From the NCBI GenBank assembly GCA_017432075.1, contig JAFRJV010000050.1, positions 1 through 47,695 on the forward strand: a stretch of 47,695 nucleotides of DNA. The letters are read 5' to 3'. A program made the position numbers and the translations under genes. Positions 1 through 47,695 of the stretch are shown piece after piece. Each line of letters opens with the position of its first letter. Positions within the stretch are counted from its first letter, which is position 1. The stretch comes from Mogibacterium sp. Its GTDB lineage: Bacteria; Bacillota; Clostridia; Peptostreptococcales; Anaerovoracaceae. The notes under the pieces are model-generated. The model was not told the origin of the DNA, did no database searches, and saw nothing but the letters and a program-made list of their open reading frames with translations.

Positions 1-12
1 ATTTAGACCCAT
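1..12 (-). CDS. start of a gene running off the left edge (4 codons visible)
   Basis: On the minus strand an ATG at 10-12 begins the peptide M-G-L-N and runs off the window. A very strong ribosome binding site (AAGGAGGAGG) lies four to five bases upstream, which is why I call a real start. Nothing can be said about the product. It lies downstream of the glycyl radical activase terminator, so it probably has its own promoter in 20-130. Confidence 0.5.
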
Positions 13-104
13 TTTTCCTCCTCCTTGAATATCTTGCAGTTGGCAGACCGCATCGACATTCTAAGGTTTGGAGGATTTTTGGTCAAACGCATAGCGTTCA
101 CGGA

Positions 105-130
105 ACCCCGCGTCTAACGCGGGGTTTTCT
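105..130 (+). terminator. stem-loop with T tail, readable on the plus strand
   Basis: An 8-bp stem (ACCCCGCG / CGCGGGGT) with a TCTAA loop is followed by TTTTCT on the plus strand. The T tail is weak on the minus strand. There is no plus-strand gene upstream inside the window, so the orientation is uncertain. It may instead be a second hairpin of the minus-strand transcript. Confidence 0.45.
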
Positions 131-135
131 GCTTA

Positions 136-169
136 CAAAAACAGCGCCGGCTGCGTCAACGCGCCGGCG
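136..169 (-). terminator. intrinsic terminator after the glycyl radical activase gene
   Basis: A 7-bp GC-rich stem (CGCCGGC at 145-151 pairing with 163-169) lies directly after the activase stop codon. On the minus strand it is followed by CTGTTTTTG. A T run on the other side (170-174) makes it potentially bidirectional. It marks the probable 3' end of the BCAA / glycyl radical transcript. Confidence 0.7.
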
Positions 170-172
170 TTT

Positions 173-1093
173 TTATCTGTAATCAGCGATCTCCGGTCCC
201 TGAGCTGCCGCGACAGCGCGCAGCTTTTTCATTTCTTCTTTGTCCGGAGTATAGAATGCATCCTGTTCGAACGGCATCCCTATCGCCTCGTATTTGATCC
301 TGCCCAGAGAATGATACGGAAGAAGTTCCATTTTAGCTGCAGGCAGCACGTCATGCACATATGCTGCTGAAGCAGCTATGTTCTCCTCGCTGTTATTGAC
401 GCCGCCTATCACCGGTATCCGGATTACGGTCTCAGGTCTGCCCTGCCCGTCAGGATGTATAAGAGAGCCCAGCCGGGCTATGTTTCCCAGGATCCTTTCA
501 TTGCTGACACCGGTATATTTCCTGTGCACCTCAGGATCCATGTGCTTGAGATCCATGAAAATAAGATCCATTCTCTCGAGCGACGGTCTGACAAGATCGA
601 AGTCAAAGTATCCGCAGCTCTCAATATCGATGCTGATCCCCGAGTCGTAAAGCTCGCGTGATACATAGTCAAGGAACTCCGGCTGTGATGTCGCCTCTCC
701 GCCTGAGAAGGTTACTCCCCCTCCGCTGTAAGTGTAGAACAGTCTGTGTTTCATGACTTCTCTGATCACGTCATCGGCATCCATCAGCTTTACCATGCGC
801 ACTCTGGCTTCCTCCGGACACGCATCAGCACATGCGCCGCAGGCGATGCATTTTTCGCGTCCGGATACATTCATATCTATCCCTATGCCCTGCGGACATG
901 CAGCGGCACATGCACCGCAGCCGATGCATTTTCTTCCGTGCCATCCTATAAGAGCCTTCTGTTCGAAGCCCTCGGGATTTGAGCACCATCTGCAGCGGAG
1001 CGGGCATCCCGCAATGAATATATTCGTCCGTATCCCCTCTCCGTCATTTACCGAGAAAGGCTGGATCTGCATTATGAATCCTTTTATACCCAT
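173..1093 (-). CDS. glycyl radical enzyme activating protein (radical SAM)
   Basis: This radical SAM activase of the PFL-activase family (306 residues) would generate the glycyl radical on the neighbouring enzyme by S-adenosylmethionine cleavage. The CxxxCxxC motif for the radical SAM 4Fe-4S cluster is at C30-C34-C37, and the family signature NDGEGIRT is at about residues 16-23. A ferredoxin-like insert carries two more CxxCxxCxxxC clusters (C56-C66 and C82-C92), as in activases of non-PFL glycyl radical enzymes. SGGGVTFSGGE is the usual SAM-contact region. The first ATG is kept because KGFIMQIQ aligns with the family N terminus, although the internal ATG at 1072 has a better ribosome site (AAAGGA). 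It lies 43 bp after its partner, which strongly implies that pairing. Confidence 0.93.
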   Translation of the reverse strand: MGIKGFIMQIQPFSVNDGEGIRTNIFIAGCPLRCRWCSNPEGFEQKALIGWHGRKCIGCGACAAACPQGIGIDMNVSGREKCIACGACADACPEEARVRMVKLMDADDVIREVMKHRLFYTYSGGGVTFSGGEATSQPEFLDYVSRELYDSGISIDIESCGYFDFDLVRPSLERMDLIFMDLKHMDPEVHRKYTGVSNERILGNIARLGSLIHPDGQGRPETVIRIPVIGGVNNSEENIAASAAYVHDVLPAAKMELLPYHSLGRIKYEAIGMPFEQDAFYTPDKEEMKKLRAVAAAQGPEIADYR

Positions 1094-1105
1094 ACTTACA
1101 ATTAT

Positions 1106-1126
1106 GCCCGGCCGCTGAGGCCGGGC
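1106..1126. other. perfect stem-loop between glycyl radical enzyme and activase
   Basis: An 8-bp perfect stem (GCCCGGCC / GGCCGGGC) with a five-base GCTGA loop lies in the 43-bp gap. On the minus strand it is followed by ATAATTG, not a T run, so it is not a clean terminator. It could stabilise the upstream message or reduce activase expression relative to the enzyme. Confidence 0.5.
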
Positions 1127-1136
1127 TTATGTTTAA

Positions 1137-3509
1137 TCAGAATGCTTCGTGTGCGTTCCTTGCCATTATCGAATCCTGCATCTCTTTTGAGAGATTGGTA
1201 AACTGTGCACTGTATCCGGCGACCCTTACCAGCAGGCTGCGGTATTTTTCAGGATGAGCCTGGGCATCAGCAAGCACTTCATTGGATATAGTGTTGAACT
1301 GCACGTGGAACCCTCCTAAAGCGAAGTAGCTCTGCAGCATTGCTCCGAGGTTGGCTCTTCCGCGCTTTGTCGCGACGAGGTCGTGGTTCAGACGCAGGTT
1401 GAGCAAGGTTCCTCCGCTGTGGATATCGTGCTTCATTTTCGCGGCACTTCTCAGAGCTGCCAGGCAGGTGGATCTGTCGCTGCCGGTATATGGCGAAACG
1501 CCCTCATTTATAGGATCCTTTGCGTGTCTGCCTTCAGGGGTCGCGCCGAGGACCTTGCCGGTAGGCAGGTAATTGGAGATTCCCATGAACGCGGTAACGA
1601 AGTGGTTGCCGTAGAGGTCGTCATATTTAGTGACTTCATCATAGAAGAAGTCTGCGAGATCACGGGCTATGGAATCGACATAGTCGTCATCGTTGCCGTA
1701 CTTAGGGCATGCAAGCGCCAGCTCTCTGAGCTGCTCATAGCCCTCCCAGTTACTGTCAAGCGCATCTATGAGTTCTGCCATCGTAGTCACGCCCTCTTCA
1801 AAGACGAGCTTCCTGATGACGGCGAGCGAGTTCGCGGTCACAGACAGTCCAACACCGGTAAATACAGGTCCGATGTTGTACTTTGCTCCGCCGTCAACGA
1901 GGTCGCGGCCGTTCTTCATGCAATACTCATTGCAGGCCGACATGAAAGGTCTGTGACCTATCTCTTTATGTATCTCCTGTGCGGTCACCAAGCTGATCAC
2001 GCCATGGCGCACAAGATACCTGAACTGCTTCTTCCAGGCCTCGAGGATCTCATCCATCGAGGCAAATGTCTTCGGGTCCTTCTCTTCGAGCGAGACCTGC
2101 TCTCCCGACAGACGGCTTCTTCCCTGATTCAGCGCAAACTCGAGAGCCGCAGCGAAGCTTATGCTTGCAGCAGATGTCCACTCAAATGTCTTGCGCGAAT
2201 GAGGAACTACACAGCCGCAGTTGTTCCAGTCTCTTGCATCCTCAGGTCTGTATCCTAGGTTGGAAAGCATCTGATAGCCTGTCCTGTCGCCGTGTATGGC
2301 AGGAAATCCGCATCCCGTTGAAACGAGTTCAGTGACCGCCTCCATGAATTCAGGCGGGCAGTCAGGGTGGATCCTGCAGCTCAGAGTAGGCTGGTGGGTC
2401 ATGCATTCCCTTGTTGCCTGAATTGCCATGTATGAGATCGTATTGGTGGCGTCTGTCCCGTCGACTTTTGTGCCGCCTATAGTGAGGTTTTCAAAATTCG
2501 TGTATCCGGCAAAGAAACTTGCTGTGTTCTTGGATATGGTCCATGCCCACTCGCTGTACTTGAGCCACAGGCACTCGACGAGTTCGAGTGCGCTGTCGTA
2601 ATCAATGATGCCGGCCTCCTCATCAGCCTTGTAGTACGGATACATGTACTGATCGAATCTGCCGGGGTTCCATGCCAGAGGATTCTCCGCTATGATACCG
2701 CCAAGCTGTACGAACCATACGAACTGTATCGCTTCCCTGAATGTCTTAGGAGGCTGTTCAGGTATGCGTGAACACACATCGGCGATCTCTTCGAGCTCTT
2801 TCTTTCTGGCCGGGTCGGTCTCAGCCTCAGCCATCTCTGCAGCCTTCTCGCTGTAGCGTCTGCCCAGAGTTATCATTCCGTCCGCGATCAGCACCATGGA
2901 CTTATAGAAGTCGATCTTCGCTTTCTCCGCAGGGATCGCTTCATCGAGTTCAGCCATGTAAGCTTCGGCCTCGGCCCGTATGCCGCCGTAACCCTTAGGC
3001 AGCAGCACATCAGCGTAATCGGCGGAGATCTCCCCTATGCCGTTACGCCACTTGGAATCGGTATCGAGAAAGCCCGTATCTACACCGATCTTTTTTGTCG
3101 CCTCAGAAGTTCTGGCAAGGAACGCCTCCTCGACAGACTTGCCTTCCCAGTAAGGAAAGATATTCCCCCTTATGAACGCGGTCTGCTCCGGAGTTACATC
3201 ATAAGGATCCTGTCCCCTTTCAGGGAAGGTGTCGATCTCATCGTTGATCCAGAGCCAGCCGAATTCAGGCGTAAGTATCGCACACTTTCTGAACTCACCG
3301 CTGGAACCCACAACGAGTTCGCCCTCCCAGATATTGACAGAGAGCTCACAGCATGTGTCGTAAAAAGCCTGTGCGGTGCGGATCAGATGAGGCTGACCTT
3401 CCGTGCGCTGAAAAGACTTTGTCCAGCTCCACGCACGCTCATACGAGATGTGCGGCTTTGTGTTTACGTAGTTTTCTCTTATCTTTTCTACTCTTTTTGT
3501 GATCGCCAT
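1137..3509 (-). CDS. glycyl radical enzyme of unknown substrate
   Basis: This is a 790-residue member of the pyruvate formate-lyase / glycyl radical superfamily. The glycyl radical motif RVAGYSAQF is near the C terminus, with the radical Gly at 765. The thiyl cysteine is in NNCGCVVPH (Cys433, with another Cys at 431). Dehydratases and lyases of the family normally have GCVE, and arylacetate decarboxylases have Cys-x-Glu. Here Val replaces that Glu, and the tandem Cys-Cys of true PFL is absent, so the substrate cannot be assigned. No small subunit like that of 4-hydroxyphenylacetate decarboxylase is present. The gene starts 29 bp after ilvE and probably shares the BCAA transcript. Acting on a BCAA-related acid or an amino-acid-derived aryl acid is inference only. 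Confidence 0.9.
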   Translation of the reverse strand: MAITKRVEKIRENYVNTKPHISYERAWSWTKSFQRTEGQPHLIRTAQAFYDTCCELSVNIWEGELVVGSSGEFRKCAILTPEFGWLWINDEIDTFPERGQDPYDVTPEQTAFIRGNIFPYWEGKSVEEAFLARTSEATKKIGVDTGFLDTDSKWRNGIGEISADYADVLLPKGYGGIRAEAEAYMAELDEAIPAEKAKIDFYKSMVLIADGMITLGRRYSEKAAEMAEAETDPARKKELEEIADVCSRIPEQPPKTFREAIQFVWFVQLGGIIAENPLAWNPGRFDQYMYPYYKADEEAGIIDYDSALELVECLWLKYSEWAWTISKNTASFFAGYTNFENLTIGGTKVDGTDATNTISYMAIQATRECMTHQPTLSCRIHPDCPPEFMEAVTELVSTGCGFPAIHGDRTGYQMLSNLGYRPEDARDWNNCGCVVPHSRKTFEWTSAASISFAAALEFALNQGRSRLSGEQVSLEEKDPKTFASMDEILEAWKKQFRYLVRHGVISLVTAQEIHKEIGHRPFMSACNEYCMKNGRDLVDGGAKYNIGPVFTGVGLSVTANSLAVIRKLVFEEGVTTMAELIDALDSNWEGYEQLRELALACPKYGNDDDYVDSIARDLADFFYDEVTKYDDLYGNHFVTAFMGISNYLPTGKVLGATPEGRHAKDPINEGVSPYTGSDRSTCLAALRSAAKMKHDIHSGGTLLNLRLNHDLVATKRGRANLGAMLQSYFALGGFHVQFNTISNEVLADAQAHPEKYRSLLVRVAGYSAQFTNLSKEMQDSIMARNAHEAF

Positions 3510-3538
3510 CTTATAGTCCCATTCTGTTAATGCAACAC

Positions 3539-4618
3539 TTACAGTGTAACGACCCAGTCTCCCATAACGTCAGGAGCGGTTCCTGTCTGCATTCCGTAAA
3601 GTGTATCGTAGAGTTTCTGGCTGAGCTCTCCTACCTTTTCACCGTTGATCGGGTAGTTTTCTCCTCTGTATCTCAGGAGTCCGATAGGCGATACTACGCA
3701 TGCTGTTCCTGTAGCCCATGCTTCAGTCAGCGAACCGTCTGCGGCAGCCTTGAGGAGGTCGTCGATCTCAAGACGCTTTTCCTCTACCTCTACGCCCCAC
3801 TTTCTCATAAGTCTGATCGCGCTGTCACGTGTGACGCCAGGGAGGATAGAACCGGTCAGTGACGATGTGTATACTGTGCCGTTGATCTTGAAGAAAGCAT
3901 TGGATGTGCCCACTTCTTCAACATATCTGTGCTCTTTTGCGTCGAGCCAGAGAACTTCCTCACAGCCCTGCTTCTTTGCTTCTGTAGCTGCAATCATTCC
4001 GCATGAATAGTTGCCGCCGCACTTAGCGAAACCCGTACCGCCGACTGCAGCGCGGATGTACTCTTCCTCTACCCAGATGCGGCTTCCGTGGAGTTCCTTA
4101 TCGTTGCCTTCATAATAAGCAGCAACAGGACTCAGTATGATGATGAACCAGTATTTCGAGGCAGGATGGACTGCCATGGAAGGTTCCGGCGAGATGATGA
4201 ACGGTCTGATGTAAAGCGATGTGCCCTGTACGTCAGGTACCCAGTCTCTGTCTGCATCAACGATGGCCTTTACAGCCTCAATGAACAGATCCTCGTCGAT
4301 CCTAGGGATGCACAGACGGTCGTTGCTGTTCTGCAGACGCTTTGCGTTCATATCAGGGCGGAACAGATTGATGCCGCCTTCCGGATTCTTATATGCCTTC
4401 ATGCCCTCGAATGTCATCTGGGCATAGTGCAGTGTGCATGCTGCAGGATCGATCGAGAGCGGTCCGTAAGGAACGATGCGTCCGTCGTGCCAGCCCTGTC
4501 CCTCATCATAGTCCATAAGGAACATGTGGTCAGTGTAGTACTTGCCGAATCCGAGCGCTGTCTGGTCCGGTTTTTCCTTAGGTGTTGTAGTTCTTGTTAC
4601 CTTGAAATCATATCCCAT
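3539..4618 (-). CDS. ilvE: branched-chain amino acid aminotransferase
   Basis: This fold-type IV PLP aminotransferase (359 residues) interconverts Val, Leu and Ile with their 2-oxo acids, the last step of the pathway encoded upstream. The PLP lysine is probably K199 in GFAKCGGNY, and the family segments RPFIISP and EVGTSNAFF are present. The length fits the longer BCAT2-like type (about 350-360), not the roughly 310-residue E. coli type. The ATG is preceded by AGGAGG eight bases upstream. It follows ilvA by 18 bp. Confidence 0.95.
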   Translation of the reverse strand: MGYDFKVTRTTTPKEKPDQTALGFGKYYTDHMFLMDYDEGQGWHDGRIVPYGPLSIDPAACTLHYAQMTFEGMKAYKNPEGGINLFRPDMNAKRLQNSNDRLCIPRIDEDLFIEAVKAIVDADRDWVPDVQGTSLYIRPFIISPEPSMAVHPASKYWFIIILSPVAAYYEGNDKELHGSRIWVEEEYIRAAVGGTGFAKCGGNYSCGMIAATEAKKQGCEEVLWLDAKEHRYVEEVGTSNAFFKINGTVYTSSLTGSILPGVTRDSAIRLMRKWGVEVEEKRLEIDDLLKAAADGSLTEAWATGTACVVSPIGLLRYRGENYPINGEKVGELSQKLYDTLYGMQTGTAPDVMGDWVVTL

Positions 4619-4636
4619 CTCTATATCCTCCTGAAA

Positions 4637-5845
4637 TCAGATCAATTTGAATCCTTTATCTGTAAGTGTCTGACGGACTTCTTCCAGCTGCTCGAAGTCC
4701 CTCGTCTCTATCTCGAGTGTGAGCACGCAGCTCGTGACTGCCGTATCCGGATCGGAATGTCCGTAATGGACTCCCGTCACGTTGGCTCCGCATCCCGCGA
4801 TGATAGTCGCGACATCTACGAGCTGTCCCGGCTTGTCCTCCAGTGCGATCTGAAGGGTGGCGTTGCGGCCGCTCGTTACCAGACCTCTGGTAATTACTCT
4901 AGAGAGAATGTTTACATCTATGTTTCCTCCCGACACAAGGCAAACCACCTTTTTGCCCTCTACCGGGATCTTTCCGAACATCATTGCCGCAACGGATACC
5001 GCACCCGCTCCTTCAGCGATGAGCTTCTGCTTCTCTATCAGCGACAGTATGGCAGCTGCTATTTCGTCTTCAGTGACGGTGACCACATCATCGACATACT
5101 TCTTTATGAGAGAGAAGGTCAGATCTCCCGGATGTTTTACCGCGATACCGTCCGCGAACGTGCTTACGGTGCTGAGTGTGACCTGCTCGTCATACTTCAG
5201 GCTGTCCGCCATGCTTGCAGCTTCCTTTGCCTGTACGCCGTATATTTTCACATTTGGTTTGAGCTTCTTTACAGCGTAAGCGACACCCGAGATAAGTCCA
5301 CCGCCGCCGACAGGTACTACTATTACATCCACATCAGGCAGCTGATCAAGTATTTCGAGTCCGATCGTCCCCTGACCTGCGATGACATCCGGGTCATCGA
5401 AAGGATGAATGAATGTTGCCCCGGTCTCTTCCTGAAGCTTGCATGCGTAAGTATACGCATCATCATACGTACCCTTTACCAGGCGCACTTCTGCACCGAG
5501 AGCCTTTGTAGCTTCGACCTTGCTTATAGGCGCTCCGTCAGGCATGCAAATAATGCTTTTTGCACCTCTGTGTGTTGATGCCAGAGCTACGCCCTGAGCA
5601 TGGTTGCCGGCACTGCATGCGACGATGCCCGCTGCCTGTTCTTCCTCACTGAGCTTGCTTATCTTGAAATACGCTCCTCTCAGCTTGAAACTTCCGGTCA
5701 CCTGAAGGTTCTCGGTCTTCAGATACACCTCGTTGCCGTTGCTGAAGTGAGGTGAATATATTAAGTCAGTCTTTCTGGCTACATCCTTAAGAGCGAATGA
5801 TGCCTGATATACTCTGTCAAGTGATAACCCTTTTTTTGATCCCAT
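4637..5845 (-). CDS. ilvA: threonine ammonia-lyase with one C-terminal ACT domain
   Basis: This PLP enzyme deaminates threonine to 2-oxobutanoate, the entry to isoleucine. The PLP lysine is K54 in GSFKLRGA, and the phosphate-binding Gly loop is VPVGGGGLISG. At 402 residues it carries a single ACT domain (about 328-402), like many clostridial enzymes, not the long two-domain E. coli IlvA. Its place in the ilv operon argues for a biosynthetic role, but the domain plan also fits catabolic TdcB relatives, so feedback by isoleucine cannot be assumed. Ribosome site GGAGA lies seven bases before the ATG. Confidence 0.93.
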   Translation of the reverse strand: MGSKKGLSLDRVYQASFALKDVARKTDLIYSPHFSNGNEVYLKTENLQVTGSFKLRGAYFKISKLSEEEQAAGIVACSAGNHAQGVALASTHRGAKSIICMPDGAPISKVEATKALGAEVRLVKGTYDDAYTYACKLQEETGATFIHPFDDPDVIAGQGTIGLEILDQLPDVDVIVVPVGGGGLISGVAYAVKKLKPNVKIYGVQAKEAASMADSLKYDEQVTLSTVSTFADGIAVKHPGDLTFSLIKKYVDDVVTVTEDEIAAAILSLIEKQKLIAEGAGAVSVAAMMFGKIPVEGKKVVCLVSGGNIDVNILSRVITRGLVTSGRNATLQIALEDKPGQLVDVATIIAGCGANVTGVHYGHSDPDTAVTSCVLTLEIETRDFEQLEEVRQTLTDKGFKLI

Positions 5846-5870
5846 ATAACTTCTCCATTTACCTGATTGT

Positions 5871-7112
5871 TTATTGTTTTTCTGTACCGGCGAGCCATGT
5901 GATAAGCTGGCTCGCCGTTCTGCCGGACATTCCGCCGTGGCGGAGCTCCCATTTGCGGGCAGCGTCTTCGAGTTCCTGCCCGCTGAGCTCTATGCCTTTC
6001 CTGGCCGCCAGTGACCTGACGATCTCAAGGTATTCGCGCGGTCCCGGCTTAGGATAAAAGATCGTAACACCGAATCTGCTTGCCAGAGACAGCTTTTCTT
6101 CCATGGTATCCGATCTGTGTACATCTTCGTTATATTCCATGTCACTGCGGTCGCCCCATGTCTCGCGGATAAGGTGGCGGCGGTTTGAAGTGGCATAGAT
6201 AAGGACTTTGTCGGAACGCGTCTCCAGGGCGCCCTCCAGCATCGCCTTGAGTTCCTTGTAATCGCTCTCATCCTCTTCAAATGACAGATCGTCAAGGAAC
6301 AGTATGAACCTGTAGTTGCGTTTCTTGATCTCTGACAGTATCTGCGGGAGTCTGCCTCTGTCCGGTTTTGATACTTCTATCAGCCTGAGGCCTCTGTCCG
6401 AGTATTCATGCATCAGGGCATGTATACTGGTCGACTTACCGGTCCCGCTGTCACCGTAGAGCAGCACATTGTTTGCGTAGCTTCCGCTCACGAATGCTTC
6501 CGTGTTGTCCTTCAGTATCTTTTTCTGCGATTCATATCCTACCAGATCATCAAACGTAACATCAGCGCTGTCAGTTACAGGCACAAGCTTCAGTTCTCCG
6601 CCAGCAGCTGCTGAAGGATCCACCCTGAATGCCTTGTATAACCCGTACATGCCGGATCCGTATCTGAAATAATGATCTGTCAGTATGTGTGTAAAGGCTT
6701 TTACATCCTCTGCAGAGGCAAGTCTGTGGCTCAGATCTCTGATACGGCGTCCGGCTTCAGTGATGCACTCACCGTCATAAGGTGCCTTGTAGTCAAGCAT
6801 CATCGTCAGCACTTTTTCGTCCTCGTCAAAGTCTTCATTGCCTGCCTTGAAAAGCTCCATGAATATGCCCAGATCGCGCTCTGCAAGCAGCATGAGCGTT
6901 GAATCCGGAAGCACCCTGCAGCGCTCACATGCCATGGTGAAGGCGTTGTCATGCATAATAAGGATATATGTGAGCCACTGCTGCCATACATTACCCGAAA
7001 GTCCGAACTCTGTCGCAAAGGCAGCCAGCTTTCCGGCAAGCGCTGAGGCAGAGCCTGTTACGCGTTCATCCCAGTCTGTATAAAACAGAAAATCGTTCTT
7101 TTTTGTCTTCAT
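5871..7112 (-). CDS. DUF815-family AAA ATPase
   Basis: This is a 413-residue ATPase of the DUF815 family. The Walker A motif is GDSGTGKS, the Walker B is FILFLDDLSFEE, and YATSNRRH is a sensor-like segment. The N-terminal 190 residues are helical and unassigned. It is usually annotated only as an ATP-binding protein, and its role is unknown. It sits inside the BCAA operon between leuB and ilvA: its ATG directly abuts the leuB stop (TAAATG), so translation is probably coupled. No metabolic reason for this position is evident. It may be a passenger gene or a regulator of pathway enzymes. Confidence 0.85.
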   Translation of the reverse strand: MKTKKNDFLFYTDWDERVTGSASALAGKLAAFATEFGLSGNVWQQWLTYILIMHDNAFTMACERCRVLPDSTLMLLAERDLGIFMELFKAGNEDFDEDEKVLTMMLDYKAPYDGECITEAGRRIRDLSHRLASAEDVKAFTHILTDHYFRYGSGMYGLYKAFRVDPSAAAGGELKLVPVTDSADVTFDDLVGYESQKKILKDNTEAFVSGSYANNVLLYGDSGTGKSTSIHALMHEYSDRGLRLIEVSKPDRGRLPQILSEIKKRNYRFILFLDDLSFEEDESDYKELKAMLEGALETRSDKVLIYATSNRRHLIRETWGDRSDMEYNEDVHRSDTMEEKLSLASRFGVTIFYPKPGPREYLEIVRSLAARKGIELSGQELEDAARKWELRHGGMSGRTASQLITWLAGTEKQ

Positions 7113-8192
7113 TTATTGTCTGCCCAGTCTGTCGAGTATAGCGGCTTTCATCTCACTGCCTTTGACCCAGTCTTCCTGTCCCGGAGCCTTTATATCCGCT
7201 GTGCGGAGTCCGTCAGCGAGTACATCGGCTACGGCTTTTTCTATGGCGTCGGCTTCCTCCGAAAGATCGAAAGAATACCTCAGCATCATCGCTGCAGACA
7301 GTATCGTCGCAATTGGGTTTGCTATGTCTTTGCCGGCAATATCCGGAGCCGAGCCGTGGATAGGCTCATACAGGCCTCGTGATGAGTCGCCGAGTGACGC
7401 CGATGCAAGCAGCCCTATTGAGCCTGTGACCTGTGACGCTTCGTCCGAAAGTATATCACCGAACATGTTTGATGTTACGAGAACATCAAAGAAAGACGGG
7501 GCTCGGATGATCTGCATTGCCGCATTATCTACGTACATGTCGTCGAGTTTTACATCTGGATATTCCGACGCTCCGAGTCTGTGAACGGTTTCGCGCCACA
7601 GTCTTGAAGTCTCGAGCACGTTCGCCTTGTCTACGCTGGTCACATGTCCTCTGCGCTTTCTTGCGGTCTCAAAGGCGCGCCTTGCGACCCTTTCTATCTC
7701 CATGACGCTGTACGCTTCTGTATCGTAAGCAGCATCGCCCGCTTCATTCCTGCCGCGGTCTCCAAAATATATGCCGCCTGTAAGCTCACGAACTATCATG
7801 AGGTCAAATCCTTTTGCAGCAATGTCGGGTCTCAGAACGCAGGCCTCCGCAAGCGCAGGCTGTATCGAAGCAGGCCTCAGATTTGTATAGAGGCCGAGCT
7901 CCTTGCGCAGACCAAGCAGAGCCTTCTCAGGTCTCATGTGATTAGGCACAGCATCCCACTTCGGTCCGCCAACCGCTCCAAGCAGCACGCTGTCCGAAGC
8001 CAGGCATCCGTCTATGGTCTCCTGTGGCAGCGGTACTCCGTATTCATCAAGAGCGCAGCCACCTGCCAGATATTCAGTAAACTCGAATTCGCAGCCGAAC
8101 CGTTTTTCTATTGTCTTCAGGACTTCAACAGCAGCCCCGATTATTTCCGGGCCGATTCCGTCGCCCGGTACTAAAGCAATTTTAAAAGCCAT
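7113..8192 (-). CDS. leuB: 3-isopropylmalate dehydrogenase
   Basis: This enzyme oxidatively decarboxylates 3-isopropylmalate to 2-oxoisocaproate with NAD in leucine synthesis. The N-terminal PGDGIGPE, the substrate-loop arginines ([22 protein letters not shown]), the [14 protein letters not shown] signature and the metal-binding DMYVDNAAM and SDEASQ segments are all present. I chose the ATG at 8192 ([12 protein letters not shown]), the normal N terminus of the family. A GTG seven codons upstream (8213) would give a 4-bp overlap with leuD and is a possible alternative. Both starts have weak ribosome sites. Confidence 0.94.
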
Positions 8193-8209
8193 ATCTTTAT
8201 TCTCTCTAG

Positions 8210-8692
8210 TCACTGTTTGTTTTTCAGATAAGAAAGCAGTCCGCCATTTTCAATGATCTGCTCTATAAACGGCGGGAACGGTTTTGCCTGGAAGCTTTCA
8301 CCTGTAGTCTCATCGATGATGACTCCCGTCTTTGTGTCTACGCTCACGATATCACCGGCGTTGATCGCCGCGCTCGCTTCAGGGCATTCCAGTATAGGGA
8401 ATCCTATATTGATTGAATTGCGGTAGAATATGCGCGCGAAGCTGGCAGCTATAACGCATGATACGCCGCTCGCCTGTATCGCGATCGGAGCGTGTTCTCT
8501 GGATGATCCGCAGCCGAAGTTCCAGCCGCCTACCATTATGTCGCCGGCGTGTACATCTTTGGCAAAGCTCTCGTCTATGTCGACCATGCAGTGGCTTGCC
8601 AGCGCTGCCGGATCCGGATCGTTCAGATATCTTGCAGGGATGATGACATCAGTATCGATGTGATCTCCGTATTTCCATACTTTTCCTCTCAT
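8210..8692 (-). CDS. leuD: 3-isopropylmalate dehydratase small subunit
   Basis: This is the swivelling small subunit (160 residues) of isopropylmalate isomerase. The substrate-recognition loop is [12 protein letters not shown], and YLNDPDP and [11 protein letters not shown] are family segments. The short length matches the LeuD/HacB type found with the 419-residue large subunit immediately upstream (12-bp gap). Confidence 0.95.
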
Positions 8693-8704
8693 GATGTCCC
8701 CTCC

Positions 8705-9964
8705 TTATAACCCGCGCGGATCCGCAATGCATCCTGCCAATGCCGATGCGGCTGCCACCGCAGGGCTTGCAAGTATGACTTCGCTCTGAGTGTGTCCCAT
8801 ACGTCCGACAAAGTTGCGGTTCGTTGTTGCTACGGCTCTTTCGCCTGCAGCCATTACTCCCATGTGTCCGCCAAGGCATGGGCCGCATGTAGGTGCTGAA
8901 ACGGCACATCCTGCTTCCACAAAGGTCTTCAGTATGCCTTCTTCCATGCATTTCAGATAGATCTGCTGTGTAGCCGGAATGATTATGCAGCGTATTCCGT
9001 CGGCGATCTTTTTACCCTCGAGTATCGATGCGGCAATGCGCATGTCGGACATGCGTCCGTTCGTGCATGATCCTATGACCACCTGATCTATGTGAAGTCC
9101 GGCTGCTTCTCCTACAGTCTTTGTATTTGAAGGCAGATGAGGCATCGATACAGTCGGCTCAAGTGTCGAAAGATCGATCTTTACGACTCTTTCGTATTCT
9201 GCGTCCGGGTCTGCCTCGTATACAGCAGGCTCTCTTCTGAACCTGTCTCTTATGTATTCACGGGTCTTGTCGTCTACAGGGAAAATGCCATTTTTGCCGC
9301 CGGCTTCGATCGCCATGTTCGATATGGTGAATCTGTCATCCATTGAAAGCTCGGCAACGCCCTCGCCTGCGAATTCGAGCGATTTGTAGAGCGCTCCGTC
9401 AACACCGATCTCGCCTATCAGGTGAAGGATCACATCCTTGCCCGATACGCATGGACCCGGCTTTCCGCTGAGTTCTACCTTTATTGCAGAAGGCACCTTG
9501 AACCAGTTGAGCCCCGATGCCATACCTGCGGCCATGTCTGTTGAACCAACGCCTGTGGAAAAAGCTCCGAGCGCTCCGTAAGTACAGGTGTGTGAGTCTG
9601 CTCCGATGATGCAGTCTCCGGGGCCGACTATCCCCTGCTCAGGCAGCAGCGCATGCTCTATTCCGACGGTACCTACATCATAAAAATGCTTTATGCCGTG
9701 CTTCTTTGCAAAGTCTCTGGAAATAACGCAGAGCTCTGCAGACTTGATATCCTTGCACGGTGTGTAGTGATCAAGAGCGATAACGATCTTTTCGTTATCG
9801 AAGACCTCCGTAAAGCCGGCTTTCTCGAACACTCCGATGGCGACCGGCGTGGTGACATCATTGCCAAGCACTACGTCGAGCTTTGCCTCTATCAGATCGC
9901 CTGCGTGGACTTCAGGAAGTCCGGCGTGAGCCGCAAGGATCTTTTGTGTCATTGTCATGCCCAT
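8705..9964 (-). CDS. leuC: 3-isopropylmalate dehydratase large subunit (HacA-like short form)
   Basis: This aconitase-superfamily 4Fe-4S protein (419 residues) isomerises 2- to 3-isopropylmalate with LeuD. Cluster cysteines are visible in [23 protein letters not shown] and [13 protein letters not shown]. The length marks the LeuC/HacA short type found in clostridia and archaea, not the roughly 466-residue E. coli form. The ATG at 9964 is preceded by AAGGGGGGA. Three in-frame ATGs lie within six codons, so the exact start is uncertain by a few residues. Confidence 0.95.
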
Positions 9965-9983
9965 GGTCTCTGATCCCCCCTTT

Positions 9984-11549
9984 TTATACTTCAGTTGCTT
10001 TTATAGGTGCTGCTTCGTCATGGTGCTTGCGTTCGTAAGCAGCCATGCGGTTGAGCGCCTTAAGGTAAGCGTTGATGCTCGCCTCCATGATATCTGTCGA
10101 AAGACCTCTGCCTGTGAACGTTCTGTCATAGGCATTTACCTTTACCGTTACATCACCCAGAGTATCCTTGCCTTCAGATATCGAGTGTATGTTGAAGATG
10201 TCAAAGCTGTGAGCTGACGGCTGTATTATAGCGTCGATCGCGTTATACGCTGCATCGATAGGTCCGTCTCCGAGAGCTACATCCTGCTTCTTCTCTCCGT
10301 CCTTCTCGAGACTGACAGTGCATGTCGCAGTGGTGAAGTTGCTTGTAGACATCTGGAACCAGTCAAGCTTGTAACCTTCTGCATCATCCTCGAATACTAT
10401 GTTCGTGTTGTGTGTTACGATGGCCTCGAGGTCGGCATCGGTTATGTTCTTTTTCTTATCGCATACAGTCTTGAACTCATCAAAACATCTGTCGAGCTCT
10501 TCCTTGCTGAGTACGAATCCGAGTTCCTCAAGTCTCTGACCAACGGCATGGCGTCCGGAGTGCTTTCCGAGCACCAGATTGTTCACATGAATGCCGACCG
10601 ACTCAGGAGTCATGATCTCATAAGTTTTCTTATTGGCAAGCACGCCGTGCTGATGTATTCCTGACTCGTGTGCAAAAGCATTTTTGCCTACTATCGGCTT
10701 GTTGAGAGGTGCCGTCTGTCCGATGATGTTGTATACCGTCTGGCTTGCACGGTGGATCTGAGTGGTGTCGATGCCTGTTGTAAGGCCGGTAACATCCTGC
10801 CTTGTGCGGATCGCCATTACGATCTCTTCAAGGGATGTATTGCCTGCTCTTTCACCCAGTCCGTTTATGGTGCACTCCACCTGTCTTGCTCCTCCGAGCA
10901 CTCCGGCCAGAGCATTTGCGGTAGCCATGCCCAGATCATTATGGCAATGGACTGAGAATATGACATTCTCTGCACCTTTAACGTTGTATTTGACATCCTC
11001 TATCAGCTCGCGCATCTCGCCCGGTGTAGTGTAGCCTACTGTATCAGGCAGGTTTATGGTGGTCGCACCGTTAGCTATAGCTACCTCGACTACTTTTTTG
11101 AGGAATTCCGGTTCGCTTCTTGTGGCGTCCTCTGCCGAGAATTCGATGTTTGAGCAGTATTTCTTTGCGTAAGCTACCATTTCGCCTGCTCTTTCGAGCA
11201 CCTTCTCAGGGCTCATGCGCAGCTTATACTCCATATGGAGAGGCGATGTCGCAATAAACACGTGTATGCGCGGATCCGCAGCACCTTTGACAGCTTCCCA
11301 TGCAGTGTCGATGTCCTTCGGGGTCGAACGTGCAAGCGAAGCGATAGTGCAGCCTCTGATGGTCTCGGAAATGGTCTTCACCGATTCGAAGTCTCCCGGC
11401 GATGCGATGGCAAAGCCTGCTTCGATTATGTCCACATGCATCTTCTCGAGGCATCTGGCCACTTCTATCTTCTCTCTCAGGTTCATGCTGCAGCCCGGCG
11501 ACTGCTCGCCGTCACGCAGAGTCGTATCGAAAATCTTAACTTGTTCCAT
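9984..11549 (-). CDS. leuA: 2-isopropylmalate synthase
   Basis: This enzyme condenses acetyl-CoA with 2-oxoisovalerate, the committed leucine step. The HMGL-like TIM barrel begins with [14 protein letters not shown], with metal ligands in HCHNDLGMA and the NGLGERAGN segment. The C-terminal part (about 390-500) is the LeuA allosteric dimer domain that normally binds leucine. The 521-residue length is typical of the full feedback-regulated enzyme. It follows ilvD by 28 bp. Confidence 0.95.
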
Positions 11550-11577
11550 TGTTTCTCCAGTCTCTGTATCTGCTTAT

Positions 11578-13239
11578 CTAATCCAGTATCGCGCCTTTAT
11601 CTGCGGAGCTTACGAGCTTCGCATAGCGTGCAAGATAGCCGGTCTTTACCTTAGGTTCAGGGCATACCCATGTCTTGCGGCGCTCTTCGAGCTCCTCGTC
11701 AGACACCTTGAGCTCGATCGTCTTGTTCGCGATGTCTATGGAGATGATGTCCCCCTCGTGCACAAGGCCGATAGGGCCTCCGGATGCCGCCTCAGGACTT
11801 ACATGTCCTATTGAAGCTCCGCGGGTAGCGCCCGAGAATCTTCCGTCTGTTATAAGCGCTACTGATGCGTCAAGTCCCATTCCTGCTATCGCCGAAGTCG
11901 GGTTGAGCATCTCTCTCATTCCCGGACCTCCCTTAGGGCCTTCGTAGCGTATCACTACTACGTCGCCGGCTTTGATGCCTCCGTCATAGATGACTCTGAT
12001 GGCATCATCTTCGGAATCGAACACTCTTGCAGGACCTTCGTGTTTCATCATTTCAGGCAATACTGCCGACTGCTTGACAACGCATCCGTCAGGTGCGATG
12101 TTGCCTTTCAGAACTGCGATGCCTCCGGTCTTCATGAACGGATCATCGAAAGGTCTGATTATATCCGTGTTCAGATTGCATGCGTCAGCGATGTTCTCTC
12201 CCATGGTCTTTCCGCTCACGGTCATTACCGATGTGTCGAGCAGATCGCCTTTTGTGAGCTCCGTCATTACTGCATACACTCCGCCGGCAGCCTCGAGGTC
12301 TTCCATGAAGGTATCGCCTGCAGGCGCCAGATGGCAGAGGTTAGGTGTTTTGCCGCTGATCTCGTTTGCCATGTCAAAGCTGATGTCGACTCCCGCTTCG
12401 TGAGCGATGGCAGGCAGATGCAGCATGGTATTGGTGGAGCATCCGAGCGCCATGTCGACTGTCTCGGCATTATGGAAAGCAGCCTCAGTCATGATGTCGC
12501 GAGGTCTGATATCCTTTTCGACGAGCTTCATGATCTGCATTCCTGTCTCCTTTGCAAGACGGATCCTTGCGGAATACGGAGCAGGTATGGTGCCGTTGCC
12601 GCGGAGAGCCATTCCAATGGCCTCCGTGAGGCAGTTCATGGAGTTTGCCGTGTACATGCCTGAACATGATCCGCATGAAGGGCAGGCGTGCTCAACATAT
12701 GACTGCACGCCCTCCTCATCGAGCTTTCCGGCATGGTATGCGCCGACTGACTCGAACATGTGTGAGAGGCAGGTACGTCTGCCGTCAGGCAGACGGCCGG
12801 CCAGCATTGGCCCGCCGGCGCAGAATATGGTCGGTACGTTTATGCGTGCCGCAGCCATCAGAAGTCCCGGAACGTTTTTGTCGCAGTTAGGCACCATGAC
12901 AAGTCCGTCAAACTGATGGGCAATGGCCATTGCCTCTGTGGAGTCAGCAATGAGGTCTCTCGTTACGAGAGAATACTTCATGCCGATATGACCCATAGCG
13001 ATGCCGTCACAGACAGCTATCGCAGGGAAGAGTATCGGTGTTCCTCCTGCTGCACGTACACCGGCCTTGACCGCCTCGGCTATTTTGTCGAGGTGCATGT
13101 GCCCCGGCACTATTTCGTTATATGAGCTGACTACACCGATCAGCGGACGGCTGATCTCCTCTTCTGTCAGTCCAAGAGCATACATGAGGCTCTTGTTCGG
13201 CGCGCGGTCAACTCCTATCTTTACATTGTCAGATTTCAT
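11578..13239 (-). CDS. ilvD: dihydroxy-acid dehydratase
   Basis: This Fe-S dehydratase (553 residues) converts 2,3-dihydroxy-3-methyl acids to the 2-oxo acids of Val and Ile. The family motifs [25 protein letters not shown] (cluster cysteines) and the C-terminal [11 protein letters not shown] are all present. The length is typical. It lies 21 bp downstream of ilvC. The Fe-S cofactor type fits an anaerobe. Confidence 0.96.
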
Positions 13240-13260
13240 GATCTCTGTTGTCCCCTTTTA

Positions 13261-14821
<1,561 letters not shown>

Positions 14822-14834
14822 TCTCTGCACCTCC

Positions 14835-16541
14835 CTATAGTTTCATGAAGTCGGTGATGTGGCTTCCGCCTCCCACCATAGGTCTTACCATCTCGTCTAT
14901 GTCCAGCATGCAGTCGATAACATATCCTTCTCCGCATGCCATCGCTTCTTCTATCGCTTCGGCGAGATCCTTCTGGTTGTTGACCCTGCGTCCATGGAGC
15001 CCGTAGGCTTCTGCCAGCTTCACGAAGTCAGGACCTCTGTCCATGTCTGTCTCAGAGAAATTCTTCTTATATATAAGGTTCTGCCACTGCCTTACCATTC
15101 CCAGGGTCTGGTTGTCGAACACGAACGTGATCACCGGCAGTCCGTAGTGCTGCACTGTTGTCAGCTCATTGCAGTTCATGCGGAAGCTTCCGTCACCTGC
15201 TATGTGGATCACCATCTTGTCAGGATTTCCTACCTTGGCGCCGATGGCAGCTCCGAGTCCGAAGCCCATCGTTCCGAAGCCTCCGGATGTAATAAGCTGA
15301 CCCGGATAATCGAAGTGGAAATGCTGTATCGCCCACATCTGATGCTGTCCGACATCCGTAGCGACAATAGTATCCATAGGCATCATCCTTGCGATGGTAT
15401 CGCAAACCTGTTTAGGATTCAGTGTGTCGCCGCCTTCATCGTATAAGGTCTCTGTAGGGAATGAGAATACATATTCTTTCCACTTTGAGTGCTCCTGCTG
15501 TGTGAGCCTCTCGTTGAGCATCCTGAGTACTTCCTTTGCATCACCGACTATATGGTGGTCGGTCTGCACATTCTTGTTGATCTCAGATCTGTCTATATCT
15601 ATGTGTACGATCTTTGCCTGGCTTGCGAATGATTCCGGATCGAGAGCCACTCTGTCGGAGAACCTGCAGCCTACCGCGATCAGAAGATCGCACTCGTTAA
15701 CGCCGATGTTCGATGCCTGCGAACCGTGCATACCGATCATTCCCGTAGCGAGAGGGTTCCGGCCTTCCATTCCGCCGCCTCCCATGACTGTGATGGCTGT
15801 CGGGGCATCCATCAGGTTCACGAATTCGTTGAATTCTTTGTGAGCCCTGCCTCTTACTACACCTCCTCCGCAGATCAGCATAGGCTTTTCGGATTCGCCT
15901 ATCATACTGATGAGCTTGTCTATGTCCTCTTCATCGACTGACGGTTTGTGCAGATCGGCCATATTGCGGTCATAGAGAGCATCGAGCATTCCCGATTTCT
16001 TGTGTTCTTTTCTCGGAACGAATTCATATTCAGCTGTCTCTGCCGTAACATTTTTGAGAATGTCGATGAATACCGGTCCCGGTCTTCCGCTTCTGGCGAT
16101 CGCAAATGCCCTTCTCACTGTATCAGCAAGTTTGTTTACATCGCTGATCTGGAATGTGCACTTGGTAATAGGAAGCATTACGCCAGTGCTGTCTACCTCC
16201 TGGAAGGAATCCTTTCCTATCAGGCTCTCAGCGACATTGCACGAAATAAATACTACCGGGGATGAATCCATGTACGCTGTTGCGACTCCGGTAGTCAGGT
16301 TGGTCGCACCCGGTCCCGAAGTAGAAAACGCCACTCCTACCTTACCCGTGCTGCGTGCATAACCGTCAGCTGCGTGAGACGCTCCCTGCTCGTGTGCCGT
16401 CAGGTAATGATGTACCCTGTCACGGTATTTGACCAGTGCGTCGTAAACGTAGAGAATGGTGCCACCCGGGTAGCCGAATACTGTATCGACCTCCTGCTCA
16501 AGCAGGCATTCCATTAATATTTCTGCGCCGGTTAATTTCAA
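14835..16541 (-). CDS. ilvB: acetolactate synthase catalytic subunit (set 1), TTG start
   Basis: This ThDP- and FAD-dependent acetohydroxyacid synthase (about 568 residues) makes acetolactate or acetohydroxybutyrate. FGYPGG, the activating Glu in AHEQGA (Glu51) and the ThDP motif beginning GDGSFRMN are present. The MVRQW segment keeps the Trp that in E. coli AHAS II (Trp464) favours 2-oxobutanoate, so an isoleucine role is plausible. I chose the TTG at 16541 (LKLTGAEIL) with AAAGGA upstream. The open frame continues 21 codons further to an ATG, but that segment is unlike the family and includes a hairpin. Confidence 0.93.
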   Translation of the reverse strand: MKLTGAEILMECLLEQEVDTVFGYPGGTILYVYDALVKYRDRVHHYLTAHEQGASHAADGYARSTGKVGVAFSTSGPGATNLTTGVATAYMDSSPVVFISCNVAESLIGKDSFQEVDSTGVMLPITKCTFQISDVNKLADTVRRAFAIARSGRPGPVFIDILKNVTAETAEYEFVPRKEHKKSGMLDALYDRNMADLHKPSVDEEDIDKLISMIGESEKPMLICGGGVVRGRAHKEFNEFVNLMDAPTAITVMGGGGMEGRNPLATGMIGMHGSQASNIGVNECDLLIAVGCRFSDRVALDPESFASQAKIVHIDIDRSEINKNVQTDHHIVGDAKEVLRMLNERLTQQEHSKWKEYVFSFPTETLYDEGGDTLNPKQVCDTIARMMPMDTIVATDVGQHQMWAIQHFHFDYPGQLITSGGFGTMGFGLGAAIGAKVGNPDKMVIHIAGDGSFRMNCNELTTVQHYGLPVITFVFDNQTLGMVRQWQNLIYKKNFSETDMDRGPDFVKLAEAYGLHGRRVNNQKDLAEAIEEAMACGEGYVIDCMLDIDEMVRPMVGGGSHITDFMKL

Positions 16542-16573
16542 TTCTATATACGTCCTTTCTATATTGTTTTTAT

Positions 16574-16644
16574 CGGAGGAGCTCAGCCTCCGGAGATCAG
16601 GCATTTCTACATTACGGCAAAGCCGTTCATTCTTAGAAATGCCT
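16574..16644. promoter_or_regulatory. nested hairpins and a 7-residue ORF between the two acetolactate synthase sets
   Basis: The 101-bp gap between ilvH2 and the TTG of ilvB1 is the longest inside this operon. It holds an 11-bp perfect inverted repeat (16599-16609 with 16634-16644). Its loop contains a smaller ACGGC/GCCGT hairpin and an 8-codon frame (ATG at 16628-16630, TAG at 16607-16609, peptide MNGFAVM). Next comes a 6-bp CGGAGG/CCTCCG hairpin (16574-16592). There is no T run, so it is not a simple terminator. An RNA-processing site, a differential-stability element or an attenuator-like leader are possible. The function is inference. Confidence 0.45.
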
Positions 16645-17113
16645 ATTTCTCCATTGCTATGGTGCCGGTCCTCTGGATCTCGATGATGCCGTAGCCCTTC
16701 ATAGCCTTGATGAAGTCCTCAACGTTTTCAGGCTCGGCATGATATTCGAGTAAGAGGTATTTAGGCGCCACTTTCATGACCTTTGCCCCCATCACCTGGC
16801 AAAACTCTATGAGAGGTGTGCGGTTCGAAAGATTGTATGCCACCTTAATGAGCATCATCTCCAGGCATACGCTCTTTGCGTCACTCAGGCGTCTTACCTT
16901 TATGACATCGACATTCTTGTTGAGCTGTTTCTCGATCTGGTCGATGGTCCTCTGATCACCTGTCGACGTTATGGTCATGCTTGATATTTCATGGTTGTCG
17001 GTCTCACCTACAGCCAGAGTGTCTATGTTGAAGCCCCGCCTTGCGAAAAGTCCTGATACGGCCGACAGAACTCCGTCCCTGTTTTCTACAAGTACCGAAA
17101 AGATCCCTTTCAT
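16643..17113 (-). CDS. ilvH: acetolactate synthase small subunit (set 2)
   Basis: This is a second, shorter regulatory subunit (156 residues). The N-terminal ACT domain begins FSVLVENRDGVLSAVSGLFARRG, and the C-terminal ALS_ss_C domain ends near KGYGIIEIQRTG. The length is close to that of E. coli IlvH (163). It starts 12 bp after its catalytic partner, with GGGAGG before the ATG. Its stop codon lies inside one arm of the downstream inverted repeat. Confidence 0.92.
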   Translation of the reverse strand: MKGIFSVLVENRDGVLSAVSGLFARRGFNIDTLAVGETDNHEISSMTITSTGDQRTIDQIEKQLNKNVDVIKVRRLSDAKSVCLEMMLIKVAYNLSNRTPLIEFCQVMGAKVMKVAPKYLLLEYHAEPENVEDFIKAMKGYGIIEIQRTGTIAMEK

Positions 17114-17125
17114 CTCTGCCTCCCG

Positions 17126-18742
17126 TCACTTAACATTGTTTTCGCTGTCAACGTCGCACACCAGAAGGCGTGCGCCTTCGCCCTCAAGGAACCAGTCGAG
17201 CTTCTCATCAAGTTCGCCATTCGATGAGCATTCATCATACGTCAGTCCGTAGGCTTCAGCGATCTTTCCGTAATCAGGCCAGTCGCTGAGCTTTACGCCT
17301 TCGTAATGAGAATCGTAGTTCTTGTGCTGATATTCCCTCACCAGTCCGAGGTACCTGTTGCGCACAAGCAATATCCTTAAGTCTACGTTGTTGTTGCGCA
17401 TGGTGGCAAGCTCATTCATCGCCATCTGGAAGGCTCCGTCGCCTATGACTGCTACAGTCTGCTTCTCAGGGCTTACGAGCTTTGCTCCTATCGCAGCAGG
17501 TATCGAGTACCCCATGGTGCCCATTCCGCCGGTAGTCATGAAGCGGCCTTCCTTCATTATATAATTGTCAGCGCTCCACAGCTGATTCTGTCCTACATCA
17601 GCCACATATACAGCGTCATCGTCGAGTTTTTCCGAGAGCTTCTGCACCAGCAAGTTCGGATCAACAAGTCTGTCGCTGAATACGCGTGTATCAACAGTGC
17701 TTGTCTTTATCTCTTCAAGCTCCTCTATCCAGCTGTCATCCTTGCGGCTTATGTCGCCGTCCAGCATGAGTGCGAATATCTCGCTGAGGTCTCCTACAAG
17801 AGGAATTGTAGGCCCTACGTTTTTTCCAATCTCCGCTGTATCTATATCTATATGTATAATTGCACGTCTTGTGAGCTTCTCAGGTTTCGGAATAGCTCTG
17901 TCAGCAATGCGTGCACCAACGACCAGCAGCAGATCAGCTCTTCCTACCGCCTTGTTGGCATATGGTTTTCCGTTATTTCCCAGCATGCCGAAGTTCAGCG
18001 GATGCTTCTTCGGCAGCACTCCCATGCCCATCATGGTGTGTACCAGCGGGATATTGAATTTTTCGCAGAATTCGCGTATTACCTGTTCGCCGTTTCCGAG
18101 TATGACTCCTCCGCCCGCGCAGATGAGAGGTTTTTCTGCCTGATCGAGCAGATTCACTACCCTGCGAAGCTGTATCGGATTTATCTTTATCTCAGGCTTA
18201 TAACCGCGTATGACTACATTTTCAGGATAATTGAACTGCTTTCTCAGCTCAGCCTGCTGAACATCCATCGGAATGTCTATCAGGACCGGCCCCTTGCGGC
18301 CTGTGGATGCGATATAGAAAGCTTCCTTGAACACCCTCGGAATGTCGTCAGGATCCTTGACGAGGTAGCTGTGCTTCACGAATGATCTTGTAGCACCTCG
18401 CATGTCGGCTTCCTGGAACACGTCTCTGCCGAGAAGCTTGCTCGACACCTGTCCGGATATTGCTATAAGAGGAATGCTGTCTGCATAAGCTGTCGCAAGA
18501 GCAGTAATAAGATTGGTAGCTCCCGGACCGGATGTTACCACGCACACCGCAGGTTTGCGCGACATCCTGGCATAACCGCTTGCGGCGTGTCCGGCATTCT
18601 GCTCCTGACGTACCAGAACATGCTCGATATTTGAGTTATACAGCCCTTCATAAAAAGGCGCTATCGCCACACCGGGATAGCCAAATACCAGGTTTATTCC
18701 CTCTGCCTCAAGGCACTTCACCATCGCTTCTGCACCGGTCAA
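17126..18742 (-). CDS. ilvB: acetolactate synthase catalytic subunit (set 2), TTG start
   Basis: This is the first gene of the BCAA operon, a second ThDP-dependent acetolactate synthase (about 538 residues). FGYPGVA, the activating Glu in RQEQNAGH and the ThDP motif GDGAFQMAMNEL are present. The position of the specificity Trp (MVRQW in set 1) reads LVREY, with Tyr instead, suggesting a different 2-oxobutanoate preference. The TTG at 18742 is preceded by AAGGAGG nine bases upstream. A longer reading from an ATG at 18772 would translate that ribosome site itself as arginines, so I reject it. Both large subunits of this operon use TTG. Confidence 0.92.
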   Translation of the reverse strand: MTGAEAMVKCLEAEGINLVFGYPGVAIAPFYEGLYNSNIEHVLVRQEQNAGHAASGYARMSRKPAVCVVTSGPGATNLITALATAYADSIPLIAISGQVSSKLLGRDVFQEADMRGATRSFVKHSYLVKDPDDIPRVFKEAFYIASTGRKGPVLIDIPMDVQQAELRKQFNYPENVVIRGYKPEIKINPIQLRRVVNLLDQAEKPLICAGGGVILGNGEQVIREFCEKFNIPLVHTMMGMGVLPKKHPLNFGMLGNNGKPYANKAVGRADLLLVVGARIADRAIPKPEKLTRRAIIHIDIDTAEIGKNVGPTIPLVGDLSEIFALMLDGDISRKDDSWIEELEEIKTSTVDTRVFSDRLVDPNLLVQKLSEKLDDDAVYVADVGQNQLWSADNYIMKEGRFMTTGGMGTMGYSIPAAIGAKLVSPEKQTVAVIGDGAFQMAMNELATMRNNNVDLRILLVRNRYLGLVREYQHKNYDSHYEGVKLSDWPDYGKIAEAYGLTYDECSSNGELDEKLDWFLEGEGARLLVCDVDSENNVK

Positions 18743-18781
18743 GATAATGTTCCTCCTTACATTTTGTTTCATCTTGTATGC

Positions 18782-18826
18782 GTAACAATTACTTTATCAC
18801 GATTGATGAAATGTAACAATTCCTTT
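18782..18826 (-). promoter_or_regulatory. BCAA operon promoter with a 14-nt direct-repeat operator
   Basis: On the minus strand, TTGTTA (18814-18819) and TAAAGT (18791-18796) form a -35/-10 pair with a 17-bp spacer. The repeat AAAG-N-AATTGTTAC occurs twice, at 18813-18826 and 18782-18795, with 13 of 14 bases identical. The starts are 31 bp apart, about three helical turns. One copy covers the -35, and the other lies between the -10 and the predicted start. This looks like a pair of operator sites for a repressor. The regulator is not known. Confidence 0.6.
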
Positions 18827-18869
18827 CTGTATTTTTTGAGATAATTTACAATTTACAAGTGGTTTTTTG

Positions 18870-18898
18870 TTGACACAAACAATAAAGTGGTTTACTTT
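18870..18898 (+). promoter_or_regulatory. promoter of the leucine dehydrogenase gene
   Basis: A perfect -35 TTGACA (18870-18875) is separated by 17 bp from TACTTT (18893-18898), followed by an AT-rich leader of about 45 bases to the ATG. It diverges from the BCAA operon promoter about 45 bp away, so the two could be coordinated by one regulator. Confidence 0.6.
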
Positions 18899-18947
18899 TT
18901 TATATGTCAAATAAAAAAAGTTGCTAAAACCAAGAAAGGAAATACAT

Positions 18948-19991
18948 ATGACTAACATTGAGATGATCCGTGCCTATGGGCATGAGCAGGTTGCATATTT
19001 CAACAACGAAAAAGCAGGCCTTAGAGCGATCATCGCTCTTCACAATACAAACCTCGGTCCTGCAGTCGGCGGATGCAGACTCTGGCCTTATGAGAGTGAA
19101 GAAGCCGCACTCTTCGACGTACTCAGACTCTCGCGCGGCATGAGCCACAAGAACGCTGCTGCAGGAATGCCTCTCGGAGGCGCAAAAGGCGTTATCCTCG
19201 CACATCCGTCACAGAAAACTGAAGCAATGTTTGAGGCTTTCGGCGAAGCAGTAAACACCTTCATGGGCAAGTACTACACTGCTGAGGATGTCAACACCGA
19301 TACAAAAGATGCTGACTACATGCTGCGCACTACAGATTACGTAGTAGGCCGTGCAGACGTATCCGGAGACCCTTCGCCATTCACATCCATCGGCGTATTT
19401 GATGGTATCCGTGCTGTTGCAAAATTCATGAACGGTTCTGACAGTCTTGACGGAATGAAGATCGCCGTACAGGGACTCGGCAAGGTAGGTATGGGCCTGG
19501 CAGAGCTTCTGCACGAAGCAGGCGCAAAGCTGATCGTATGCAACAACTCGAACCGCGAAGCAATGAAGTATGCTGTTGAGCAGCTCGGAGCAACTGAGGT
19601 CCCTAAAGACGAGATCTACGGCGTTGAATGCGACATCTTCGCACCTTGCGCTCTCGGCGCTGTCGTAAACAGCAAGACCATTCCGCAGTTCAAGTGCAGA
19701 GCTATCGCAGGTGCTGCGAACAACGTTATCTATGATGACGCTGCAGGCGAAGCACTCAAGGCACGCGGCATCCTGTACGCTCCTGACTTCATCATCAACG
19801 GAGGCGGAGTTATCAACGCAGGCCAGGAAGCATTCACTACATACGACAAAGAGAACGTGCTCAAGCAGGTACACAACATCTACAACACAGTTTACAGAAT
19901 GCTCGAAGAGTCGAAAGCGACAGGCAAGCCTGAAGGCGTTATCGCTACGGAATTCGCAGAAAACCGCATCAAAAACGGACTCGACGCATAG
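18948..19991 (+). CDS. leucine (branched-chain) dehydrogenase
   Basis: This Glu/Leu/Phe/Val dehydrogenase family enzyme (347 residues) reversibly and oxidatively deaminates branched-chain amino acids to 2-oxo acids with NAD. The substrate-binding GCRLWPY, the two catalytic-site lysines Lys68 (MSHKNAAAG) and Lys80 (GGAKGVI, same numbering as Geobacillus leucine dehydrogenase) and the Rossmann loop VQGLGKVGMGLAELL support the call. I chose the ATG at 18948 with AAAGGAAA upstream. An in-frame ATG at 18921 has no ribosome site. It faces away from the ilv/leu operon and could either degrade Leu or assimilate ammonia into BCAAs. Exact substrate preference (Leu, Val, Phe) is not decidable here. Confidence 0.9.
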   Translation: MTNIEMIRAYGHEQVAYFNNEKAGLRAIIALHNTNLGPAVGGCRLWPYESEEAALFDVLRLSRGMSHKNAAAGMPLGGAKGVILAHPSQKTEAMFEAFGEAVNTFMGKYYTAEDVNTDTKDADYMLRTTDYVVGRADVSGDPSPFTSIGVFDGIRAVAKFMNGSDSLDGMKIAVQGLGKVGMGLAELLHEAGAKLIVCNNSNREAMKYAVEQLGATEVPKDEIYGVECDIFAPCALGAVVNSKTIPQFKCRAIAGAANNVIYDDAAGEALKARGILYAPDFIINGGGVINAGQEAFTTYDKENVLKQVHNIYNTVYRMLEESKATGKPEGVIATEFAENRIKNGLDA

Positions 19992-20011
19992 TTAAACAGC
20001 ATAAAAGAAAT

Positions 20012-20043
20012 AGCATATCCGCACGAGCGGATATGCTTTTTTT
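20012..20043. terminator. bidirectional terminator between leucine dehydrogenase and the flavodoxin-like gene
   Basis: A perfect 10-bp stem (AGCATATCCG / CGGATATGCT) with a six-base loop is followed by eight T on the plus strand. An A-rich stretch on the other side gives a partial T tail on the minus strand. It lies between two convergent genes and can serve both. Confidence 0.9.
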
Positions 20044-20058
20044 ATTTCATACAGATTA

Positions 20059-20652
20059 TTACTGACGTGTAGCTATGATCTCATCGATCACAGGCTGCAA
20101 TGCATTATAGTCTATGCCGTTGTAATCGTTCTCTGCTCTTTCACGGATGATCGCTGCCTGCTCCGGGCCGTATATTCTTTCCGCATCAAGAAGGAACTTG
20201 TCGAACTGCGGTTTGTCGAGCCTTTTCAGTTTGTCCTTATCGATCTTTCCCGGAAGGATATAGAACGAGCAATGCTCCGGAAGACTGCTGCTCCTCTTCA
20301 TTACCTTTTCGCGGTATCCTTCATCCTCAGGATCTCCCAGGCCGACTCCGCAGACTATGATCTTGCGTCCTTCGAGCCCAAAGTTGCCGTAGTTCTGCCA
20401 CATGATATTTACATTCGAGATCTCAGCATCCCTGATAGCTCCCACATAGATGACGTTTTTATACAGAGAAACATAGCCTAGCGTCTGTCTGGAGTATTCT
20501 ATGGCATCAGCTCCGGTCCCGGAAATGAGCCATTTAGCATACTGTACGCAGCTCCCGTACTTGCCGCTGGCTACTACGATGGTGTCCGGTCTTACGACCT
20601 CACCCGCTTCCTCGCGGCGCTTCATAGCTGTCCTGTTTGTATTTCTTGCCAT
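20059..20652 (-). CDS. flavodoxin-like domain protein
   Basis: This is a 197-residue cytoplasmic protein. After a basic N terminus (about 20 residues), VVASGKYGSCVQYAKWL resembles the FMN phosphate-binding loop of HemG-like flavodoxin-5 proteins. VIYVGAIRDAEISNVN and KIIVCGVGLGDPEDEG match the later FMN-contact strands. The C-terminal 70 residues are helical and unassigned. It is the second gene of a two-gene unit, 18 bp behind a membrane protein. It may donate electrons in an unknown reaction. The family match is moderate and the function is open. Confidence 0.6.
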   Translation of the reverse strand: MARNTNRTAMKRREEAGEVVRPDTIVVASGKYGSCVQYAKWLISGTGADAIEYSRQTLGYVSLYKNVIYVGAIRDAEISNVNIMWQNYGNFGLEGRKIIVCGVGLGDPEDEGYREKVMKRSSSLPEHCSFYILPGKIDKDKLKRLDKPQFDKFLLDAERIYGPEQAAIIRERAENDYNGIDYNALQPVIDEIIATRQ

Positions 20653-20670
20653 GGTAAGATATCCCCTTTA

Positions 20671-21276
20671 TCAGTGCTCATCCAGATATTTCTGACGGAG
20701 TGTGCCGTCGGCTTTCTTTACCTTTTTGCCGTAAGGCTGGAGCAGGTCATCAAGATCATACTTATCGAAAGGCACCAGTGCGTAGAATTCACTGACTGTT
20801 TCCTCTGTCTCACCGCTTCTTCTTTCGATATTGACCACTCCCTCGCCTTCAATAAGAATAACGCCCCAGTCGTCATCTCTTATGATCTTTTTTACGTTTT
20901 TATCCTTTATGATATAGGTTCTGAGAGTCATGCCCACCTGATACCTGTAATATAGTGTATCGTCGTCGGTCTCGAATCTTGCATCATGGAAGCCGTAGAA
21001 AGGCGCCTGCGAAAGCTGTTTGCCCTTTCTGGCTGCAAGGAAAGCAAGCAATGCCGTGATCCATATAGTAGCATGCACAGGAAGCTGACTTTTCATCGTA
21101 GTGCCGCCGTATCTGCTGTTTACAAATATCATTGCTGCCAGTCCTGCAGCAAGGATAACGAATGAAAGTATAGAATAAATTTTGCTGTGTTCCTCTCCCT
21201 TTGCCCAGTCCTGTTTCTTTATGTTCAGAATACTGAGATCGCCCGGATATACATCATTGTTAGGGTCCAGTTTCAT
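20671..21276 (-). CDS. two-TM membrane protein with a PH-like cytoplasmic domain (unknown function)
   Basis: I do not recognise a named family. The 201-residue protein has a soluble N terminus, two hydrophobic helices (about 33-54 and 69-86), then a beta-rich region (about 95-175) containing YRYQVGMTLRTYII and WGVILIEGEGVVNIERR. That arrangement resembles a bacterial PH-type domain. The C terminus is highly charged. The ATG has AAAAGGAG upstream. It forms an operon with the flavodoxin-like gene behind it. Confidence 0.7.
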   Translation of the reverse strand: MKLDPNNDVYPGDLSILNIKKQDWAKGEEHSKIYSILSFVILAAGLAAMIFVNSRYGGTTMKSQLPVHATIWITALLAFLAARKGKQLSQAPFYGFHDARFETDDDTLYYRYQVGMTLRTYIIKDKNVKKIIRDDDWGVILIEGEGVVNIERRSGETEETVSEFYALVPFDKYDLDDLLQPYGKKVKKADGTLRQKYLDEH

Positions 21277-21358
21277 GTTTAAAACTCCTTTTAGTTTTAC
21301 TCTATCAAATAGCGGCTGTCAGACCGTTTTTGTGTTCATTTTTTATAAGTCGAGACAC

Positions 21359-21387
21359 AGTTTACTATATATAAAAACTATTTGCAA
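21359..21387 (-). promoter_or_regulatory. promoter of the membrane protein / flavodoxin-like unit
   Basis: On the minus strand TTGCAA (21382-21387), a 17-bp spacer and TAAACT (21359-21364) precede the gene at 21276 by about 75 bases of leader. The match is moderate. Confidence 0.4.
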
Positions 21388-21447
21388 AACCGTTTTGATT
21401 ATTGCTTACAATCTATACATTTTTCTTCATAAAGTCTTCACAATTTA

Positions 21448-21475
21448 TTGACTTTGTTTTAATGATTGCTATAAT
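21448..21475 (+). promoter_or_regulatory. strong promoter of the TauE/SafE-like permease, with a long leader
   Basis: TTGACT (21448-21453) and a perfect TATAAT (21470-21475) are separated by 16 bp. The 314-bp gene-free stretch 21277-21590 contains this promoter, the opposing one at 21359-21387 and a leader of about 105 bases. The leader has an imperfect hairpin near 21509-21537 (TCATCACA with TGTGGATGA). No known riboswitch class is recognisable in the leader. Confidence 0.65.
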
Positions 21476-21590
21476 CTGAATTAAGAAGTTGTGTAATCAT
21501 TCACAAAGTCATCACAGAAAGACCTTGTGGATGATTTCGCAAGCACATATCTCAATTATTAATATCACTAGTTTTTATGGAGGTTTTTTT

Positions 21591-22517
21591 ATGATCGTAT
21601 TAAAAGCTCTTTCGCTGCTCGGTTTCGTACTCTGCGTCGTACTCATGATCAGAAAGCAGAACATTCTCAAGGCAAGCGACGCTAAGGACCCTGATACAGG
21701 CCTGACATTCTCGGAAACATGGGCAAGAGGAATGGAGAAGAAGAACCTGATCGCTACAATGATCATCGGTCTCGTAGCTAACTTCTTCGACACACTGGGA
21801 ATCGGATCCTACGCTCCTTCGACAACAGCATTCAAGCTGACAAAGGCCGTAGACGACGTACTGATCCCTGGTACACTGAACGTAGGAGACACAATGCCGG
21901 TATGTATCGAGGCATTCCTGTTCTTCGGATTCGTAGACATGGACATCCTGACACTCGTCGGAATGATCGTCGCTTCCGTAGTCGGTGCCTACACAATGGC
22001 TGGCGTTGTAGCTAAGTTCAACCGTAAGAAAGTTAGATACGCTATGTTCATCGGTATGTTCATCCTCGCTACAGTAATGCTCTGCAAGGTTCTCGGCGTT
22101 GGCCCATTCGGCGAAGTCGGAACAGAGATGGGACTCCGCGGCATCAAGCTGATCATCGCTATCGTAGCTAACTTCATTCTTGGCGCTCTCATGAGCATCG
22201 GCGTAGGTCTCTATGCACCTTGCATGGCTCTCTGCGTAATCCTCGGACTCGACACAGGCTGCGCATTCCCGGCTATGATGGGATCCTGCGCATTCCTGAT
22301 GGCATTCGGTAATGGTCCTAAGTTCATCCAGGAAGGTCGTTATGACCCTGTAGCTTGCTGGACACAGGGCATCTGCGGAACCATCGGCGTATTCCTCGCT
22401 TACTTCGTCGTTAAGAGCCTGAGCCTGAGAACACTGACGATTGTAGTAGTAATCGTCTGCTACATCACATCGTTCCTGTTCCTCCACGATGCTATCAAGA
22501 AGGGCGAGGCTGCTTAA
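21591..22517 (+). CDS. TauE/SafE-like (TSUP) membrane transporter
   Basis: This is a polytopic membrane protein of 308 residues with about eight hydrophobic helices. The repeated pattern GLVANFFDTLGIGSYAPSTTA in the first half and ANFILGALMSIGVGLYAPCMA in the second matches the duplicated half-repeats of the sulfite exporter TauE/SafE family. These carry anions such as sulfite or organosulfonates, and the substrate here is unknown. I chose the ATG at 21591 with GGAGG before it. A longer open frame from 21489 lacks a ribosome site. Codon use is strongly biased towards a few C- and A-ending codons, suggesting high expression. A LysR regulator follows. Confidence 0.8.
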   Translation: MIVLKALSLLGFVLCVVLMIRKQNILKASDAKDPDTGLTFSETWARGMEKKNLIATMIIGLVANFFDTLGIGSYAPSTTAFKLTKAVDDVLIPGTLNVGDTMPVCIEAFLFFGFVDMDILTLVGMIVASVVGAYTMAGVVAKFNRKKVRYAMFIGMFILATVMLCKVLGVGPFGEVGTEMGLRGIKLIIAIVANFILGALMSIGVGLYAPCMALCVILGLDTGCAFPAMMGSCAFLMAFGNGPKFIQEGRYDPVACWTQGICGTIGVFLAYFVVKSLSLRTLTIVVVIVCYITSFLFLHDAIKKGEAA

Positions 22518-22564
22518 TCGGTTCGCTTGGTAAAGCAAAGTGAAAGTTCAAGACTGAACATCTT

Positions 22565-22600
22565 AATACCGGCGGGGACTTACCCCGTCGGTATTTTTCT
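22565..22600 (+). terminator. intrinsic terminator after the permease gene
   Basis: A 13-bp stem with one G-U pair (22565-22577 with 22583-22595), a five-base ACTTA loop and a run of five T form a textbook terminator. Confidence 0.9.
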
Positions 22601-22620
22601 CAGAAGCTATGATTTGCGTT

Positions 22621-22661
22621 CTCTATGGCTTGAATGAATCTTATTGATTCAGACTATAGAG
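22621..22661. promoter_or_regulatory. interrupted dyad upstream of the LysR gene
   Basis: CTCTAT (22621-22626) pairs with ATAGAG (22656-22661), and TGAAT (22631-22635) pairs with ATTCA (22647-22651). The dyad ends 30 bp before the LysR ATG. LysR proteins commonly bind interrupted dyads near their own gene, so autoregulation is a reasonable inference. Confidence 0.35.
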
Positions 22662-22690
22662 GAGATAATTCTTTGAAAACAGGATAACAA

Positions 22691-23569
22691 ATGGATGTTT
22701 TAAAATGTAAAGCATTTGTAACGGCCGCAGATGAAGGAAGCTTCACCGCAGCCGGTAAGATAATGGGCTACACTCCATCAGGTATCAGCCAGCTGGTTGC
22801 AGCGATGGAGAAAGAATTCGGCTTTTCGCTGCTGGTACGTAAAAGCAACGGAGTTGTTCTCACTATACAGGGTGAATACATATATCCGCTCGTCCAGGAG
22901 TACATTGAGAAGGAAGCGGCCATTTATGAAGCTGCCACACAGCTGTCGGGCATGTACAAGGGAAACGTAATGATCGCCACTTACGCGAGCATCGCGGCTC
23001 ACGCGCTCCCTACAATAATCAAGGAATTCACTGATCTGCACCCTTCCATCAACATACAGATAGAAGAAGCTACCAAGAACAGGATCGAGAAAATGGTAAC
23101 TACCGGCAAAGCTGATCTGTCATTCTCGACAAGACTGTCCAATCCTTCTTTTGAATGGATACCTTTCGCAACTGACCGAATGGTCGCCGTGCTTCCTAAA
23201 GATCATCCTGATGCACAAGGTGATTCCTACCCTATTCAGAAATGCCGCAAGGAATATATCATCATGCCTAGTGAGGGCGATGATGCTGACGTGAGGGAGG
23301 TATTAAAAAAGCACGGTATCGTGCCTAACATCAGACTTACCACACTTGAGAACTTTACTGCTATCAACATGGTCAGCAAAGGGCTTGGAATCGGTATAAT
23401 GAACGAAGGCATCACCCGTTACTGGCAGACAGATACGGCTATCCTGCCGCTTGATCCGCCGACATCGATCGAGCTCGGAATATGCCTGCCGTCACTCGAG
23501 ACAGCAGCGCCTGCTGTCAGGGAGTTCGTAAACTTCGCTGCAGGCAGGATCAAGGATATCTGCAATTAA
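22691..23569 (+). CDS. LysR-family transcriptional regulator
   Basis: This is a 292-residue LysR-type regulator. The N-terminal winged helix-turn-helix (about 1-60) contains KAFVTAADEGSFTAAGKIMGYTPSGISQLV. The effector-binding periplasmic-protein-like domain spans about 88-290 (VMIATYASIAAHALPTIIKEF onward). The ligand is unknown. It lies downstream of the permease on the same strand but behind a strong terminator, so it is probably transcribed separately and may control the permease. Confidence 0.92.
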   Translation: MDVLKCKAFVTAADEGSFTAAGKIMGYTPSGISQLVAAMEKEFGFSLLVRKSNGVVLTIQGEYIYPLVQEYIEKEAAIYEAATQLSGMYKGNVMIATYASIAAHALPTIIKEFTDLHPSINIQIEEATKNRIEKMVTTGKADLSFSTRLSNPSFEWIPFATDRMVAVLPKDHPDAQGDSYPIQKCRKEYIIMPSEGDDADVREVLKKHGIVPNIRLTTLENFTAINMVSKGLGIGIMNEGITRYWQTDTAILPLDPPTSIELGICLPSLETAAPAVREFVNFAAGRIKDICN

Positions 23570-23586
23570 ATCCAATAAGTAAATAA

Positions 23587-23619
23587 GGGCATCACCTGCA
23601 CCGGTGATGCCCATTTTTG
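23587..23619. terminator. terminator between LysR and feoB (convergent)
   Basis: A perfect 10-bp stem (GGGCATCACC / GGTGATGCCC) with a six-base loop is followed by ATTTTTG on the plus strand. It serves the LysR gene. The minus-strand tail is AT-rich but weaker. Confidence 0.85.
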
Positions 23620-23639
23620 TTTCCTCAAAAGTATCTTTA

Positions 23640-25997
23640 TTATCCCAGCCCTATCGCAAGGCCGATAAGTCTAACTATCAGCGCAGCCACCCACGCGATT
23701 GCGCACTGGCAAAATACTACGTACAGCGCCCATCCGCTTCCGAGCTCTCTTCTGACAGCAGCTACTGCAGCAACACACGGTGTATACAGCAGGCTGAATA
23801 CCAGCATGGAAACGGCAGCCAGCGATGAAAGTGCTGCGGCAACTCCGCCGGCAAAGAGAACATTCATTGTCGCAACCACGCTCTCCTTGGCCATAAAACC
23901 GCTTATAAGGGCTGTTACTATCCGCCAGTCTCCAAGCCCCACAGGCTTGAATAACGGCGCCAGGATACCTGCTATGGCGGCCAGCATGGAGTTCTGAGCG
24001 TCGGCTACCATGTTGAATCTGAAGTCGAAGCTCTGCAGGAACCATACGACTATGGTCGCTATCAGGATCACCGAGAACGCCCTCTGAAGGAAGTCCTTCG
24101 ATTTATCCCATATAAGGTGCCCCACGTTTTTCGCGGACGGAAGCCTGTAATTCGGAAGTTCCATCACCAGAGGGACAGCCTCTCCCTTGAATACGGTCTT
24201 CTTCATAATTATGGCTGACAGTATACCCGTCACTACACCGAGCAGGTAGAGAGCCGTAACTATCCACCAGCCATTGCCCGGGAAGAACGCCGCAACGAAG
24301 AAACCGTATATAGGCAGCTTGGCCGTACATGACATGAACGGTGTGAGAAGTATCGTCATACGCCTGTCCCTGGAACTTGGCAGCGTACGTGTCGCCATAA
24401 CGGCAGGCACCGTACAGCCGAAGCCGATCAGCATCGGTACTATGCTTCGTCCGGAAAGTCCTATCCTTCTCAGCGGCTTGTCCATCACGAACGCGACTCT
24501 GGCAATGTATCCACTGTCCTCAAGAAGCGACAGGAAGAAGAACATCGTTACAATTATAGGCAGAAAGCTCAGTACACTTCCGACACCCTCGAATATACCA
24601 TTCATCACCAGACTGCTTATCGCATGATTCACATGGCCTGCGCTCATTGCGCTTTCGACCAGCGCACCCAGCGCGTCTATTCCTTTTTCAAGAAGATCCT
24701 GCAGGAACGGTCCTATAAGGGCAAATGTCAGGAAGAACACAGCTGCCATTACCGCAATGAATACCGGTATGGCCGTATACTTGCCTGTGAGGACGTTGTC
24801 ATACCTGCTGCTCCTTATATGCTCCTTGCTCTCCTTAGGTCTTTTGATGCAGCGATCGCAGACTTTATATATGAAGGAGTACCGCATATCCGCTATGGCA
24901 GCGCTTCTATCGATTCCTCTTTCTCTTTCCATCTGGAGTATCAGGTGCTCCAGTGTTTCCTTTTCGTTCTTATCAAGTTTGAGGCTGTCAAGTATGAGCT
25001 CATCCCCTTCTACCAGCTTTGCAGCTGCGAAACGGACCGGTATGCCCTCCCTTTCAGCATGATCCTCAATAAGATGGCTTACGGCATGCAAACACCTGTG
25101 AACAGCTCCGCCGTGTTCCGTACTGTCGCAGAAATCCTGGCGCATAGGGCCTTCCTGGTATTTAGCCACATGTACAGCATGGCTCACCAGCTCGTCCACA
25201 CCCTGATTTTTCGCCGCAGAGATAGGAACCACCGGTACACCCAGCATCGTCTCCATCCTGTTGATATCTACAGACCCGCCGTTTCCGGTCATCTCATCCA
25301 TCATGTTGAGCGCTACTACCATAGGAAATCCCATTTCAAGAAGCTGCATTGTCAGATACATGCTGCGGTCTATGCTAGTAACATCGATTATGTTGATTAT
25401 GGCCTTCGGCTTTTCTTTGAGCACGAAATCTCTTGATACTATCTCTTCTCCGGAATAAGGCGACATCGAATAAATGCCCGGCAGGTCGGTTATAAGTGTG
25501 TCAGAATGACCCTTTATGACCCCATCCTTGCGATCGACCGTGACCCCCGGAAAGTTGCCTACATGCTGGTTCGAGCCTGTGAGCTGGTTGAACAGCGTTG
25601 TTTTGCCGCTGTTCTGATTGCCCACAAGAGCAAACGTCAGTGTAGTCCCGTCAGGGAGCGGATTTTCGCCTTCCTTCTCATGAAATCTGCCCTCTTCACC
25701 GAGACCAGGGTGTTCTGTCTCATCCTCATCATCGATCACTTCGCTGTAAGCTCCTGCCTCATCATCCATAATAAGGATCTCTATCTTCTCCGCGTCTGCA
25801 AGACGAAGTGTCAGCTCATAACCATGTATACGAAGCTCCATTGGGTCTCCCATAGGAGCGAACTTTATAAGTTTCACATGCGCTCCCGGTATGACTCCCA
25901 TGTCAAGAAGGTGCTGTCGCAGTGCGCCTTCGCCGCCTACGCTTTCAATATATGCAGATTGGCCCTGCTTTATTTCACTTAATTTTTTTATTTCCAT
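23640..25997 (-). CDS. feoB: ferrous iron transporter, FeoA-FeoB fusion
   Basis: This 785-residue protein imports Fe(II) through the inner membrane. Residues 1-76 are a complete FeoA (SH3-like) domain. An acidic linker (about 77-112) leads to the FeoB G domain: G1 GNQNSGKT (126-133), G2 NFPGVT (148-153), G3 DLPG (171-174) and G4 NMMD. A guanine-dissociation-inhibitor-like helical region follows, then the polytopic core with the family segments VPMLIGFGCTVPAVMATRTL and TPFMSCTAKLPIY, including the conserved cysteines. FeoA is usually a separate gene, and no other feoA or feoC is nearby. The ATG has CGGAGAG about 10 bases upstream. Confidence 0.95.
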   Translation of the reverse strand: MEIKKLSEIKQGQSAYIESVGGEGALRQHLLDMGVIPGAHVKLIKFAPMGDPMELRIHGYELTLRLADAEKIEILIMDDEAGAYSEVIDDEDETEHPGLGEEGRFHEKEGENPLPDGTTLTFALVGNQNSGKTTLFNQLTGSNQHVGNFPGVTVDRKDGVIKGHSDTLITDLPGIYSMSPYSGEEIVSRDFVLKEKPKAIINIIDVTSIDRSMYLTMQLLEMGFPMVVALNMMDEMTGNGGSVDINRMETMLGVPVVPISAAKNQGVDELVSHAVHVAKYQEGPMRQDFCDSTEHGGAVHRCLHAVSHLIEDHAEREGIPVRFAAAKLVEGDELILDSLKLDKNEKETLEHLILQMERERGIDRSAAIADMRYSFIYKVCDRCIKRPKESKEHIRSSRYDNVLTGKYTAIPVFIAVMAAVFFLTFALIGPFLQDLLEKGIDALGALVESAMSAGHVNHAISSLVMNGIFEGVGSVLSFLPIIVTMFFFLSLLEDSGYIARVAFVMDKPLRRIGLSGRSIVPMLIGFGCTVPAVMATRTLPSSRDRRMTILLTPFMSCTAKLPIYGFFVAAFFPGNGWWIVTALYLLGVVTGILSAIIMKKTVFKGEAVPLVMELPNYRLPSAKNVGHLIWDKSKDFLQRAFSVILIATIVVWFLQSFDFRFNMVADAQNSMLAAIAGILAPLFKPVGLGDWRIVTALISGFMAKESVVATMNVLFAGGVAAALSSLAAVSMLVFSLLYTPCVAAVAAVRRELGSGWALYVVFCQCAIAWVAALIVRLIGLAIGLG

Positions 25998-26039
25998 CGT
26001 ATAGCCACTCTCCGAATATGAATCGGAATTTTAAAATAC

Positions 26040-26074
26040 AGTTAGATATAACTACATTGTCATGAAGTTGTCAA
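26040..26074 (-). promoter_or_regulatory. feoB promoter with a palindromic operator over the -10
   Basis: On the minus strand a perfect TTGACA (26069-26074) and TATATC (26045-26050) are separated by 18 bp. A 14-bp palindrome, AGTTA-N4-TAACT (26040-26053), covers the -10. Its position and TTA/TAA arms suggest binding by a metal-responsive repressor of the DtxR or Fur type. The consensus match is only partial. Confidence 0.5.
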
Positions 26075-26107
26075 GTTGTGTCCTGCTTTATTCGCGGGTT
26101 CTTTCGC

Positions 26108-26141
26108 ATTCAAAAACTCCCGCCGGACTGGCAGGAGTTTT
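26108..26141 (-). terminator. intrinsic terminator after pfkA
   Basis: An 11-bp stem with one mismatch (26114-26124 with 26130-26140) and a five-base loop is followed on the minus strand by TTTTTG. It sits about 20 bp beyond the pfkA stop. Confidence 0.8.
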
Positions 26142-26159
26142 CTATTATCTGTTTTAACG

Positions 26160-27125
26160 TTACATACTCAGAATATCTACGCCCTTGTAAAGGTCATAGT
26201 CAACACCCCTGGTCATCTCAAGTGCTTCACTGAGATCATAGTGCACTATGTGACCGTCTCGTTCTCCTATAGCTCTGTTTCTTATATCACGCCTTATGAG
26301 GTCTATTGCCGTCATTCCGCACTGGGTAGCAAGCATTCTGTCACGGAATGTAGGTGAGCCTCCGCGCTGAAGATATGACAGCTTGATATAGTTTACATTT
26401 CTGCCTGTTCTTTCTTTCAGCTTAGCGAACAGCTCTTCATTATTTATAGTGTAGCCCTCAGCCTTGATAATAATGTTATGAAGCTTGCCCGATTCTATGC
26501 CTGCTGTAACTTTCCTGAATACATCCTCAATGTCATCGTCGATCTCTGGGAGCAGTACGCACTCTGCACCGCCTGTAATGCCGGAATACAGAGCTATATC
26601 TCCGCAGTGACGTCCCATGACCTCTATGACACTCGTTCTCTGATGTGAAGAACTTGTATCTCTTACGCGTGTGATTGCATCAAGTACGATATTGATGGCA
26701 GTATCAAAGCCTATCGTATTGTCTGTGTATGACAGGTCATTATCGATCGTGCCCGGGATACCTATCACGTCAACACCGAATCTGTCGGACAGCGCTTTTG
26801 CTCCCGCGAGAGATCCGTTACCTCCGATGACTATGAGGTCTTCTATTTTGAGATTGCGAAGAGTCCTATATGCCTCTTCCTGCCCTTCTTCGGTCATGAA
26901 CCTCTTGCTTCTGGCTGTCTTGAGAACGGTTCCGCCGCGCTGCAGTATGTCTCCGACTGATCTTCTGTACATCCTCTCTACGTCACCCTCGATCAGCCCT
27001 TCATAGCCTCTCTTGATGCCGTAAACTTCCATGTTATAGTAGATACCATATCTTACTACCGCTCTTATGGCCGCATTCATTCCCGGCGCATCTCCACCAC
27101 TGGTTAGAACACCTATCCTTTTCAT
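26160..27125 (-). CDS. pfkA: 6-phosphofructokinase, ATP type
   Basis: This enzyme phosphorylates fructose 6-phosphate in glycolysis (321 residues, usual length). GGDAPGMNAAIRA is at the N terminus, GIPGTIDND is the catalytic loop with the base Asp, and VIEVMGRHCGDIA and LQRGGSPTFRDR bind sugar phosphate. Gly in GIPGTIDND, not the Lys of PPi-dependent enzymes, indicates ATP as donor. One oddity is that the nucleotide/Mg loop reads GGNGS, so Asn replaces the Asp103 of E. coli PfkA. I chose the ATG at 27125, which has GGAGG five bases upstream. The ATG four codons earlier lies at or before that ribosome site. Confidence 0.95.
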   Translation of the reverse strand: MKRIGVLTSGGDAPGMNAAIRAVVRYGIYYNMEVYGIKRGYEGLIEGDVERMYRRSVGDILQRGGTVLKTARSKRFMTEEGQEEAYRTLRNLKIEDLIVIGGNGSLAGAKALSDRFGVDVIGIPGTIDNDLSYTDNTIGFDTAINIVLDAITRVRDTSSSHQRTSVIEVMGRHCGDIALYSGITGGAECVLLPEIDDDIEDVFRKVTAGIESGKLHNIIIKAEGYTINNEELFAKLKERTGRNVNYIKLSYLQRGGSPTFRDRMLATQCGMTAIDLIRRDIRNRAIGERDGHIVHYDLSEALEMTRGVDYDLYKGVDILSM

Positions 27126-27162
27126 ATCAACCTCCATTAGCAGGATATAAACCTGCAGTTTT

Positions 27163-27531
27163 TTACGCTTCAGCTATTGCCTCTACCTCGCAGAGAACAC
27201 CCTTTGGGAGATCCTTTACGGCAACACAGCTTCTTGCCGGCTTTGATGTAAAATATTCAGCATATACCGCATTGAACGCAGCGAAGTCTGCCATATTAGC
27301 CAAGAAACATGTAGTCTTAACGACTTTATCATAGCCAGAGCCTGCAGCCTCCAGGATGGCTCCGACGTTTTTGCAGCTCTGAGCTGCCTGAGCTTCGATT
27401 CCTTCAGGCACCTCGCCTGTCTCAGGGTTTACAGGGATCTGTCCGGAAGTAAAAACGAATCCATTAACGATAAATGCCTGTGAGTATGGTCCGATCGCAC
27501 CAGGTGCGTTATTAGTAGCTACGACTTTCAT
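27163..27531 (-). CDS. ridA: RidA-family enamine/imine deaminase
   Basis: This is a 122-residue RidA/YjgF/UK114 protein that hydrolyses reactive enamines and imines (for example 2-aminoacrylate) released by PLP enzymes. The signature is present: AIGPYSQA near residues 12-20, FTSGQIPVNPETG, and the substrate-carboxylate Arg in KPARSCVAV, followed by CEVEAIA at the end. It lies 37 bp before pfkA, probably in the same transcript. The function is relevant to the threonine ammonia-lyase elsewhere in this window. Confidence 0.95.
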   Translation of the reverse strand: MKVVATNNAPGAIGPYSQAFIVNGFVFTSGQIPVNPETGEVPEGIEAQAAQSCKNVGAILEAAGSGYDKVVKTTCFLANMADFAAFNAVYAEYFTSKPARSCVAVKDLPKGVLCEVEAIAEA

Positions 27532-27632
27532 GTCAGTCTCCTTTCAGTTTCACTGTGCTAAAGTCCTAATGCCTTACCTAATAATCTTACATTCAAAGAT
27601 ATTCTCCATGCAACAATACTTTTGATGGCGCA

Positions 27633-27668
27633 GTAAAAAAAAACAGGCCTGCACAAATGTGCAGGCCT
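27633..27668 (-). terminator. strong terminator after the XRE regulator gene
   Basis: A perfect 10-bp stem (AGGCCTGCAC / GTGCAGGCCT) with an AAAT loop is followed on the minus strand by a G and nine T. It separates the XRE gene from ridA-pfkA. The rest of 27532-27687 shows no further gene. Confidence 0.92.
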
Positions 27669-27687
27669 CCCGGTTTAACAATACAGA

Positions 27688-28686
27688 TTATTTCCTGTTT
27701 CCAGCCCTTACGACAGCCTTCGCGATCTCTCTGTATACTATGAAGAGTACACCAGCGATAGGCCATACGATCCATGTGGATTCCCAGCGGTTCGTAACGA
27801 AGCTCCACCCAAGGTATATGGCAAGAGCAATGCCCCAGTAGATACCATCATATTTTCCTGCCTTCTTATTGAGCCTTGTGTAGTCGCCCTCCTCGAGCAG
27901 CTTGTCATAACCATCATGTCTGATACATGTGAGCACGATCATCTTGACTCCGACGGCTATTGTTACGAGCATTGCATCCACTCCCAGGATCGGGAGTACA
28001 TCCGTGTTGTTGGAGTATCTGCTCATCCCGAGAATAAGCATCGGTATGGCAGCGATTATGCAGAGCATGATACCTACTATCAGCAGGCGGCTGTGCTTTT
28101 CCGCATACTGCGCACGGCGTTCCTTGGCCATGCCGCTTACACCGTAAGCCGTATCTATATCGAGGTTCTCAAGATACTCATACTGTTTCCCACGCATTCC
28201 TGTCATGAGGAATATCCCTACCGCTGCAGCGATCATCACGAGCACTATCATGGTGCCTCCCATTTCGGCGATCGTTTCGTTCATCGCTATTTTTTCTGCC
28301 TCAGCGAGACCGCCTAGCAGGATCAGGATGACCGGTGAAAGGATACATATCATCACGCCTGTTGAGATACTGCGTGCCGCTTTCTCGTTGTGCTCGAGAA
28401 ATGCATTGGCTTCTTCCATGGAGACTTCTCTTACTGTTTCTTCAAGTCCGTTGTCTACCGGAGTGACCTCAGGAACCTGCGCTTCTTCTATATCATCTCT
28501 GAGAAGATAATCAGTGCTGACACCGAACACCTCGGCTATCTGTATTATCTTCTTCATATCAGGCACTGCCTGAGCTCCTTCCCATTTGGATACTGACTGC
28601 CTGGATACTCCCAGCTTATCTGCCAGTTCTTCCTGTGACCATCCGTTTTTCTTTCTGTTTTCAATAATCTTATCTGCAAGAATCAT
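27688..28686 (-). CDS. XRE-family regulator with a six-helix membrane domain
   Basis: This 332-residue protein begins with a Cro/C1-type helix-turn-helix (about 5-60, WSQEELADKLGVSRQSVSKWE). A short linker leads to about six hydrophobic helices, first near residues 107-128 and last near 300-325. One-component membrane-anchored XRE regulators of this plan are common in Firmicutes and are thought to sense the membrane or external signals. The target is unknown. The ATG has AAGGAGG upstream. The imperfect dyad over its promoter suggests autoregulation. Confidence 0.88.
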   Translation of the reverse strand: MILADKIIENRKKNGWSQEELADKLGVSRQSVSKWEGAQAVPDMKKIIQIAEVFGVSTDYLLRDDIEEAQVPEVTPVDNGLEETVREVSMEEANAFLEHNEKAARSISTGVMICILSPVILILLGGLAEAEKIAMNETIAEMGGTMIVLVMIAAAVGIFLMTGMRGKQYEYLENLDIDTAYGVSGMAKERRAQYAEKHSRLLIVGIMLCIIAAIPMLILGMSRYSNNTDVLPILGVDAMLVTIAVGVKMIVLTCIRHDGYDKLLEEGDYTRLNKKAGKYDGIYWGIALAIYLGWSFVTNRWESTWIVWPIAGVLFIVYREIAKAVVRAGNRK

Positions 28687-28757
28687 CTTGTTTTACCTCC
28701 TTGATCGGTGAGTGTGTCCGTATCTGTTTTGCACCTTTAATTTACAGTTTCCGGCAG

Positions 28758-28805
28758 TTGCACACTACCAACCAGACTTTTCAATCTGTCAACTGGTGGT
28801 TGCAA
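28758..28805 (-). promoter_or_regulatory. XRE gene promoter region with an imperfect 48-bp dyad
   Basis: On the minus strand a perfect TTGACA (-35) lies within an imperfect inverted repeat. TTGCA and TGCAA form the ends (28758-28762 and 28801-28805), and CAACCA (28769-28774) faces TGGTTG (28797-28802). No convincing -10 is seen at 17 bp. The dyad may be the operator of the XRE protein. Confidence 0.35.
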
Positions 28806-28806
28806 A

Positions 28807-30573
28807 TCACTGTTTTTCTGTTTTTTCACGGCTGCTTTGCTTAAGAACACGTATGCACACATTGTTCAGATCGAAAGCATGCGAGTAATTGACGTTTTCT
28901 GCTGCAGCAAACACTATACGGAGCCCCATGCCGGAAGCCGGATCATCAGGATCAAGCAGTTTATACCGCTCCGTCAGATCAAACGGACGGCCGTTGTCAC
29001 GCAGGCGGAGTATGAGCCATCTTCCTATGATGATGAATCTGTATTCCATGTATTTTTCTCTGTCGTCCTTGAATCCGTGCAGAAGACTGTTTGCTGCGAG
29101 CTCTTCGAGGCAGAGCCCTATGTTGTACGCCTGCCTGTTGTCTACGCCGTTTTCCCGGCATAGACCTATCACCTTTTCGGAAGCTTCTGTAACCTGCTCC
29201 AGGGTCGTGATATCTCCGCGTATCTCAGCTATGAGACGGCCCAGCGCGGCAGCATCGGAGAAAGATCTACCATTCCTTCTCATTACATATTGCAGACAGG
29301 CAAATCCGATCGCAAGCACGATTTCATGAACTGCAAAAGCCGCAAATATTCCCGGTACGCCCCAATAGCGTCCAAGCAACAACGTGATAAGCACAGGAAG
29401 CGCAAGCTGGTTTATCAGTGTAAGTATGCTGGCTTCCTTTTGTTTGTCCAGACCCTGCAAGTATGCTCTGACGGAAAGATTAAAACACATGAACGGTACT
29501 CCGAGCAGATACCAGCGGAAAGCAGAGGCACTCAGCTCCTGAAGCATATAGTCTTTTGTAAACAGTTTCACTATAAGCGGTGCAGCCAACGCAAGTATAA
29601 CAGCCAGTACTGATCCGTTTATTGTGCAGCATCTCAGGATATCTCTTCTTTCCCTTCTCAAAGCCTCCATATCGTGCTCCGCTGCGAACATTCCTGTCAG
29701 CAGCAGTGTGGCAGTCATCACTCCCTCCCCAAGAGCAAGCGGCATATAGCGTACGGCATCCTGTATCGACAGGGCAGCAAGGCCGTTAATGCTGCCGTAG
29801 TGGAGCATCATGCGGTTGACTGCCATCGGATAAATGAACTCTCCCATAAATCTGACGGCCATTGGAAATCCCGTGATAAGAACAGCGGTGAGCATGCCTT
29901 TTACCATGTGCGGACGGCCAATATGGAAAATCGTTTTCCCCGAAAGAAGCTGTCCCCCCAGCACCAGACACGTGCACAGATATGCTGCAACGCTGGCGAT
30001 GGCTATGCCCCTGATACCTGCATCCAGATACACCGCAATCAGATCACCTATGATATCAGATACCAGTATAACGGCTATGGAAGCTGTGAGCCGCCTGTCT
30101 GCGCCTTCAAGCGCAGCTACTCCGCTGAGTACGATCTGCATGATCACCACAAGGTTCCCTGTCAGTATAGGTATCAGGTATGCTTTCACATCTTCATATA
30201 GAATCACATCCTCAGTGTAGTCGGCAAAGAATCCCGTGATCGTATCCGGAATAAGGATCGCTGCCAGCGTTAATATCAGGGATATCGCTGTAGCAGACAT
30301 GCAGACCCATACAAAGCACTGATTAGCCTCTGCCCTCTTCCCCTTTGCCAGGAACTTTGTGACCTGCACCGAAAGTCCGGTACTGAGTATGCTCCCGACC
30401 ATTAAAAGAATGGAAAACACAGGCATGGCAAGTTTCATTCCTGCCAGGCCTTCAGCTTCCCAGAATTGACCGACGATGACACTGTCCACTATTCCGGTTA
30501 TGGAAAGGACCAGCGCCTGTAACATGTGAATGAGTACTATCCGGCGGAAAAGACCGGATTGAAAACGTTCCAT
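28807..30573 (-). CDS. MATE-family transporter fused to an RsbW-like histidine-kinase-type ATPase domain
   Basis: This is a 588-residue fusion. Residues 1-437 form a 12-helix MATE/MatE multidrug-type exporter with internal duplication. Residues 438-588 are cytoplasmic and match the HATPase_c_2 (RsbW/SpoIIAB anti-sigma serine kinase) fold. The N box is CLEELAANSLLHG (about 488-500), the G1 box RDNGRPF (about 525-531) and the G2 box GMGLRIV (about 548-554). All three ATP-binding boxes look intact, so ATP binding is likely. Normal MATE proteins end near 450-460 residues. No STAS-domain antagonist or sigma factor is nearby. It is the last gene of the 28807-37280 run. Whether the domain gates transport or transmits a signal is open. 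Confidence 0.88.
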   Translation of the reverse strand: MERFQSGLFRRIVLIHMLQALVLSITGIVDSVIVGQFWEAEGLAGMKLAMPVFSILLMVGSILSTGLSVQVTKFLAKGKRAEANQCFVWVCMSATAISLILTLAAILIPDTITGFFADYTEDVILYEDVKAYLIPILTGNLVVIMQIVLSGVAALEGADRRLTASIAVILVSDIIGDLIAVYLDAGIRGIAIASVAAYLCTCLVLGGQLLSGKTIFHIGRPHMVKGMLTAVLITGFPMAVRFMGEFIYPMAVNRMMLHYGSINGLAALSIQDAVRYMPLALGEGVMTATLLLTGMFAAEHDMEALRRERRDILRCCTINGSVLAVILALAAPLIVKLFTKDYMLQELSASAFRWYLLGVPFMCFNLSVRAYLQGLDKQKEASILTLINQLALPVLITLLLGRYWGVPGIFAAFAVHEIVLAIGFACLQYVMRRNGRSFSDAAALGRLIAEIRGDITTLEQVTEASEKVIGLCRENGVDNRQAYNIGLCLEELAANSLLHGFKDDREKYMEYRFIIIGRWLILRLRDNGRPFDLTERYKLLDPDDPASGMGLRIVFAAAENVNYSHAFDLNNVCIRVLKQSSREKTEKQ

Positions 30574-30592
30574 CTTATAGCCCCTTTTCTTT

Positions 30593-31579
30593 TTACCCCT
30601 GTACGCGGAATCTGCTCATATCGACATTTCCGTTCTTTCTGAACTCAACTCCTTCTGCTTCGAGCAGTTCCCGCTGCTCTGTCCAGCCCGGCACAGTACG
30701 TCCGGCGCTGTTAACAACTCTGTGACAGGGATGATTCCCGAACCTGTCCTGCATGCTCATTATCTTTCCAACGAGACGTGCATTTTTCGGCCGCCCCATC
30801 AGCGCGGCTATCTGACCGTAGGACATCACCTTGCCCGGCGGTATGCTGTCAGCAATCTCAAGTGCTTCCCGTATCAGCTTCTCGTTGAGCACTCCAGACG
30901 CATCACTGGTAAGGCTGAAGCTCTCACCTACCAGATCCATCACGTCGCTGTCATCAAGCGTATCATCCAGAGTGACAGATATCCATTTGCTGTGGTTCAT
31001 GTGGAATGCGGGATAAATGCCGCGTATCTTATGCAGCGCCGCAGTCTTTGTTTCATCCGCCTTCAGATTTATCACATCGACGGTTTCCTCATCCGCACTT
31101 TTATCCAGATGGCGTCTGTCGATGTTCATTATAAGCCCGAACCATTTGTTGTTATTGCCATGCCGGAAGACACCCGCAGGGTTCTTCCCGTCCTCGTCCC
31201 ATGGGAAGTCAGGCTCCACGGAGTATCTGTCAAATATGGCAGCAGCTATGCGGTTGCTCTGATCCGAGACGAAAGTCACTTCAGTGCAGCACTTATCAGC
31301 GATATCAGAAAGGAGATTCACATATGACTCCCTGACAGAGCCGACAAATGCCCCCGTGTAGTTCGGCATCCTCAGAGGTAAGTATTCCTCCCCCATCATG
31401 TTGTCTATGACTCTGCCGCGTACGCTGCCATTCTCATACACTCTGATCTCAGCAGTAAAATCACCGTCCAGGAATTCTTTTGACAGTGAATAACATGCAT
31501 CCTTATTTGCAAATCCGTAGCCTTCCAGGCGTTTTGTACTGAAGCGTCTGCGGCTGAATATCTTCTGCTCGATCGTCAT
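30593..31579 (-). CDS. YjbR/MmcQ domain fused to an O6-alkylguanine-DNA alkyltransferase domain
   Basis: This is a 328-residue two-part protein. Residues up to about 225 match the YjbR/MmcQ (CyaY-like DNA-binding) family, including FRHGNNNKWFGLIM and AFHMNHSKWISVTLDD. Residues about 235-315 form a methylguanine methyltransferase domain: PPGKVMSYGQIAALMG, then NHPCHRVV with the acceptor Cys285, and WTEQRELLEAEGVEF. The N-terminal Ada-type domain is absent, so the YjbR part may supply DNA contacts. The gene lies 8 bp after an AlkD-like glycosylase, so the pair forms an alkylation-repair module. It has a poor ribosome site, suggesting translational coupling. Confidence 0.85.
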   Translation of the reverse strand: MTIEQKIFSRRRFSTKRLEGYGFANKDACYSLSKEFLDGDFTAEIRVYENGSVRGRVIDNMMGEEYLPLRMPNYTGAFVGSVRESYVNLLSDIADKCCTEVTFVSDQSNRIAAAIFDRYSVEPDFPWDEDGKNPAGVFRHGNNNKWFGLIMNIDRRHLDKSADEETVDVINLKADETKTAALHKIRGIYPAFHMNHSKWISVTLDDTLDDSDVMDLVGESFSLTSDASGVLNEKLIREALEIADSIPPGKVMSYGQIAALMGRPKNARLVGKIMSMQDRFGNHPCHRVVNSAGRTVPGWTEQRELLEAEGVEFRKNGNVDMSRFRVQG

Positions 31580-31587
31580 GTGGGGTC

Positions 31588-32268
31588 TTATTTTATCTTC
31601 AGGCTCCTGAGGTATGCTTTCTGTTCAGGCGTTATCCGGTAACTTTCAACCGATTTCTGTATTGCCTTGTTGTGGGTCCATTTATCCAGTTTCTTTTCTT
31701 CTATGAATCTGACAGCACTGTCATACTGCTTAGCAAGTGCCGTCGCAAAGTACCATGCGCGCATCATGTTCACATAATACTCATCTGATCTGATCTCAGC
31801 CACCATTTCAGGATATGAGACATCATAATCGTCCCCAAGAAAGTGCTCCATGAGCATGCCCACAGCAAATCTGACAGTGTATGTCTTATCCGATCGGAGC
31901 CAGTCTTTTATATGTACAAGAAGGTCATCCTTATTATTTCCGAATACTTTCGGTGACATCTGATCACAGGTTGCCCAGTTATCAACGAAAGGCAAAAACC
32001 TGCAGACGCCGCCCATGCATCTGTCATAATCTTTCATGCCTGAAAGTATGAAAGCATGCAGCTGGTTCTCATCGAAATGATCGTGCGGCAGCGCGTCAAG
32101 AAAAATGTCGATGTCATCCTTTTTCGACAGTTCCTTTGCCAGCCTTCGGAGCTCCGGGGTCCTTACACCTATCACTCTAGCGGGATCTGCCGTCGGTATA
32201 AGTTTCACCTGAAAGTCCCTGTATTTCTCATCACGGAGTTCAAACAGCCTTTTCTGTATATCCGTCAT
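31588..32268 (-). CDS. AlkD-like DNA alkylation repair protein (HEAT-like glycosylase)
   Basis: This 226-residue all-helical protein belongs to the DNA alkylation repair (AlkD/AlkC) family, which excises alkylated bases. The family segments are VIGVRTPELRRLAKEL near the N terminus, FVDNWATCDQMSPKVF with the functional Trp-Asp region, and WLRSDKTYTVRFAVGMLMEHFL. The ATG has AGAGG and AAAGGG just upstream. It is followed after 8 bp by the alkyltransferase fusion, which supports the functional call. Confidence 0.88.
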   Translation of the reverse strand: MTDIQKRLFELRDEKYRDFQVKLIPTADPARVIGVRTPELRRLAKELSKKDDIDIFLDALPHDHFDENQLHAFILSGMKDYDRCMGGVCRFLPFVDNWATCDQMSPKVFGNNKDDLLVHIKDWLRSDKTYTVRFAVGMLMEHFLGDDYDVSYPEMVAEIRSDEYYVNMMRAWYFATALAKQYDSAVRFIEEKKLDKWTHNKAIQKSVESYRITPEQKAYLRSLKIK

Positions 32269-32291
32269 CCCTTTAACCTCTCTGTGCCTTA

Positions 32292-33107
32292 CTACAGTTC
32301 AAATACCATGCCCGTTTTCAGTGCATGGACCTTGTCTCCAAGTTCATCGTGCAGAATGTTCCAGGCCTTTTGTCCGGTGCAGTGACCCGTGTAGATATGC
32401 ATGGCTCCGGCATCCTCCAGACGTTTAGCGAATGCCCTGACATATTCATCGCTTTTGTTGAACAGATGAAAACCTCCTATCATTGCGAGGATCTTTTTGT
32501 CCGGGTACACCTGCGCTGCTTCATTCACTATGTTGTCTGCACCGGCATGAGAGCAGCTGTTAAAGACGGCTATTCCGTCATCAGTCTCAAATATGAGGCT
32601 CTGCTCATGTCTGAAATCATCAGGTATGTATCTCATGAAGCCCTGCTTCAGATACATCTTTTCCATGAGTCCCAGCTTTTCGAGACCCGGTGTAGTGTGC
32701 CCCAGCAGTCTGATGCCGTCAGCGATCATCATGTCGGCATCAGCCTTAATGATCCTGTCCGCATGCCGGCTCATGATACCGCGCGGAACTCCGGCATACT
32801 TGAAGAAAAGGCCATGCCTGTCGTAACAGTTTTCTTCGCAGCCGCCTGCAACATACAGCATTGCGTGGTCATTCAGCTCAAAGAATTTCTCCAGCCCGTT
32901 GGCGTGATCATCATGCGCATGCGAAAGCACGGCATAGTCCACGTTGTTAAGGTCAAGGCCCATCCTGTCTGCGTTGACTGCAAACAGCGGTGAAAGCCCT
33001 GCATCGAGCAAAACGGTCTTTCCGTTGTATTCTATATAGAATGACAGACCCCATTCACCTTTCAGGCCGGAGCCGTCAGTATTGTCTACAAGTACATATA
33101 TCTTCAT
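32292..33107 (-). CDS. metallo-beta-lactamase fold hydrolase
   Basis: This 271-residue MBL-fold protein has the metal motif HxHxDH as SHAHDDHANG (His/Asp near residues 61-66). Later ligands are likely in FNSCSHAG and TGHCTGQKAW. The layout resembles the group annotated as 7,8-dihydropterin-6-yl-methyl-4-(beta-D-ribofuranosyl)aminobenzene 5'-phosphate synthase-like, a loose label that does not fix the substrate. The gene starts 5 bp after the MoxR-type ATPase gene, so it is almost certainly co-translated. A nuclease or nucleotide-hydrolase role with the neighbouring repair genes is conceivable but unproven. Confidence 0.85.
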   Translation of the reverse strand: MKIYVLVDNTDGSGLKGEWGLSFYIEYNGKTVLLDAGLSPLFAVNADRMGLDLNNVDYAVLSHAHDDHANGLEKFFELNDHAMLYVAGGCEENCYDRHGLFFKYAGVPRGIMSRHADRIIKADADMMIADGIRLLGHTTPGLEKLGLMEKMYLKQGFMRYIPDDFRHEQSLIFETDDGIAVFNSCSHAGADNIVNEAAQVYPDKKILAMIGGFHLFNKSDEYVRAFAKRLEDAGAMHIYTGHCTGQKAWNILHDELGDKVHALKTGMVFEL

Positions 33108-33112
33108 TTTTC

Positions 33113-34624
33113 TTACAGGTCCAGATCTTCTATCTCCCTGAGGATCTCGCTCTGTCTTTCATAGAACAGAAGCTCTTTGTTATGTTCAAAGTATTTGCTG
33201 CAGCCATGCCTGCTTATGTAGTGGGCTGAATAGAAACCTTTTGTAAGCTCAGTAACGATAATCAGCATTTCCGGTCCGTCCGCAAACACTTCTTCTGCAA
33301 AGTCGAACATGTTCTCAAGTTCCGAGTCGATCCAGGCTGTTTTCTTTATGTGCTCATCCCTTCTTTTGTTGAAGTCCGTTCTGAGGATCTCAAAAGCCTC
33401 GTCTCCCGTCGCTTCACCCGCCTGTACAATGGCTTTGGCCGAGGACTCCAGATCATTGATCGTGCCATGAAGTATCCTGCGTCTGTCGTCGGAGAGTGAA
33501 TTTGCCCTCTTGCCGGTATCCAGCTCACTGCGTTTCGCTGCGATCACATCATCAAGAAGCTGAAGCGCGGACACGGATGGCTCCCTGAGGCCTGCCTTTG
33601 TGCGGCTGAATATCTCACGCTCCCCGATCAGGATCTGTTCATCGTAATAATGCTGCCTGAGATCACTGCCGACACGGTCAAGTATCAGGCCGAGAAGCGA
33701 CAGTCTTTCATCGTATTTTGCAGATGAGGCACGGTCTTTGACATCACTGCCTGCCTTCCCGCTCAGGATATCGTCTATACGGTAGTCAGACCTGTATTTG
33801 TTGAACAGGTCATAGTAATTGGCGAAAGACTTGGAGACCTTTTTGTCCTGCAAATACTGGCTCACCATCTTTTCGTCGACATCTATGTCATTCTGCTCAT
33901 AGAGCCTGATCATATCGGACAGGTTCAGCCATGCCCTTGCGGTCACTATGCTCTTGCCTTCGACTGTTGATTCAACTCTGTAAAAGTCGCTGCTCTTGAT
34001 ATCGAGATAGGTCGATATCGACGGATGGACCCCGCGGTCCAGAGCATATTCCTTCCATATCTTATAGTCAGGTTCTATGTCTATGCGCTTAAGCCTGTCC
34101 CATGTTACCGTATCGAATTCACGCACGGAGTTGTTATATTCAGGCGGATTTCCGGCGGTTACAACGATCCAGCCGTCCGGCACACGGTGTCTGCCGAAGA
34201 TCTTATACTGCAGGAACTGCAGCATTGCCGGAGCGAGTGTCTCCGATACGCAGTTGATCTCATCGAGAAACAGTATGCCCTCTCTGACCCCGGTATCCTC
34301 CATCATATCGTAGACCGACGCGATGATCTCTGACATCGTATACTCTGAAACGCTGTACTCCTTGCCGCCATATGACTTTTTCGTGATATACGGAAGCCCC
34401 AGAGCAGACTGTCTGGTGTGGTGTGTCATGGAATATGAGACAAGCCCTACACCGAGCTCAGATGCGATCTGCTGCATTATGGCAGTCTTGCCTATGCCCG
34501 GAGGCCCCATAAGGAATACCGGCCTCTGATCTTCAGTGGCTATCTGATACTCCCCATACTCGTCCTTGGTGAAGTATGCGATTATGGCATTTTTGATCTG
34601 TTCCTTTGCGTCCTTGATATTCAC
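33113..34624 (-). CDS. MoxR-type AAA ATPase (RavA-like size), GTG start
   Basis: This is a 503-residue AAA+ protein. The Walker A motif is GPPGIGKT (40-47), the Walker B is GILFLDEIN, and the sensor-like segment is VVTAGNPPEYN. A long helical C-terminal region includes charged coil-forming stretches. I chose the GTG at 34624 because AGGAG lies eight bases upstream. An ATG at 34675 would overlap the VWA gene by 40 bp and has no ribosome site. MoxR ATPases act with a VWA partner as chaperones that remodel protein complexes or insert cofactors, and the VWA gene lies directly upstream. The sizes of the pair (503 and 460) resemble E. coli RavA-ViaA. Confidence 0.88.
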   Translation of the reverse strand: MNIKDAKEQIKNAIIAYFTKDEYGEYQIATEDQRPVFLMGPPGIGKTAIMQQIASELGVGLVSYSMTHHTRQSALGLPYITKKSYGGKEYSVSEYTMSEIIASVYDMMEDTGVREGILFLDEINCVSETLAPAMLQFLQYKIFGRHRVPDGWIVVTAGNPPEYNNSVREFDTVTWDRLKRIDIEPDYKIWKEYALDRGVHPSISTYLDIKSSDFYRVESTVEGKSIVTARAWLNLSDMIRLYEQNDIDVDEKMVSQYLQDKKVSKSFANYYDLFNKYRSDYRIDDILSGKAGSDVKDRASSAKYDERLSLLGLILDRVGSDLRQHYYDEQILIGEREIFSRTKAGLREPSVSALQLLDDVIAAKRSELDTGKRANSLSDDRRRILHGTINDLESSAKAIVQAGEATGDEAFEILRTDFNKRRDEHIKKTAWIDSELENMFDFAEEVFADGPEMLIIVTELTKGFYSAHYISRHGCSKYFEHNKELLFYERQSEILREIEDLDL

Positions 34625-34635
34625 GATGATATCTC

Positions 34636-36018
34636 CTATATTTCGTCGTCCTGCAGCACGAGCTTTATTGCCCACGGCGGTACTTCCGGATCCTTGTATT
34701 CGTCATCCAGAAAGACAAACGCAGTCTGGTATCCCGGTTTATGTGCGGGAAAGGTTCCGTAACCGTCAGTGAAATATATAAGTCCTCTGAGGTCTGAGAA
34801 CTCGCCCGCTTCGATCAGACTGTCCACAAGATCGAACACCGGCCTGAAATCGGTCCCCCCGAGACCGAGGATCTCCATGCTGTCTATATATCTGTCAAAC
34901 TCCTCCTCAGAGCTGATCTTAACATGCTCCTGTATGTCTGCATCACACTGAATGATGTGGATGTTGACACGCGAGAAGAAGCTTTCGGTCGATTTGAGTA
35001 TATTATATGTTTTCTGCAGGAATTTCTGAACAAGTTCGCCCGAAGTACTTGCTGAAGTATCGATGGCGACCACGAATTCCCGGATCCGCCTGCTTTCTTT
35101 GTACTCAAGCGGTTCTACCAGAGGCATGTTCTCATACAGGCTTAGTCCGTAAGTATAGAAAATATAGTCGAACTCCTCATCGTTTACGCCCAGGGTTTCA
35201 CCCAGCACGGAAAACTTTTTCAGGAAAGTGGTGTAATCGTACCTCTCGCGCGTGACTGCGTTGAGGCTCTGCATCAGGCTGCCGGCAGAATCGCCCTGCT
35301 CCTTAAAGATGGTTTCAAGCGCGTCCTGCACCTTCTCTGCAATATCCTTCCACTCTTCATCTATCCCCAGAGGCGGGGTCAGCAGTGAAGGGCCATCATC
35401 CGGCATATCCGGTTCTGCAGCATCATTTCCGCTCTGATCATCCTTTCCTGCGTCGCTGTCATTTCTATCATACCTTGGGCCGTGCCATCCGGAGTGGTCG
35501 TCAGACCGGAACATCTCTCCCAGTCTCTCTGCCTCTTCATCCGTGATGCCGGTCTCCAGAAAGTAGTGATATATCTTCTCTGCAGTAAGCATGTTCACGC
35601 CAGACCGTATCCTTTCGATCTCCGGTCTCTGAGCAGACTTTTTCTGATCATCCGTCGCATGCAAACCAAGATCGTTCATGGTGCTCTCGACCGCTATATC
35701 GCATGCCAGGTCCCAGAGATCCGGATCTGTCAAGGCACCTGTGAACATGTGACTGAATATGCAGTGAAGGATCACATGAAGATAATCGCGTGCCGGCTTC
35801 TCGTGATCGCTTCTGAAGCTCCTGAGTACATGCTTCGGTCCGTAAATCAGTCTGACACCGTCAGTTGCGAGCGTAGCGCCATCCAAAGGGACCGGCTCCA
35901 GCCTGCTCATCGCGATATCCAGGAAGCGGAACCTGACGATCAGCATGCTGCGTGCAAGAACCATTACATCCTTAGCGGCTTTATTTATAAGATTGTTGTT
36001 TTCGGTACCGTTAGTCAT
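34636..36018 (-). CDS. VWA-like domain protein (DUF2201-type), partner of the MoxR ATPase
   Basis: This is a 460-residue protein. The N-terminal half has LHVILHCIFSHMF, at the place where DUF2201 proteins carry a putative HExxH-like metalloprotease motif. Glu is missing here, so peptidase activity is doubtful. A low-complexity acidic linker (about 180-215) follows. The C-terminal von Willebrand A domain has an intact MIDAS: D320-T-S322-A-S324, Thr389 in GGTDF and Asp418 in FTDGYG. The start overlaps the LRR gene stop (ATGA) and has GAGG upstream. The domain probably recruits substrate to the ATPase encoded next. Confidence 0.88.
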   Translation of the reverse strand: MTNGTENNNLINKAAKDVMVLARSMLIVRFRFLDIAMSRLEPVPLDGATLATDGVRLIYGPKHVLRSFRSDHEKPARDYLHVILHCIFSHMFTGALTDPDLWDLACDIAVESTMNDLGLHATDDQKKSAQRPEIERIRSGVNMLTAEKIYHYFLETGITDEEAERLGEMFRSDDHSGWHGPRYDRNDSDAGKDDQSGNDAAEPDMPDDGPSLLTPPLGIDEEWKDIAEKVQDALETIFKEQGDSAGSLMQSLNAVTRERYDYTTFLKKFSVLGETLGVNDEEFDYIFYTYGLSLYENMPLVEPLEYKESRRIREFVVAIDTSASTSGELVQKFLQKTYNILKSTESFFSRVNIHIIQCDADIQEHVKISSEEEFDRYIDSMEILGLGGTDFRPVFDLVDSLIEAGEFSDLRGLIYFTDGYGTFPAHKPGYQTAFVFLDDEYKDPEVPPWAIKLVLQDDEI

Positions 36019-37280
36019 AGTTCCTCAAGCAGCGGATCACCGTGCCAGTCAAGTTTTGACTGATATTCAAGCAGCAAGGCAGTACACTCGGATGCGGACA
36101 ATGACATTGAATAGTCGAGAAGTTTTATGATACTGCCCCTGCTTATTAGGCCTTTTTCGCAAAGATACGAAAGCACATCTGTATTTCTTTCCCATACGGT
36201 CCTGCGCGCTATCCTGTCCGCATGGACGCGCAGATAAGCGGAATAATCCTCCCTTGCCCTATCGCTCAGCTGAAACGGGTATTTCAGCCGCATGACCGCA
36301 GTCTTATCCCTGCAGCGCTGGTTCCAGCTCATTGCAGAGAACAGCACGGTGTCAAGCTTCATATAGTCAAATGTATTGTCTGCTCTGAATGCATCGATGA
36401 GATCACTTCGCATCTGAGGATCCATATCGCAGAACAAAGGTATAAATCCGACTGTCTTATCAGTTCCGTCATCCAGCACTGTTACATCTATAGCGCTCTC
36501 ATACATGTAAAAGTGCTCATCCTCGCCCTCTTTTTCCGGAACGATACGGTCATTACGGAAGTAATTCCTGAATTCATAAAGCATTGAATTATATATGCTG
36601 ACTTTCTTTTTTGTGTCGACAGGTCCTAAACAGTTACCACCTATATGGCTGACACTTCCCGGAATAACCAGACCCGGCAGCACTCTTTCGAAAGCTTCAT
36701 CGCCTATGCTCTGCAATGTGTCCGGCAAAACTGCCGGTTCAAATAAAGCGCACCTCCGGAAAGCCCCGTCGCCGATCTTTTCCAGATCACCGAATCTAAC
36801 ATATGACAGCTCCCTGCATCCTGCAAAAGCCTCTTCATGTATCACTCTCGCGCCGCTGATATCGGCATTTACCAGTGATGTGCAATAGCCAAAGAGTGAA
36901 GAAGGGATCTCTTCGAACCAATGCAGATCGGCGTGTTTCAGACCTGTGTGGGAGAATGCTCCGGTACCGGCTTTCGTAAGTGAGTGTGGTATTTCAGGCA
37001 AATCCAGATTTCCGCAGTGAAAGAACGCCAGGTCCCCTATTTCAGTTATGTTTCCGAATGTGACACTTTTCAGGGAACGGCAGAATTCAAAAGCTCCGGT
37101 ACCGATCACCGAGACACTGCTCATTATGACCGATTCCAGATTTGTACAGTCCTGAAAGGCAAATGCCCCAATGCTCTCTGCGTTTCTCAGATCAATATGC
37201 TTCAGGCTCTTATTTCCGGCAAAGGCTCCGTCTGCTATCGCCGTTACATCTTCGGGGATCACATAATACTCGTCATTCAT
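36015..37280 (-). CDS. cytoplasmic BspA-type leucine-rich repeat protein
   Basis: This is a 421-residue protein without a signal peptide or membrane segment. Residues about 5-225 form LRR_5 (BspA/TpLRR) repeats with the recurring pattern I-x-x-x-A-F-x-x-C-x-x-L-x-x-V (AIADGAFAGNKSL, SIGAFAFQDCTNL, VIGTGAFEFCRSL and others). The C-terminal 200 residues are helical (VMRLKYPFQLSDRAREDY, then LLDYSMSLSASECTALLLEY) and end in an acidic tail. BspA repeats usually occur on secreted or surface proteins. Here the product should stay inside, and its stop overlaps the VWA start. It may serve as a substrate adaptor or sensor for the ATPase-VWA pair. That role is inferred. Confidence 0.87.
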   Translation of the reverse strand: MNDEYYVIPEDVTAIADGAFAGNKSLKHIDLRNAESIGAFAFQDCTNLESVIMSSVSVIGTGAFEFCRSLKSVTFGNITEIGDLAFFHCGNLDLPEIPHSLTKAGTGAFSHTGLKHADLHWFEEIPSSLFGYCTSLVNADISGARVIHEEAFAGCRELSYVRFGDLEKIGDGAFRRCALFEPAVLPDTLQSIGDEAFERVLPGLVIPGSVSHIGGNCLGPVDTKKKVSIYNSMLYEFRNYFRNDRIVPEKEGEDEHFYMYESAIDVTVLDDGTDKTVGFIPLFCDMDPQMRSDLIDAFRADNTFDYMKLDTVLFSAMSWNQRCRDKTAVMRLKYPFQLSDRAREDYSAYLRVHADRIARRTVWERNTDVLSYLCEKGLISRGSIIKLLDYSMSLSASECTALLLEYQSKLDWHGDPLLEEL

Positions 37281-37324
37281 TATCTGATCACTTCTTCGAT
37301 AGTTTCAGTAGATTCTTCCTCATA

Positions 37325-37333
37325 ATAATAACA
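37325..37333 (-). promoter_or_regulatory. extended -10 promoter of the LRR-VWA-MoxR run
   Basis: On the minus strand TGTTATTAT forms an extended -10 (TATTAT at 37325-37330) about 45 bases upstream of the LRR ATG. A clear -35 is not seen. Confidence 0.4.
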
Positions 37334-37398
37334 CAGAGAGGCTCTGCCGGTGAGTATTGATGGATCGTTTATTACGCTTCATTTCTTTATGCTTTTCC

Positions 37399-37407
37399 TG
37401 CTATTAT
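37399..37407 (+). promoter_or_regulatory. extended -10 promoter of the EcsC-family gene
   Basis: TGCTATTAT forms an extended -10 (TATTAT at 37402-37407) about 29 bases before the ATG. The same TATTATTATGA core occurs in the opposing LRR promoter 70 bp away. Confidence 0.4.
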
Positions 37408-37435
37408 TATGATAGAGACTGAATTGGAGACATTT

Positions 37436-38224
37436 ATGGCTAAGACAGTATTGCAGAAAGAAATAGACAGACTTGGGCGGGCTGAGAGACGGTTTCTCAA
37501 AAAGCAGCTGAACAGGGAGCCAACCAGGCTCGACCTGCTTCTTGAAGAAAAGGTCCCGGAAAAGCTGGAAGCAACTCTTGATGCAGCCTTCTCCAAAGCT
37601 TTTCATTTTATTTTTTCCAAAGGCTCCTCGATAATAAGTAAAACTTTCTCAACAGAAAAGCTGATAGATGAGTTTGAATCCGATACTGCCAGTCTGGAAG
37701 AAATCGGAGGCAGAAAGCAGATGCGGAAGTTCAGCCGCCGCGCAGCCGCCACCGGGACTACTCATACTCTGGTCTCTACAGTAGCAGGTACCGCTCTGGG
37801 ATTTGCAGGCGGGATGATCCCGGGCATAGTGGTTTTTATTACTCTTCTTCTCCGTAATATTTATCAGATATCCATGAAATACGGATACTCTTTTGATACC
37901 GATGAAGAAAAGAAGTTTATTCTCAGGGTAATCACCGCTGCTGTGCAGGACGGTGACGATATGTTACATGCAAATAAGGCAGTCAACAGACTCATCAGGG
38001 AGGGCCTCTCCTGCGATGACAGTACTTTAGATGAGAGAATAAATGAAGCAGCCGTGGCTCTTGCCCACGCACTGCTTCTGATGAAATTTCTTCAAAATAT
38101 ACCTGTCGTCGGTGCTATCGGAGGAGCATCCGATTTTGTTTATATGGAAAGGATAAGCGATTATGCCGTGCTGAAGTATCAGCGCCGGTTCCTTGTGGAC
38201 CAGTTAAGAAGCGGCCGTCACTGA
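37436..38224 (+). CDS. EcsC-family protein
   Basis: This 262-residue protein matches the EcsC family of uncharacterised Firmicute proteins. A charged helical N terminus is followed by a glycine-rich hydrophobic segment (TVAGTALGFAGGMIPGIVVFITLLLRN, in two parts about 115-145) that may insert in the membrane, then a helical domain ending in a second Gly-rich stretch (FLQNIPVVGAIGGASDFVYM). I chose the ATG at 37436 because GGAG lies six bases upstream. An in-frame ATG at 37409 lacks one. It diverges from the LRR operon and its 3' end overlaps the convergent lipoprotein gene by 21 bp. Confidence 0.82.
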   Translation: MAKTVLQKEIDRLGRAERRFLKKQLNREPTRLDLLLEEKVPEKLEATLDAAFSKAFHFIFSKGSSIISKTFSTEKLIDEFESDTASLEEIGGRKQMRKFSRRAAATGTTHTLVSTVAGTALGFAGGMIPGIVVFITLLLRNIYQISMKYGYSFDTDEEKKFILRVITAAVQDGDDMLHANKAVNRLIREGLSCDDSTLDERINEAAVALAHALLLMKFLQNIPVVGAIGGASDFVYMERISDYAVLKYQRRFLVDQLRSGRH

Positions 38225-39157
38225 TATCTTTCCGTCCAGTTCCTTTATCCGGTCATCATAACAGCTGACGTCCTCGACTTCGCCATTGAAATCGTAAGCA
38301 ATGCTTATGATCGTCTTCGTTTCATCGTTCGGGATCATGATGACGTGATTCATATATCTCATGCTGTCCTCCGCGAACATGTCCCGGCATGTATACCACT
38401 TGCCTTTAACGCCGTCATTTTCAAACGGACCATCACCCAGCAGCTCGAGATCTTCCCATCCGATCTCAGCGAAAGCCTGCTCTGCCCCCTTCTCATAATT
38501 CTCACTGTCAAAGTCGATTTGCACGCTGGCCATTCCGTCTGTAGCATCAAGATCCATCGTGCCATAGAAAAACTGAGCCGGATTCAGCCCGGCAGCCGGT
38601 ATGCGCGCACCTCCGACCTGAATATAGTCCTTGCTTATTCTATTCGCCTTATCGTCAGTAAATTCTATTCCCTCAAGAAGCTCCTCAAAGAATGCGTCAG
38701 CACTCTTCTTATCCTGAATAAAATCGCTTCTTACCTCAATATATTTTTTATCATCGCTCTGAGGTATTAGCAGGACTTTGCTCCAGTCGCCGTCTTCACT
38801 CCCGCCATACCAATAGCATTCTTTTCCATCTATGGTTTTACTTCCGGAGTCTTCTTCCGTGCGGACTTCCTTCCACACTGCTTCGAGCCCGTTTTCCGCT
38901 TCACCGTCGCTGATTTCAAGGTCGATGAATTCATCGCCGGTCCCGAGCTGATCAGCATTGAACATATAGATCCATTCACTTTCCGGTACTTCGAAGCTGA
39001 CTCCATACACCTCGTGCATGCCCGGAACGTATGAATAATTATCTTCGCTCTGTACATCATCCTCATCCTCGGGCTGTTCTGGACTGCATCCCGCAAGAAA
39101 TGCTGATAAAATCATCATTCCGATCAACAGTACTGATATTATTTTCCGTTTTTTCAT
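38204..39157 (-). CDS. secreted lipoprotein of unknown function
   Basis: This is a 317-residue protein with a lipoprotein signal: basic MKKRK, a hydrophobic core and lipobox LAGC with Cys at about 24. It should be lipid-anchored on the outer face of the membrane. The mature part is acidic, begins with a low-complexity Glu/Asp/Ser stretch and appears to contain two similar beta-rich halves (GVSFEVPESEWIYMF and then GWEDLELLGDGPFENDG). I recognise no family. It is the last gene of the minus-strand run from the right and overlaps the EcsC-family gene tail to tail. Confidence 0.82.
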   Translation of the reverse strand: MKKRKIISVLLIGMMILSAFLAGCSPEQPEDEDDVQSEDNYSYVPGMHEVYGVSFEVPESEWIYMFNADQLGTGDEFIDLEISDGEAENGLEAVWKEVRTEEDSGSKTIDGKECYWYGGSEDGDWSKVLLIPQSDDKKYIEVRSDFIQDKKSADAFFEELLEGIEFTDDKANRISKDYIQVGGARIPAAGLNPAQFFYGTMDLDATDGMASVQIDFDSENYEKGAEQAFAEIGWEDLELLGDGPFENDGVKGKWYTCRDMFAEDSMRYMNHVIMIPNDETKTIISIAYDFNGEVEDVSCYDDRIKELDGKISVTAAS

Positions 39158-39195
39158 TTTTTGCCTTCCCCCGATTTATGTCTCTTAATTATATT

Positions 39196-39645
39196 TTACT
39201 TTTTCAGCAATTCAGTACGCCTTTTCTGAGCTACTTCAGGCAGTTTTGCGATCCAGTTGCTTTCCGATATATCTCTGAACTCTGAATTGCCTGAAGCCTC
39301 TGCCAGAGCACGTACCAATTCAAAGGACACCGGCCTTCCGCCATAAATGAAAAAATCCACGATCCCCCCATTCTGACTGCTGACAACATAACTTGTCTCC
39401 CCGGTAATTACATCGATATATATATAATCTGACGTGCCATCATAGTAAGGACCTGCAAGACATCCTATACGAAACAATTCTTCCAGTGTGTCAATTAGCT
39501 CTCCGCGAAATTCTCTGAAGAAGACTTCTTCATATGATGATGCTGCTCTGCCAGAGCGTGCCGGAAAAGCCGGTCCGGGATCCGGGCGTGAAAAACCGGC
39601 TTGTTTGAGGACGTCAATAACTTTCATCCGTTCAGTTTCTGTCAT
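39196..39645 (-). CDS. small unknown cytoplasmic protein
   Basis: This 149-residue protein has no signal peptide and I recognise no family. The pattern FREFRGELIDTLEELFRIGCLAG, read in parts, followed by IYIDVITGETSYVVSSQNGG resembles SMI1/KNR4 or SUKH-type immunity-like folds (short strands with an acidic helix), but the similarity is weak. The ATG has AAAGGAG ten bases upstream. It lies 38 bp before the lipoprotein gene and may share its transcript. Confidence 0.65.
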   Translation of the reverse strand: MTETERMKVIDVLKQAGFSRPDPGPAFPARSGRAASSYEEVFFREFRGELIDTLEELFRIGCLAGPYYDGTSDYIYIDVITGETSYVVSSQNGGIVDFFIYGGRPVSFELVRALAEASGNSEFRDISESNWIAKLPEVAQKRRTELLKK

Positions 39646-39697
39646 TTTTGCATTTCTCCTTTCAGGCTAATGATCAAAGCATCTTGCCTGTTTGCAT

Positions 39698-40576
39698 CTA
39701 TAAATCGAAAATACTTATCTGTGAGTGCTTTTCCGGTAGTTCCCGCATATATCTGAAACTTTCTTCCGGATCTGACATTATATTGTTATTCTTGCATATT
39801 CTTTTAAAAATATCCATCAGTTCCTTTGCTTTTGGACTTGGCAGTTCATATGCATTTCCGTATCTCTGTATGTATCTGGCTTTAAGGCCCGGAAAGTGTT
39901 TATCCAAAGCTGCATAATAATACTCGCGGTCTCCCTCACGGAGCGTCAGCCCCATTCCAAAATCTATGACACCCTTAACACCTGTTCTGACGCATTCATT
40001 CAGTATGGATGTGATGTTTTCTTCCGTATCATTGATAAACGGAAGTATAGGCGTCAGCCAGACAACTGCAGGGATGCCTCTCTCCTGCAGCTTCTCCAGC
40101 ACTTCGATCCTTCGCCGCGTATTGCATACGTTAGGTTCAACTATCCGGCACAGGTCATCATCGTAAGTGGTAAGAGTGATCTGCACGACACATTTTGCCG
40201 ACCGGTTTATCTCATCCAGGAGATCTATATCCTGAAGGATACGATCGGATTTTGTCTGGATCGCCGCACCAAATCCATACTTATGAATAATCTCGAGACA
40301 TTTCCTCGTCAGACGCAGTTCTTCCTCACAATGCATATATGGATCAGACATGGACCCAGTCCCAATCATGCATTTTTTTCTTTTTGATCTTAAGGCCTTC
40401 TCAAGGAGCTCAGGTGCATTCCGTTTCACCTCAATGTCTTCAAAAGGATGCGTAAACTGATAGCATTTACTTCTGCTGTCACAGTAAATACAGCCGTGAG
40501 AACATCCACGGTATATATTCATTCCATAATAACCGCTGTTTCCGGTCAGTATTCCCTTAGCCTCAACAAAATGCAT
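39698..40576 (-). CDS. SPL-family radical SAM protein
   Basis: This 292-residue radical SAM protein has CxxxCxxC as CSHGCIYC (C25, C29, C32) within GMNIYRGCSHGC, the mark of the SPL (spore photoproduct lyase-like, Rv2578c) family. GTGSMSDPYMHCE follows in the SAM region. True spore photoproduct lyase has a different C-terminal half, so the substrate is unknown. The ATG lies 5 bp after the guanine deaminase stop, so they are probably co-transcribed. Confidence 0.87.
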   Translation of the reverse strand: MHFVEAKGILTGNSGYYGMNIYRGCSHGCIYCDSRSKCYQFTHPFEDIEVKRNAPELLEKALRSKRKKCMIGTGSMSDPYMHCEEELRLTRKCLEIIHKYGFGAAIQTKSDRILQDIDLLDEINRSAKCVVQITLTTYDDDLCRIVEPNVCNTRRRIEVLEKLQERGIPAVVWLTPILPFINDTEENITSILNECVRTGVKGVIDFGMGLTLREGDREYYYAALDKHFPGLKARYIQRYGNAYELPSPKAKELMDIFKRICKNNNIMSDPEESFRYMRELPEKHSQISIFDL

Positions 40577-40581
40577 TTTTC

Positions 40582-41838
40582 CTATTCCGTAATCTCTCTG
40601 CCATCCAGGTAACGTGCTTTGATGTTTTCCTTTGTTCCGATATAGCAGAATCTTTCAACGATCTGCTCAGGAGAAAGTTTTCGGGCTGCATCAGACAGTC
40701 CGCCAATAACCAGTGCGTCGAATGCTGACCCCGGCTCCAGTGTACCGGTACCGCCGAAGAGCTGTCCGCTCTGCTTTGTAGCCATCCAGAATGCTTCCGG
40801 GAACGCGATCTTGCGGTTGTCCTCAGGCTCATAGAATTGCTTGAGCTTTGACAGCTGGACTGAACGGGCAGCCTGAGTATATACGCCTATATGATGTCCG
40901 GCTGAAATATCGCTGCCCAGGCATATTTTCACTCCTCTATCCAGGAGGGCTCCGGTCTGCATGATACCTGCAATAACGCTTATAGTCGCATCCGGGCACT
41001 GCACAGCATAGCAGTCGTATTTCTGCATGATACGGATATCATCTTCAGAAGGAAATATGAAGTGCCCACCGATAACAGGCCCGTTATCCATCAGCCCCGC
41101 TCTCTCGTAGATCTCCGTATCGCAGGAACATTCCGGGAACAGCAGTCTTGCCTGCTCTGCCTCCCATAATGATTCAACAAGATGAGTCTGCATACCCACG
41201 TTGTACTTCTTACCAAGTCTGCCCAGACCATTGATAAGTTCTCCTGTGCATGAAGGAGCAAATCTCGGAGTTAATATAGGCCTTGTGTTTTTGTTGCCGC
41301 TGTATCTTTCAAGAAAAGCCTCAGTTTCACTGATCGACTTTGCCGTATCCTCCCGGAGATCTGCAAGCTCGCAGCAATCCATGTTTACTTTTCCGACAAA
41401 GCCTTTCATGCCTTTTCTGTCCATACTCTCAAGCAAATACGCTGTCGCTTCGGTATGGATCGTTCCGTAAACACAGGCATGCATCGTTCCGTTTGCAAGC
41501 ATGTCATCGATGAAAGCATCATAAACCAGCTTTGCGAATTCCGCATCAGCAAACTTTGCTTCCATTGGAAAAGTGCACCTGTTAAGCCAGTCCTCAAGCA
41601 GAAGGTCCATCTCGAGTCCTCTGTTGAGATACTGAGGAGCATGTACATGGAGGTCCGAGAAAGCAGGAATAAGAACACCATCTCCATAGTCTGTCATAGG
41701 AGCGTTTTTGTATTCTTCAGGCAATACAGGCCATATGCCCTTCACTCTGCCTTTTTCTACAGCAATGTAGCTGTCAGGGTGTACGGCAAGATGTTCCCTG
41801 TCTTCTGAATAAACTATGTCAGCATGTATTATTTGCAT
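40582..41838 (-). CDS. guaD: guanine deaminase
   Basis: This amidohydrolase (418 residues) would convert guanine to xanthine and ammonia. Metal ligands are in FSDLHVHAPQY, and LHVHAPQY-NRG is typical of bacterial guanine deaminases. Further ligands are in QTHLVES, GGHFIFPSEDD and CLGSDISAGH. I chose the ATG at 41838 with CGGAGG upstream. The longer frame from 41976 would run into the preceding gene and lacks homology. It lies 20 bp downstream of the DUF89 gene. Confidence 0.9.
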   Translation of the reverse strand: MQIIHADIVYSEDREHLAVHPDSYIAVEKGRVKGIWPVLPEEYKNAPMTDYGDGVLIPAFSDLHVHAPQYLNRGLEMDLLLEDWLNRCTFPMEAKFADAEFAKLVYDAFIDDMLANGTMHACVYGTIHTEATAYLLESMDRKGMKGFVGKVNMDCCELADLREDTAKSISETEAFLERYSGNKNTRPILTPRFAPSCTGELINGLGRLGKKYNVGMQTHLVESLWEAEQARLLFPECSCDTEIYERAGLMDNGPVIGGHFIFPSEDDIRIMQKYDCYAVQCPDATISVIAGIMQTGALLDRGVKICLGSDISAGHHIGVYTQAARSVQLSKLKQFYEPEDNRKIAFPEAFWMATKQSGQLFGGTGTLEPGSAFDALVIGGLSDAARKLSPEQIVERFCYIGTKENIKARYLDGREITE

Positions 41839-41858
41839 TTTGAGACCTCCGCCGGTCG

Positions 41859-42737
41859 TTATATCTCGCGATAAAATGTTTCCTTTGTCATGATCCCGGT
41901 AAACTGCGGAACATCGAATCTCTTCATGAACGCTTCGCATTTGCACAGGAATAAATAATAAATATTCAGGCCGCATCCGCTGAGTCCTTCAAAGTTGCCC
42001 TGGCCTTTTGACACCATGATATCTGCTTTTTCGATCTCATCCATGGCTTCCCGCGACATCTCGCTGATCACATTTCCGGGCATTCCGTTTCCATTTCCTA
42101 TAACACGAGTCGCAGCTTCCTCCATCCTTATCTGGCAGGCATCCTCTATTGTAGCGTCATTCACAGCATCCCGGCTTCGTACGATCACCGTGACTTCAAG
42201 TTCCGGAGCGAGGCTTCGGATGACGGAAATGAGCAATTTATCTGTCACGATCTCTCCGCAGTTATCCGTAAAATACACCATGTGATGTGCTGAGAGGATA
42301 TCCTTCCGGAAGCTGTCAAGCACTCCTGTATCGATAACAATGTCCGCCGCCTGATCAAGCTGTGTCCGCAGTTCATTCTCATCCACGCTCTCCATAGCCC
42401 CGAAGTCGATATAATTTCCGACCATTGCGTATTGTACGGCCATGGTCAGCGGATCTTCGGCAGCCTGAATCCTTTGTTCCATATACGGGAACAGGGTGAG
42501 CATAAGGCTGTTGTAATAGCTTTTGATCTCTGAGTAATCTTTGTCTGCGCCAAAAAGCTCACGCCTGAGGTCGTACATTTTCTCAGCGACCTGCGGAGTA
42601 CTCAGTCCATAGCAACTGTCCAGGATGTCTCTTACTCTTGACTGATATATTTCTACCAGTTCATGCGACGTTCCGGCAGGATATGCATTCATATTCTTTT
42701 TGATCTGACATTTTATGCAATTTTCGTTGATCAGCAT
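41859..42737 (-). CDS. DUF89 / ARMT1-like damage-control phosphatase
   Basis: This 292-residue protein of the DUF89 family has metal-dependent phosphatase homologues that act on damaged sugar phosphates and related metabolites. The N-terminal CIKCQIKK, the metal-site segment FTDNCGEIVTDKLL and the KGQGNFEGLSG loop are characteristic of the short prokaryotic ARMT1-like group. It is the first gene of a three-gene run with guanine deaminase and a radical SAM protein. The substrate is unknown. It has a weak ribosome site (GGAAAT). Confidence 0.85.
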   Translation of the reverse strand: MLINENCIKCQIKKNMNAYPAGTSHELVEIYQSRVRDILDSCYGLSTPQVAEKMYDLRRELFGADKDYSEIKSYYNSLMLTLFPYMEQRIQAAEDPLTMAVQYAMVGNYIDFGAMESVDENELRTQLDQAADIVIDTGVLDSFRKDILSAHHMVYFTDNCGEIVTDKLLISVIRSLAPELEVTVIVRSRDAVNDATIEDACQIRMEEAATRVIGNGNGMPGNVISEMSREAMDEIEKADIMVSKGQGNFEGLSGCGLNIYYLFLCKCEAFMKRFDVPQFTGIMTKETFYREI

Positions 42738-42774
42738 TTTTATTATTTCCTTATTTACTTAGATCGGTACTTTT

Positions 42775-43698
42775 CTACAACCACTTCTTCTTTTTAAAAT
42801 ACAACAGGCAGGAAACCGCAATAACAATACTCACCACGATAACCACGGGATATCCGAATCGCCATTCCAGCTCCGGCATGTAACGGAAGTTCATACCATA
42901 CCATCCGACTATAAGGGTCAGCGGCATGAAGATCGTGGTGACAACTGTGAGCAGCGTCATTATCCTGTTTTGACGCACCTCCAGCTGCGCGTGATAGAGA
43001 TCCCTCACCTGCATCGTGTAGTCGCGAAGCGAAGCAGCAGAATCATGCCGGCGAGCTAAAAGATTCATAAACAGGTGGATGTATCGCAGGTTTTCCTCGC
43101 TGAAGAATCCATTCTCATTCTCTTCCAGCTCCTGTGTCATATCAATGATCTGCTCATAGTGTACCAGCAGCTTGCGGATATCGCTGTGGATCTCATTGAC
43201 CCGACCCAGGTCTTCCGGTCCTTTGTTATTCAGTATTGAATCTTCGATCCTGTTCAGCTCTCCCTCATAGCGTTCCATGACCGACAGATCATTTTCCACT
43301 ATCTGTTCCAGAAAATCATACAGAAATCGCTCTAAGCTCGGCTTCCGCCAGCGCTTTGTTCGCCTGATCGCATCGATCATCTTCTCTGCCTTGCCGCTGT
43401 CATCAATAAATACAATTCCTTTTTCGTCCAGCGCAAACGCAAAGCGGTAATCTTTTGATCCGATATTCTCACGGTCAGGGATCCGGAAAGTCCCGGTAAG
43501 TGAGTCATAATTGACTTCTGCTTTTGTGTTGTGAATATCTCCGGCGTCCAGGTCCAGCTCTATGCCCATGTCGAAGCGATTCCTGTTCTGTGCCCATTCC
43601 AATGTTGTAAGAACAGCCACGTATTGATTGTCTGTTTGGGAAAACAGTTCCTTTTCTGAGCAAGGCCGTATGGTGTCAGTCAGAAGATAATAACTCAT
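42775..43698 (-). CDS. corA: CorA-family divalent cation transporter
   Basis: This is a 307-residue Mg2+ (or Co2+/Ni2+) channel. A soluble N-terminal domain with long helices leads to two C-terminal transmembrane helices. The signature loop GMN is present in VGWYGMNFRYMPEL, and the protein ends in the usual basic tail (KKKKWL). I chose the ATG at 43698 (MSYYLLTD) with CGGAGGG nearby. An upstream ATG at 43803 would add 35 unrelated residues from the promoter region. Confidence 0.9.
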   Translation of the reverse strand: MSYYLLTDTIRPCSEKELFSQTDNQYVAVLTTLEWAQNRNRFDMGIELDLDAGDIHNTKAEVNYDSLTGTFRIPDRENIGSKDYRFAFALDEKGIVFIDDSGKAEKMIDAIRRTKRWRKPSLERFLYDFLEQIVENDLSVMERYEGELNRIEDSILNNKGPEDLGRVNEIHSDIRKLLVHYEQIIDMTQELEENENGFFSEENLRYIHLFMNLLARRHDSAASLRDYTMQVRDLYHAQLEVRQNRIMTLLTVVTTIFMPLTLIVGWYGMNFRYMPELEWRFGYPVVIVVSIVIAVSCLLYFKKKKWL

Positions 43699-43756
43699 AT
43701 CAAACCCTCCGTGTTTGCTACCCATTTTCAGTTTTGTAAAACTTCTGTGCTTTTTA

Positions 43757-43784
43757 ATTATATTAAAAATAATACGATATGCAA
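43757..43784 (-). promoter_or_regulatory. corA promoter
   Basis: On the minus strand TTGCAT (43779-43784), a 16-bp spacer and a perfect TATAAT (43757-43762) lie about 60 bases before the ATG. Confidence 0.55.
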
Positions 43785-43850
43785 AAAAGCATACTGTGCT
43801 CAATAATTGTTTTTCGTTAAAGCCTTGTCATTTCCTGTCCGATATGTTAA

Positions 43851-43885
43851 GTGTTAACAATATATATTAAACAGGAGTTAACAAT
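43851..43885 (+). promoter_or_regulatory. GTTAACAAT repeat upstream of the alpha-oxoamine synthase
   Basis: GTTAACAAT occurs twice, at 43853-43861 and 43877-43885. Because GTTAAC is self-complementary, the pair also reads as an inverted GTGTTAAC...GTTAACAA with an 18-bp spacer. That is near the biotin-operator form TTGTTAAC...GTTAACAA, but the spacer is longer than usual. It lies 37-72 bp before the ATG and may be an operator. The match is incomplete. Confidence 0.4.
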
Positions 43886-43922
43886 CTGAATCAGAGATTG
43901 ATAGAAATATAGGAGAAACCCT

Positions 43923-45110
43923 ATGGATATATTTGCCAAATGCTATGAAATATCATTAGCAGATGAAATTCGCGAAAAAGGTATTTACCCTTATTTTCAT
44001 GCGCTGGAGTCCAGACAGGCCACCGAAGTCACAATGGAAGGCAAGCGACGTATCATGCTTGGCTCAAATAACTATCTCGGACTGACATCGAATCCTGAAG
44101 TTATAAAAGCAGGAGTTCAGGCTTATGAGGAGTACGGCTCAGGCTGCTCCGGTTCGCGTTTTCTTAACGGAACGTTAAAACTTCATCTGCAGCTCGAAGA
44201 AGAACTGGCCGAGTTCCTTCGAAAAGAGGCTGTCATGACCTTTTCTACAGGTTTCCAGTCTAATCTCGGCATCATAAGTTCAATAGCCGGCCGCAATGAT
44301 TACATAATCATGGACAGGGAGAACCATGCAAGTCTTTACGATGCGTGCCGCCTGTCTTTCGGAAAGATGCTCCGTTTCCGTCACAATGATATGGCAGATC
44401 TGGAGCGTAAATTAGATAAAGTTCCGGAAAACGCCGGATGCCTGATAGTTACCGACGGTGTCTTCTCCATGGCCGGAGATATTGCAAATCTGCCGGAGAT
44501 CTGCAGGCTGGCAAAGAAATATAATGCGCGTGTGATGGTCGACGATGCTCATGGTCTCGGTGTGATCGGCGAAGGAGGACGCGGAACAGCCAGTTATTAC
44601 GGGCTGGAAGATGATGTGGATATCTATATGGGAACCTTCTCTAAATCCCTGGCTTCTCTGGGAGGATACATGGCGGCATCAAGCCGGGTCATCGATTATG
44701 TGAAGCACTCCTCGCGGCCATTTATATTTTCCGCTTCGATCACCCCTGCCAACTGTGCTTCGGCTCTTACTTCACTGAGGATCCTGAAAGAACACCCGGA
44801 GCTTCCGGAGACACTGCAGAGCAGAGCTCTTTTCATGCGCAGAAAACTGCATGAAGCCAAGATCCGGACGAAAGAAACCAACGGCGAGAGGATCCCTATC
44901 ATTCCGATCTACACCTACAAACCTCTTACTACGCTGGTCATCGCCAAAGAGCTGTACGACCGCGGTGTCTATGTAAATCCATCCCTGCCGCCTGCTACGG
45001 CGCCGGATGAATGCCTTCTGCGAACAAGCCTGATGGTAACACACACAGAAGAGCAGATAGAGAAAGCCGTCGCCATTATCGCGGAAGTCCTGCATAAACA
45101 TAAGATTTGA
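43923..45110 (+). CDS. alpha-oxoamine synthase, resembling serine palmitoyltransferase
   Basis: This 395-residue PLP enzyme condenses an acyl-CoA with an amino acid, releasing CO2. The PLP lysine is K241 in GTFSKSLASLGG, His135 (ENHAS) stacks on the cofactor, and the VDDAHGLG segment follows. The segments GIYPYF, SGCSGSRFLNGTL and HNDMADLE resemble, from memory, Bacteroides serine palmitoyltransferase more than BioF or KBL. The start ATG has AGGAGAA upstream. No bioA, bioB, bioD, ceramide or acyl carrier gene is nearby. KAPA synthase (BioF), glycine C-acetyltransferase and a sphingolipid enzyme all remain possible. Confidence 0.85.
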   Translation: MDIFAKCYEISLADEIREKGIYPYFHALESRQATEVTMEGKRRIMLGSNNYLGLTSNPEVIKAGVQAYEEYGSGCSGSRFLNGTLKLHLQLEEELAEFLRKEAVMTFSTGFQSNLGIISSIAGRNDYIIMDRENHASLYDACRLSFGKMLRFRHNDMADLERKLDKVPENAGCLIVTDGVFSMAGDIANLPEICRLAKKYNARVMVDDAHGLGVIGEGGRGTASYYGLEDDVDIYMGTFSKSLASLGGYMAASSRVIDYVKHSSRPFIFSASITPANCASALTSLRILKEHPELPETLQSRALFMRRKLHEAKIRTKETNGERIPIIPIYTYKPLTTLVIAKELYDRGVYVNPSLPPATAPDECLLRTSLMVTHTEEQIEKAVAIIAEVLHKHKI

Positions 45111-45116
45111 AAAAAG

Positions 45117-45149
45117 CGGCACCTGGTCCGTACCCAGATGCCGTTTTTA
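45117..45149. terminator. bidirectional terminator between two convergent genes
   Basis: A 10-bp stem with one mismatch (45117-45126 with 45134-45143) carries TTTTTA on the plus strand and CTTTTTTC on the minus strand. It can end both the oxoamine synthase and the repeat-protein transcripts. Confidence 0.85.
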
Positions 45150-45182
45150 TATTACCTTTTCCGCCCTGCTCTTTTTGATTAT

Positions 45183-47695
45183 TTACTTAACAGTGACCTT
45201 GATCCTCCTGAACACTCCGTTCTGAGCATAAGCATATACATAGCATGTGCCTTTGCCTATAGCTTTGACTACGCCCTTTTTCGTTACTGTTGCAACATTC
45301 TTGTCAGTCGAAACATACTTAAGGCCTCTGTGTACCTTGACTTTAAGCCTGGCTGACTGTGCCCGGCCCTTTGCACTCAGCTTGAGGCTCTTGCCCACTG
45401 TCAGGTTCTCTGCCTTGCGGAGAGAAGACTTGCTGACATTTACAGCCTTATAGTTACCGACCTTGCCACCCTTTGTAGCTACGTGTATTAACTTGGATGT
45501 AGAAACAACATTGTTGTCCTTATCGAGTGCTACAACAATGAACTTGTAATATGTTCCCTTCTTGAGCTTCTTACCGTTAACTTTTTTGAAGGTCTTAACA
45601 TATTTTCCTTTCACTGTAGCCAGCTTTACCGGCTTTGTCGTCTTGCCGCATTTGTTTCCGTAAATGACATATTTATCGGCTTTGTTACTCTTATCCCATT
45701 TTATTTTGATGGATTTTGATGTCTGCTTCGGCGATCTTAGCTTAAGTATTGAATATACAGAACCTGCAGGGTCAGCATCACTCTTCATCGTTTCGATGGC
45801 TTTTTCCGCTGATGCAGCGCTCGCTCCAGGACCTACGTCAGTTCCATCCGTTCCCTTCTGATTAGGGTCGCTGCCAGGCGCCTTCGCCTTCAGGGCTTTC
45901 ATTGCCTGTTCGATTTCAGCTGCCGCTGCTATGAGATCAGCTGCTGTAGCATTCGGATCTGCCTCCAGCGCCTTTGCTTTTCGGATCGCGGCCCGGAGAC
46001 TATTGTAAGATGCCTCTGTGTATTTGCTCTGATCGATCTTCTCGGCATCAGTTACAGCAATGTCGAGTTCTTCCTTAGCATCTTTCTTCGGTATGGTGTT
46101 GCCGGTTATCAAATCTCCGCATCTTGTGCACTGTTGATCAGCTTCCTTGCCGTCTTCTATGTAGGTCGGTTCCACTGCACTTCCTGCAACTTCCTGATAG
46201 TCATGACCGAGTGCCTCTAAAGTCTTCACCTCACGGCTGAGCACGGCATTACATGCTGAGCAATAGACTACAATGTCATAGCTGCCGTCATCAGTACATG
46301 TCGCTTCGACTCGGTTTTCCTCAACTGCCTCAGCAGGTGTATGACCGAGTGCCGGGAGCTCTTTGTAAGTCGTGTAATCGCAGCGGCTGCACGTCTGATA
46401 TGCTTCCCAGCCATGCTCCATACAAGTTGGATCCTTCGCTTCGTGATCTGTCAGATCATGACCAAGTTCAGTTGTCTCCGAGTATGTTGTGTAATCGCAG
46501 CGGCTGCACGTCTGATATGCTTCCCAGCCGCTCTCCGTGCATGTGTTGACCTTAGCTTCATGGTCGATCAGGTCATGGCCAAGGGCCTTCAAAGTCTTTG
46601 TTTCACGGCTGAGCTCAGCTTTACATGCTGAGCAATAGACTACAATGTCATAGCTGCCGTCATCAGTACATGTCTCTTCGACTCGGTTTTCCTCAACTGC
46701 CTCAGCAGGTGTATGGCCGAGTGCCGGGAGCTCTTTGTAAGTCGTGTAATCGCAGCGGCTGCAGGTCTGATATGCTTTCCAGCCATGCTCCATACATGTT
46801 GGAGCCTTCGCTTCATGATCTGTCAGATCATGACCGAGCGCCGCGATTTCCTTATATGTCGTGTAGTCACAACGACTGCATGCCTTATATGCATCCCAGC
46901 CGTGCTCTGTGCACGTTGGAGCCTTCGCCTCGTGATCTTCGAGATCGTGACCAAGTGCCTCTATAGTCATTTCCTCACGGCTGAGCTCAGCTTTACATAC
47001 TGAACAGTAGACCACACTGTCGCAGCTGCCGTCATCAGTACATGTTGGATCGACTCGATTTTCCTCAACTGCCTCGGCAGGTTTATGGCCAAGTGCCGGT
47101 ATCGCTTTGTAAGTCGTGTAGTCACAGCGGCTGCAGGTCTTGTATGCATCCCAGCCGTGCTCTGTGCATGTAGCTGCTTTGGCTTCATGATCTTTGAGAT
47201 CATGGCCAAGGGCTGCGATTTCCTTGTAAGTCGTGTAATCACAGCGGCTGCAGGTCTTGTATGCATCCCAGCCCTTCTCTGTGCATGTGGCTGCCTTAGC
47301 TTCATGGTCAACAAGATCATGCCCAAGCGCCTCTAAAGTATTCGCTTCACGGCTGAGCTCTTCTTCACATACTGAACAGTAGACCACACTGTCGTAACTA
47401 CCATCCTTAGTGCATGTCGCTTCGACTCTGTTTTCTTCTACTGCCTCAGCAGGCTTATGGCCAAGTGCCGCGATTTCTTTGTATGTCGTGTAATCGCAGC
47501 GGCTGCAGGTCTTGTATGCATCCCAGCCGTGCTCTGTGCATGTAGCCGCTTTGGCTTCATGGTCAACAAGATCGTGCCCAAGCGCCTTTATAGTCTTCGC
47601 TTCACGGCTGAGCTCTTCTTCGCATACTGAACAGTAAACTACACTGTCGTAACTGCCATCCTCAGTGCATGTCGCTTCGACTCTGTTTTCTTCTA
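45183..47695 (-). CDS. large secreted Cys-rich repeat protein, 5' end outside the window
   Basis: The frame is open to the right edge, so at least 837 residues are visible and the N terminus (with any signal peptide) is missing. From N to C there are tandem Cys-rich repeats (about 490 residues) of a 39-residue type A (ALGHDL-DHEAK, CTEHGW, TCSRCDYTTYK) and a 46-residue type B (ALGH-PAEAVEENRV, CTDDGS, YCSVC). A linker with a FIVAR-like helical module follows, then a fibronectin-III-like stretch (SIKIKWDKSNKADKYVIYG), and at the end a Big_2-like Ig domain (STDKNVATVTKKGVVKAIG). Each repeat has a CxxC and a further Cys. Such proteins are found on the clostridial surface. The role, adhesion or otherwise, is unknown. 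An ATG at 47387 is internal to a repeat and is not a real start. Confidence 0.85.
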   Translation of the reverse strand, partial: EENRVEATCTEDGSYDSVVYCSVCEEELSREAKTIKALGHDLVDHEAKAATCTEHGWDAYKTCSRCDYTTYKEIAALGHKPAEAVEENRVEATCTKDGSYDSVVYCSVCEEELSREANTLEALGHDLVDHEAKAATCTEKGWDAYKTCSRCDYTTYKEIAALGHDLKDHEAKAATCTEHGWDAYKTCSRCDYTTYKAIPALGHKPAEAVEENRVDPTCTDDGSCDSVVYCSVCKAELSREEMTIEALGHDLEDHEAKAPTCTEHGWDAYKACSRCDYTTYKEIAALGHDLTDHEAKAPTCMEHGWKAYQTCSRCDYTTYKELPALGHTPAEAVEENRVEETCTDDGSYDIVVYCSACKAELSRETKTLKALGHDLIDHEAKVNTCTESGWEAYQTCSRCDYTTYSETTELGHDLTDHEAKDPTCMEHGWEAYQTCSRCDYTTYKELPALGHTPAEAVEENRVEATCTDDGSYDIVVYCSACNAVLSREVKTLEALGHDYQEVAGSAVEPTYIEDGKEADQQCTRCGDLITGNTIPKKDAKEELDIAVTDAEKIDQSKYTEASYNSLRAAIRKAKALEADPNATAADLIAAAAEIEQAMKALKAKAPGSDPNQKGTDGTDVGPGASAASAEKAIETMKSDADPAGSVYSILKLRSPKQTSKSIKIKWDKSNKADKYVIYGNKCGKTTKPVKLATVKGKYVKTFKKVNGKKLKKGTYYKFIVVALDKDNNVVSTSKLIHVATKGGKVGNYKAVNVSKSSLRKAENLTVGKSLKLSAKGRAQSARLKVKVHRGLKYVSTDKNVATVTKKGVVKAIGKGTCYVYAYAQNGVFRRIKVTVK
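46216..47695. repeat. coding tandem repeats with a B-A-A higher-order unit
   Basis: From right to left the order is B A, B A A, B A A, B A A, B, then a degenerate end unit. Type A is 39 codons (117 bp) and type B 46 codons (138 bp), so the higher unit is 124 codons (372 bp). Several copies are nearly identical at DNA level, for example the stretches after 46240 and 46600. The array continues past the window edge. Confidence 0.88.

Follow-up and report, generated by a model that had tools for sequence, protein, structure and literature searches.

By sequence, the LRR, VWA, and MoxR genes that open a seven-gene run in the gut/rumen bacterium Mogibacterium sp. are a conserved gene set in Clostridia. 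The run consists of two units, of which LRR–VWA–MoxR is the real one. We put the probability that its products form a three-part, ATP-driven protein-remodelling machine, serving enzyme maturation with a plug-in client adaptor, at slightly above one half. Maturation of important enzymes is a task of MoxR/VWA pairs, and the sections of PMC9976466 cited here do not settle how a client is found. In our system, specificity appears to reside in a repeat protein that is separate, exchangeable, and recognisable by its tail, and client choice is therefore testable by adaptor swaps. In anaerobes, the tail would also offer a route to the machines that activate molybdenum hydroxylases, corrinoid methyltransferases, and flavoenzymes. 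A literature search found no paper on an LRR/VWA/MoxR system of this kind.

The window, the whole 47,695-nucleotide stretch of DNA analyzed here, carries seven ORFs in one minus-strand run that begins at 37280 and ends at 28807. If the GTG at 34624 is taken as the start of MoxR, the junction gaps are -4, 11, 5, 23, 8, and 19 bp, and the ORF coordinates confirm the same-strand arrangement and spacing given in the first-pass annotation. The terminator scan agreed with its statement that no terminator separates the genes: minus-strand terminator-like patterns were absent from all junctions, the three inside the run fell within coding sequence, and a strong one was located at 27668–27645, past the next HTH gene. 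The promoter scan gave 9 hits, compared with 16.5 expected by shuffling, and identified no module promoter. The Pfam families are, in order, LRR_5; DUF2201_N and DUF2201 (VWA-like); AAA_5; Lactamase_B; DNA_alkylation; YjbR with an MGMT DNA-binding domain; and MatE with HATPase_c_2. The last four match the earlier naming of an MBL-fold hydrolase (32292–33107), an AlkD-like protein (31588–32268), an alkyltransferase fusion (YjbR and methylguanine methyltransferase-like; 30593–31579), and a MATE transporter–HATPase fusion (28807–30573), all on the minus strand. Upstream, the module is bounded by a divergent EcsC-family gene (Pfam; plus strand, 37409–38224) that is kept in the module-free locus L201.

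The linkage of the three module genes goes well beyond chance. Among genes of at least 100 aa, 60 of 146 at distance 1 from VWA/AAA were LRR genes, compared with 3 of 272 from distance 6 onward; the counts cover 77 of the 80 named loci, those where the ORF caller found the module (L137, L143, and L147 being left out), with a separate count for L086–L090. Of at least 536 loci confirmed in a pattern scan, the named ones are the best-scoring 80 and are therefore biased toward close relatives; some lie on the same contigs as loci from the genome search, e.g. L092 and L032. ORFs were called greedily by length, and real genes are therefore masked by antisense ORFs in places, as for XdhA in L127 and L131 (recovered by tblastn) and AlkD in L035. 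The linkage of the whole seven-gene run is local to close relatives. The grouping of LRR, VWA, and MoxR into one module, proposed in the first-pass annotation, is borne out by the LRR enrichment and by the tail described below. Of its suggestion to look for the three genes together and in one order, the first half held, the genes clustering across relatives, and the second did not: the LRR gene is found in LRR–VWA–AAA, VWA–LRR–AAA, and VWA–AAA–LRR arrangements, with the tail following the module. Three module types occur together in some genomes, each with its own LRR, as in G042 (L031, L062, and L081).

The MoxR-like AAA+ ATPase of the window (503 aa; minus strand, 33113–34624) matches AAA_5 over the cut-off (E 1.9e-9), and its translation contains GPPGIGKT (34484–34507) and ILFLDE (34259–34276), which we take to be the Walker A and Walker B motifs; together these mark it as AAA_5/MoxR-type. 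The adjoining VWA protein, a putative co-chaperone (460 aa; minus strand, 34636–36018), matches DUF2201_N and DUF2201, both over their cut-offs (PF13203 and PF09967), and comprises a metallopeptidase-like, inactive N-terminal domain and a VWA domain. At the site where the DUF2201 metallopeptidase/VWA family has HExxH, the window branch has HxxxHxxxxH (HVILHCIFSH, 35749–35778): H81, H85, and H90 as well as D107 and E111 were invariant in 57 of 57 aligned rows, and none of the 57 had glutamate at position 82. HE was retained only in eight LRR-free relatives, whose subfamily has HExxH, and a distant LRR-free relative, L246, is likewise without the glutamate. The MIDAS motif DTSAS (35047–35061), with T389 and D418 further on, follows the DxSxS-T-D pattern (PMC9976466), and D320, S322, S324, T389, and D418 were invariant in the 57 rows. 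By sequence, the VWA of the window branch has thus kept the MIDAS and the histidines and lost the protease glutamate, and in these features the two proteins match a MoxR AAA+/VWA couple with an intact MIDAS.

The LRR protein (421 aa; minus strand, 36015–37280; LRR_5 E 1.2e-37) has BspA-type LRR_5 repeats in approximately its first 220 residues and a non-LRR C-terminal part after them. No hydrophobic stretch was seen at the N terminus in a simple scan of hydropathy, as distinct from a signal-peptide predictor, and the protein is probably cytoplasmic, as had been proposed. Its C-terminal, ankyrin-like tail of ~80 residues (36060–36299) had no match in Pfam. Among LRR proteins adjacent to the module, an iterated profile detected the tail in 107 of 118, a count that is partly built in because the profile was iterated on those same loci, and it matched 1 of 469 genes located seven or more genes from the module, duplicate loci being kept in both counts; the remaining 11 module LRRs gave no match to it. 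The same tail was found in ankyrin and DUF6273 proteins occupying the LRR slot. Whole-genome searches give a fairer test. Among 47 genus genomes, the tail and the VWA were present in the identical 29 (Fisher 2e-13, not corrected for kinship), compared with LRR_5 in 42. In a phylum sample, 5 of the 7 genomes whose VWA exceeded 150 bits had the tail, as did 3 of the remaining 391, with E values of 4e-5 to 1e-3. Of the glutamate-less VWAs, 20 of 117 were without a tail partner, partly at contig ends (duplicates dropped by sequence). As a rule, then, the third component unites one common tail with a recognition domain that varies, being LRR or sometimes ankyrin or DUF6273. The LRR position varies and the tail tracks the module, and the earlier suggestion that the LRR protein selects targets is the best reading. 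Faster evolution of the type A LRR part than of the tail was considered and not borne out, mean pairwise identity among six sequences being 57% in the repeats vs. 54% in the tail.

Each of three paralogous clades adjoins a single kind of redox enzyme, and from this we infer the kind of client. The neighbours of the corrinoid-operon clade are URO-D methyltransferase-like proteins, a B12-binding protein, RACo, and HEM4 with tetrapyrrole methylase; a second clade adjoins an FAD oxidoreductase and an NAD/FAD/2Fe-2S reductase; and all five members of the XDH-type clade, which lies behind genes of the xanthine-dehydrogenase family, show the order XdhB–XdhC–XdhA, VWA–LRR–AAA, a gene of ~160 aa, and a trigger-factor-like gene, the contig end cutting inside XdhA in L140. 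On the AAA tree, a quick tree with duplicates dropped by sequence and long branches flagged, three client and two third-component labels need 5 changes, compared with a mean of 21.3 and a minimum of 16 in 500 shuffles. A redox-client label is carried by only 35 of the 124 tree rows (17 COR, 13 FAD, and 5 XDH), to which a later check adds L140. The client labels of L154, L056, and L144 are weak. Where a type B VWA was placed, RACo was present in 18 of 18 genus genomes, vs. 5 of the other 29, the assignment of genomes to module types being our reading of the searches; G012 has a type-B-like tail, yet no RACo match.

The window copy, of type A, is free-standing and without a linked client, and no type A row of the tree has one. 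Among the 17 type A genomes, from which a second, cut type A fragment in G012 (C80) was excluded, RACo is absent from 7 and MoCoBD_2 from 3. RACo enzymes and molybdenum hydroxylases are therefore unlikely type A clients, a rejection that is not final because the assemblies are incomplete. Of ten further module neighbours tested, two had no match; among the others were a HEPN protein, SbcC/SbcD, a glycosidase, and a TPR protein. In a Pfam tally, Fer2 was found in 6 of 96 near-module proteins and was not among the 25 of 127 control families listed, a weak test in that the 96 were hand-picked from 163, with window-like and corrinoid loci, already-tested proteins, and some others omitted, and are therefore not a random sample, whereas the 96 controls were drawn at random from 255.

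The likeness of the ATPase and VWA to RavA and ViaA of Escherichia coli, drawn in the first-pass annotation, is one of size, going by the sizes we take those proteins to have; we know of no third component in that pair. It did not extend to kinship: the window proteins are DUF2201 and AAA_5, searches of Pfam, NCBIfam, and PDB (best 60 of 78 matches in PDB) gave no RavA or ViaA match, and the rejection follows from these family matches rather than from direct comparison with RavA/ViaA sequences. What is shared is an operon pair of MoxR ATPase and VWA protein, as described in the cited parts of PMC10585395 and PMC9489729. NorQ/NorD, a precedent here, and CbbQ/CbbO, which serve enzyme maturation or activation, likewise join a MoxR ATPase to a VWA protein with intact MIDAS; in the sections of PMC9976466 used here, the N-terminal domain of NorD is only presumed to give specificity. 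Unlike in these pairs, the window VWA has a dead DUF2201 metallopeptidase as its N-terminal part, and the system has, in addition, an LRR/Ank adaptor that is a protein of its own and bears the common tail. In the CoxD/CoxE system of CO dehydrogenase, a further precedent, a molybdenum hydroxylase has its metal site assembled by AAA+ and VWA proteins, and the cited part of PMC4240915 names no LRR or tail component. The XDH-type modules adjoin enzymes of the same superfamily and differ in the trigger-factor-like gene behind them.

With NorQ/NorD as the precedent (PMC9976466), the MoxR ring and VWA would act as the motor, the putative docking tail would attach the adaptor to it, the LRR face would bind the client, and the machine would open or activate a cofactor-bearing enzyme. 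Simple enzyme maturation does not account for multi-LRR arrays or for L118, a locus containing SIR2, and these count against this reading. A wider proposal is tentative: gut and rumen Clostridia might possess a plug-in activase platform, with one MoxR/dead-protease-VWA motor design present in several copies per genome, and with an exchangeable repeat protein (LRR, ankyrin, or DUF6273) that shares the docking tail directing each copy to a different cofactor enzyme. The tail would then be a sequence handle to new clients, including corrinoid methyltransferase reactivation alongside RACo.

Alternatively, the module could be an anti-phage or kin-recognition conflict system resembling the MoxR-vWA ternary systems, with the LRR/Ank protein sensing an invader and MoxR–VWA setting the threshold. 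Several LRR proteins are arrayed in single loci (e.g. L097, L098, L109, L112, and L119), a SIR2_2 gene lies between LRR and AAA in L118, an HEPN_Swt1 gene stands behind L096, and the window ATPase matches bpMoxR weakly (E 9.5e-6, below the cut-off). The known systems also vary an interchangeable third component around the same core, as set out in the cited parts of PMC7159879 and PMC8195603. That component, however, is VMAP, iSTAND, beta-propeller (a type we took from the Pfam name bpMoxR), or TERNS3, not LRR_5 with an ankyrin-like tail, and the main text of PMC7159879 has "LRR" once, in a reference, and "leucine-rich" nowhere. An effector fused to the vWA protein is typical of them, if not universal, whereas the Pfam domains of the window protein are limited to DUF2201_N and VWA; in PADLOC, the ATPase alone of the three module proteins had matches, all of them short; the ternary systems are described, in the cited part of PMC8195603, as mainly in multicellular bacteria; and the three clades lie inside metabolic rather than conflict gene runs. 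We consider a conflict role unlikely. Somewhat less likely still is that the VWA delivers metal, the dead-protease histidines holding an ion for transfer to apo-enzymes while the LRR does no more than position the client. This would fit the invariance of H81, H85, H90, D107, and E111 where the glutamate is gone from all rows, and two client groups carry what we presume, from their families, to be corrinoid or molybdenum/Fe-S cofactors, but the histidines may be structural remains and the type C flavoenzyme neighbours may need no metal at that step.

The first-pass annotation had read the whole run as functionally united, a stress or alkylation-damage response system. We regard this as very improbable. 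The tight spacing in the window speaks for it, as does the position of MGMT, which, in our reading of coordinates in the 17 type A genomes, is tight behind the module in 7, within 10 kb in 4 more (11 of 17 together), elsewhere in 4 (G024, G037, G040, and G022), and undecidable on short contigs in 2. In G024, however, an MBL–AlkD–MGMT–HTH–RID–PFK run lies between the same flanking genes without the module, which sits on another contig, and MATE is reduced to fragments; the damage-response unit is therefore not supported, and a seven-gene functional unit was rejected on the ground of the module-free locus. In the module-free locus L201, the MBL gene adjoins AlkD–MGMT. AlkD adjoins MGMT in G003 and G038 and is 2 kb from it in G002, and all three genomes are without a VWA homologue. 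The 34 fetched loci of type B, type C, and XDH type contained no homologue of the window MBL, AlkD, or MGMT at E 1e-4. The repair genes are thus probably neighbours of the three-gene remodelling module and not parts of it, and they may be co-transcribed with it. Near the type A module, MGMT is of a shorter form in G010 and only 58% identical in G029.

The seven minus-strand genes and the intergenic gaps reported in the first-pass annotation were borne out as ORFs running from 37280 down to 28807, and a scan of the window found their junctions to be without terminator-like sites, as had been claimed. Pfam assigned to them, in order, LRR_5, DUF2201_N/DUF2201 (the VWA protein), AAA_5, Lactamase_B, DNA_alkylation, YjbR-MGMT, and MatE-HATPase. 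The source genome is 2.75 Mb and 83% complete, the window itself being a 47.7 kb contig; among the matches listed, the closest relatives with a name are assemblies from rumen and gut titled Mogibacterium sp. or uncultured Clostridiales. The run consists of two units, not one. Relatives of this genome supplied 60 stretches, each at most 20 kb long, surrounding VWA homologues; in these the LRR–VWA–AAA module recurs as a set, its internal order varies, and the repair genes behind it are not the rule.

The functional unity proposed for module and repair genes was not supported: G024 has a repair run lacking the module, and AlkD and MGMT genes occur in VWA-free genomes. The orthologous G024 locus (L201) keeps the window's order throughout, beginning with a CorA-like transporter, an ARMT1-like gene, an amidohydrolase, a radical-SAM gene, and a divergent EcsC, and continues with MBL, AlkD, MGMT, MATE fragments, HTH, RID, PFK, and FeoB, with 80–93% protein identity to the window. 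A gene with an isoprenylcysteine-methyltransferase-like domain takes the module's expected place, and the module of G024 lies on a separate contig (L041). At L201 11270–11529, just two short MATE-HATPase fragments matched where that gene is expected, the neighbors matching at full length. AlkD adjoins MGMT in G003 and G038 and lies 2 kb from it in G002, all three without a VWA homologue. In the 17 genomes with window-like (type A) modules, the window's own included, the coordinates place MGMT tight behind the module in 7, no more than 10 kb away in another 4 (G010, G023, G025, and G029), and elsewhere in 4 (G024, G037, G040, and G022), G007 and G001 being unassignable on short contigs. That the two stay close in 11/17 points to a chromosomal site of long standing, so module and repair genes may be co-regulated to some degree. 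Shorter MGMT homologues, in frames of 206–232 aa (G007:C160, G010:C35, and G040:C66), align with ~100 residues at either end of the window protein and not with its YjbR middle. A DUF134 plus Nitro_FeMo-Co protein of 243–244 aa lies directly upstream of type A modules L039, L041, and L044 (Pfam: L039 only), and an amidohydrolase just upstream of the LRR gene in four others, L031, L034, L035, and L043 (Pfam: L031 only), with one ORF intervening in L034.

The LRR gene belongs with the VWA and AAA genes. For 77 of the best 80 named loci, LRR genes accounted for 60/146 at distance 1 from VWA/AAA, 21/108 at distance 2, and 3/272 at distance 6 or more. The relatives' loci (n = 55, L086–L090 apart) gave 35/111 at distance 1 and a second peak, 11/73 at distance 5, which is the operon of the corrinoid/RACo (type B) modules; no LRR gene was found near VWA/AAA in any of the five loci L086–L090. 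The orders LVA (22), VLA (19), and VAL (18) cover 59 of 124 tree rows and track the AAA tree, with 9 changes where shuffling gave 28.3 on average and never fewer than 22. In L097, L098, L109, L112, and L119, three or more differing LRR proteins surround a single VWA/AAA pair, an arrangement that looks like one motor with several adaptors.

The post-repeat part of the window's LRR protein had no Pfam match, and a profile of this tail recovered the same element, weakly in some cases, in LRR proteins of other module types. Iterated to 79 positions, the profile found the tail in 107/118 LRR proteins adjacent to a module and in twelve of type B that are encoded five or six genes downstream. Its best PDB matches are ankyrins (E 3e-6), and a degenerate ankyrin pair is its likely identity. 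Some non-LRR proteins that occupy the LRR protein's slot carry it too: DUF6273-containing or related proteins (L129, L132, L133, and L139) and ankyrin-type proteins (L059, L103, and L120), though real ankyrins could match partly because the tail is ankyrin-like. Of 47 genus genomes, 29 carry the tail, and precisely these carry a VWA homologue; LRR_5 occurs in 42/47, and the window's genome by itself has 25 matches. Across 398 phylum genomes, it was found in 5/7 with a close VWA versus 3/391 others (E 4e-5 to 1e-3), and the iterated profile detected it (L238) in G472, one of the two missed.

LRR-linked VWA proteins have a dead protease site. The HExxH motif is kept in LRR-free relatives (L086–L090, L244, L245, and L248), and in the LRR-linked branch it reads HxxxHxxxxH, the glutamate being lost; 57 VWA sequences share invariant histidines 81, 85, and 90 and invariant MIDAS residues, and the glutamate occurs in 0/57. 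With seven VWA ORFs lacking a detectable motif set aside, a tail protein lay within seven genes of 97/117 glutamate-less VWA proteins versus 0/8 with glutamate. Some of the 20 exceptions lie at contig ends, and one is L246, a distant LRR-free relative that has also lost the glutamate.

Three clades of the AAA tree have distinct redox neighbors. The corrinoid clade (16 rows, support 100; label on 15/16) lies with HEM4/tetrapyrrole methylase (CobA-HemD-like), tetrapyrrole methylase, ABC transporter, NAD_binding_7, URO-D proteins, B12-binding protein, RACo, and DUF1638 genes (Pfam-tested in L046 and L062), the tailed LRR falling within the operon run in 12/16 rows. Within the genus, RACo was present in 18/18 genomes where a type B VWA was placed versus 5/29 others, which partly restates the operon linkage. 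In a second group of 13 rows, VWA, LRR, and AAA stand beside an FAD oxidoreductase and an NAD/FAD/2Fe-2S reductase (Pfam-tested in L072; weaker identity, 33–62%, in L146 and L151). The xanthine-dehydrogenase-linked clade (5 rows from different Clostridial families, support 100; L070 2002–12742, L127 1184–13608, L128 2033–12711, L131 2018–13305, and L140 4–7737) has XdhA directly ahead of VWA–LRR–AAA in 5/5, and XdhB and XdhC before it in 4/5, the L140 contig ending inside XdhA. Behind the module, 5/5 carry a ~160-aa gene (Pfam-tested in L070 and L128, no match) followed by a trigger-factor-like gene that may be a dedicated chaperone. Three client and two third-component labels required 5 changes on the AAA tree compared with a shuffle mean of 21.3 (42/124 rows labeled). 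Many other modules lack a redox-client neighbor and type A has none; RACo enzymes or molybdenum hydroxylases are unlikely clients of the window's copy. At L089 (G006:C55), a DUF2201/AAA pair with HExxH and no LRR gene is separated by three genes' distance from a weak XdhA homologue (28%), a hint that the molybdenum-hydroxylase link may predate the LRR part.

Among MoxR/VWA pairs, NorQ/NorD (PMC9976466) and CoxD/CoxE (PMC4240915; PMC2997495) are described as remodeling enzymes, either to insert a cofactor or to reactivate the enzyme. The simplest reading of our data, to which we give a probability of roughly one half, is that the module is a motor of this kind whose targeting resides in an exchangeable repeat protein. 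Components, linkage, tail, site loss, and client clades can be read from the sequences themselves; under this reading, the MoxR, VWA, and LRR proteins would form a complex in which the tail docks the adaptor and the repeats bind the client, with enzyme maturation as the predicted output. The xanthine-dehydrogenase-type neighborhood, complete in 5/5 members as far as contigs reach, slightly strengthens this reading. In the open-access PMC literature searched, we recognized no description of an LRR- or ankyrin-guided MoxR/VWA system; passages of PMC11090510 deal with other systems. Ternary conflict systems come nearest (PMC7159879, PMC8195603). At L118 6687–11512, a SIR2_2 domain gene separates the LRR gene from the AAA gene and gives the locus the look of a conflict system; this stretch, whose contig data end soon after, yielded no VWA. 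At L096 11705–16389, the module is followed by a HEPN_Swt1 protein and by one of 977 aa, parts of which resemble the RNA polymerase alpha CTD and sigma-70 region 4.
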